NCBI RefSeq assembly: GCF_003003845.1
Contig: NZ_PVWO01000002.1
Coordinates: 1-39,874 of the forward strand
Origin: Chamaesiphon polymorphus CCALA 037
Lineage (GTDB): Bacteria > Cyanobacteriota > Cyanobacteriia > Cyanobacteriales > Chamaesiphonaceae
Length of the DNA stretch: 39,874 bases
Direction of reading: 5' to 3'
Positions 1 to 39,874 of the stretch are shown in pieces. Both the position numbers and the translations under genes were made by a program. The notes under the pieces are model-generated. The model ran no database searches. It was not told where the DNA came from and saw only the letters and a list, made by a program, of their open reading frames with translations. Position 1 is the stretch's first letter; every line of letters begins with the position of its first letter.

Positions 1-2
1 AT

Positions 3-3000
3 GCTGAAGAAGTCCTCAATGAAAGCCCTTCCCTCTGGTACCTAACCGGATTCCTCGTTCCCTATGAAGCCACCCCCAGCCAGCGCAGTGACGACACCGC
101 CGATGATGACTTAGATTTACAAGATCGTCCGAGTAATGGTGATGATGACACCTCGCCAGAAGCCGCTTCCGCCCGCCGCGCTTATTTCCCCTCCTCAATG
201 GGTTTGAACTTCTTCGTCACACCCGATACCCAAACCATCACCGCGATCGTTAATTGGGGGGAATATACAACCACCAAGCCACCCGCAGCCGAAAAAGACA
301 CCACGCCCCAAACTTGGCAGCGTCAACCGCGTCAAGTCTCGATCGAGATTCCCATTCCTACCACCCAAAAAGTCCACAAGCAGCTAGTTACCCCAGATGG
401 ATTGGAACTAACGATCGCCGCCCGTCCCGTATCAAATGCCACCGGATTACCTCCTGGTACTCAATCGGTATCCCTATTCCTCGTCAATAATCGTCCGCCC
501 TGCGAAGAGAAAGATCTGGGCTATATTTTTCAAGCACAACTCACCGTCACCAGTGCAATTCCCTTAGTTCCCCGCCCCAATCCCAGAGGACAAAGTGGTA
601 ACGACTTAGATGAAGCCATCGCCGATCTCCAATACCGCGATGAGCGTGAATACACTGTCGGGCATAACGTTTCAGTCGTCGCCCATCTGAATTCAGATCG
701 CACCTGTAACCTGATTAGTACAGCCTGGATGCCCACCGCTGAAGTAGAAAAGGTAATTCCAGGCGATGTCCCCGCTGTAGAGTTGGAGATGGAAACGATC
801 GCGGCGGCTGAAGATGCCCGATCGATTCAGGATATGCTCGGTGGAATCGTCACCACTTACAGTAGTTGGATTATTACCCAACAAGCACAGATTCCCACCT
901 TGGATCGATCGGGACGCATCGTTACAGCCAAAAAACTGCTCCAAGATGCCGAGCGGGTAAATCGTCGGATTGCCGCAGGTTTAGAGAGTTTGAATGACCC
1001 CCAAGTGTTTGCTGCGTTCAAATTAGCCAATCGCTCGATCGCCACCGCAATTCGCCAACGTTTGAGCCATAACAGCGAAAAATTACCCGTTGATTTCGCT
1101 CGTCCTAAATGGCGACCTTTCCAACTAGCATTCATTCTGATGAACATGGTGGGAATTGCCGATTCCAGCCATAGCGATCGCGAAATTGTCGATCTGCTCT
1201 TCTTCCCCACAGGCGGTGGTAAAACCGAAGCCTATCTCGGTTTAGCCGCTTTTACCCTCGTCCTGCGTCGCCTTCAAAATCCTGGTATTCAGGGGGGTGC
1301 CGGATTGAGTGTCTTAATGCGCTACACCCTCCGACTGCTGACCCTCGACCAATTAGGACGGGCGGCGACCCTGATCTGCGCTCTGGAATTAGAACGCCAA
1401 CAAGACCCCCAAATGTTAGGCGATTATCCCTTTGAAATCGGCTTATGGGTAGGGATGGCGGCAACACCCAATCGGATGGGGAAAAAAGGCGATAACGACG
1501 CTAATTCTGCCCGCGCTCGGACTATTGCCTTCCAAAACGATACCAAAGGCAAACCCTCACCCATCCCCCTTGAAAACTGCCCTTGGTGTGGGAAAAGATT
1601 CTTGAAAGATTCGTTCCAATTATTGCCCAACAACGATACCCCCAGAGAATTGCGGGTCAGTTGTCTCAGCCGTAAATGTAAATTCCGTGCCACTAATCCC
1701 CTACCGTTAATTGCGATCGACGATACCATCTACCGCCGTCTCCCTTGCTTTCTGATTGCCACCGTCGATAAGTTTGCCAATCTGCCGTGGATCGGTCAAA
1801 CCGCCGGACTATTTGGTAAAGTAACTCATCATTGTCCCAAAGATGGCTTTTCCGGCGCGGCGGATACAGCTAAACCTGGTAAGAAATTACCCCAAGGATC
1901 TCTGTTACCCCCAGATCTAATCATTCAAGACGAACTACACCTCATCTCTGGCCCCTTGGGAACGATGGCTGGACTATATGAAACGGCGATCGATGCCCTC
2001 TGTACCTATGAAAAGGATGGCAAACCAATTCGCCCCAAAATCATCGCTTCTACAGCCACTGTAAGGCGTGCCAGCCGTCAAATTCGAGCCTTATTCGGAC
2101 GGACAGAAGTAGATATTTTCCCACCGCCTGGGATCGATCGGCGCGACTCTTTTTTTGCCAAGACTGTCACCGCTGACGAACGCCATCCCCGCATTTATCT
2201 CGGTATTGCCGCTCAGGGGCGCAGTCTCAAGGTTGCCTTATTACGCTCCTATATGGCTCTACTCGGAGCCGGACAAAAAGAATGGGAATTAGCTGGTGGT
2301 AAGAAAAACCTCCCCAATCCCGCCGATCCTTACATGACCCTACTCGGTTACTTTAACTCCCTACGAGAACTAGGTGGCAGTCGGCGGATTGTCGAAGATG
2401 AAGTGAATACACGATTGAAAAGTTATGCTTCTCGCCGCCGCGTCAATGAAGTAACGGGTTCTTTTGTCGATCGCGAAATCGATAACGACCCCTGCGAACT
2501 AACCTCTCGTGTCAGCACCAATAAAGTGGCAGATACTAAACGGCGACTGGATTTAACCTTCGACAATAAAGACCGAGTAGATGTTGCTTTAGCGACAAAT
2601 ATGATTTCTGTCGGTCTAGATATCACCCGCTTGGGTTTGATGGTGGTGTTAGGACAACCAAAAACTGCGGCGGAGTATATTCAAGCCACCAGCCGCGTCG
2701 GGCGGGATGAGAACCGCCCTGGACTGGTAATTACCCTCCTCAATATTCACCGTCCCCGCGATCGATCTCAATACGAACATTTCACAGCTTGGCACACCTC
2801 TTTCTACCGCGCTGTCGAAGCTACCAGCGTTACCCCCTTCTCCCCCAGAGCGATCGATCGGGGTTTGGCGGCGGTAACGGTTGCTCTAGCTAGACTGGGA
2901 CATGGGGAACTCACCGCCCCATTAAATGCGGCTAATATTACCAATTGTCGCCAGCATTTAGAATTTGCGATCGATACCATCTCTAAACGGGCTGAAGGTC

Positions 3001-3302
3001 ACGATTCGGAGCTAGATGATAAATCAGCCGACAGGCTGCGCCAGAAGCTGCGCGGTAAGGTTCTAGACTTGCTGGATGATTGGGAAAAGATCGCGGGTAA
3101 AGGCTTACTTCAATATCAAGAAGAAGCCGGAAAAGCCCCGCCCTTATTACGGAATTTCCTCGATCCGGCACTCAAGAAACTTGGCGCAGATAATCCCGCT
3201 CACAAATTTAGAGCGCAGCGCAGTCTCCGCGATGTCGAACCAGTAGTTGAATTGTGGGTCATCAATCCAGATAATGTCGAAATCGATGGAGAAGAGTCAT
3301 GA
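3..3302 (+). CDS. drmA: DISARM helicase DrmA (5' partial)
   Basis: Superfamily 2 helicase of the DISARM anti-phage system, which with DrmB and DrmC restricts incoming DNA. The reading frame is open to the left edge: codons before the ATG at 198 encode LWYLTGFLVPYE and RRAYFPSSMG, the usual DrmA N-terminus, so that ATG is internal and the true start lies outside the window. Counting from the ATG at 198, Walker A (PTGGGKTEAYLG) is near residue 338, a four-Cys zinc site (CPWC ... CLSRKC) near 460-493, the DExH box DELHLISG near 577, motif III IASTATVRR near 615, and motifs V/VI (NMISVGLD, QATSRVGRD) near 800-830. The stop overlaps the drmB start (ATGA). The methyltransferase expected of a full DISARM locus is not in the window and would have to lie upstream. 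Confidence 0.9.
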   Translation, partial: AEEVLNESPSLWYLTGFLVPYEATPSQRSDDTADDDLDLQDRPSNGDDDTSPEAASARRAYFPSSMGLNFFVTPDTQTITAIVNWGEYTTTKPPAAEKDTTPQTWQRQPRQVSIEIPIPTTQKVHKQLVTPDGLELTIAARPVSNATGLPPGTQSVSLFLVNNRPPCEEKDLGYIFQAQLTVTSAIPLVPRPNPRGQSGNDLDEAIADLQYRDEREYTVGHNVSVVAHLNSDRTCNLISTAWMPTAEVEKVIPGDVPAVELEMETIAAAEDARSIQDMLGGIVTTYSSWIITQQAQIPTLDRSGRIVTAKKLLQDAERVNRRIAAGLESLNDPQVFAAFKLANRSIATAIRQRLSHNSEKLPVDFARPKWRPFQLAFILMNMVGIADSSHSDREIVDLLFFPTGGGKTEAYLGLAAFTLVLRRLQNPGIQGGAGLSVLMRYTLRLLTLDQLGRAATLICALELERQQDPQMLGDYPFEIGLWVGMAATPNRMGKKGDNDANSARARTIAFQNDTKGKPSPIPLENCPWCGKRFLKDSFQLLPNNDTPRELRVSCLSRKCKFRATNPLPLIAIDDTIYRRLPCFLIATVDKFANLPWIGQTAGLFGKVTHHCPKDGFSGAADTAKPGKKLPQGSLLPPDLIIQDELHLISGPLGTMAGLYETAIDALCTYEKDGKPIRPKIIASTATVRRASRQIRALFGRTEVDIFPPPGIDRRDSFFAKTVTADERHPRIYLGIAAQGRSLKVALLRSYMALLGAGQKEWELAGGKKNLPNPADPYMTLLGYFNSLRELGGSRRIVEDEVNTRLKSYASRRRVNEVTGSFVDREIDNDPCELTSRVSTNKVADTKRRLDLTFDNKDRVDVALATNMISVGLDITRLGLMVVLGQPKTAAEYIQATSRVGRDENRPGLVITLLNIHRPRDRSQYEHFTAWHTSFYRAVEATSVTPFSPRAIDRGLAAVTVALARLGHGELTAPLNAANITNCRQHLEFAIDTISKRAEGHDSELDDKSADRLRQKLRGKVLDLLDDWEKIAGKGLLQYQEEAGKAPPLLRNFLDPALKKLGADNPAHKFRAQRSLRDVEPVVELWVINPDNVEIDGEES

Positions 3303-5173
3303 GTAAGTCTAAAAAAGCTGCCGGAGAAGTCCGTCAAAGTCAGGTTTTATCCACATTCGGGCCAGGATCGATGGTCGATTTGCCCAATTATGCCGTATTG
3401 ATTGGCGGGCTAAATCACTGGCAAGGATACAAAAATCAGCCGATTTATGAAGATCGTTTAGCCAGTCGGCTTGCCGAAATTTTGGGGGTTAATCGAGTCG
3501 GTATGTACGCTCCCCCCGCCCAAGAAACAGAACCTAATGCCCCCCGCACTGGCGTGAAAGCCTTTGTCTTTCCGACCTGGTTTGTCGCTCAAAAATCTGA
3601 AATCTACCGATTCCAAGGGCGTGAATATCAAAGCCGTGCCTTACTGCCTTACTCTAGGCTGGTAAATGGTTCTTATCTCAATGACTTAAAGAAGAAAGTT
3701 TCCGTCGTCCCGATTCGCTTCGTCCAAGCCTGTCCGAACGGACATATTAGCGATATTGATTGGTATAAATTTGTCAATAAGGATTGTCGCAGCAATTGTC
3801 CCGCGCAACTCTATTTAGATGAAGGTGGTACGGGAAATAATTTTGCTGATATTTTCGTGCGGTGCGAACAGTGCAAAAAACGCCGCCCATTAGGTGATGC
3901 GATTTATTCTCCCGATAATATCTTGGGTTTCTGTCAGGGCAATCGCCCCTGGTTGGGTCATAATGCTGGCGAAAATTGTTTGGTGGGCGGTACGGGCACC
4001 GATACCGAACCGCCCAAACGAGAACGCAATCGATTATTAGTGCGTTCGGCGAGTAATGCTTACTTTGCCCAAACCCTAAGCGTCATCTCGATTCCCGACT
4101 CCGATCGAAAATTAAAAGCAGCAGTCGATCGAGTATACGAGGACTATCTCCAATATGCCGAAGATGACAACGACATTCGCAAAGAACGCAAAAAGGAGCG
4201 AGTTGCAGAAGCGATCTCAGCCTTTACCGACATACAAATTTGGCAAGAAGTCGAACGCCGTCAATCAGGAGCCAAGCCGCAGGAGAAAGGAATCAAACAG
4301 GTCGAGCTAGAAGCCTTTTTGGCGAGTGAAGATGCCGTAGGTGAGGATATTCCCGATGGCGATTTCTATGCCTGCAATCGCCAATTATCGGGCTTACCTG
4401 AAGCTTTAGATGCGCGGATCGATCGAATCGTCCTCGTCCATCGGCTGCGGGAAGTCATCGCTCAAGTCGGTTTCACTCGGTTTGAACCCGAACTCCCAGA
4501 TATCGATGGGGATCTGTCTTTAGGGGTGCGGCGGGCAGCTTTATCCCTGGAAAATAATTGGCTGCCAGCGATCGAGAATCGCGGGGAAGGTGTGCTGATC
4601 TCTTTCAAAGCTGCGGCAGTTCAGGATTGGTTAACCAGAGCGGCGACGATCGCTAGAGGAAAGGAACTAGTAGCTGGTTTCCAGCAGTGGCTTCAACGCA
4701 AAGGGTTAAACCCAGATGAGGTTAAATTCCCTGGCTTGCCCTATATCATGCTCCATTCCCTTTCTCATCTCTTAACTACATCCATATCGCTAGAGTGCGG
4801 CTATGCCGCCAGTTCGATTCGAGAGCGGATCTATGCTGGAGATTATGGTTATGGCATCCTCCTTTATACGGGTTCATCCAGCTCTGAAGGGACGTTGGGC
4901 GGTTTAGTTCAAATTGGCGATCGAATCGAGCATCATTTAGCATCAGCTTTAGAGTATGGCAAACTCTGTTCAAACGATCCGGTGTGTTCTCAACATAAAC
5001 CAGAGAACGCCCAAGTCGAGAGATTTTTACATGGTTCGGCTTGTCATAGTTGCTTACTGATTGCCGAACCTTCTTGCGAACGGCGGAATGAGTTTCTCGA
5101 TCGAGATTTAGTCGTTAACACGCTCAATTCATCCGGTGCGGCATTTTTTCCAGATCGCTTGGATGAGAGCTAG
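3299..5173 (+). CDS. drmB: DISARM protein DrmB (DUF1998)
   Basis: DISARM core protein that forms a complex with DrmA. It begins with the typical SQVLSTFGPGSMVDLP block, followed by zinc-binding segments (CPNGHISDIDW near residue 144, CEQCKKRR near 187) and a C-terminal DUF1998 region (LPYIMLHSLSHLL near 479). The last 60 residues hold a cysteine/histidine cluster (CSQHKPE ... CHSCLLIAEPSC). The length of 624 aa fits the family. The ATG overlaps the drmA stop by 4 nt and the TAG stop abuts the drmC ATG, so the three genes are translationally coupled. Confidence 0.9.
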   Translation: MSKSKKAAGEVRQSQVLSTFGPGSMVDLPNYAVLIGGLNHWQGYKNQPIYEDRLASRLAEILGVNRVGMYAPPAQETEPNAPRTGVKAFVFPTWFVAQKSEIYRFQGREYQSRALLPYSRLVNGSYLNDLKKKVSVVPIRFVQACPNGHISDIDWYKFVNKDCRSNCPAQLYLDEGGTGNNFADIFVRCEQCKKRRPLGDAIYSPDNILGFCQGNRPWLGHNAGENCLVGGTGTDTEPPKRERNRLLVRSASNAYFAQTLSVISIPDSDRKLKAAVDRVYEDYLQYAEDDNDIRKERKKERVAEAISAFTDIQIWQEVERRQSGAKPQEKGIKQVELEAFLASEDAVGEDIPDGDFYACNRQLSGLPEALDARIDRIVLVHRLREVIAQVGFTRFEPELPDIDGDLSLGVRRAALSLENNWLPAIENRGEGVLISFKAAAVQDWLTRAATIARGKELVAGFQQWLQRKGLNPDEVKFPGLPYIMLHSLSHLLTTSISLECGYAASSIRERIYAGDYGYGILLYTGSSSSEGTLGGLVQIGDRIEHHLASALEYGKLCSNDPVCSQHKPENAQVERFLHGSACHSCLLIAEPSCERRNEFLDRDLVVNTLNSSGAAFFPDRLDES

Positions 5174-5974
5174 ATGTCCATTTTCCACCAACTCAGCCGC
5201 CCCACCCTCCTGCACCTCGCCACCGCACTTCAAACCGGACGCTTGCAACTACCTGTCGATGCGATCGAGTTAGCTGATTATATTCCCGCCAATCTGCAAC
5301 CGCTGGTGGGGGCAGAATTCGAGCATCTCCAAAGTCTGGAAATGACCAGTCAACAAGTCGCCTATCTACTGCGACTACTCGCCCAAGAACGCCAATTGCA
5401 GCAAGCGCAAAGCGATCGAGTCGATCTAGTCTGGACTGGCGCAGAAGTGGCAAATAATGAGAGTCGGGATACCAAAATCGTCGTGCGGGAGTTGTTCAAA
5501 TTAGCTAAACACCATGTAACTATCTCTAGCTACGCCCTCGACCGTGGAGCCAAAAGCCACGAACTATTTGCGCCTCTCGCCCACCAGATGGATGAACAGC
5601 CCAGCCTTAAAGTTCGACTCTTTGTTAACATCCAGCGTCCCTATCGCAATCTCGATCCAGAAGCTGCAATTCTTTCCCAGTTTGCCCTCAATTTTCGCCA
5701 ACACATCTGGCAGGGGCGCAGATTGCCAGAGTTATTCTACGATCCTCGCGCCCTAGCTACTGGATTAGAGACAAGAGCCTGTCTCCATGCTAAATGTGTA
5801 ATCGTTGACGATCTACATCTATTTGTTACATCTGCCAATTTTACCGAGGCGGCTCACGAACGAAATATTGAGGCGGGAGTATTACTGACAAACGAGATCG
5901 CTGCTAAATCGATGCGATCTCAATTGGAACAGCTCGTTCGCAAGGGAATTTTAAAACAACTGATGGGCTTGTAG
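5174..5974 (+). CDS. drmC: DISARM phospholipase D-like protein DrmC
   Basis: Phospholipase D-superfamily member, third gene of the DISARM core. A canonical HxKx4D motif is present once near residue 205 (HAKCVIVDD), followed by SANFTEAAHERNIEAG, the usual context of a C-terminal HKD half. The N-terminal half has the fold-like segment VTISSYALDRG but no second HKD, so activity would need dimerisation or a degenerate site. It starts immediately after the drmB stop (TAGATG). DrmC is reported as partly dispensable in DISARM. It converges with the NYN gene, only about 40 bp away. Confidence 0.85.
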   Translation: MSIFHQLSRPTLLHLATALQTGRLQLPVDAIELADYIPANLQPLVGAEFEHLQSLEMTSQQVAYLLRLLAQERQLQQAQSDRVDLVWTGAEVANNESRDTKIVVRELFKLAKHHVTISSYALDRGAKSHELFAPLAHQMDEQPSLKVRLFVNIQRPYRNLDPEAAILSQFALNFRQHIWQGRRLPELFYDPRALATGLETRACLHAKCVIVDDLHLFVTSANFTEAAHERNIEAGVLLTNEIAAKSMRSQLEQLVRKGILKQLMGL

Positions 5975-6016
5975 ATAAAATGTTGACACTTTGCCGCCCC
6001 GAACTCAAGTTCGATA

Positions 6017-6784
6017 TTAAGATCTAGCGATCGAATCTTTTGCATTTTTTTGTTTATTCCTGACATAGACTACTGTGCCCTGACGCTGAATTTCAAATAA
6101 ATCGATCGCCTTAAACAAGCTATATAACTTCGTGTAGCCATAGTTACGCGAGTCAAAGGATGCTTGATTGGTAATGTGTCCGCCGACATCTGCTAAATTC
6201 GACCAGTCATCATCATCCGCAGTGTTAGAAACAGCACCTCTCAATAGACTGATTAACTTGGTATCTTGCTTCAACTCTTGGCTAGTCTTTTTAAGATTGG
6301 TAGAAACCTTAATATTCTCGCCACTATTGAGATCGACATCGATTGCTCGATCGATCGTCTCTAAATATAGGAATGTGGAGCAGGCGCGAACGAAAGGTAA
6401 TGGCGTTTTTGTTTCTCCAAACCCATAAACTTTCAGCCCATTAGTCAAAATCCGCATTACTAGCGGCGTAAAATCACTATCGCTCGATACTATGGCAAAA
6501 GCATCTAAGTGTTGTGTGTACAGTAGATCCATTGCATCGATAATCATTGCGGCATCGGTCGCATTTTTCCCTTTTGTATAGTCAAATTGTTGAACTGGTC
6601 GGATCGCATACTCATGTAAACACTCTTCCCAAGACTTGATATTTTGACTCTTCCAATTTCCGTAAGCTCTCCTAACGTTGGCAACTCCATACTTCGCAAT
6701 CTCAGATAGAATTGCTTCAATTTTGGATGCAGGTGCATTATCCGCATCAATGAGGAGTGCAATTTTTGATTCTGACTGCTGCAT
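6017..6784 (-). CDS. NYN domain nuclease-like protein with C-terminal LOTUS/OST-HTH-like domain
   Basis: LabA/DUF88-type NYN (PIN-fold) protein, a class of metal-dependent RNases. Visible motifs are LLIDADNAPASKIEAIL at residues 9-25, KGKNATDAAMIIDAMD near 95 and IVSSDSDFTPLVMRI near 118, which together give the conserved acidic cluster. Residues about 180-245 (SLLRGAVSNT ... SRNYGYTKLYSLFKA ... RQGTVVYVR) look like an OST-HTH/LOTUS RNA-binding domain, a common partner of bacterial NYN domains. It is convergent with drmC, so it is not in the DISARM operon. A defence role is only suggested by location; housekeeping RNA processing is equally possible. Confidence 0.75.
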   Translation of the reverse strand: MQQSESKIALLIDADNAPASKIEAILSEIAKYGVANVRRAYGNWKSQNIKSWEECLHEYAIRPVQQFDYTKGKNATDAAMIIDAMDLLYTQHLDAFAIVSSDSDFTPLVMRILTNGLKVYGFGETKTPLPFVRACSTFLYLETIDRAIDVDLNSGENIKVSTNLKKTSQELKQDTKLISLLRGAVSNTADDDDWSNLADVGGHITNQASFDSRNYGYTKLYSLFKAIDLFEIQRQGTVVYVRNKQKNAKDSIARS

Positions 6785-7125
6785 ATTTTTTGGAGGTACC
6801 TAGCTATTCTCGTACTGAAATAATACCCAATACCCTTTCAATATGCCCCAATCCACACCCCAATCGAGCATTATCGGGGCAGAGCTGAAATAGGGATACC
6901 AAATGAAAAGACCCCCCTTCTGACCTTCCTGGTATTGATTGTCAGACAGGGGGGTCTTTGATTGGCTGTTCTTTCATACAGACATTTGGGTGCGTTGGAC
7001 TAATCTAGCCAGATGGAATGCCCATAGATTTATTTCCAGAGGTTATTTTTTAAGAAACGATTACCTACAGCGAGCGCGGCTACGCCAACGCCCGCAACCG
7101 TCTCTCTAGATTAATATCCTGAAAC
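6785..7125. other. Intergenic region with strong hairpin and a dispersed repeat
   Basis: 340 bp without a credible gene, between two minus-strand genes. It holds a strong G/C-rich hairpin (listed separately) and a copy of a short dispersed repeat containing GGCTACGCCAACGCC near 7078-7093. No other structure was recognised. Confidence 0.5.
6907..6959. terminator. Strong hairpin, probable bidirectional terminator
   Basis: Arms 6907-6924 (AAAGACCCCCCTTCTGAC) and 6941-6959 are inverted complements with a single one-base bulge, separated by a 16-nt loop. The stem opens with A-tract/T-tract ends on both strands, the layout of a two-way rho-independent terminator. In the minus direction it would stop transcription arriving from the 361-aa gene before the NYN gene. 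Confidence 0.6.
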
Positions 7126-8211
7126 CTACGTTTTTGGTTTGGGCTTGGGCTTAATTATCTTTTTTGAACTTAGCTTGACAGATTTACTAGCTTGAGCAGT
7201 ACTCGCACATTTTGTCGATTGATTTGCTTTAAATTTTGGCAAGTACGAATCACGATACTTATTTTTCGCCATTTCTTGTGATTCAAGTTTTGTCCATCGA
7301 CGATCTCTGACAGGTAAGGTTGTTGAAGGATTAAACTTATGTTTAATTGTACGATCGCCAGTTAATGCCTCAATTAACATTGCAACTAAGTAACAACATT
7401 CATCAGGCTGTGTTACTACTTGTTTTTCGGAAAACCGGATTGTAATCCAGTTACCAGCAGCAAAGAACCGATCGCGTATTTCGTCTTTATCATCATCGAT
7501 ACAATGGTGTGGATTGCCAGTATTACCTACATAAGGTTCGTCAATTTCAAGATCGAAGCTCAATCCACAAGGTAATTGAAGGCAGAAATCAGCACTATAT
7601 GGCTTGTGAAAGTTTGGAATATTGAAACTATAGCTAGGTCTGAGAATTGGCTCGAAGTATTTAATTAGGTATTTATTAAATTCTGGTTCTGATGTTCCAA
7701 CTTGTGCTGTGGAAATTCCATCATGTTTTAGAACCTTGTCAGATAGTATTTGTTGCCAATTTGGAATTTGGAATTCTTGTGAGATAATTGTTTGTTTGGT
7801 TGCAACACGACCATCTTGAAGCGATTTTTTAATTGACTGTCGATTGAGTTTGCGATAATAAGCTGCTTTTTCTTTTTTAACTAGACGGCTATACCAAATA
7901 AATGAGCTAATGCAAGCTATTGTCATTGCTATCGCAATTCCATTATGTTGATATACGTTAAAAAATCTTGCAATTAGGATTAATAAGGAAACAATACTAA
8001 GGACACTAGATATCGAAATTAAATTAGAAGGTACGAATTTTTCTGTTACGATTGAATTTAGTTGAACTCGATCGAGAGTACCTTCAGTAGGAATCCTTTG
8101 CCTTACTTCAACCAACTTGGGGAAATTTTGTTCGATTGTTTTTGGGAATAAGACACAAGGGTAAACGTCAGGGTTTTGCGGAACTTGAGTTATTGAAGTA
8201 AAATTGGACAT
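7126..8211 (-). CDS. Membrane protein with restriction-endonuclease-like C-terminal domain
   Basis: 361 aa. Two hydrophobic helices at about residues 60-107 (LSIVSLLILIARFFNVY, GIAIAMTIACISSFIWY) anchor it in the membrane. The region around 205-285 resembles PD-(D/E)XK/DUF559-type nuclease domains: ADFCLQLP, then FDLEIDEPYVGNTGNPHH, then DDDKDEIRDRFFAAGNWIT and IRFSEKQV. The D ... ExDEPY ... RDxFxxxGW ... RFSExQV pattern is one I associate with small endonuclease-like proteins of unknown function. The C-terminus is very basic (KKIIKPKPKPKT). It lies beside the DISARM genes and may be a membrane-tethered nuclease, but no activity is established. Confidence 0.55.
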   Translation of the reverse strand: MSNFTSITQVPQNPDVYPCVLFPKTIEQNFPKLVEVRQRIPTEGTLDRVQLNSIVTEKFVPSNLISISSVLSIVSLLILIARFFNVYQHNGIAIAMTIACISSFIWYSRLVKKEKAAYYRKLNRQSIKKSLQDGRVATKQTIISQEFQIPNWQQILSDKVLKHDGISTAQVGTSEPEFNKYLIKYFEPILRPSYSFNIPNFHKPYSADFCLQLPCGLSFDLEIDEPYVGNTGNPHHCIDDDKDEIRDRFFAAGNWITIRFSEKQVVTQPDECCYLVAMLIEALTGDRTIKHKFNPSTTLPVRDRRWTKLESQEMAKNKYRDSYLPKFKANQSTKCASTAQASKSVKLSSKKIIKPKPKPKT

Positions 8212-8238
8212 AGTTGAAGTAAATACTATGAGGTATAC

Positions 8239-8550
8239 ATGGCGAAACCATCAGATTTTTGGCCAAATTTCAAGAAACAATGGTACGACGAGGAAACTGG
8301 TGAGTTGCAAGAGCCACATCGAACACAACTGATCGGACAGGGTGTAACCTTATTGCAGATTACCCAGATGGAAGATGAAGTTCGAGCGGAAATTGCCCAA
8401 TTCGATCGATTAGATCGCGAGAATCCAGCAATAGACGGCGAAACTTATAACGATCGACGACTACGATTGCGGGCGCAGAATGGTAAAATACCTTTAGCAC
8501 AAAGAATAGCACTCGAAGCTGGAAATTTCGATCCTGACAAAAATTATTAG
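8239..8550 (+). CDS. Hypothetical protein, 103 aa
   Basis: Not recognised. A hydrophilic, charged protein without signal peptide or membrane segment; the middle (TLLQITQMEDEVRAEIAQFDRLDRE) is likely helical. The ATG is preceded by TGAGG about 7 nt upstream, a reasonable ribosome site. It is divergent from the 361-aa membrane protein with 27 bp between the starts, so the two probably share a promoter region. Confidence 0.55.
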   Translation: MAKPSDFWPNFKKQWYDEETGELQEPHRTQLIGQGVTLLQITQMEDEVRAEIAQFDRLDRENPAIDGETYNDRRLRLRAQNGKIPLAQRIALEAGNFDPDKNY

Positions 8551-8577
8551 ATTTGACGATCGCTAACGATTGACTAT

Positions 8578-9063
8578 TTAATCTGGGTTTATCCTAAAAT
8601 AAGTGGCGCAGCGTTGGCACTGATATGTCCTATCCCAATTTCTTTTTTCACTAGGGTATTTTATCGCACTAGCGATTGCAGCTCGTACAGAGACTAGCAA
8701 TACAATCCCACGTAGAATATTTGTCAATATGTGTCCAGAGCCATTAGGCATTAGGGGATTGGATATCAAGAATTTGGGTACTGGGATATGTGTTATCTGA
8801 AAAAACATACCTAATGTAACAGCTAATGTAAATATTATAAATGGAGAAATAAGCCAGATAAATCCACAAATTAACGTCCAGCCACATCCGATCGTTAATG
8901 GACGTGTTGGAGGGCTGGCACTTTGAGATGCCATTGTCGAGTTATTAGTACAAGCATCGATCCCAATAACAGATTCTGATATCGTTCCTCTAATGTTTCC
9001 TTGCTCATAAATTAACGATAATTTTCTACAATCTTCAGATTTACATTCAGGGCAATTATACAT
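8578..9063 (-). CDS. Zinc-ribbon membrane protein, hypothetical
   Basis: 161 aa. A split zinc ribbon is formed by an N-terminal CPECKSEDC and a C-terminal CQRCATYF, with two hydrophobic segments between them (GCGWTLICGFIWLISPFIIFTLAVTLGMFF and ILTNILRGIVLLVSVRAAIA). Both ribbon halves would then sit on the same side of the membrane. Small zinc-ribbon membrane proteins of this kind occur on plasmids, but I know no function. It lies just downstream of the relaxase on the same strand, 69 bp away. Confidence 0.55.
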   Translation of the reverse strand: MYNCPECKSEDCRKLSLIYEQGNIRGTISESVIGIDACTNNSTMASQSASPPTRPLTIGCGWTLICGFIWLISPFIIFTLAVTLGMFFQITHIPVPKFLISNPLMPNGSGHILTNILRGIVLLVSVRAAIASAIKYPSEKRNWDRTYQCQRCATYFRINPD

Positions 9064-9132
9064 ATTTTATTTTTCTTATATGTGCTGACAGTATAAAATT
9101 CAATAAAATGTAGATTATTTGAATCAAACGAT

Positions 9133-10395
9133 TTACATTGATAATCTATCCTCATCTTGTAACCGTTCGTCTTCTTCTTGAATCGTGGTTAATTCAACAT
9201 TCAAGGAAGCTAAGCTTAATGGCTTGGAGATTTGCAAATTTACTTCTGACAATGTAGATACGATGTCTTCTTGTAATTGTGAGTTTGAAGTGGTTTCGAT
9301 CGATCCTCGTCTGCGACCTCCCGTTTGCTGTTGTGGAGTAATTTTATTTAATCGTTCGAGTAACTGTACGTCTCGCAGATCGATGTCGGGAAATCCACTA
9401 GGCTCCCAATCATTTCCAACTCTAGTTGCATTTAGCATTAGCTTGTTCGGACGAATACGATACACACTTAAAGTATTCCCATCACACTTAATTTTGATAC
9501 GACCGTTCTCGAATTTTGTTTTCCCATCCAACTTCATTCGAGCTAATTCGGTTAGACGATCGAAGATCGATCGGTCTGCGAGGTTTAGCTTAACAGGGCG
9601 ATCTCGAATGCGGAGGTTGGCTTCTTCCATCAGTTCTAAGTCTTGACGATCTGGAGTTAACTTGCCCCTCACTTTTTGCCAACTCGCACCAAGATCGCTA
9701 CCTTTATACGCTTTTCCAGCACGAACAAAAGTTATACCACGTACCACATTTTTGGATGTGAGGTTAAATCTGACATCAACCGTATTTTTTGCTAGGCTGT
9801 CGAGCCAGCGTTTTAGGTCGATATTGGGCTGTAACGAGTCTTCTACGATTTTGACGATTTCTAAGTCTGATTTTGCAATTTTCGTCTCTTGCTGCCGAAT
9901 TTTAGCTCGTTTGACATCCCAGGAAGATTCGATCTGGCGCAGCCCGAATTCGGCTTCAACTTTACGTAGAGCATTCTGAATCTTGTACATATCCCACTGT
10001 GGATGGACGTGCTTGCCAAAGACATCTACCCCGTTGGCAACAATGTGTAAATGATCGTGGTCGTGAGCTTCGTCGTGTCCAGGGTCGTCCCGATGATGGT
10101 CGATGGCAATATATTGACATTCCTTGTATCCTAATGCTTCTAGAACGCGCAAGGCAATCGCCTCTTTGATAACATCGTCTACTTGCTTATCTTCTGGTGC
10201 AAAGGCAATTGAGAAATGTCTGACTGGTTTACTCACGCGCCGATTGAGGTTGCTGACTCTGCGGAATTCGATCGCCATGTCGCTCTGGGTTTTACTTTCC
10301 AAGCAACTGCTGATAATTCGCGGTCGCTTGTCGGGGTCGAGTAAATAACCCAGGACTCCCCCAAACCCATTGCCTTTGCTAATCTTTCCAATCAT
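9133..10395 (-). CDS. Relaxase / mobilization nuclease (MobA/VirD2 superfamily)
   Basis: Nicks plasmid DNA at oriT and pilots the strand into the recipient. The N-terminus MIGKISKGNGFGGVLGYLLD carries the presumed nucleophilic Tyr (about residue 17). The metal-binding three-His motif is present as HDHDHLHIVANG near residue 113, preceded by an acidic/His-rich stretch. The 420-aa length fits the family. Its start overlaps the mobC stop (TAATG), so the pair is coupled. The C-terminal 38 residues (LQISKPLSLASLN ... LQDEDRLSM) resemble the ends of the HipA-like kinase and FolD-like proteins farther along this window (see findings). No type IV secretion genes are visible, so this is mobilizable rather than self-transmissible within what can be seen. 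Confidence 0.85.
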   Translation of the reverse strand: MIGKISKGNGFGGVLGYLLDPDKRPRIISSCLESKTQSDMAIEFRRVSNLNRRVSKPVRHFSIAFAPEDKQVDDVIKEAIALRVLEALGYKECQYIAIDHHRDDPGHDEAHDHDHLHIVANGVDVFGKHVHPQWDMYKIQNALRKVEAEFGLRQIESSWDVKRAKIRQQETKIAKSDLEIVKIVEDSLQPNIDLKRWLDSLAKNTVDVRFNLTSKNVVRGITFVRAGKAYKGSDLGASWQKVRGKLTPDRQDLELMEEANLRIRDRPVKLNLADRSIFDRLTELARMKLDGKTKFENGRIKIKCDGNTLSVYRIRPNKLMLNATRVGNDWEPSGFPDIDLRDVQLLERLNKITPQQQTGGRRRGSIETTSNSQLQEDIVSTLSEVNLQISKPLSLASLNVELTTIQEEDERLQDEDRLSM

Positions 10396-10793
10396 TAGCT
10401 TTTGGCTCCAAGCTTTTGGATTCTCTTGGCAATTAACTGGTTAGCCGCAGCAATTTCTTGTAGGGCTTTGCTGTCAATTTCGATCGCTCGTCCCTCCTGA
10501 TTTGCTAAATTCACACCTCTGGCAATTTGATTGAGGTTATTCCCTTGGGCGATATATTCTCTTCTGATTAGCGTGAGTTCGGCATATTCGTCTTGACTCA
10601 ACCGTTCTTGTTTGAGTCGTCTGAGCGTTCGATCGTTTATCGTGCCACGAAAAAGCAGATATTCAGAGCGGTTCATATTGACAGCTCTACACTCCGCTTC
10701 GATGATCTCCAATTGCTCGTTACTGACACGGAGACTGATGTGATTGGTTTTTTGTGAGGGCTTAGCGTCATTTCTAGATATATTGATACTCAT
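10395..10793 (-). CDS. mobC: MobC-like relaxosome accessory protein
   Basis: 132 aa. Ribbon-helix-helix-like N-terminus (HISLRVSNEQLEIIEAECRAVNMNRSEYLLFRG) followed by the MobC signature GNNLNQIARGVN near residue 88. MobC proteins bind oriT and help the relaxase open the strands. The start is preceded by AAGAAG at a suitable distance. It is directly upstream of and coupled to the relaxase gene, and directly downstream of the putative oriT, the usual arrangement. Confidence 0.8.
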   Translation of the reverse strand: MSINISRNDAKPSQKTNHISLRVSNEQLEIIEAECRAVNMNRSEYLLFRGTINDRTLRRLKQERLSQDEYAELTLIRREYIAQGNNLNQIARGVNLANQEGRAIEIDSKALQEIAAANQLIAKRIQKLGAKS

Positions 10794-10910
10794 TATTCAC
10801 TTCTTATTTCTCTCAAGGGTATCGGCTACAATAGTTACAAAATAATAAGTTGTAATTTACATTTTTATTACACATTTTTACTTTGCATAATACACAAATG
10901 CACCCAACTA

Positions 10911-11000
10911 GGGGGGTTCTAGGGGTACTCCCCTAGCCAGCCCTTACCGTCTGAAATCGCCAGATTTCAGATGTGCGTAGCACATAGGTATGGCTGGCTC
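10911..11000. other. Candidate origin of transfer (oriT)
   Basis: The non-coding region upstream of mobC contains nested and adjacent perfect inverted repeats. CTAGGGG/CCCCTAG lies at 10919-10925 and 10930-10936, AGCCAGCC/GGCTGGCT at 10935-10942 and 10992-10999, TCTGAAATC/GATTTCAGA at 10950-10958 and 10963-10971, and ATGTGC/GCACAT at 10971-10976 and 10980-10985. Dense hairpins next to a mobC-relaxase operon are typical of oriT. The nick position cannot be assigned from sequence alone. Confidence 0.55.
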
Positions 11001-11121
11001 CCCCTCAAACTTACCACATTCGACAAAGCCAGTAAATTGCGAAAATTAGGGAAATTTTTGACGATTTGGGAACGAGAAATTCGGGAGTTAATAACAAGAT
11101 CTATGAGTGCGCTCCAGTATC

Positions 11122-11165
11122 ACTGGAACTATACTGGGGTAAAACTGGAGTAAGACTGGAACGGA
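11122..11165 (+). repeat. Four tandem 11-bp iterons, candidate parC centromere
   Basis: Four head-to-tail units of exactly 11 bp: ACTGGAACTAT, ACTGGGGTAAA, ACTGGAGTAAG and ACTGGAACGGA. They are preceded by an inverted CCAGT at 11114-11118. They lie about 100 bp upstream of the parR-like/parM-like genes. ParR proteins of type II partition systems (plasmid R1 family) bind arrays of 11-bp direct repeats, so this array is a good centromere candidate. Confidence 0.6.
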
Positions 11166-11269
11166 TTGTAAGTATTTTTGGAAAATATGGGGCGTTTTCT
11201 CAGCAAAAATTACTAATAATGAGCATAGCGATCGTATTTCCCAAATAAAGAGGATATATTTGGTAGTGG

Positions 11270-11794
11270 ATGAGAAGTTATAAAATTTTCATGGGTAAAA
11301 CGCCTGACTTATTCCGAATTAATTTTGTATCGGGGAAACCATTAGAGGTACTACTGGCTAAATTCCTTAAAAGTAGTGAAGGAACGGGCAAGGAAAATGT
11401 CATGGCGGCACTATCAGCTTTTTATTACTCGATCGCATTATCCCAAGAAGCTGATGCGTGTCCGAGTCGTATTCAATTAGCAGCCATCCAAGATCTTGCC
11501 AAACTGCGAAATCAGATCGATTACATCATTAATTACCATCGAATTACGAATGGCATCGAATTAACCGATCGTTTTGAAGTTCCTGCGACAGAGAAAATCG
11601 GATCGACAGTCGGACATCCTCTTAAGCCAATAGCGATCGATCCGATAATCGGAGATTCGATTGAGACACTTGTGGCAGATCTACCAGTAATCGTTGGCGT
11701 TGGCGTAGCCTCTGCCTTCGCAGAAGCCTCTCCCTTAGAGAATCGGCTCTCAGGAGAAGATGAGATTTATGACTATACTATTTTTGATGAGTAA
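11270..11794 (+). CDS. Candidate ParR-like centromere-binding adaptor
   Basis: 174 aa. I do not recognise it by overall sequence, but the N-terminus has the ribbon-helix-helix-like order of ParR proteins: a short strand (LFRINFVSG), helix (PLEVLLAKFLKS), turn and helix (GKENVMAALSAFYYSIAL). It is followed 5 nt later by a ParM-like gene and preceded by 11-bp iterons. A second ATG at 11291 (MGKTPDLF) could be the real start. Around residues 143-157 the protein reads VGVGVASAFAEASPLENR, which is a cyanobacterial dispersed repeat inserted in frame; the final tail is acidic (GEDEIYDYTIFDE). Confidence 0.5.
   Translation: MRSYKIFMGKTPDLFRINFVSGKPLEVLLAKFLKSSEGTGKENVMAALSAFYYSIALSQEADACPSRIQLAAIQDLAKLRNQIDYIINYHRITNGIELTDRFEVPATEKIGSTVGHPLKPIAIDPIIGDSIETLVADLPVIVGVGVASAFAEASPLENRLSGEDEIYDYTIFDE
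11700..11750 (+). repeat. Dispersed repeat inserted in frame
   Basis: GGCGTAGCCTCTGCCTTCGC followed by AGAAGCC and CTCTCCC is a short interspersed repeat common in filamentous and epiphytic cyanobacteria. Here it forms coding sequence near the 3' end of the ParR-like gene without breaking the frame. Confidence 0.6.
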
Positions 11795-11799
11795 TCGCT

Positions 11800-12918
11800 G
11801 TGGCTAGACCCAAACGGCAAAGAATAAAGCTGGCAATTGACTTTGGTGGGAGTTCGACCAAGGCAATTACGGAGATCGACGATCGTTCGGTCGCAATAGT
11901 GATGTCGCCAGAAGTAATTGAAATTGGGACGCTCGATCTCGACAACTATCGTCACCAGCACGACTTAGATTTGTGGCATCGCTCTTTTGTCGGGGTGAAA
12001 GATCGGTATTTTGCTATTGGGGAATTAGCCGTAAGATTAGGAGCCACCCAAGCTCTCAAACGCCTCAAATCTGAAACTGTAGTTTATAAGTTACTCGCAA
12101 TCGTCTCAGTTTCGGCACAAAGATTAGATCTGGGTAGTAGCTTCGATTTGGAACTGGGCTGTTTGTTACCACCTGGAGAGTTTTCCGAGCGGGAACGATT
12201 GCACACAAAGCTATTGGAAGCTTTGGCTGATTTTGATACTCCGCTGGGTCGGTTCTCGATTCGCTTGATTGAGGCTCAGTATCACCCTGAAGGGATGGGA
12301 GTCGCCCATTTGTATCACATCAATCGTCCGCACGTCACGGGTAAAGTCGGCACGATTATGGCTGGACATCGAAACATTAGTTGTTATGTCATGCAGGGCA
12401 AGCAACCTGTCAAAAAAGCGACATCGGACTTAGGGTTCCAGTCGTGGATCGAACTAATTATCGATCGTACTTCTGGTTATGAATTTGGGACGCTAAGTGT
12501 CGCTGTAGCTAGGTATTGGATCGGTAATGACAGAATTGCATTAGGGGAAATTCTCCGGCATCGCGATGCGGTGGAGCGAGAGTTTGAATTAGAGCATTTA
12601 GTCAAGGTAATTAAATCGACTCAAATTACTTACTGGAGGTCGATTAATGATTGGCTAGATGATAAGTTTCCTCCCGTTGAGGAAGTGATGTTGTCTGGGG
12701 GCGTAGCAGATGTTCTCAAGGCAGACTTTATTGCCTATTTAAAGGATCGGTTGCCGATTCGCGCCGATTGTGGCAATCGGCAGGGAATTTTCAACGAGCG
12801 GGCATTCAAACAGATTCCCGACTTGGCAGTTCCCGACGGATATCAATCACGATTTGCTGACGTTTATTGTTTATCGCAATATCTGATGACCAAATCGGTA
12901 ATTAAAACTAGGAGTTAA
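11800..12918 (+). CDS. parM: ParM/StbA-like actin-family ATPase
   Basis: Actin-like plasmid segregation protein that would form filaments pushing plasmid copies apart. The phosphate-1 motif (IKLAIDFGGSSTKAI, residues 9-23) and the adenosine-type motif VMLSGGVADVLKA near 300 are visible, and the 372-aa length suits ParM/Alp proteins. It starts with GTG 5 nt after the ParR-like stop, and its stop is 2 nt before the next gene, so the three form one operon. The exact subfamily cannot be set by eye. Confidence 0.75.
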   Translation: MARPKRQRIKLAIDFGGSSTKAITEIDDRSVAIVMSPEVIEIGTLDLDNYRHQHDLDLWHRSFVGVKDRYFAIGELAVRLGATQALKRLKSETVVYKLLAIVSVSAQRLDLGSSFDLELGCLLPPGEFSERERLHTKLLEALADFDTPLGRFSIRLIEAQYHPEGMGVAHLYHINRPHVTGKVGTIMAGHRNISCYVMQGKQPVKKATSDLGFQSWIELIIDRTSGYEFGTLSVAVARYWIGNDRIALGEILRHRDAVEREFELEHLVKVIKSTQITYWRSINDWLDDKFPPVEEVMLSGGVADVLKADFIAYLKDRLPIRADCGNRQGIFNERAFKQIPDLAVPDGYQSRFADVYCLSQYLMTKSVIKTRS

Positions 12919-12920
12919 AA

Positions 12921-13802
12921 ATGAGTAACGAGACTAGCACGAAGACAGCCAGCAAAGAGGTTGGCAAAGAAGTTAGGAAAAAGGATGCCACCAGCATTAT
13001 TATCATTGGTGGTGTCAAAGGTGGATTGGGCAAAAGTATCATCGGTGGAGTAGCTGCATTTCAGATGAAAGCCGCGAAGTTACCGTTCGAGTTGGTCGAT
13101 GCGGATGCCGATACACCGAATGTCGGTCTTACATACGAGAAAGAATTGTACGAGCAGTTCCGCAACGAGCGGTTAGCACAATCCAGCGCGACATTAGTAC
13201 CAGGAGATAACGATTTGCCACTAGAGCAGGTCGAGCAAATTACTTTTTCTGGGGAGGCTGGTAATTACTTTGCCGCAGATAAAATTATTACAATAGCCGA
13301 GCAGAAAAACGTTCTCGTTGTTTTACCCGCATTACCAGCGTGCGATCTTGATCGCTGGCTCGACCAAAACGATATCGTGGGAATGCTAGCCGATCCAGAA
13401 AATACGACTGATGCGATCCATTTCTTTGTCACCAACGGTACTCCTGAATCACTTGGGCTATTTAAAGATTCAGTAGAGAGTAGTAAAGGTAAGATTCCCC
13501 ATGTTTTAGTTTTAAATCATGGTGCGGCTACAAACATTCAGTGGAAATGGTTCGATCGAGATAAACAGATTGCTAAATACTTGGAGCAGTATGGGTTTAA
13601 GTCGATTGTTTTTCCTGAAATGATCGTCGATCCGGCGATTAAGAATAAAATTTTCAGCGAATATATCCCCTATGGGGACGTTCTCAAAGCTGATTGGTTG
13701 CCAACTCCATCCAAACGGCGGCTGAACAAGTGGTTGCGAGAGGCAACACAGGCATTGGGCAGTACGGGTTATATTCCCTACCACCCCGATTACCTGCCTT
13801 AA
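12921..13802 (+). CDS. ParA/MinD-like P-loop ATPase
   Basis: 293 aa. After a lysine-rich leader of about 28 residues, the core begins IIIIGGVKGGLGKSII, a deviant Walker A of the ParA/MinD/ArsA class, followed by FELVDADADTPNVG. An ATG 2 nt after the parM stop with a GGAG-like site within the parM end (ACTAGGAGTTAAAAATG) supports the start. It may act with ParM/ParR, or in plasmid transfer like TraL-type ATPases. An operon with both actin-type and ParA-type ATPases is unusual. Confidence 0.7.
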   Translation: MSNETSTKTASKEVGKEVRKKDATSIIIIGGVKGGLGKSIIGGVAAFQMKAAKLPFELVDADADTPNVGLTYEKELYEQFRNERLAQSSATLVPGDNDLPLEQVEQITFSGEAGNYFAADKIITIAEQKNVLVVLPALPACDLDRWLDQNDIVGMLADPENTTDAIHFFVTNGTPESLGLFKDSVESSKGKIPHVLVLNHGAATNIQWKWFDRDKQIAKYLEQYGFKSIVFPEMIVDPAIKNKIFSEYIPYGDVLKADWLPTPSKRRLNKWLREATQALGSTGYIPYHPDYLP

Positions 13803-13831
13803 TCTTCGATACGTCATAATTTCAATCCTCA

Positions 13832-14788
13832 ATGTATTACCCCGATCTACAAGCAGCAAAAAGAATATCGCCGCTCGTCTCCCAACAATCGGCAGAGATG
13901 GCAAAGCGTAAACCATATCGCTTTGCTAAGCAATATCTAAACTATCAGACATTTTTAGATATAGTCGTGCTGTCACAAATAGCGAGACAATCTCGGATTG
14001 AGTTCGATCCGACAACTGTTCTATTTCATTGGCAATGCAGTAATTGGGATGTTGATAATATCCCAATTTATGGCTTGTCAAAAGATACGCTCGAACTATT
14101 TCAAGAGAGTAAAATTGACAATAACAAAGACTTTTTTGAGAATCTGCCAGAATCGCAATTAACTAGGTACTGTATTCTATTACCTTCGGGGTCTTACGAA
14201 ACTTCTGAGGGTCATTATATCGAGATGTTGTGGATCGATAGTATCCGCAATAGCGATTGTGAGCCAAAAGATATCGAGCGGAGGGTCGGGGGCACCACTA
14301 TTATCGATCGAGTCCAAGGTAACTCACAGCGGATTGTCACATCAGCGATCGATACTAATGACTGTACTTATTGTACGCTGGCAGATTATCCAAAAGTGAG
14401 CTTAGAGATTGGGAATATTGATGAAGGTGAGTTTGTTGACGGAGCGTTGAGCATCATCACTAGATTGAGAGATCTCGCTCTTCAAGTCGTGATGGCGATT
14501 GAGTTTTTACCTGAAGCTGTCTCTTTAGATTTACCAGCAGCAGGATCGAGTAAAGGATTTGGCAAAAAACCTCCTACTGCAAAGTTTTGGCAGATTCGTA
14601 GAGTTGAGATCGAACAGAAGCGTTATATTGTCAGAGAGAAAACCGATGGGAGCGAGTCTGAGAGTGCGAGAAAGTCACCCCGCCCTCATTTTCGGAAATG
14701 GCATTGGCGCAGAGTTGCTGTTGGAGCCGAACGTAAAGGACGTGAGTGGCGATTGATTCCCAACACGTATGTTAATCCTGAAAACTAA
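13832..14788 (+). CDS. AcrVA2-like protein, copy 1
   Basis: 318 aa. The C-terminus SPRPHFRKWHWRRVAVG ... REWRLIPNTYVNPE and the middle IPIYGLSKDTLE ... YCILLPSGSYETSEGHYIEM follow the layout I know for AcrVA2, the Moraxella anti-Cas12a protein whose homologues are widespread on plasmids. AcrVA2 reduces cas12a mRNA in a translation-dependent way; the function of plasmid homologues like this one is not established. A start at 13898 (MAKRKPYRFAKQYL) is also plausible because upstream codons look weak and the preceding ribosome site is poor. A second paralogue lies at 27576-28535. It is convergent with the parAB-associated gene, overlapping it by 4 nt. Confidence 0.5.
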   Translation: MYYPDLQAAKRISPLVSQQSAEMAKRKPYRFAKQYLNYQTFLDIVVLSQIARQSRIEFDPTTVLFHWQCSNWDVDNIPIYGLSKDTLELFQESKIDNNKDFFENLPESQLTRYCILLPSGSYETSEGHYIEMLWIDSIRNSDCEPKDIERRVGGTTIIDRVQGNSQRIVTSAIDTNDCTYCTLADYPKVSLEIGNIDEGEFVDGALSIITRLRDLALQVVMAIEFLPEAVSLDLPAAGSSKGFGKKPPTAKFWQIRRVEIEQKRYIVREKTDGSESESARKSPRPHFRKWHWRRVAVGAERKGREWRLIPNTYVNPEN

Positions 14789-15561
14789 GTTGTTCTTTGA
14801 ACTCCATGCTCTAACAATTGACCTAACAGATAAATTTTTAGAAAATGTGCGTTAATTCCTTTACGGCATTCAGGAATGACTTCTGCCGTCCAACCAACCT
14901 CATATAACTTGTGGAGTTTGGCGATAATCGTCAGGGTATTATCTGTCAACACATTCCAAGTAGGCATGACGATTGAGGGATTTGCCACCAAGTGCTTTAT
15001 TAAATCCTCGCAGAAGCTTGCAATCAGTTCATCCTTAATAAACAGTGGACATTTATCGATAGCCAAGTTGTTAGATACTCTGCCCGTGCAAGTTTTCATT
15101 CGCTCGGAGATCCAATCCAACGTTTCTGGTGATAACGATTTAAATATTTTTTTGCTTCGTATTTGATAATTATATTTTGTGGCGATATAATAAGCTTCTT
15201 CTGGAGTTCGGGCCGGGTGTGGCGGCAAGATTTTTTTGGCTGTTTGAGGAGCTACTTCTATAGATGTATTCTCTTCGGCTGCTTTGACAGTACCTTGCGG
15301 TACCTCCGTTTTTTTCTTAGACCGCTCGCTTTTAGATTTTTTCTGGGTAGTTTTATCGATTTCACTTTCTGAAGCGATCTCATCGATTGGCTTGCAGGTC
15401 GATTCAGTAATCGCCAGATCTTTGGAGGATGTCTTTTTTGAAGAATTCTTTCTTGCCTTAGTTCGCTCTGTATGTTCGGGCGTAATATCTAAATTAGCTG
15501 TAGTTGAGGGAAGCTCTTCAGCTTTGATAATTGTTAAAACACTAGAGTTGCGGGCTGCCAT
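14785..15561 (-). CDS. Third gene of the parAB operon, hypothetical
   Basis: The ORF opens at 15606, but the ATG at 15561 (MAARNSSVLTII) has a clear AAGAAGG ribosome site 7-8 nt upstream and is preferred, giving 258 aa. Residues about 25-120 are a low-complexity, Lys/Ser/Glu-rich, probably disordered region (KKTSSKD, TQKKSKSERSKKKTE). The last 130 residues are folded-looking and mostly helical (TPEEAYYIATKYNYQIRSKKIF ... NAHFLKIYLLGQLLEHG). I do not recognise the domain. It follows parB by about 50 nt on the same strand, so it is probably a partition or copy-number accessory. Confidence 0.6.
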   Translation of the reverse strand: MAARNSSVLTIIKAEELPSTTANLDITPEHTERTKARKNSSKKTSSKDLAITESTCKPIDEIASESEIDKTTQKKSKSERSKKKTEVPQGTVKAAEENTSIEVAPQTAKKILPPHPARTPEEAYYIATKYNYQIRSKKIFKSLSPETLDWISERMKTCTGRVSNNLAIDKCPLFIKDELIASFCEDLIKHLVANPSIVMPTWNVLTDNTLTIIAKLHKLYEVGWTAEVIPECRKGINAHFLKIYLLGQLLEHGVQRTT

Positions 15562-15611
15562 CTGATTTACCTTCTTGTACTGAGTTTGAGCATTGACTAG
15601 ATCCAATCGGG

Positions 15612-16724
15612 TCAGTTCAGCAAAGCAATCATTCGATCGAGTAGCAAATTTAACTCTTGCTTAGTCACCACCGCGAGGGATTCGTTTCTGATTGTGTGTA
15701 ATACGAATTCGCTTTTCTCTTCGATCGTGACATTTAGATCTTCTTCACTGTGAGTTACCAGCTCATTAGCGGTGTCGATTGTCGGTAGATGAGGGTTGAG
15801 TTCTAAATTAGCTTTACTACTATCATTGTATTTGAGATCTGCCGCATTGCCCAAGCTGTCTGGTTGAGATTTTTTCGATGGTTTAACCAAAGCTGCTGCT
15901 TTTTTAACTTCTCGAATGCTCAAGTCCTCTGAGATCGTTCGCTCTAGCAGCTTTGCTCTGGCTCGGTCATCTTTGACCTTGGCAATTTCGGTGCCTTTAG
16001 TATAATCGACCTCACCATTAGAAATTGCGAGTTTAATTTCTGCGGGGATATTTAGTAGCTTGAGGCGATTGCTAGCAAAGGAGGTTAAACTCAAGCTACC
16101 TTTAGTAAATTGCTTAATACAGCTTTCGATCGTCTGAGCTGTTTCTTTAAGAATAACGTTATTCTTAGATACTTGACCGCCCAGCTCATTCTTAATTTGA
16201 CGTATTAACGTAGCGGCGGCTTCGCGATTATCTAAATTTAACTTGCGAGCAATGGTATCTAGAACCGAATTAGTCTCGTCGATGGGGTTGAGATCCGTTC
16301 TTTTGATGTTTACCAACGTCACATAATCAGCCGCTACATCGTCGCTAACATCGAGACGACGGTACTTCACCACCATGTTTAGTTTGCAAGCTACACGAGT
16401 CCGCCGCTCCCCATCAATTAGTTCGTTGGTATCACGTAGTAACAAAACTGGGGTAATTACCTCTCCTGCGGCGAGAATGCTATCTTCGAGTTCTTGCATC
16501 TCAACTGGATCGAAATTCGTGCGCGGTTGCCACCGAGAGGGTACTAACAGATTAGAGTCGATCGTCCCATCAAATGCTTTAGAACTCGAATTAGCCTCAG
16601 ACTGGAGGCGATTTACTTCACGCTGGAGTTCGGCAAGATCGATTTCATAGTCTTTGATTTTCGATTCCAGTCGCCCAACTTTAAAGTCTTCATCTAAAGC
16701 AGCCATTTGATTAGGTTTTGCCAT
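15612..16724 (-). CDS. parB: ParB-family plasmid partition protein
   Basis: Centromere-binding partner of ParA. The ParB/sulfiredoxin-like core runs from NLLVPSRWQPRTNFDP through LEDSILAAGEVITPVLL to the signature LIDGERRTRVACKL. A helix-turn-helix region follows (IDETNSVLDTIARKLNLDNREAAATLI), and there is a long, less conserved C-terminus with a coiled-coil-like N-terminal segment. The ORF opens at 16760, but ATG at 16724 (MAKPNQMAALDED, overlapping parA by 14 nt) or 16706 (MAALDED, 5 nt after the parA stop) is more likely because the extra residues lie inside parA. Confidence 0.8.
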   Translation of the reverse strand: MAKPNQMAALDEDFKVGRLESKIKDYEIDLAELQREVNRLQSEANSSSKAFDGTIDSNLLVPSRWQPRTNFDPVEMQELEDSILAAGEVITPVLLLRDTNELIDGERRTRVACKLNMVVKYRRLDVSDDVAADYVTLVNIKRTDLNPIDETNSVLDTIARKLNLDNREAAATLIRQIKNELGGQVSKNNVILKETAQTIESCIKQFTKGSLSLTSFASNRLKLLNIPAEIKLAISNGEVDYTKGTEIAKVKDDRARAKLLERTISEDLSIREVKKAAALVKPSKKSQPDSLGNAADLKYNDSSKANLELNPHLPTIDTANELVTHSEEDLNVTIEEKSEFVLHTIRNESLAVVTKQELNLLLDRMIALLN

Positions 16725-17706
16725 AAATTTTATCGAAAAGTAATTTAGTGAGTCGTTCAAATTCTAAACTAGATTTGTGCCCAGGACGATAAATACCGAT
16801 CGGTTTTCCGGCTTCGTTGGCATTTTTAACCTCTTTAGAATCGGTAATCGGCTCGAATAGCTCGACTTCAATATAATCACAGCGAGATTTAAAGGCAGCG
16901 AGTGCTTGGCGATGGCTGGCAGTATCTTTCTCGTACCCAACAGGAACGATGCCCAATACAGTCGGGCGGGGATTCAAGCGTAAATCTCTACTGATTTTTT
17001 CAATCGTGTCAAATAAGCCATTAAGTCCTTGTACGGCTTTACCTTCTGGCACGAGGGGGATTAATAAATGCGTCGCACTGGCAATAGCATTGTCGATAAC
17101 TAGTCCCAGCGTGGCTGGGCAATCCATGAGGATCGCATCGTATTCGAGCGGGTAATCGACAAATAGATCGGCTAGAACTTGCTCTCTTCGTCGCCGCAAA
17201 ACGAGTTCTTGTTGAACGCGCTGGAGTTCGTTACAACCTCGGATAATTGAGGTTTGTCTACCTTCTATTTGGACGATGGGGTAATTCCCCTGAAAATTTT
17301 CAGCAAATACGTCCACCATCGTGCCAACCTTTTTTGTGCTGGTCAAGCCACAGAATAGGTCTAAGTTGTGCTGGATATCTAAGTCGAGTAATAGTGTAGA
17401 TTTGCCTAGTTTGTTCAAGTTGTACGCAATATTATGGCATAGAGTTGATTTACCAGCACCACCAGAATTACTGAGAATTGCAATCCTCACTTGCGCTGAG
17501 TCTTGAATCTCATTCTTTGTTTCTTCACGAACTATTGATTGGCTCATTTGTATAGATAGAAGACTGTTAACTAATCTGCTGTATCTTGGCTGTTGTCGCA
17601 GCCATCGAGCTACTTGAGGATCTAGCGATATTAGTAAGGATTCTTTTTTCTCACTAGAAGGTTTAGGCTTACGACCAGAACCAATTCTACTGCCACCTTT
17701 TGTCAC
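16711..17706 (-). CDS. parA: ParA-family plasmid partition ATPase
   Basis: 331 aa. Walker-type ATPase with deviant P-loop ILSNSGGAGKSTLCHNIAYNL near residue 80, LLLDLDIQHNLDLF and ILMDCPATLGLV (Walker B region). The first 55 residues (RIGSGRKPKP ... LDPQVARWLRQQPRYSRLVNSLL) look like a small DNA-binding domain, consistent with autorepression. It starts with GTG (CAC at 17704-17706 on the plus strand). A perfect palindrome 11-48 bp upstream is the probable operator or parS. Confidence 0.85.
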   Translation of the reverse strand: MTKGGSRIGSGRKPKPSSEKKESLLISLDPQVARWLRQQPRYSRLVNSLLSIQMSQSIVREETKNEIQDSAQVRIAILSNSGGAGKSTLCHNIAYNLNKLGKSTLLLDLDIQHNLDLFCGLTSTKKVGTMVDVFAENFQGNYPIVQIEGRQTSIIRGCNELQRVQQELVLRRRREQVLADLFVDYPLEYDAILMDCPATLGLVIDNAIASATHLLIPLVPEGKAVQGLNGLFDTIEKISRDLRLNPRPTVLGIVPVGYEKDTASHRQALAAFKSRCDYIEVELFEPITDSKEVKNANEAGKPIGIYRPGHKSSLEFERLTKLLFDKIYGKT

Positions 17707-17716
17707 AACTGGATAA

Positions 17717-17754
17717 AATCATTTGAAAAAACTATATATTTTTTTCAAATGATT
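17717..17754. promoter_or_regulatory. Perfect palindrome upstream of parA (operator or parS)
   Basis: Arms 17717-17731 (AATCATTTGAAAAAA) and 17740-17754 are perfect 15-bp inverted complements around an 8-nt AT-only-like loop (CTATATAT). It sits just before the parA GTG and in the divergent gap to the 107-aa gene. The position fits an autoregulatory operator for the DNA-binding N-terminus of ParA, or a parS site for ParB. Confidence 0.6.
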
Positions 17755-17856
17755 GTCAAGTTCGGACGAGATCCGCTAAATAACTCATGCCAGCAACAGA
17801 TCGAGCGAGTTAAGGTAGGGTAATTATTAGATCGATATCTGCAACAACATTCTGAT

Positions 17857-18180
17857 ATGTCGCCCCACCCGCATTTAACCTATTTTGATGGAGATCTTGC
17901 TGATTTTAGAGATGTGCGCTTATTTTGTATGATTCGTGGCTTTCAAGGAATGTGGCAAGAGCGGATCGAACATCGAAACGGAAAGATCGATGGCACACTA
18001 ATAATGGTGAAATTAGGCGATCGGCTGTATCGCTATAACAGTCCCCAACCGCTAGATCCAAAGATTTCCCAAGTGCAGTTAGGTTTTGTGATTCGCCATC
18101 GCTTAAATGCCTCGCTCAGGTACAGAATTTTAAATTCGATTTCAGGGCTGTATTCAGTTTTAATGGGGAAGAAATTGTGA
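17857..18180 (+). CDS. Hypothetical protein, 107 aa
   Basis: Not recognised. Residues 1-40 are mixed and the middle reads RIEHRNGKIDGTLIMVKLGDRLYRY, suggestive of beta strands. It is divergent from parA and overlaps the next (TPR) gene by 4 nt (GTGA), so the two are probably co-translated. There is no clear ribosome site upstream. Confidence 0.5.
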   Translation: MSPHPHLTYFDGDLADFRDVRLFCMIRGFQGMWQERIEHRNGKIDGTLIMVKLGDRLYRYNSPQPLDPKISQVQLGFVIRHRLNASLRYRILNSISGLYSVLMGKKL

Positions 18181-18731
18181 CGATTTTCTCTTTAACGATT
18201 GCTAACTGGGAGTTAAACATTGAGTACAGTACTTTAGCTGCCGCTCGATTGAAATTCGATAAAGGAGACTATACTGGGGCAATTTCACTCTACAATCTGG
18301 AGATCGAATCAGACGAGCAGAACGCAGAATCAATTTTCGAGCGCGGGAAATGCCATCAATTTCTTGGCAATTACTCTCAGGCAATAGCAGACTATAATCG
18401 GTCGCTGTTCATCGATCCCGTTGGCGGAGCCTCTCAGAATGAGAATCGAGCAGAAGTTTATTACATGCTTGGATTGCTACACGATCTGTTCGGTCGCCGC
18501 TCGTTAGCAGCGTTCAATTATTGTCGGACGATTACTTTAGATCCCAACCATGCAGAAGCTAGAGTTAGCCTAAGTTTTGCTAATTATAATTTATATGGGG
18601 TAGAATCGGTATTAGTGGATCTAAGAGTAGCACTCGATTTATTTCTCAAACAAAAAAATTACTCTAGGGCTAAAGATATGATTGATTCGATTGGGATGTT
18701 ATCTTCACAGATCGATCTCGTCTTTGACTAA
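18177..18731 (+). CDS. TPR repeat protein
   Basis: 184 aa starting with GTG inside the previous gene's end. Tetratricopeptide repeats are visible: FDKGDYTGAISLYNLEIESD, RGKCHQFLGNYSQAIADYNRSLFIDP, and LGLLHDLFGRRSLAAFNYCRTITLDP. TPRs bind partner proteins; the partner is unknown. Between repeats the sequence DPVGGASQNENRAEVYY corresponds to GTTGGCGGAGCCTCTCAGAA, a degenerate copy of the dispersed cyanobacterial repeat inserted in frame. Confidence 0.65.
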   Translation: MTIFSLTIANWELNIEYSTLAAARLKFDKGDYTGAISLYNLEIESDEQNAESIFERGKCHQFLGNYSQAIADYNRSLFIDPVGGASQNENRAEVYYMLGLLHDLFGRRSLAAFNYCRTITLDPNHAEARVSLSFANYNLYGVESVLVDLRVALDLFLKQKNYSRAKDMIDSIGMLSSQIDLVFD

Positions 18732-18849
18732 ATATGGAGTAGTCTAGAAAATAATATGCCTGTACTTGAAAGAACTGCCGATACAATGTCTACAATAGTA
18801 AATGATTAATTATTTTGCTCGATTAAAATATTAGTTAATAACTGAAGTC

Positions 18850-19188
18850 ATGACTGAAATTTTTTCATCATTAAATACAGGTAATATTCAAGTAGTTAAA
18901 GATCGAGATGCTAGCTATTTCAATATTTATTCCAAGCGCGAATATTATATCCGAAAAATAGACCCGATCGAAGTAGAGGAAGGACTGACTATGGGGCAAA
19001 ATGTCAATTCAGATGCTTTTGTCCTCGTCGGTCAAATGGCACCAGGAGTGAGAACTCGGTTGGTATTTACAGATCGGGACAATCCACCGATTGCTGAATT
19101 TACGATCCAAAAGTCTCAATTTGCAAATTTAATGCCAACTTCTTTTAACTCTCGGAAACAACACGGTAAGAAGAAGAAGAAAAAATAA
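18850..19188 (+). CDS. Hypothetical protein, 112 aa, basic tail
   Basis: Not recognised. The body looks like a small beta-rich domain (DASYFNIYSKREYYIRKIDPIEVEEGLTM ... TRLVFTDRDNPPIAEFTIQ). The C-terminus ends in a run of lysines (RKQHGKKKKKK), which suggests nucleic-acid or membrane contact. It is separated from the upstream TPR gene by about 120 bp containing no obvious structure. Confidence 0.5.
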   Translation: MTEIFSSLNTGNIQVVKDRDASYFNIYSKREYYIRKIDPIEVEEGLTMGQNVNSDAFVLVGQMAPGVRTRLVFTDRDNPPIAEFTIQKSQFANLMPTSFNSRKQHGKKKKKK

Positions 19189-19495
19189 GAGAATTACTGC
19201 CTAACTTATCTACGAGTTGATTTAATAATTCTTGCAGACTACCAATTTGGCTGCCAAGTATTCGATCGTGGGTCTTGAGATATTTAGCTATAAGATGATA
19301 TTAATACTCGATTTACCTAGCATATTCGTAAGTTATATATACGTTATTATGCCCAATTTTTCGCTTAGTCTGTTTACCTTTGATAGCTAATCTTCTACCA
19401 GTTGGCACTTGAGTACTTCGCCCTTCATTAAATTCAACTATATTCATTAGTGGCGAATCTATTGGGCAATTAGTCTGTGTAAATCTGTCGATCCA
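19189..19495. other. Gap between convergent genes
   Basis: About 307 bp between the 112-aa gene and the HipA-like gene. Apart from the possible relic listed separately I see no gene, repeat or strong hairpin. Confidence 0.4.
19313..19447 (-). pseudogene. Possible small basic ORF or gene relic
   Basis: A 44-codon frame below the ORF-track cutoff encodes MNIVEFNEGRSTQVPTGR and ends NVYITYEYAR. It is basic and codon use looks ordinary. Just downstream on the same strand another open frame reads AKYLKTHDRILGSQIGSL and continues as a helical segment without a start codon. The two may be halves of one broken gene. No ribosome site was seen. Confidence 0.3.
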
Positions 19496-20578
19496 TCAAA
19501 GACTTAATTCATCTTCATTACTCAGATCGTTACGATCGATTTGGGTCAACTTAGTTGCATCTGAATCATTGTCTAATTCATAAAGTAAACCTTCAGTAGG
19601 ACGAGATATATAGCCTTCAACTTCTGGTTCGTTCAAGTCGGCTAAGCTTCTAGGTTTTTGACTCAGAGCGCGTCCGGCTGATAATCGCCAACTGAGTATC
19701 TGCTTTCTGCCATCATCGATCGTCTGCTTAGCAAATTTTTCAGCAGTCGGAGTAATCCGGTCGTGCGGAATACGATCGAATATCTCGTTAATTTGCTTTG
19801 GAGTAATCCGTGCTAGTCGCTCTTGCCAGATCGAGGCAGCTTCGGGGTAAAGCTTTGCAGCGATCTCAAAAGCTCGTGGAGTAAGAATGTTATCAACCCC
19901 GTCGTAGAAGCTCCCTTCCAAGTATTCATGGTAGTCCGTAGTGCTGAACGTTTGACGCTGCTTGTCGCTTAGGGTCGCGCCCATTGCTTGCCCCTGGTCG
20001 AACGTCGGGGCTAGTTCTTGGGTGCCATCGGGCAAAACCTGAATCTCGAAGTTTTGGTCGTGGCGATCGCAGTTGGCGATGAGATTGTCGAGCATTAAAT
20101 ATCCAACAAATACTTTAGCAGCGTTATCGATGCCTTCTGGTAAGTCGAAACCACTGGGAACGGCAACTCGTTCTTGCTCCAAGGCATTGAGAACGCGATC
20201 GATAGCATAGGTACTAGGATACTTATCGGCATAGTCAGGGTAGAAATCACTCAAGAATTTCTCACCACTTTTGGGTTTAGCATTTTCCAGTTTGAAGCTA
20301 AAAGAAAATGAGCCTCTAATGGGGTCGTAATCTTCATCAATGGTCGCTTCGGCCAACTCATATCTAGTAGCAGGTAGATCGAGTAGTTTCGCCAGCTCGT
20401 ATGCGATTTTCTCCGTCCAATCAGTTTGGATTTCTGGAGATTCCTCTATCGATGAGGCTTTAAATAGCACATTTCCAAATTTGGAATGTTCCAGCCAAGC
20501 CTTATCTTGTACCCCACTCTGTTCTAAAAATTCAATTTTTCCCGCTTCGTAGATTGGAAATTTCTTGAGTGCCATCAT
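19496..20578 (-). CDS. HipA-like serine/threonine kinase with C-terminal tail module
   Basis: About 360 aa. HipA/CtkA-type protein kinase fold: catalytic loop LIANCDRHDQNFEI (NxDRHxxN) near residue 169 and metal-binding APTFDQGQAMG near 193. Kinases of this class phosphorylate aminoacyl-tRNA synthetases or translation factors in toxin-antitoxin modules. The track begins at a TTG, but the ATG at 20578 overlaps the upstream stop (TGATG) and is preferred. The last 56 residues, from LSQKPRSLADLNEPEVE to the acidic end LSNEDELSL, lie beyond the kinase and are nearly duplicated on the FolD-like protein. There is no HipB; the preceding HIRAN-like gene is the obvious partner. Confidence 0.7.
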   Translation of the reverse strand: MMALKKFPIYEAGKIEFLEQSGVQDKAWLEHSKFGNVLFKASSIEESPEIQTDWTEKIAYELAKLLDLPATRYELAEATIDEDYDPIRGSFSFSFKLENAKPKSGEKFLSDFYPDYADKYPSTYAIDRVLNALEQERVAVPSGFDLPEGIDNAAKVFVGYLMLDNLIANCDRHDQNFEIQVLPDGTQELAPTFDQGQAMGATLSDKQRQTFSTTDYHEYLEGSFYDGVDNILTPRAFEIAAKLYPEAASIWQERLARITPKQINEIFDRIPHDRITPTAEKFAKQTIDDGRKQILSWRLSAGRALSQKPRSLADLNEPEVEGYISRPTEGLLYELDNDSDATKLTQIDRNDLSNEDELSL

Positions 20579-21333
20579 CAAATTCCCGTGTAAGTTTGAT
20601 ATTCAGCGGTGGCGAAAGGAGTTAACAACGTTCCATTGACAGTTGCATGACACAAGAGGCTGTGAAACTGTGGTGCTTTGAGGTTAACTCTAGCTACTTC
20701 AATTTGGATGGCGGTGGGGCAAGTACGAGCCATTTCTAGTAAATAGCCTGGGAGTCTGCCGAGTTGAAATCGTCCATCACCCAATTGGTTATCGGTAACT
20801 CCTAGTTGATGACCTGGTGCTAATTGCAATAAATACTCATAACAATCGGGTTCGAGCTTACCAATGTCTAACGGCAAAAAGTGGAAATGATAGTCACCTT
20901 GACTATCTGGTCTAATTTCAGGAAAGACATCATAACTGTCTTGATATCTGCGTCCACCGCTACGAGACACATAGGCAATTGGATCGATGGGATCTTCAGG
21001 CAAGCCTAACCATTGTTGCTGCTGCGGTACATATCTAGTTCTCGACAATGGCATTCTTGATTTAAAGTCGAGGCTTTCATTCTCAGTGACGTGGCTTTGA
21101 TACAGTCGGTCTGGGTGCCTGATAAATGACGATTTTTCAATCGGGCTAAGTTCGATCGCTCGTTCCATCCCTTTGGTATAGCGGAAGCAGTATCGACTCA
21201 GATCTGGTGCCCAAGTCATTTTTGCCACTGGCAGCCAGAGATCGCTCTGGTAATCTTGCCAGCCGAGAAATAATCCGGTAATCTCTCTACCGTGGGAGAG
21301 GGATTGATGTTGTGATGTTTTGGTGGAAATCAT
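20578..21333 (-). CDS. HIRAN-domain-like protein, partner of the HipA-like kinase
   Basis: 251 aa. The N-terminus ITGLFLGWQDYQSDLWLPVAK and FRYTKGMERAIEL, a central SGGRRYQDSYDVFPEI and the segment LLQLAPGHQLGVT ... LGRLPGYLLEMA match the layout I know for bacterial HIRAN-type proteins that pair with HipA/CtkA-like kinases. HIRAN domains in other proteins bind DNA 3' ends; here the role is probably to regulate or target the kinase. Its stop overlaps the kinase start, so expression is coupled. Confidence 0.5.
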   Translation of the reverse strand: MISTKTSQHQSLSHGREITGLFLGWQDYQSDLWLPVAKMTWAPDLSRYCFRYTKGMERAIELSPIEKSSFIRHPDRLYQSHVTENESLDFKSRMPLSRTRYVPQQQQWLGLPEDPIDPIAYVSRSGGRRYQDSYDVFPEIRPDSQGDYHFHFLPLDIGKLEPDCYEYLLQLAPGHQLGVTDNQLGDGRFQLGRLPGYLLEMARTCPTAIQIEVARVNLKAPQFHSLLCHATVNGTLLTPFATAEYQTYTGI

Positions 21334-21349
21334 AATTTTTTGGTCGGGG

Positions 21350-21817
21350 TTACAAATTTGTTGACTCAGCGTTGATTCGATCGTAATCCTGTTTTGATTG
21401 AATGCACGAATTACAGATTCTTCTGTCTCCCTCCAGCAGAAATAGACTTTTACTTACTCGTGTTTTTGAGATAAAAGTTGGGAAATAAACAGTTATAGCA
21501 ATTAGTGTTATTAATGTTACGAGCAGCAGTAGAATTAAATTGTTGGCTACCATACTTAAATTCAGCAAGACAAAGCATAAGATTAAGATCGACACTGACA
21601 AAAGCAGCGTGATATTCTGAGTTTTTAATTTAGATGAATATCGATGGCATCGCTCTTCGATCTGTGACAGTATTTCCAATGCTTTGACAAGTTCATCTTC
21701 AGTTGCATATCGCCAAGAACCTATCTCCTTTTCCTTGGATATTGCAAACTTGGCAAAGTTGCCACCGCTCTTTCGATACTCATCGCACATTTCTTGCATA
21801 GAATCTAGATAATTCAT
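21350..21817 (-). CDS. Small two-helix membrane protein
   Basis: 155 aa, unknown. A helical cytosolic N-terminus of about 65 residues, two hydrophobic segments (ITLLLSVSILILCFVLLNL and NLILLLLVTLITLIAITVYF) and a short soluble end with two cysteines (ICNSCIQ). This resembles the layout of SLATT-type or other small effector-like membrane proteins, but I cannot assign a family. It lies 16 bp upstream of the HIRAN gene on the same strand, so it may be the first gene of that operon. Confidence 0.5.
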   Translation of the reverse strand: MNYLDSMQEMCDEYRKSGGNFAKFAISKEKEIGSWRYATEDELVKALEILSQIEERCHRYSSKLKTQNITLLLSVSILILCFVLLNLSMVANNLILLLLVTLITLIAITVYFPTFISKTRVSKSLFLLEGDRRICNSCIQSKQDYDRINAESTNL

Positions 21818-21939
21818 ATTTTTTTTTGAACTTATGTTTATATAGACAACTTTTTAGATTTTCAACGTATAATTTACTAGATATAAAACGATCGCCTAGA
21901 AGACATTATCGTCGATCTATGAATCGGCGATATGTTTTG

Positions 21940-23190
21940 TTAAATACTAAGACCATCTTCTTGGGATAAATCGTCTGGATCGTCTGGCTCTATTTTTAGT
22001 CTAGTTGCATCTGGATCGTTGGCTAATTCATACAGTAATCCTTCAGTAGGGCGAGAGCTAGCGGCTTCAACTTCAGGTTCGTTTAGGTCGGCTAGACTTT
22101 TAGGTTTTTGACTTACTTGGAGTTGAGTCTGGGTTAAAGAGCTTTCTATTAACACTTGAGTTGGAAAGCTAAGTTCGAGATTTTGGACTTGACTGGTTAA
22201 TGAGTCGGAGGTTAAATAGTTTCCAGTCCTCAAATCTTCTGAAGACAACTCGTTTAGCTTGGTTAGCTGCCAAGGCTTGAGTTGGAGTTCGGGAAACTCC
22301 TTTATGATAAATCGCTCTGCCAAGACTGCCATTTCCATCGGGCCGATTCCTCCAGGTACTGGCGTGATAAAATCAAATCGATCGCGAGCTTCTTTTTGGA
22401 TGTCACCAAGGATGATATTTTTACCACGGTTATCGAGGCGATCGGTAATGACAAATCCACAGTCGATGCCCAATTCTGGCTGTATATCTTGTAGATTATC
22501 GGTGTTCAGTATTTCTAGTTTGCCAGTTGCAGAAACTATAATATTAGGGTTGAGTTCTATAATATTTGCTGTTGTTTTTGGGGAGCGTTCATCTATTTCT
22601 GTTATTTTCAAGTTCAACTCTTTTTTTCTATTGTCTAGATAGCCATTAACTCCTTTCCCTACAAATCCTGAAAATCCGATCAGAACTACCTCAGAATCTG
22701 ATTTCAATCCAGCTTCTAGTACCCGACAAATCGCATCGGCTGTCGCACATCGTCCCCATCGAGCTTGACCAGCTTTGCTCATTGCATCGATATCTTTATT
22801 AGGAGCGATGAGTTCAACAATTTCTCTGTTGTTATTTTTATCACTTAGTTCTGTAGGAATTGGGTTTTGAATGATGATTCCGCAAACTGTATCAATTTTG
22901 TCAACTTCAGTCATCAAATTTGCAAATTCATCGAAGGTCATATCCCACGGAAGATCTATACGGTCGAATTCACATCCTAGAAAATCTTTGAATATCTTCT
23001 GTTTTTGGTTGGTGGATGTATTTGCAGCTTGATAATCAGATAAATTTTTCAAGCTTGGACTTTTAGGAAGCTCGAACTGAAAGACAACTATTTTCTTTAA
23101 GCTTAATTCAGCCCGAAATTGTGTCTTAATTAGTTCGAGCTTCTTCTGAACGTCGGCTTTAATTCTCGCTCCATTGATAAAGTGAGTCAT
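21940..23190 (-). CDS. FolD-like protein with C-terminal tail module
   Basis: 416 aa, longer than the about 290 aa of FolD (methylenetetrahydrofolate dehydrogenase/cyclohydrolase). FolD hallmarks: GIIIQNPIP near residue 104 (Gln), PNKDIDAM near 130 (Asp), VLIGFSGFVGKGV (dinucleotide loop), IVSATGKLEIL and TPVPGGIGPMEMAVLAER near 278. The lysine of the YxxxK catalytic pair seems present in STNQKQKIF, but the tyrosine is not obvious, so activity may be altered. Residues beyond about 310 are extra; the final 58, from VSQKPKSLADLNEPEVE to LSQEDGLSI, match the tail of the HipA-like kinase. It overlaps the upstream gene by 4 nt. Confidence 0.65.
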   Translation of the reverse strand: MTHFINGARIKADVQKKLELIKTQFRAELSLKKIVVFQFELPKSPSLKNLSDYQAANTSTNQKQKIFKDFLGCEFDRIDLPWDMTFDEFANLMTEVDKIDTVCGIIIQNPIPTELSDKNNNREIVELIAPNKDIDAMSKAGQARWGRCATADAICRVLEAGLKSDSEVVLIGFSGFVGKGVNGYLDNRKKELNLKITEIDERSPKTTANIIELNPNIIVSATGKLEILNTDNLQDIQPELGIDCGFVITDRLDNRGKNIILGDIQKEARDRFDFITPVPGGIGPMEMAVLAERFIIKEFPELQLKPWQLTKLNELSSEDLRTGNYLTSDSLTSQVQNLELSFPTQVLIESSLTQTQLQVSQKPKSLADLNEPEVEAASSRPTEGLLYELANDPDATRLKIEPDDPDDLSQEDGLSI

Positions 23191-24230
23191 CGACGATTAA
23201 ACCATCCTAACTCTTGAAAGGATGATTCAGCAGTACCTAATGGTTCGCTCCGTAAAAATATCTGCGATTCGCGTTGACTATCTTTAATATATATTTTTTC
23301 AATCTCAATTTCCCCCAATTCATCTTTTCTTAATTTAAGTATCTTAATAAGAGAACCATAACCTCGTCCTTCATCCTCAAAACTATGAGCTAACTTAGTT
23401 TCCAAAAACCAGCCTATATTATCAGCTTGATATGGTAAAAGTAAATGTGAATATTTAGTGCGAATCTCACCAATTACTTGAGACAAGTGACGCTCGACAT
23501 GATTTGTACTGGTAGGGTCGTAGCCAATATTTTGTGTTGGCGGCAGATTACTAAGTGGCTCAGTAATTATCACTATGGCAGTTTTACTTCTGCACCAAAT
23601 TCTTACTAGAGAATGTGCGGGATAATCGGGATGTTCCCAAAATAAGATAGTCTTGAGGATTGTCGATCCATCTTCATTGACCTTTTGAATGGTGTAATCG
23701 ACATCTAGGCGATTCACCCCTTTGCGCCAGTTGAATCGATCGGTTATTTCTTCAGGCGTACCAAAATATTCTTTAAAGAGCGGTTTATGAGAGTTGTCAT
23801 TAATTCTTTTTCCAAATTTTTTGCTTCGGCTTGGCTCTGGATATATAAATTTCTCTCCATCCCACTGGGGTGTCATCCAGCGATAGTACTCTTGATATTC
23901 ATTGTCATAATAATCGATATTCTGAAAAGGGTGACGAATATCTACATGGTCTAATTTAATATCATGCTCCACCCACTTAATCGCGCCAGGATCTACACCA
24001 GTAGGCTTGAGGTATTGTTGCCAAACTTGATTTAAAACCATCTCATTAGCAAAAGAAAAGTGATTATCCCATAACCCAGCGATGAGAACTATTTGGCTAT
24101 CTACATGAAAGCGAATCAGGGAAGCAGTATCGCTACCCTCTTCGTTGACATGCTCCACGATCGCCTTGAGAGTTCTGCTTCCATCAGGATTAGTGTCAAT
24201 ATAGCAATATTTATCTTGAGCGATTGTCAT
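23187..24230 (-). CDS. Hypothetical protein with internal duplication, 347 aa
   Basis: Not recognised. Two similar segments: CYIDTNPDGSRTLKAIVEH with LIRFHVDSQIVLIAGLWDN near the N-terminus, and YTIQKVNEDGSTILKTILFW with LVRIWCRSKTAIVIITEP near residues 175-230. This suggests two copies of a small beta domain joined by an aromatic-rich linker (DYYDNEYQEYYRWM). It overlaps both neighbours by 4 nt, so it is co-translated with the glycosyltransferase (upstream) and the FolD-like protein (downstream). Confidence 0.6.
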   Translation of the reverse strand: MTIAQDKYCYIDTNPDGSRTLKAIVEHVNEEGSDTASLIRFHVDSQIVLIAGLWDNHFSFANEMVLNQVWQQYLKPTGVDPGAIKWVEHDIKLDHVDIRHPFQNIDYYDNEYQEYYRWMTPQWDGEKFIYPEPSRSKKFGKRINDNSHKPLFKEYFGTPEEITDRFNWRKGVNRLDVDYTIQKVNEDGSTILKTILFWEHPDYPAHSLVRIWCRSKTAIVIITEPLSNLPPTQNIGYDPTSTNHVERHLSQVIGEIRTKYSHLLLPYQADNIGWFLETKLAHSFEDEGRGYGSLIKILKLRKDELGEIEIEKIYIKDSQRESQIFLRSEPLGTAESSFQELGWFNRR

Positions 24231-25057
24231 GAATTTACCTCCTCAAACGCAGAAATTCGTTTATTTGTGAGTGCTTGAGAGCGATAGCGAGTGGCTAAGT
24301 TAGCGATCGCGCTAACTTCATCTGACAGTAGACAGCTATAATCACTTCGGTGTGCTAATAGATATTCTAACTCTTTAGCCCAATCGTCATAGCTCGAACT
24401 GCCAATTACTCCCTGGTTAGTTTGAATATAATCAACTAAAATATTTGGATTAACCGAGAAACTTTCGCGCTTCCAGTAGCTCACACATTGGAGTAAAAAC
24501 TCATAATCGATGTAGATTTTCAAATTCGGATTCCATCTCAACCGATCGTCTTGTCGATGGCTGAATCCATTACTATCGACTAGCTGTTTATGAGTGAGTA
24601 GTTCGTCGATCGTGCAGTTACCTGTTGGCGAGTAAAACTCTTTTCCCCGTTTGATAATTTTACCATTTTGTATAACGTCCCGCCTCCGTTGTTGAATGGG
24701 CATAACGTAATTAATCTGAGGATGTCGATCGAAAAAGGCGATCGTCTCTTCTACGAAATTAGATTTGAAAGTATTATCATCGTCGAGATAGGTTACGATC
24801 TCCCCTGCGGCTAGTGTCAGTCCTTGGCTCCTGGCGTAACAAAGACTAAAGCCACTGTCTGGGCATACTAGATCTATATATGTATGTTTAAAGTTTAACT
24901 GGCGGTCTTTAATTAAATCTCTGGTAAGCACATTTCCACCATCATTGAAAACGATCCACTCAAAATCTTGACAAGTTTGAGCTTCTAGGGAAATAATCGC
25001 GTTTGCTAGTAGATTCGGGCGCGATCTCGTAGCGGTAATAATTGACAGCTTTGACAT
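24227..25057 (-). CDS. Family 2 glycosyltransferase
   Basis: 276 aa GT-A fold enzyme that transfers a sugar from a nucleotide donor. Visible are the N-terminal SIITATRSRPNLLANAI, EWIVFNDGG, and the metal-binding LDDDNTF near residue 90, after AGEIVTYL. No membrane segment is seen. It heads a three-gene coupled operon with the 347-aa unknown and the FolD-like gene. A relic of a second copy lies immediately upstream. The acceptor cannot be inferred. Confidence 0.75.
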   Translation of the reverse strand: MSKLSIITATRSRPNLLANAIISLEAQTCQDFEWIVFNDGGNVLTRDLIKDRQLNFKHTYIDLVCPDSGFSLCYARSQGLTLAAGEIVTYLDDDNTFKSNFVEETIAFFDRHPQINYVMPIQQRRRDVIQNGKIIKRGKEFYSPTGNCTIDELLTHKQLVDSNGFSHRQDDRLRWNPNLKIYIDYEFLLQCVSYWKRESFSVNPNILVDYIQTNQGVIGSSSYDDWAKELEYLLAHRSDYSCLLSDEVSAIANLATRYRSQALTNKRISAFEEVNS

Positions 25058-25169
25058 AAGCTAATTCCTCTACTAGTGATAAAAACGACTGAATCCCCAC
25101 ACCCTATTAATTGGCGTGGGATGAATGGCGACAACTCGAAGTTATCTTAAACAAATCCCAGATCGTCGT

Positions 25170-25325
25170 TTAGTAACGGACGATCTGCTCGGTAGCAGTA
25201 TCTTCTCCGTCGTTGACCACGATCCATTCAAAATCTTGACTCGTTTGAGCTTTGAGCGAACCGATCGCTCGTGCCAGTAATTGAGGACGCGATCGCGTGA
25301 CAGTAATAATCGATATTTTTAGCAT
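25170..25325 (-). pseudogene. Truncated N-terminal copy of the family 2 glycosyltransferase
   Basis: A 51-codon frame begins MLKISIITVTRSRPQLLARA and continues with SLKAQTSQDFEWIVVNDG before a TAA. This is closely similar to residues 1-40 of the intact glycosyltransferase downstream. The rest of the gene is gone. Below the ORF-track cutoff. Confidence 0.75.
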
Positions 25326-25328
25326 GTT

Positions 25329-25517
25329 TTAGCTTTCGTTAGTTCGTTTGATAATCGTGAAACTTACAAGTTCGGAGGGCAATTCAGTTCCCACTTCGCT
25401 GTAAAGCTGAGCCTGTGCTTTAGCAATTACAATATCGTCTGAATCTGATTCATTAACTTGCACATGAAGATTGCCATTATGCGAAAAAATTTTATAGTTA
25501 AATAGCGCGATTTGCAT
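25329..25517 (-). CDS. Hypothetical protein, 62 aa
   Basis: Unknown small protein (MQIALFNYKIFSHNGNLHVQ ...), acidic in the middle. It ends 3 bp before the glycosyltransferase relic, which suggests it was once coupled to the full copy. No strong ribosome site. Confidence 0.4.
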   Translation of the reverse strand: MQIALFNYKIFSHNGNLHVQVNESDSDDIVIAKAQAQLYSEVGTELPSELVSFTIIKRTNES

Positions 25518-25641
25518 TTTAGGATAGGTTAATTTTAGTAATATATTAATTTTGCAACCATCGCTGAATCAATCTTCAAGCCAAGCCAATCATTTTTTTA
25601 GAGATCGGATATTTATTGTTAGCCAAGATTGTATTTTAAAA

Positions 25642-25672
25642 ATACGGCTTTAAATGCAAGGTAAAGCCGTAT
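25642..25672 (-). terminator. Rho-independent terminator of the 153-aa gene
   Basis: Perfect 11-bp arms ATACGGCTTTA (25642-25652) and TAAAGCCGTAT (25662-25672) with a 9-nt loop. Read on the minus strand the stem is followed by TTTTTAAAATAC, eight bases after the 153-aa gene's stop. Confidence 0.75.
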
Positions 25673-25679
25673 CTCTATT

Positions 25680-26141
25680 TTAAGCTACTGTTGCCAGACG
25701 TGAAGTTAGCATCTCTTCGCGATCGCGAGCCTCTAAGTTCATCTGATGCAGGTAAACTAGAAAGTCTAAACCGTAACTCATCGATTCATTTAGATAGTCT
25801 AAGTCAAATACGGCTGGGTCAGAGTAACGTTGCATTCCTCGAATCTTAATTTCATACCAATAACCCGTCACCCGCTGGGCTGCACGATAGGTAAGATCGG
25901 TGTCGATCTGCCAAATACGCCGGAGTTGAGAGATGTAATCATCTCTTTCTTGAGGCGAGTTATAGCCCAAGTAGACCAAAAATGGCGGTTGTTTGGCAGT
26001 TGCATTCCCCCAATTATAAACATCAATGAATCGATCGTCGTTATTTTTTTCGATCGATTCACAAATAACTAATCCAGGTAAAAGTCCGCGAAAAGGAAAT
26101 AGTTCAGTCGGCGGCTGTAATTTGCAAGCAGATACAGTCAT
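25680..26141 (-). CDS. Hypothetical protein, 153 aa
   Basis: Not recognised. A soluble, mixed alpha/beta-looking protein (LFPFRGLLPGLVICESIE ... PFLVYLGYNSPQERDDYI ... SYGLDFLVYLHQMNLEARD). It sits downstream of the OB-fold/SSB genes on the same strand, with a terminator between, and is followed by its own terminator, so it is likely a separate plasmid-backbone gene. Confidence 0.55.
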   Translation of the reverse strand: MTVSACKLQPPTELFPFRGLLPGLVICESIEKNNDDRFIDVYNWGNATAKQPPFLVYLGYNSPQERDDYISQLRRIWQIDTDLTYRAAQRVTGYWYEIKIRGMQRYSDPAVFDLDYLNESMSYGLDFLVYLHQMNLEARDREEMLTSRLATVA

Positions 26142-26317
26142 AATATATTTATCAAAAGAAATTACTTTGAGGTCTATTTCAGATCTTTTTTTTGTCTAAA
26201 AGTAGCTCCCATAAGGAAAAGCAAAAGACTAGCGATAAATATTGACAAAATGGTCGAAGACAGGCATTGCACCTGTCGAGCGGCTTGAGTACCGATCGAC
26301 CTCGAATTAGAAAACTA

Positions 26318-26345
26318 CCCAAATAAATCGAGCGATCTATTTGGG
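26318..26345 (-). terminator. Terminator downstream of the OB-fold gene
   Basis: Perfect 8-bp arms CCCAAATA (26318-26325) and TATTTGGG (26338-26345). On the minus strand the stem is followed by TAGTTTTCTAATT. It starts 15 bp after the stop of the 147-aa gene. Confidence 0.6.
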
Positions 26346-26359
26346 ATAAAAGCACTCGA

Positions 26360-26803
26360 CTAAAAGGGAATCAATTCAGCTTCTGCCGCTACTAGAGCTT
26401 TGCGTTTGTTAGATTTACGTGCCTTACTAGCAACGGGTTCGGCAGGTACTTCAACTAAGTTAGTAGCAGTTTTAGCCGGAGCATCTAAAATCTCAGCCGG
26501 AACTGCTATAGCTTCAGGTTCTGGTATAGACTCAACGCAAATAATTTCAGGCTCCGGTACAGATCCAACGTGAATGATTTCGTCGATCCAAACAATTACA
26601 CTAGAAATTTGCTTACGATCGATCCGAAGAGAACCAGTAACAACCAGCACAGCACCAGGGATATATAATAATTGATTAGCTTCGCTGAGCTTAACTGTGT
26701 AATCAATAGAAATATCATTATCGAAGGCTTTGCCAACGATCGTATCGTTATCGTTATTGACAGTAGCAGAAAGAATAGTAATAGCGGAAAAGAAAGTACG
26801 CAT
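26360..26803 (-). CDS. OB-fold protein with SSB-like C-terminal tip
   Basis: 147 aa. The first 75 residues form an OB-fold-like beta pattern (FFSAITILSATV ... GAVLVVTGSLRI ... SVIVWIDEIIHV) that parallels the neighbouring SSB. A Pro/Glu/Ala-rich linker follows (SVPEPEIICVESIPEPEAIA) and the protein ends in ELIPF, like the DDIPF tip by which SSB recruits repair and replication proteins. The start is supported by TTTGGAG 8 nt upstream. It is downstream of the SSB gene and probably arose by duplication, because the leaders also match. Confidence 0.6.
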   Translation of the reverse strand: MRTFFSAITILSATVNNDNDTIVGKAFDNDISIDYTVKLSEANQLLYIPGAVLVVTGSLRIDRKQISSVIVWIDEIIHVGSVPEPEIICVESIPEPEAIAVPAEILDAPAKTATNLVEVPAEPVASKARKSNKRKALVAAEAELIPF

Positions 26804-26809
26804 GGGAAA

Positions 26810-27335
26810 ACTCCAAAAATAATAGATAAAGTGAATGAGGAAAAAGACAAGAGAGTCCTGCCAAGCAAAACTCTCATAATGAAAAGTAAAAACTAGGCTT
26901 CGACTGATTTACGAGGAAGCTGCAATTCTCTGACAGTAACAACGCCTTTAGATACGCGATTTCCATCGGCATCAATCCAGTCTTCAAAGGTTAGTTTGCC
27001 AGTGACAGATTGGACAGAGCCTTTTTGAATGTAGCTACTAGCATTAATCATCCGATCGCCACGGAATTTGAGTTTATACCAGTCGGGTTCGCCATCTTTA
27101 GTGACTTTAACTGCCAAAGAATTTTCGGCGATTGAAAAGCTACCGTTACCATCACGACGATCGATATCTTTGAATTCGGTTGTTTTGCCAGCGTTACCAG
27201 AGATTACTACGTGCATGATAAAATACTCCAAAAAATAGTAGGTGAGGATGAGCGAGAAAATTCTCACAATGAAAAGCAAGAATTAAGGTTGAAAGAATGA
27301 AAAAAACTTTCATAAAGAAAAACAAAAAGTCTAGG
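26810..27335 (-). repeat. Three related hairpin-containing leader segments around ssb
   Basis: On the minus strand the motif CTTTTCATTRTGAGARTTTT occurs before the OB-fold gene (around 26855-26885) and before ssb (around 27250-27285). A diverged third copy (CTTTATGAAAGTTTTTTTC) is further upstream (around 27290-27330). Each forms a hairpin: GAGAGT/ACTCTC, GAGAA/TTCTC and TGAAAG/CTTTCA. The segment is followed by a near-identical ribosome-site context (CTATTATTTTTGGAG and CTACTATTTTTTGGAG) in both genes. Confidence 0.6.
26893..27216 (-). CDS. ssb: Single-stranded DNA-binding protein, short form
   Basis: The track ORF begins at 27279, but ATG at 27216 (MHVVISGNAGKTTEFK) with TTTGGAG upstream is preferred, giving 107 aa. 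OB-fold features: HVVISGNAG, SLAVKV, WYKLKFRGDR and SVQSVTGKLTFEDW. It lacks the acidic linker and the IPF tip of normal SSB; that tip is instead on the downstream OB-fold gene. It would coat single strands during plasmid transfer or replication. Confidence 0.7.
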   Translation of the reverse strand: MHVVISGNAGKTTEFKDIDRRDGNGSFSIAENSLAVKVTKDGEPDWYKLKFRGDRMINASSYIQKGSVQSVTGKLTFEDWIDADGNRVSKGVVTVRELQLPRKSVEA

Positions 27336-27575
27336 ATTTGTGCGATTATTAGAGCGATAGTCATTCGTAAGGATGTCTGAGTAGCATCTGTACAGCAACC
27401 TGAACGCAGCGAAGGCGATACAGCAAAATGGTGCGATCGGGAGGAGGATAGATCGATTGTCTATAGCTGCTCCCCTAACGAACGAGTAATCCTACAAAGA
27501 TTTTTAATAACTCATTTTACATTTCAATTTGGGAAAACTAAGATTGGATGTATTAATATTCTTCTTGAACGTAAG
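27217..27575. other. Divergent intergenic region between ssb and the second AcrVA2-like gene
   Basis: About 360 bp carrying two of the leader hairpins and probably the ssb promoter. From about 27340 to 27575 I see only a short fragment resembling the dispersed repeats (GAACGCAGCGAAGGC near 27402); no gene. Confidence 0.4.
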
Positions 27576-28535
27576 ATGGTAAATTCACATAGAAGGTTAA
27601 AAGAATTTCAAGAACACTCACGATCGATATTTCAGCAACTTCAGCAGTCTAATTACAAAATTCCGCCAGGATATAAGCAATGGGATAAATTAAGCTACTC
27701 AATCGCAGGTCAAGTAGCATTAATTGAAAAGTTCTATGTAGATTCTGTGTCCAATTACATTTCTCATCGTCTAGCTTTATGGATGATTAAAGATGCTCCT
27801 ATCTATTGTCTTAACAAAGATTTAATTGGTTCGTTGATGGAGACTACTCTCGATAATCTTGAAAAAATCTTGCCAGATTTGCCAGTTGCACTTCCTACAT
27901 TTTTGCTCTTATTACCTAAAGAAGGCTTGCAAACTCCCCAAGGAGACTATATAGAATATATGGTCGTTCATGCTAGTCAGAAGCATAGACCAGAAGACTC
28001 CGAAGGAGCTTCCCCAAAATATCCAGGGATAGAAATTAAAAATTTAAAACACGAATCAAGTTTATTGATAGACTGTAGTGCTATTGACAGTGGGAATTTT
28101 ATCTGGTTTAGTGGGGTAAATCTGGAAGCTGATGGTTCGATTAGTTTTGAAGAAGGAGAAAACCTGGGAGTGGCTCATATGAGTCAAGATGATTTGAATT
28201 TTACAAATAGCCTAAGAATATTATGTGTTCAAATTTTATTACTGTTAACTTATGAGCCAGATTTATTAACTGATAGTAGTGAAGCAGATCTGCCAACAAA
28301 AGGACGTGGGTTTTCAAAGCTAAGTAAGGATACAAAATCAGCTTACCGATATCCTCGATGGCTAGGTAAGAATTATAAAACAACCACTGAAAGTAGCAAT
28401 TTTCAAGGTGGTACGCATAAATCCCCCGAAACTCATTGGCGGAAAGGACATTTTAAGAAGGTTGCGATTGGGAAAGATAGGGCAGAGCGGAAAGTAGTTT
28501 GGATTCGTCCAGTTTTAGTTAATAGCGATCGTTAA
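27576..28535 (+). CDS. AcrVA2-like protein, copy 2
   Basis: 319 aa, a diverged paralogue of the gene at 13832. Shared landmarks: DAPIYCLNKDLIGSL, a disordered-free middle with TFLLLLPKEGLQTPQGDYIEY, YPRWLGKNYK, and a C-terminal HWRKGHFKKVAIGKDR ... VVWIRPVLVNS. The C-terminal HxRRGHxxxxxxG ... W..P.xVN pattern matches my recollection of AcrVA2. RPEDSEGASPKYPG corresponds to GACTCCGAAGGAGCTTCCCC, a short dispersed repeat in frame. It is divergent from ssb. Confidence 0.5.
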   Translation: MVNSHRRLKEFQEHSRSIFQQLQQSNYKIPPGYKQWDKLSYSIAGQVALIEKFYVDSVSNYISHRLALWMIKDAPIYCLNKDLIGSLMETTLDNLEKILPDLPVALPTFLLLLPKEGLQTPQGDYIEYMVVHASQKHRPEDSEGASPKYPGIEIKNLKHESSLLIDCSAIDSGNFIWFSGVNLEADGSISFEEGENLGVAHMSQDDLNFTNSLRILCVQILLLLTYEPDLLTDSSEADLPTKGRGFSKLSKDTKSAYRYPRWLGKNYKTTTESSNFQGGTHKSPETHWRKGHFKKVAIGKDRAERKVVWIRPVLVNSDR

Positions 28536-28599
28536 TTTTTCAGATAGACTTTGGGTTGTAAGCATCGATCGTCCAATCCGCCGCAGCCGAATATTTCTG

Positions 28600-29385
28600 T
28601 CACTTATAAATAATCTGGGGGTCGAGCGCGATGGCTCGATCGTAATCGATAGATGCCCCTAGTAGATCGTCGAGCAGATCCCGCTTGAGCAGACTCCGCA
28701 CCAGATAAGCAGCGGCTAAATTCGAGTCGATCTCGATTGCTCGGTCATAATCAGCCAAAGCTCCCACAGCATCGCCCAGTTCTTTATGCTTGAGCGTACC
28801 GCGATTGTAAAAAGCCTCAGATAAGGTGGAATCTATCTCGATCGCCCGATCGTAATCGGTGAGGGCACCAGCAATATCCATTAATTTCACATTCTTGAGC
28901 AAACCGCGACAGTTATAAGCCGCAGCGAAGGCAGGGTCGATCGAAATTGCCAGATCGTAATCAGCGAGCGCATACTCGACATCCCCCAACTCACCGTATT
29001 TAATCAACCCACGAGTGGTATAGACCGAGGCATCGCGAGGATCGAGGAGGATCGCCAAATTGAGGTCGGCTAAGGCTCCAGGAATATCGCCTAATTGCTG
29101 ATACCTAAGCAAGCCGCGATTGGCGTAAGCAACTGCATAATCGGGATCGCGATCGATGGCAGCATCAAAATCGGCGATCGCACCTTGAATATCTCCCAAT
29201 CGGGCAAACTTAAACGAACCGCGATAGTTATAAGCCTTAGCATAGTTAGGAGCCAGACTTACTGCGCGATCGTAAGCAGCTAAAGCACCTCTCTGGTTGC
29301 CGATTTGAGATTGTCGATTACCCAGCGCGATATAGTCATCAGGCTCGATAAGATAATTGTTTCGGTCTGAAGCTCGCTCTGACAT
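28600..29385 (-). CDS. TPR repeat protein with seven repeats
   Basis: 261 aa, almost entirely 34-37-residue tetratricopeptide units of the form GD..GALADYDRAIEIDP..A.AY..RG, starting near residue 16. The repeats often read LGDIxGALADY, typical of cyanobacterial TPR proteins. No signal peptide, membrane segment or other domain is visible, so it is probably a scaffold with unknown partners. Confidence 0.8.
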   Translation of the reverse strand: MSERASDRNNYLIEPDDYIALGNRQSQIGNQRGALAAYDRAVSLAPNYAKAYNYRGSFKFARLGDIQGAIADFDAAIDRDPDYAVAYANRGLLRYQQLGDIPGALADLNLAILLDPRDASVYTTRGLIKYGELGDVEYALADYDLAISIDPAFAAAYNCRGLLKNVKLMDIAGALTDYDRAIEIDSTLSEAFYNRGTLKHKELGDAVGALADYDRAIEIDSNLAAAYLVRSLLKRDLLDDLLGASIDYDRAIALDPQIIYK

Positions 29386-29626
29386 ATAGAGTAGATATAA
29401 AGACTATACAAAGGCTCGGTCGAGATCTCGATTCGGCAGAGCCGACGCTACGCGAACGAGCTGGAGATTTTACTTTAGCTATTCACTACAGGCTAATCTA
29501 ACTGAATTTGAGAGTGATTTTATCTTATAACAATTTAACGATCGTAGATCGTATCTAAATCGCTCGCTGGCAATTTCAATCGCTATCTCAACTTCAGAAA
29601 ATGATATAATTTATCTTAATAAAAAC

Positions 29627-29647
29627 GGCAAGTGTTTAAGACTTGCC
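29627..29647 (-). terminator. Small hairpin with T-run on the minus strand
   Basis: Arms GGCAAGT (29627-29633) and ACTTGCC (29641-29647); on the minus strand the stem is followed by GTTTTTATT. It could stop minus-strand transcription entering from the photolyase, or be a leader hairpin of the 98-aa gene. Confidence 0.4.
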
Positions 29648-29677
29648 AAATCCAAAATATCGTCTTTCAATTATACA

Positions 29678-29974
29678 GTGAAAATCAGAGCTTCACGATC
29701 TCCAGGTAAATCTGGTAGCTTGTGTCAGTTTACCCAGCTCAAAACGGCTAAAGATGGATCGATCTGTGAATATCCAGCGATCGATCGAGAGCGAAACCCA
29801 GAGACAATCGAGGATTGGTACTGGCATTATACCTACAAGGTGAAGAATCCCCAAGGTAAATTTGTGACTCACACCAAAACAGTTCCTCGGAGGAAAGTAC
29901 CGACCGTTCGGGATCTCATCGCGCAGAATACTTCTGTAGCGGGAATTCTGGAATATTTGCTCTCATCTAGCTAA
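29678..29974 (+). CDS. Hypothetical protein, 98 aa
   Basis: Starts with GTG (MKIRASRSPGKSGSLCQF). Compact and basic, with IEDWYWHYTYKVKNPQGKFVT and TVRDLIAQNTSVAGILEYL; the second half looks like a small helical DNA-binding-type domain, but I do not recognise the family. Its TAA lies at the left edge of a 28-bp perfect palindrome, which probably serves as its terminator. Confidence 0.55.
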   Translation: MKIRASRSPGKSGSLCQFTQLKTAKDGSICEYPAIDRERNPETIEDWYWHYTYKVKNPQGKFVTHTKTVPRRKVPTVRDLIAQNTSVAGILEYLLSSS

Positions 29975-30001
29975 TTTTCTAAAGTAATTACTTTAGAAAA
30001 T
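29974..30001. repeat. 28-bp perfect palindrome, copy 1
   Basis: ATTTTCTAAAGTAA followed by its exact complement TTACTTTAGAAAAT. Begins at the stop codon of the 98-aa gene. Confidence 0.8.
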
Positions 30002-30196
30002 ACAATCGCTTTCCAGCCAGAGCGATGCTGTGCCTCTGTTCAGGCCACGCCAACGCCAAGGCTAGACTGCTCCGTGGGCAGTCATTTTAATGTTCAGCTC
30101 GGTCGAGTTCCTCCCGAATGAGAGACAAGAAGCGCCGATTGGTACTTCTAAAGACTATAGCAGTAGAAGTTTTAGCCGCTCGGTACCCATCCAAAT

Positions 30197-30224
30197 ATTT
30201 TCCAAAGTAATTACTTTAGAAAAT
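30197..30224. repeat. Palindrome, copy 2
   Basis: ATTTTCCAAAGTAA / TTACTTTAGAAAAT, the same palindrome as copy 1 with one mismatch. It lies about 30 bp after the photolyase stop on the minus strand, and may act as its terminator. Confidence 0.75.
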
Positions 30225-30256
30225 TAGCTCGACCTTACCAGAGGTCGATGGGTTAC

Positions 30257-31798
30257 TCACTTACTCCTCTCAAGACTCTGGTACCGCTCGTATTCCTTAT
30301 TCTTGTGCTGCCAATATTTCTCGACAGTTTCTTTAGCTGCGATTGCGCTGTCATACTCAACACCACCCTCAGCAATTAATCTCGCTCTAACTCGCTCGCG
30401 AAGGTCGGCGACAATCTTGCCATTAACTTTGCGTGTCTGCGACCAATCGAGGATTGGCTGTGGATAATAGCTATCTGTGTATTTACCTTGAATAACTTCG
30501 TCAAGACTATACCCCTGTAGCTCTGGTATCCAGTAGCGAACGAAACTCAAATCGGGGTCTTTTTCGGCAATATTCTTGTTAGGGTTATAGATCCGAAACG
30601 TTTCGCTCAAAGGATTGGTGATACCAGCCTGCATCTGCCATTGCCAGTTATCGATCGCTAGATCCCCATCGACTAAATAGTTCATAAAGTGTTTGGCTCC
30701 ATGATGCCAAGACACACCACAATTAATCGTGAGGAAGGTGGCGCACATCGCCCGCATCCGAAAATTCATCCAGCCCATCGTGTGGAGCTGCCGCATACTC
30801 GCATCAATCAAGGGAAAGCCCGTCATGCCCTCCTGCCATGCTTGGTATAGTTCGAGCGGATCTGAGCTGAGTTCGTCGGGCTTGTACCAATCATCGAATT
30901 CAGGATAGCGATTTTGGTAGGCTACTTCTGGGTGAAAGTAGAGCCGCTGGGTAAAGCTGTCGTGCCAGCGCAGCCTGTCGCGAAAGGCTTTGAGCGAAAA
31001 TTCAGCTTTGTCGTTACCCGCCAGGGCAGCAACTCTGGCTTTGGTTGCTTGGTAGACAGTCCGCGTCGAGATCGTGCCAAAGGTCAGATGTGGGGAAAGG
31101 TGAGAGGTTGCCCCAATTTGCGCCAACCACGGGCGCGATAGCTTCCAGTGATAACCGTGGAATCTCCTGGCGAGGAATGTATCTAAGGTAGTGTGGGCAT
31201 GTGTTTCCCCGCCAGGAAAGTAGACTTTTTCGACATCCCAAAACTGTGAGTATTTTTGGGTAAGTTCTGGAAATGTCAGTTGGGGAAGAGCGATTTCTAG
31301 GGTGGGTAAATCGATCTTGTGTGGCGGTTGGTACTGGGGTTGACGTTGATATGTATAGTACTGGCCAAACCACTCCTGGCGGTTGTCTTGGGTTTGCAAA
31401 AAGTTGTTTAATCCCAGATGGCAATCGAGGTTTAACTCACGGTAGAAATCGACTATCGAGCGATCGCGACTAATCCCGTACTCAACTTGGACATCGCGGT
31501 TAAAGAACAGCTTGGGTCGCTCTTTGCGCTCGATAAGCTGTGTGGTGAGGTCTTGGATAATCGTGGTAGAGTTGCCCTCGAATAAGAATAGGCGACTACC
31601 TAACTGTTGCAATTGGCGATCTAAGTCTATTAACGACTCAAACAAGAATCTGACTCTGGCTGTACCGATATCTGCCCAGGTATAGAACCAGGGATCGATG
31701 ATGAACAATGGTAAAACTGGCGTGTTGTTGGCAGTCGCTAGGGTGACGATCTCGTTGTCAGTCAATCGCAAGTCGCGACGAAACCATAGCAGGTGCAT
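30257..31798 (-). CDS. Cryptochrome/photolyase family flavoprotein
   Basis: About 513 aa. N-terminal antenna domain MHLLWFRRDLRLTDNEI at residue 1, C-terminal FAD-binding domain with HLSPHLTFGTIS near 240, FRDRLRWHDSF near 280, TGFPLIDASMRQL near 340 and IDNWQWQMQAGITNP near 400. Light-driven DNA repair or blue-light sensing is expected. The AGITNPLSETFRIYNP version of the FAD/DNA-binding region differs from the AGTGND form of classical CPD photolyases, so the substrate is uncertain. The track's start is GTG at 31807; ATG at 31798 is preferred because the family begins M.LLWFRRDLR. Confidence 0.8.
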   Translation of the reverse strand: MHLLWFRRDLRLTDNEIVTLATANNTPVLPLFIIDPWFYTWADIGTARVRFLFESLIDLDRQLQQLGSRLFLFEGNSTTIIQDLTTQLIERKERPKLFFNRDVQVEYGISRDRSIVDFYRELNLDCHLGLNNFLQTQDNRQEWFGQYYTYQRQPQYQPPHKIDLPTLEIALPQLTFPELTQKYSQFWDVEKVYFPGGETHAHTTLDTFLARRFHGYHWKLSRPWLAQIGATSHLSPHLTFGTISTRTVYQATKARVAALAGNDKAEFSLKAFRDRLRWHDSFTQRLYFHPEVAYQNRYPEFDDWYKPDELSSDPLELYQAWQEGMTGFPLIDASMRQLHTMGWMNFRMRAMCATFLTINCGVSWHHGAKHFMNYLVDGDLAIDNWQWQMQAGITNPLSETFRIYNPNKNIAEKDPDLSFVRYWIPELQGYSLDEVIQGKYTDSYYPQPILDWSQTRKVNGKIVADLRERVRARLIAEGGVEYDSAIAAKETVEKYWQHKNKEYERYQSLERSK

Positions 31799-31889
31799 AG
31801 TTTTCACAAATTGGCTTAATACTTACTAGTTTAACGCTGACAGCATTTTATGAACATGTGTATTAAGCGATCGGGTTCGCGACCCACTC

Positions 31890-31923
31890 TTAATTTTCTC
31901 AAGTAATTACTTGAGAAAATTAA
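31890..31923. repeat. 34-bp perfect palindrome, copy 3
   Basis: TTAATTTTCTCAAGTAA followed by its exact complement. The core matches copies 1 and 2, with a compensating T-to-C/A-to-G pair change, which keeps the stem intact. It lies between the photolyase and the downstream end of the first recombinase gene. Confidence 0.8.
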
Positions 31924-32004
31924 AGAGGCGAGTGTAGCAGGATTGGCTGAGTCTACTGGTGTTTGTCAATCGACTGAATCGATCGATAGTTTGGACTTGG
32001 CTGT

Positions 32005-33021
32005 CTAATCGGGATTGAAGTTAATCCCCAACTTCAGAGCCGGATTATTCACCCACCGATCTCCAATATGAGTATAAATCGCCGTAGTCTTCGGATCGGC
32101 ATGACCCAATAAATCCTGGACTTGCCGCAAGGATGCCCCATTCTGAATCGCTAAAGTCCCCGCTGTATGCCGCAAGGAATGGGCGGATAAAGTCCTCCCT
32201 TGCCCATGTTTGAGGTTGAGAGAGGTGAGATAGCTATCGACAATAAATCTAATCCCCCGCCGCGACAAACGACGATCCTCTCGGTCTGGGTCGATCTGAT
32301 GGCGCGGATGATGCAGATTGATAAATAGGGGCGTAGCAGCCGCAGTACTAAATTTAGCACTTCTGCGGGCGAGTAAATAACGATCGAGTACATCAACCAA
32401 ATCGGGAATCAACGGCACAACTCGTTGTTGTCGCTTACTCATGACCGTAATCCCCACCCCCGTCGGATCGCGGCGAATATCCCCCACATTCGCCTTGTAG
32501 ACTTCCATCGACCTGACCCCTTCGAGGGTCATCAACCCCAATAAGAAACGGTCGCGGAGGATTTTGAGGGGAGTAGATTTAGCCAGTGGAGCCTGAAGTA
32601 AGATTTGGGCCTCACTAGCAGTCAAATAAGTAATCGAGTCAGCCGGATCGCCTCGTTGCTTGGGCGGTTTTACGCCCCAGACGGGGTTGTGGGAGAGTAG
32701 ACCATATTCCATCGCCGCATCGTACATCCGACTCACAGCGACTAATTTGAGGGCAATGGTGGCAGGTTTGTATTGCTGTTGGACTAAATGGTGGCGGTAG
32801 ATTTTAATCGCATCCCGCGTCACAGCCAAGGGTTGGAGTTGATTGACTTCGCACCAGAGCAAGTACTGTTTGGCTTCGCACCAATAGGTGCGAATGGTTT
32901 CGCCACTAGCACCCCCAGCAGCTACATCGAATTGGATAAAACTGGTAAATGCTGAAATTAAGGCATTGGCATCGAGGACGAAGGTTGGTGTGCTGGTGGT
33001 AGTACTAGTGGGTCGATCCAT
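32005..33021 (-). CDS. Tyrosine recombinase/integrase 1
   Basis: 338 aa. SAM-like N-terminal domain (TIRTYWCEAKQYLLWCEVNQ) and a catalytic domain with the arginine in LEGVRSMEVYKANVGDI near 172, HSLRHTAGTLAIQNG near 285 (HxxR), LLGHADPKTTAIYTHIG near 308 (His and nucleophilic Tyr). All catalytic residues appear intact. It probably integrates or resolves plasmid DNA. Confidence 0.85.
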   Translation of the reverse strand: MDRPTSTTTSTPTFVLDANALISAFTSFIQFDVAAGGASGETIRTYWCEAKQYLLWCEVNQLQPLAVTRDAIKIYRHHLVQQQYKPATIALKLVAVSRMYDAAMEYGLLSHNPVWGVKPPKQRGDPADSITYLTASEAQILLQAPLAKSTPLKILRDRFLLGLMTLEGVRSMEVYKANVGDIRRDPTGVGITVMSKRQQRVVPLIPDLVDVLDRYLLARRSAKFSTAAATPLFINLHHPRHQIDPDREDRRLSRRGIRFIVDSYLTSLNLKHGQGRTLSAHSLRHTAGTLAIQNGASLRQVQDLLGHADPKTTAIYTHIGDRWVNNPALKLGINFNPD

Positions 33022-33139
33022 TGAATTTAGCTAGATGCACTCCAGTAATTTAGGTCATCATAAATTCCATAAGTTTTAATAATTCAGATCTGGCAAGTTT
33101 ATTGCTGGGAAATTAGGGGGGATTTAGTCTGTTCTTTAA

Positions 33140-33169
33140 ATATACCGCTAACCTGTATTAGCGGTATAT
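33140..33169. terminator. Hairpin between the two recombinase genes
   Basis: Perfect 12-bp arms ATATACCGCTAA (33140-33151) and TTAGCGGTATAT (33158-33169) with a 6-nt loop, followed on the plus strand by AATTTTT. Located downstream of recombinase 2 and upstream of recombinase 1. Confidence 0.6.
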
Positions 33170-33304
33170 AATTTTTCTGTAGTTTATACCAGACATCGGT
33201 TAGAGCCGATTCTCAATTTTTGAGGATTTCGATCGAAAAGCCAGCAGATCCACCCCGATTTGAGGAGGTAGAAAAGTAGGATAATACTCAGGAGCGGGGT
33301 AAAT

Positions 33305-34276
33305 CTAAACTAGAGCGGCCAAAGTATTAGTAGCGATCGCTTGGTATTTATGGCGGTTATCATCGTAGCGATTGAGGGTATTCAAATTTGCATGACGGCT
33401 CAGTCCTTGAGCGGCACGAAGATTACCATCGCTGGCATCAAGGTAGGCAGTAATCGCACTGTGTCTGATGCGGTGGGGAGAAACTACTTTATCAATCCCA
33501 GCAGCTTCGCTAAACTCTCGCACCAGGCGATAAATCGTGCTGCCATCGAGTCTGTGTCCTTTGCTGCGTCGATCGAGGCTGGTGAATAGGGGATCGGATG
33601 CTTGATAATTGGATCTAGCTGCCAACCATGCCACGAGCGCGATAGTAGTTGCTGGAGATAGGTTAATCTCACTTTTTTGAATCTTGCCTTTGCCTAAAAT
33701 CGCTAGTCTTCCAGATTCATCGAAATCACCCACATCCAGGCTACAAATTTCATTCCGACGCAGGGCATTGTCCCACAGGAGTCGGAGGATGGCGTAATCC
33801 CTGATTCCTTTGATGGTGCTGCGGTCGGGAATTTGCAGCATCTCTCTAAACCCAGCTACGGCAATCCCTGTGGTATCGCCATAACTCTCGACTTTTAAGC
33901 AAGGCACGTCGGCTAGATTGAAATTACACTGCTCAAATTGATGGGCATAATCGACAAAGGATTTTAGAGCAGAGAGCCGGACGTTAATCGTGCTGGGGGC
34001 TAATTTAGCATCGATGAGTTGTTGTCGGTAGTGTAGAACTTGATAAACAGCTTCTGGCTGCTGTAGGGAGAGAAACTGAGTCAACAGTCGCTCGGATACT
34101 TCGCGATCTTGGGTACGGCGGAAAAAATCAACGACCGCTTTACTGTAGTTTCTGCGAGTATTTGTGGAGATTTTCAGTCGGAGGAAGTCAGCCAGAAGAT
34201 CTGAAGCAGAACGGGTGACTTCAGATGAGTTGGTTGCTGGAATGGTTTTGGATAGTGCAGATCGCATGAAATTCAC
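33305..34276 (-). CDS. Tyrosine recombinase/integrase 2 (XerC/D-like)
   Basis: 323 aa. N-terminal core-binding domain (SASDLLADFLRLKISTNTRRNYSKAVVDFF) and catalytic residues in DNALRRNEICSLDVGDF (Arg), GKGKIQKSEI (Lys), SPHRIRHSAITAYLD (HxxR) and LSRHANLNTLNRYDDNR (His, Tyr). It differs strongly from recombinase 1, so the two are not a recent duplication. A repeat-rich segment just upstream may be its site. Confidence 0.85.
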   Translation of the reverse strand: MNFMRSALSKTIPATNSSEVTRSASDLLADFLRLKISTNTRRNYSKAVVDFFRRTQDREVSERLLTQFLSLQQPEAVYQVLHYRQQLIDAKLAPSTINVRLSALKSFVDYAHQFEQCNFNLADVPCLKVESYGDTTGIAVAGFREMLQIPDRSTIKGIRDYAILRLLWDNALRRNEICSLDVGDFDESGRLAILGKGKIQKSEINLSPATTIALVAWLAARSNYQASDPLFTSLDRRSKGHRLDGSTIYRLVREFSEAAGIDKVVSPHRIRHSAITAYLDASDGNLRAAQGLSRHANLNTLNRYDDNRHKYQAIATNTLAALV

Positions 34277-34296
34277 AGGTAAGTGATGGTAACAAC

Positions 34297-34367
34297 TGCG
34301 CTTACGACAAGTACTAGCATTCTAGCCCAAATTAAGCGAACGACAATGTTTTTTAGAATGCGCTTAA
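34297..34367. other. Interleaved repeats upstream of recombinase 2, possible att or resolution site
   Basis: Within the gap 34277-34581. Direct repeat TGCGCTTA at 34297-34304 and 34359-34366; inverted GCATTCTA/TAGAATGC at 34317-34324 and 34354-34361; inverted TTAAGCG/CGCTTAA at 34332-34338 and 34361-34367; ACGACAA appears twice. The rest of the 305-bp gap shows nothing recognisable beyond a possible promoter for the relic downstream. Confidence 0.4.
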
Positions 34368-34581
34368 AATTTGCGAGACTGGAGTTCGAGGCTTGTCAAG
34401 GGACAATTTCACATTTTTAGACTGCAAGCTTCGCTAGATACCGATCTCCATTCTCCATAGAACCCATTGAATGAACAGCGGTATCAACGTGCCAAACTGG
34501 AAATCAGTAGAATAGTGGCTTTTCTAGTTCTTGACTATTTGTCTGTAAGCTCGAATACATCGATCTAATTAAGGTAATCCC

Positions 34582-35413
34582 GTGCAGATAGATGTTGGCT
34601 TGCATTGCTTGCACCAGTTATTTGAAGATCGAGCGGATAGATGTCCCTTGACACCAGCTATTGACAATTCACTGGGGGCGATGCGCGAACGTCAACGTCG
34701 TGGTGCGATTTTCACCTATGGAGAAGTGGAGGCAAAATCTAATCAACTCGCCTACTATCTGCGTCGTCATGGAGTGGTGAGTGGTGCGCGAGTGGGATTA
34801 TTGATACCTCGATCGCCAAAGCTATACATCGCGATTTTGGCGATTTTAAAAGCGGGGGCAGCCTATGTACCCCTCAATCCTGAATATCCAGCCGATCGGA
34901 GCGACTATATATGGAGGTAAAAGTACCGACGATTCGGTTATTACAGCACTTCCGGCTATTATGAGGTACATTTTTATCCTTAACCTTCTCACTGACTAAC
35001 TTTCAGAGATTAGACTGTACCTCATAGCTGTCGGAAGTGCTGTAATGTTGTTCTTTCTGCTCGGTACGCCTTTCGCGCCGATGCTACTGCGTTTACTAGG
35101 GATGAAAATCGGGGACAATGTGTATATTGAAACCACCGACTTTACCGAATTCGATCTGATGACGATCGACGATAATGTGATTCTCGATCGCGATGCCACT
35201 TTGCAAACTCACTTGTTTGAAGATCGGGTGATGAAAATGGGCAAACTCCACCTTTATCCTCGCGCTCAATTGGGCAGTTGGGCATTGGCACTCTACGATA
35301 CGGTACTCGAAAGCAACGTACTGATTCAACTAATGTAGTTAGCGATCGAAGGTGAGAAAGTGCCTCGCGCCACAACCTGGCAAGGTATCCCGATTAGTCG
35401 CCGCTATCTGTAA
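34582..35413 (+). pseudogene. Remnant of a Pls-like non-ribosomal peptide synthetase
   Basis: The left part (34582-34920) encodes the start of an adenylation domain (LHQLFEDRADRCPLTPAID ... LKAGAAYVPLNPEYPADRS) and then stops. The right part (35045-35413) encodes the C-terminal end of the poly-lysine-synthetase-like class: LGMKIGDNVYIETTDFTEFD, LQTHLFEDRVMKMG, then beyond an in-frame TAG, GEKVPRATTWQGIPISRRYL and TAA. About a thousand residues between them are missing, and a MITE-like element sits at the junction. The gene is non-functional. Confidence 0.75.
34941..35045. mobile_element. MITE-like element with imperfect terminal inverted repeats
   Basis: About 105 bp. The left end TTACAGCACTTCCGGCTATT continues ATGAGGTACA; the right end is its near-complement, TGTACCTCATAGCTG then TCGGAAGTGCTGTAA. 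No transposase is inside. The ends resemble a family of short elements common in cyanobacteria that are presumably moved by an IS transposase elsewhere. It separates the two halves of the synthetase relic. Confidence 0.7.
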
Positions 35414-35415
35414 AG

Positions 35416-36285
35416 CTAGGGCTTGCTAACCTCTAAAACTGCACCTAGCTTCTCTGGATTGACAACTGCAAAAATCGATTGAATGCGATTTCCTCCCCAC
35501 TCAAAACTAAAAATACTGTGGGTGCGCTCATCGACAATATTCATAATTCCCGACTGACCATTGACTGCTACCACCCGTGAAACTAGCGTCGGTGTCAAGC
35601 GGCTACGTCGAATTGCCACCAAAAACCGAGCGACTTTTTGACAGCCCTGCAATGGTTTTTGCGCTGCGACAACTTTACCACCGCCATCCGACCAGAAGGT
35701 CACATCTGCCGCCATCAGTGTCATCAATCCTGGTAAGTCGCCACGCTCCCAGCACTCAAGAAATCGATCGACAAGGAGATCTCGATCGTCAAAATTTGCG
35801 AGTGTCGGTCGGTGTAACACGAGATGCTGTCGGGCGCGACGCACGATCTGGCGACAGTTGGGAATACTTTTATCGACGGTTTGCGAGATTGCATCATATT
35901 CATAATCGAAAACCTCGCGCAACAGGAAAACGGCTCTTTCGGTTGGAGATAAGCATTCCAGCAGCATTAAAAATGCGAAGGACAGAGATTCTGCTAATTC
36001 CGCACAGTCTTCGACATCGGGACGTTCGGTTATCAGTGGCTCTGGTAGCCATGTTCCGGTATATCGTTCGCGTTGGACGCGGGCAGAGCGGAGATAGTCG
36101 ATACACAATCGCGTCACAATCCTCGATAGAAACGCTTTGGGCGACTGAACGATGCTTTCGGTATGTTGCCAACGAATCCAGGCTTCCTGGACGATATCTT
36201 CTGCATCTGTGACGCTTCCCAGCATTCGATAGGCAATCGCGAATAGTAGGGAGCGATATCGATCGAACAATTCCAATCGGTTCAT
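35416..36285 (-). CDS. ECF41-type RNA polymerase sigma factor (SigJ-like)
   Basis: 289 aa. Sigma region 2 (LLFAIAYRMLGSVTDAEDIVQEAWIRW) and region 4 (LSPTERAVFLLREVFDYEYDAISQTV), then a C-terminal SnoaL-like domain with the ECF41 signatures WSDGGGKV and NPEKL. In this group the C-terminal extension replaces an anti-sigma factor and tunes activity. ECF41 sigma genes usually sit beside a redox enzyme; here the azoreductase gene ends 1 nt upstream of the ATG. Confidence 0.85.
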   Translation of the reverse strand: MNRLELFDRYRSLLFAIAYRMLGSVTDAEDIVQEAWIRWQHTESIVQSPKAFLSRIVTRLCIDYLRSARVQRERYTGTWLPEPLITERPDVEDCAELAESLSFAFLMLLECLSPTERAVFLLREVFDYEYDAISQTVDKSIPNCRQIVRRARQHLVLHRPTLANFDDRDLLVDRFLECWERGDLPGLMTLMAADVTFWSDGGGKVVAAQKPLQGCQKVARFLVAIRRSRLTPTLVSRVVAVNGQSGIMNIVDERTHSIFSFEWGGNRIQSIFAVVNPEKLGAVLEVSKP

Positions 36286-36286
36286 A

Positions 36287-36910
36287 TTACCAGTATGCAG
36301 CTAGATTTATCAATTTTAGTCGTGCATTTTCTACTTCCTGTTGTCGAATTTCCTCATCCATAAACTGGTTCGGAATCGGCACGATTTCGACCTCTTCAAT
36401 CCCAATAAAGCCCAAGATCGATCGTAAATAAGGATCGCAAAAATTCATCTCTCTAAGTGGAGTACCGACTACAAAATTTCCAGCACTGGGGACGATCGCG
36501 ATCGCTTTTTTACCTGTTGCTAGTCCTTTAAAAGTATGCGTTTGCGGATCGAATGTAAAAGTGCGATTCACCCGCACGATATTATCGAGATACGCTTTTA
36601 AAGTCGATGGCACACTAAAATTATACATAGGTACGCCGAGTACTATGCGATCTGCCCAGAGTAATTCGGCAATCAATCGATCGGATTCAGTCATTACTGT
36701 TGCCATTTCTGGAGTATGGTTTTCTGGCGGCAGGTAATTTGCAGTCGTCCATAGTTCGGTAGGATGAGCGGGTGGATTTGTACCAACATCCTGCTGCTGG
36801 TGTTGGAGATCGGGATGAAGGTTTTGCAAAGCTTCGATAAATTCGTGACTGAGTGCGCGAGAAATGGATTTTTCTAACCGGACGCTGGATTGAATTTCAA
36901 GTAGTTTCAT
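36287..36910 (-). CDS. azoR: FMN-dependent NADH-azoreductase
   Basis: About 207 aa flavodoxin-fold reductase of quinones and azo compounds. Typical motifs are MKLLEIQSSVRLEKSISRAL at the start (phosphate site), VLGVPMYNFSVPSTLKAYLD near 95 and VNRTFTF following it. The track ORF opens at 36997, but the ATG at 36910 matches the family N-terminus and leaves 32 bp from the SUKH-like gene. It is coupled to the ECF41 sigma gene, its likely regulator. Confidence 0.8.
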   Translation of the reverse strand: MKLLEIQSSVRLEKSISRALSHEFIEALQNLHPDLQHQQQDVGTNPPAHPTELWTTANYLPPENHTPEMATVMTESDRLIAELLWADRIVLGVPMYNFSVPSTLKAYLDNIVRVNRTFTFDPQTHTFKGLATGKKAIAIVPSAGNFVVGTPLREMNFCDPYLRSILGFIGIEEVEIVPIPNQFMDEEIRQQEVENARLKLINLAAYW

Positions 36911-36942
36911 GGAAATTGCCAGATAAGTTCTCGATCGATATT

Positions 36943-37605
36943 TTAACGGCGGTATTGTTGGTAAAGTCGATCGAACTGTGTTGGATCGATTTCGCAATCT
37001 AATGGATTATTTTCGTCAATTGCGATCGAATTCAATCGATCCTGAAAAACTGCAATCAAAAATGTAATTAGATCGTTCGCTCGATTAAATTGGGGCTGAG
37101 TTGATAAGAATGATTCAGTCACACCCAACGGCGGGAGCTTTGTCCCGTTGGCACAATAGACGATCGGATTTTCTGGATCTAACCGCATCATGCAGTAAAT
37201 GGTACTTTTGCCATCATTCAAAATCGCAAATGGTAGTAAATCGATCGGGCATCTGCCCAATTTGAGATGGCGATGTCCGGCTAAGGCATAATCTAATGGT
37301 AAGAATTTAGCAATAATTAGCCGCTCGCCCAATTGCAAATGGATTTCGTTTTCTCGACCCGATAATTCTCCATGCCATTTGCCTTTGACCCTCAGTAATT
37401 TTTCTACCAAATTTAACTTTCCTGGCTGACCAGAAAGACCGTTGTGCCATCGATACAGGTCGAAAGCAGATTGGGGCAACGTCCATGAGTATCTAGCAAT
37501 TTGAGCCTCAATTCGCTCGCTCGTTAATCCAGGCTGGAGACGGCTGGCAATTTTGGGAGCAGCTTGGCTTAATATGTTGTCAAAACTGTTGAATAGTTCG
37601 GTCAT
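36943..37605 (-). CDS. SMI1/KNR4 (SUKH)-like protein
   Basis: The ORF opens at 37755, but the first 50 residues overlap the TetR gene; ATG at 37605 (MTELFNSFDNILSQ) gives 220 aa. ERIEAQIARYSWTLPQSAFDLYRWHNGLSG has the SUKH-type LP ... LYxWHNG motif, and GDRLIIA-like and AGHRHLKLG segments follow. SUKH proteins often act as immunity proteins to toxins, but many are stand-alone. It lies in the same-strand cluster with TetR and azoR. Confidence 0.6.
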   Translation of the reverse strand: MTELFNSFDNILSQAAPKIASRLQPGLTSERIEAQIARYSWTLPQSAFDLYRWHNGLSGQPGKLNLVEKLLRVKGKWHGELSGRENEIHLQLGERLIIAKFLPLDYALAGHRHLKLGRCPIDLLPFAILNDGKSTIYCMMRLDPENPIVYCANGTKLPPLGVTESFLSTQPQFNRANDLITFLIAVFQDRLNSIAIDENNPLDCEIDPTQFDRLYQQYRR

Positions 37606-37675
37606 GGCGATCGCAGCTAGAGAGGCTAACTTAATTAAGACGAGATAGTTATCCGACTTGTGACAAGCTAACGAT

Positions 37676-38254
37676 CTAGGGGATCGCGCCCCGACACAAC
37701 AATGTAATTGCATCGACAATCGCTCGCTCGCTCGAGATCGAGTGATGTGAACCAATCGTTTCTGACAACGCCAGATGATGCAAGTGTGAAATTAAAATGG
37801 CTGCCATCGTCTCGGCACTACCAGGACGGATGCGCCCCAAATCCGCTTCAGCATTGAGATAGGCACAGAGTCGATCGCTAATTTGCATCGCTGGGAGCGG
37901 GTGACGTTGCAAAAAAGTTGGCAGATCGAAAGATGGATGCGCGATCGAAGATAGAAAAATAGGCATTACCTCACGGAAATAAGCCACAATCTGCACACAA
38001 ATCGATTGCAGGTTAGTTTCCACCCGTTCCTCACCGATCTGCACCGCAAATATAGTCTCAAGCTGCGCTGCTGGGGGCACCATTGCGGCAAAAAACAGAT
38101 TTTCTTTGGTGCCAAATCTTTGAAAAATTACAGCTTCAGAGATGCCAGCCAGTTTTGCTAGCGTTCGCGTCGAAGCCTTTGCCCCTACCTGAAGAAATAG
38201 CGTTCGCGCCACAGCCAGAATTTCGTCATCGGTAATAGTTTTCTGTCGGGGCAT
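37676..38254 (-). CDS. TetR/AcrR-family transcriptional repressor
   Basis: 192 aa. The N-terminal helix-turn-helix is clear (ITDDEILAVARTLFLQVGAKASTRTLAKLAGISEAVIFQRFGTKENLF), and the C-terminal ligand domain is variable as expected. A candidate operator lies upstream of the Coq4-like gene. It probably controls this operon and the divergent MFS transporter; the inducer is unknown. Confidence 0.85.
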   Translation of the reverse strand: MPRQKTITDDEILAVARTLFLQVGAKASTRTLAKLAGISEAVIFQRFGTKENLFFAAMVPPAAQLETIFAVQIGEERVETNLQSICVQIVAYFREVMPIFLSSIAHPSFDLPTFLQRHPLPAMQISDRLCAYLNAEADLGRIRPGSAETMAAILISHLHHLALSETIGSHHSISSERAIVDAITLLCRGAIP

Positions 38255-38313
38255 TCAGTTTAGCTGGAGTTGCGATGTGTTATGGGCGTATTTGGATGCG
38301 TAGTGAGACACCT

Positions 38314-38757
38314 TTACAGCACGATACCGTGGTCTTGGCGAATTACCAAAATAGATTGTTCTTTAAGCGTAGACAGCTCCTCTACGGCGATTTTCCGTTT
38401 CATGCGCCAGCTTTTAAAGAAGATTCCGATAATGCGCGGTAGGCTCACACACCAGATCCCCAGTAACTGGCGATGTCCGATTCCTGCTAAAACACTGCGA
38501 TGTTCTTGAGTGGCAACAGCGCGGTGCATTTCGCTAATGTTCGCGGTTGTGGCTAACATCATCCAGATGTGTGCAGCAATCTCATCTTGAATCGAGGTGC
38601 CGAGATCGAACAAAATATGGACAGCATCATGTTGTTCTAATGACTGCATGATGTCTGCTGATGCTTGAGTTGCAAAGTCTTCCGGCTCCGATGCCCGCAT
38701 GTTCTGTATTGCTTCACCCAGCGTCATTGAAGGTTCAAAACCTAAGTATTTATTCAT
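38314..38757 (-). CDS. Coq4-like protein
   Basis: 147 aa. QHDAVHILFDLGTSIQDEIAAHIW contains exactly HDxxHx11E, the zinc-binding motif of Coq4 proteins of ubiquinone biosynthesis. The rest (MHRAVATQEHRSVLAGIGHRQLLGIW) is compatible with the family's helical fold. A cyanobacterium makes plastoquinone rather than ubiquinone, so the role here is open. It is the first gene of the operon containing TetR. Confidence 0.5.
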   Translation of the reverse strand: MNKYLGFEPSMTLGEAIQNMRASEPEDFATQASADIMQSLEQHDAVHILFDLGTSIQDEIAAHIWMMLATTANISEMHRAVATQEHRSVLAGIGHRQLLGIWCVSLPRIIGIFFKSWRMKRKIAVEELSTLKEQSILVIRQDHGIVL

Positions 38758-38780
38758 AGCTAAATCTGCTTAAAATATAA

Positions 38781-38796
38781 GTAAGCACTTGCTCAC
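38781..38796. promoter_or_regulatory. Candidate TetR operator
   Basis: GTAAGCACTTGCTCAC is a near-perfect palindrome (one mismatched pair besides the centre), 24 bp upstream of the Coq4-like start, in the divergent gap to the MFS gene. TetR-type repressors bind such sites. A weaker similar stretch, AAGCAAGCCTTCACTC, lies near 38835. Confidence 0.5.
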
Positions 38797-38977
38797 ATAT
38801 TGTTGATTCATTCTACGATGTCCCGATTACATAAGCAAGCCTTCACTCATGTATTGAGAATAGATGCCTAAGTTTCGGTGCTGGCGAATTAGCTATGAAA
38901 CTCCATCACAGAGGTATAGTAAAAGCAAGAGGGTAGCAACAACATTTGTAAATCCTACTCAAACATCAACGAGCGAC

Positions 38978-39874
38978 ATGAAACAACTTCCTCACTGGCT
39001 GCAAGGATTGAACAATCCGATCTTTGCCAGATTGTATCTGGCTCAAACCATTAATCTCGTAGGCGACGCGCTGACTTGGTTAGGGTTAGCATTATTGGCG
39101 TTTGAGTTAGCCGGAGCGCAAGCTGGAACGGTTTTAGCTGGGGCACTTACATTGCGGGTGACGGCGTTTGTCATATTGTCGCCGATTGCTGGGGCGATCG
39201 CGGATCGCGTCGATCGCAAACGGTTGATGGTTGTGACTCACCTAACGCGGATGGTCATTGTCTGTCTGTTGCCCTTCGTCACTCAGATCTGGCAAATTTA
39301 CGCGATCGTGCTGTCGCTCAATGTATTTTATGCGTTCTTCGCGCCGACCTATACTGCCACCATTCCGCTGGTGACGACCGCAGCAGAACGTTCGCAAGCG
39401 ATCGCCTTGTCGAGTGCCACATATCAGCTTTTAGGCGTGTTGGGGCCTGGTTTAGCTGGCAGTATTGCAGCATTTGTGGGTACCAGACAAGTGTTTTTTC
39501 TCGATGGCATTACCTTTTTAATTGCGACAATCCTGATTGTGACACTGCCCGGACAACTGATGGTGAATCAACACCAACAGACAGCTAGAACAGTTAGCAG
39601 AACTTTAGAAGATATTCGGATGGGAACGGTTTGTCTGTTTGCCGATCCGCCGATTCGATACGCACTGATACTTCAATTAGTTGCCGCGATCGCGGGTGCT
39701 GAAATCCTCGTCAATACAGTCGGTTACGTCCAAGGCGTACTCCATTTTGGCAAGATTGAATATGGCTGGGTGATGGCGGCCTTTGGGATCGGGGCAACAC
39801 TCGCATCGGTTGGTTTGGGTAATTTTCAGCACAGAGTCAGCCCGATGTTGTGGACGAGTATTGGTGCTGTACTG
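38978..39874 (+). CDS. MFS transporter (3' partial)
   Basis: Major facilitator efflux pump, open to the right edge of the window (299 codons seen, no stop), so it is absent from the ORF track. It starts MKQLPHWLQGLNNPIFARLY, with TM helices (NLVGDALTWLGLALLAFEL, LRVTAFVILSPIAGAIA), the MFS loop motif DRVDRKRLMVV and further helices. It resembles the MdfA/Bcr or enterobactin-exporter type. It is divergent from the TetR/Coq4-like operon, so probably repressed by that TetR. Confidence 0.8.
   Translation, partial: MKQLPHWLQGLNNPIFARLYLAQTINLVGDALTWLGLALLAFELAGAQAGTVLAGALTLRVTAFVILSPIAGAIADRVDRKRLMVVTHLTRMVIVCLLPFVTQIWQIYAIVLSLNVFYAFFAPTYTATIPLVTTAAERSQAIALSSATYQLLGVLGPGLAGSIAAFVGTRQVFFLDGITFLIATILIVTLPGQLMVNQHQQTARTVSRTLEDIRMGTVCLFADPPIRYALILQLVAAIAGAEILVNTVGYVQGVLHFGKIEYGWVMAAFGIGATLASVGLGNFQHRVSPMLWTSIGAVL

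Follow-up and report, generated by a model that had tools for sequence, protein, structure and literature searches.

Why should the relaxase of a cyanobacterial plasmid-like contig, a HipA-like kinase and a FolD-like enzyme finish in closely similar C-terminal residues? Relaxases are the proteins exported in conjugation, and the translocation signals of most type IV secretion systems (T4SSs) are short and degenerate, so that the protein cargo of conjugation is hard to predict. The whole stretch of DNA analyzed, hereafter the window, is a Chamaesiphon contig of 39,874 bases with no overlap between its two ends, and its relaxase, MobC, actin-like ParM-type and ParA/ParB-like genes give it a plasmid-like character. 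The three C-termini reported in the initial annotation were confirmed in the sequence, all on the minus strand: the 420-aa MOBP relaxase (9133-10395), whose C-terminal letters read ...EDERLQDEDRLSM, ends in ...SKPLSLASLNVELTTIQEEDERLQDEDRLSM, the kinase (19496-20581) in ...SQKPRSLADLNEPEVEGYISRPTEGLLYELDNDSDATKLTQIDRNDLSNEDELSL and the FolD-like protein (21940-23190) in ...SQKPKSLADLNEPEVEAASSRPTEGLLYELANDPDATRLKIEPDDPDDLSQEDGLSI.

The window relaxase matched Pfam Relaxase PF03432 (E = 5.9e-23) and stayed under the cut-off of the NCBIfam TraI/MobA(P) model (1.5e-17). This PF03432 nuclease domain, the conserved residues H100/H113/H115/H117 and an adjacent MobC/NikA-type relaxosome accessory protein (10395-10793, minus strand; Pfam NikA-like PF21983, E = 1.7e-7, above the cut-off) are together the features of a MOBP mobilisable element, and the closest loci to this relaxase in GTDB contigs (9 loci in the scan) were Chamaesiphon MAGs. 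No T4SS-like ORF was recognised among the window ORFs, and the pairing of a T4SS with a T4CP on the element, which marks a self-transmissible one, was thus not seen; transport would need to be provided in trans. Three full VirD4-type matches were found in the genome, on contigs C579, C106 and C740 and none on the window contig, so mobilisation in trans is possible. The DISARM core genes DrmA, DrmB and DrmC lie consecutively on the same contig as the relaxase (198-5974, plus strand), with PADLOC E values of 0, 8e-78 and 8.1e-114, respectively.

In both the kinase and the FolD-like protein the tail appears as an addition to a core. The kinase core (residues 1-300) matched the PADLOC profile PDC-M03A over residues 2-298 (E = 7.7e-62), leaving the tail outside the profile, and matched Pfam HipA_C slightly under the cut-off (6.7e-7). 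Its AlphaFold2 model is confident in the core, which in Foldseek resembled CtkA (8e-10), HipA and HipT of the PDB, and predicts the tail, residues 301-361, to be disordered (pLDDT 28-45); the catalytic motif DRHxxN is invariant (D172, R173, H174, N177). By profile, predicted fold and motif, the protein can be classified as a HipA/HipT-type kinase of PDC-M03A. The family is common, with members in 47 of 245 Cyanobacteriales genomes when the window's own genome is counted, and almost all homologues from the 46 other genomes stop near the position of residue 300 of the 361 in the window kinase. The PDC-M03B partner protein (20578-21333, minus strand; PADLOC E = 4.8e-26) has no tail, and in each M03 pair the tail is on the kinase only, an arrangement that would fit delivery of an active enzyme without its partner. 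The FolD-like protein, of the THF dehydrogenase/cyclohydrolase type, has a core from residue 1 to about 320, with matches to PF02882 (2e-15, 56.9 bits against a cut-off of 27) and PF00763 (2.4e-9, 37.9 bits against 32.8); it lies under the FolD equivalog level, the best NCBIfam match reaching 83 bits versus a cut-off of 477. Its plasmid homologues align only as far as residue ~322 of 416. Genes for FolD-like proteins and family-2 glycosyltransferases co-occur on several cyanobacterial plasmids (window 21940-25057; L289:5995-7997; L290:2905-7494).

The kinase tail, SQKPRSLADLN...SNEDELSL (19496-19663, minus strand), and the FolD-like tail, SQKPKSLADLN...SQEDGLSI (21940-22113, minus strand), have about 56 residues in common at 71% identity (E = 3.3e-17 by blast in their own genome), and the bodies of the two proteins are unrelated. 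The base rate of such sharing was estimated from 1,289 ORFs of cyanobacterial mobile-element contigs, which gave 67,107 same-contig pairs, by counting pairs with C-terminal 60-mers alike at E<1e-4 and no body homology by the script's criterion. Only 8 of the 67,107 pairs were found, among which the kinase/FolD-like pair was the strongest (8.9e-24) and the runner-up reached 2e-8. At the nucleotide level the two tails have diverged to 76% identity, with dN of 0.13, dS of 0.82 and a rough dN/dS of about 0.15 over 41 codons, a low ratio that points to selection on the peptide.

The relaxase takes part in this tail to a lesser extent than the initial annotation had proposed. Its tail proper, an SKPLSLASLN block and a QDEDRLSM terminus, occupies 9133-9228 (minus strand), the span of 9133-9249 given earlier adding a few residues, and it has both ends of the tail (SLAxLN and EDxLS[M/L/I]) without the middle ~25 residues. 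What is common to all three proteins is thus two blocks and not one domain; the claim of one tail holds along ~56 residues for the kinase and the FolD-like protein. When the blocks were taken from these two proteins alone, with the relaxase left out of the definition, the relaxase ranked 1st of 1,545 ORFs (score 56, z = 6.2, mean 3.3, s.d. 8.6), followed by a 598-aa protein and then mostly by other relaxases. Pairwise shuffles of the relaxase against the tail gave P values of about 0.03-0.06 under strict gap costs and 0-0.004 under loose ones, and in a profile that already included the relaxase its blocks reached E values of 0.12 and 0.78 only. The grouping of the relaxase with the other two was hence borne out by the two-block ranking and not by the profile search, and its own link to the tail is weak by pairwise and profile searches.

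The terminus itself proved to be a recurrent feature of relaxases. In Chamaesiphon, an x-[LIMF]-S-[MLIFRC]-COOH end is shared by almost every relaxase, across several families, and the ends in the genus include DRLSM, EGLSM, NSLAI, YGITM, RGFSR, HGLSM and QGMSL as well as RGMSL, RGISM, YGMSM and EGLSF. The pattern [GREDNSQHK][LIMF]S[MLIFRCV] terminated 13 of the 718 ORFs on relaxase contigs; of these, 11 are relaxases and the other two are the kinase and FolD-like protein. In a C-terminal alignment of 8 relaxases of the window family, the mean BLOSUM62 scores were 2.75, 2.75 and 3.25 at positions −4 to −2 and 1.07 at −1, and most of the 16 positions preceding this conserved terminus averaged near or below zero. 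Across the phylum, a phi-S-[RLMI...] end was found in 27 of 73 cyanobacterial relaxases versus 17 of 1,439 other ORFs, a figure that includes both the FolD-like protein and the kinase, and a second group of cyanobacterial relaxases ends in phi-[E/D]-phi (ELEL, EWEL, IELD). Weighted over 28 clusters, the two types of end accounted for 20% and 28% of relaxases versus 0.75% and 2.0% of other ORFs; because the motifs were set after the tails had been seen, and with relaxases that are partly related, these counts describe an association and not a blind test. One universal relaxase terminal motif was rejected, as several non-cyanobacterial relaxases end in RGFKPR, GRSL or RRKR and many cyanobacterial ones in phi-[E/D]-phi.

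Sharing of a relaxase tail with cargo is rare: in 57 other MOBP regions, no neighbour shared the tail of the relaxase at E<0.01. A 539-aa protein (L163:2941-4560, minus strand) has a C-terminal half that by eye resembles that of the L162 relaxase, both ending in SQMEL; it has no Pfam relaxase nuclease domain and looks like the C-terminal half of a relaxase left as an orphan next to a second relaxase. At L202, near a relaxase ending in SSGLSLD, an SLOG/DUF488-type 730-aa protein ends in SQEVEL (15898-18090) and a 155-aa protein in DDSGFSR (5553-6020), both on the minus strand, and these two are possible further cargo.

The distribution of the full tail is narrow. The initial annotation had suggested a search for bearers across cyanobacterial plasmids, and no match to the SLADLN tail beyond its own genome was found in 72,556 plasmids, 391 Cyanobacteriales genomes, 386 phylum-wide genomes or IMG/VR; a vicinity to transfer genes was seen inside the genome, where the tail occurs only on the contig of the MobC and relaxase genes and beside VirD4 in a T4SS cluster. 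The latter bearer, the 598-aa protein on contig C579, is the only other protein of the genome with the SLADLN...GLL..L.D.SEATKL part, and it is encoded two genes after a coupling protein of the VirD4 type (PF02534, 3.4e-30); their cluster also contains VirB4-, VirB10- and VirB6-like genes, these three judged by size and order and not by profile. It ends in EEESLQQ and thus has no relaxase-type end (LS[M/L/I]), and the tail blocks form a mosaic across this protein, the relaxase, the kinase and the FolD-like protein. In other Chamaesiphon genomes, homologues of the N-terminal half of the 598-aa protein occupy the same site after VirD4-like genes. The family has members of 556 to 1024 aa (L249:5925-8990, L250:4362-7436, L251:2997-4667, L252:154-2640 and L005:1945-3741), and wherever VirD4 is visible their genes are placed two genes after it. 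The N-terminal half is conserved among them, the C-termini vary (ends AMQPSR, QAQPSL, TQSLNL and EEESLQQ), and there is no Pfam family. The C579 cluster also encodes a 1885-aa protein (L004:10184-15841, minus strand) with no Pfam or NCBIfam match.

A comparable arrangement with another tail was observed on an element from another cyanobacterial family (G150:C80), where one tail of ~105-124 residues, different from the Chamaesiphon tail, is borne by three proteins: a relaxase of the MOBF type, a kinase from the family of the window kinase, and a Zeta-toxin protein. The last ~124 residues are common to the 424-aa kinase, ending in NGLSL, and the 390-aa Zeta-toxin/KfrB protein, ending in YLSI (blastp 4e-24), and the element's own 821-aa relaxase bears the same tail and ends in DIGLSL; a TraD-like gene and a T4SS-like cluster are located 9-28 kb away. 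In the 72,556 plasmids, this tail had one match, the C-terminus of the TrwC/MOBF relaxase of Chondrocystis NIES-4102 plasmid2 (PF08751, 1.6e-68), which is followed by TraD and whose residues 812-933 of 933 match both G150:C80 proteins (9e-21 and 2e-19). In 391 genomes, the tail profile otherwise matched mostly the C-termini of ~970-1010-aa ORFs, with ends such as ISR, LSLSR and IGLSL, that were read as MOBF relaxases, the relaxase assignment being confirmed by profile for Chondrocystis only. The tail is predicted to form a compact alpha-beta5-alpha domain (pLDDT 86), for which no fold match was found in the PDB. A short ORF at L257:11622-11918 resembles a collapsed second copy of the G150:C80 Zeta-toxin gene, with the start and a middle fragment only.

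Further loci gave a mixed picture. On a 5-kb Chamaesiphon contig (G152:C314), a kinase with an extension ending in DDLSLGG was found with a relaxase fragment ending in DDDGLSM. Plasmid FolD-like proteins elsewhere also bear extra C-terminal regions: that of Nostoc pCENA543a matched the C-termini of two MOBP relaxases from other species (1.2e-5 among 1,568 ORFs) and had no similarity to the MobF of its own plasmid, and those of Acaryochloris had none to the adjacent MobF relaxase. On at least four Chamaesiphon elements (L104, L105, L254 and L255, the last with a break or insertion), three genes are neighbours, those of a relaxase ending in RGFSR or RGCSR, of a PDC-M03B-like protein and of a HipA-like kinase that has no tail, and these four relaxase-adjacent kinases are a point against an export function.

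We consider it likely, judging from the sequences, that the tail is a relaxase-type C-terminal signal for type IV secretion, that is, for recruitment by the coupling protein, grafted onto plasmid-encoded cargo. The candidate signal proposed in the initial annotation is supported by the near absence of the relaxase-type terminus from other ORFs, by the confinement of the tail to the vicinity of relaxase and VirD4 genes, and by the G150:C80 replicate. In the donor, a VirD4-type coupling protein would recognise the flexible C-terminus, the key part of which may be the acidic residues followed by x-hydrophobic-Ser-hydrophobic-COOH, and the kinase and FolD-like protein would be fed through the T4SS, either with the relaxase-bound plasmid strand or independently of it. 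Ahead of plasmid gene expression, the HipA/HipT-type kinase would already act in the recipient, whether in growth arrest, in defence or in establishment, and a contribution of the FolD-like enzyme to the supply of nucleotides or one-carbon units is possible; VirD4 recognition, passage through the channel and these recipient roles are steps that we infer. Because the kinase and the enzyme carry the tail of the relaxase, and an unrelated plasmid does likewise with other tails, both proteins probably accompany the plasmid into the recipient. We give about even chances to the broader proposal that cyanobacterial relaxases end in a short code used in conjugation (G/D-[LIMF]-S-[RLMI]-COOH with variants phi-[E/D]-phi-COOH), which plasmids have repeatedly grafted onto defence-type kinases, Zeta toxins and FolD-like enzymes that enter the recipient with the DNA. 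With such entry, a candidate defence or arrest kinase and a folate-type enzyme would be at work in the new host ahead of all plasmid gene expression.

The tail could instead act in the donor, as a tether by which the kinase and FolD-like protein attach to the relaxosome, the coupling protein or the VirD4-adjacent protein without export, for example to regulate transfer by phosphorylation. Such docking would agree with the SLADLN part of the VirD4-adjacent protein, which has no relaxase-type end, with the weak likeness of the Nostoc pCENA543a FolD-like extension to a VirD4-adjacent 449-aa protein (E = 0.002) and with the tail-less kinase genes that also adjoin relaxases. We regard it as unlikely, however, since the termini of the kinase and FolD-like protein match that of the relaxase, the very protein exported in conjugation, and the G150 kinase and Zeta-toxin protein have the relaxase C-terminus, which for VbhT is a mark of export (PMC5675462).

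Relaxases and plasmid toxins might also share an end because both are short-lived or co-localised, the end being a C-terminal degron, a PDZ-type ligand (phi-x-phi-COOH) or a tag for membrane or partition targeting. Many of the ends fit phi-x-phi-COOH (LSM, LSL, LSI, LEL) and the tail is predicted to be disordered, but RGFSR, LSLD and IELD fall outside any PDZ class and the motif is enriched in relaxases and seldom seen among other ORFs of plasmids, unlike a general degron, so that we consider a turnover or localisation tag improbable. Docking or a turnover tag would account for part of the data. That the tail is neutral and disordered, has no function and was carried from gene to gene of one element by recombination appears very improbable: its disorder, its position at gene ends and the mosaic of blocks among the four proteins would all be expected, whereas the dN/dS of about 0.15, the same outcome in G150 with a different and folded tail, and the conservation of terminal residues across relaxases would not.

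The C-termini of relaxases are here legible as a motif within one phylum, and proteins with the tail of a relaxase become candidate cargo; if secretion of tailed cargo is correct, toxin delivery by conjugation would extend from Rhizobiales-type BID systems to Cyanobacteria, the list of cargo would gain a metabolic enzyme and a candidate phage-defence kinase, and minimal candidate signals of 4 to 56 residues would be directly testable. Among known systems, the closest is VbhT of the Bartonella plasmid pVbh, in which a relaxase-derived BID domain directs export, with the Zeta-like PezT of Chelativorans plasmid 1 as a further proposed case (PMC5675462). As in VbhT and PezT-BID, a toxin-type enzyme on a conjugative plasmid has a C-terminal region common to the plasmid's relaxase, tail-less relatives exist, and Zeta/PezT-type and HipA-type toxins are the cargo; a C-terminal region common to the relaxase of the same element, the mark of BID substrates, was found in the window, as two blocks, and on G150:C80. 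The analogy with BID drawn in the initial annotation stands at the level of function, as no BID family was found on the relaxase, kinase or FolD-like protein (Pfam, E<=0.1). Unlike VbhT and PezT-BID, the hosts here are Cyanobacteria, and the region, in which no BID was found, is either a tail that is short and disordered or the C-terminal domain, 105-122 aa long, of a MOBF relaxase; a PDC-M03A kinase and a FolD-like enzyme are among the candidate cargo, and delivery is what we infer.

On the F plasmid (pED208), plasmid-encoded non-relaxase proteins, the ‘conjutome’, pass the conjugative T4SS and C-terminal signals can suffice (PMC8406263, PMC11288057); unlike the proteins described here, their C-termini were classed by charge and hydrophobicity and have no sequence tail in common with the relaxase. 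The Legionella Dot/Icm E-block (PMC10025392) is an acidic/Glu-rich stretch near the extreme C-terminus that the Dot/Icm coupling complex recognises, and acidic residues precede the terminus in the tails studied here, a possible likeness; the machine and taxon differ, and the terminal x-[LIMF]-S-[MLI] is absent from that description of the E-block. The kinase and its partner resemble the PDC-M03 candidate defence system of PADLOC, both genes of the M03A/M03B pair being present, and differ from it in that the profile stops at residue ~298, which places the tail outside the family. No cyanobacterial report of relaxase-tailed cargo delivery was found in open-access literature text. Thus, conjugative delivery of toxins by a C-terminus shared with the relaxase is already known, and what is new here is the phylum, the two non-BID tail types, the readable relaxase terminal motif and the cargo.
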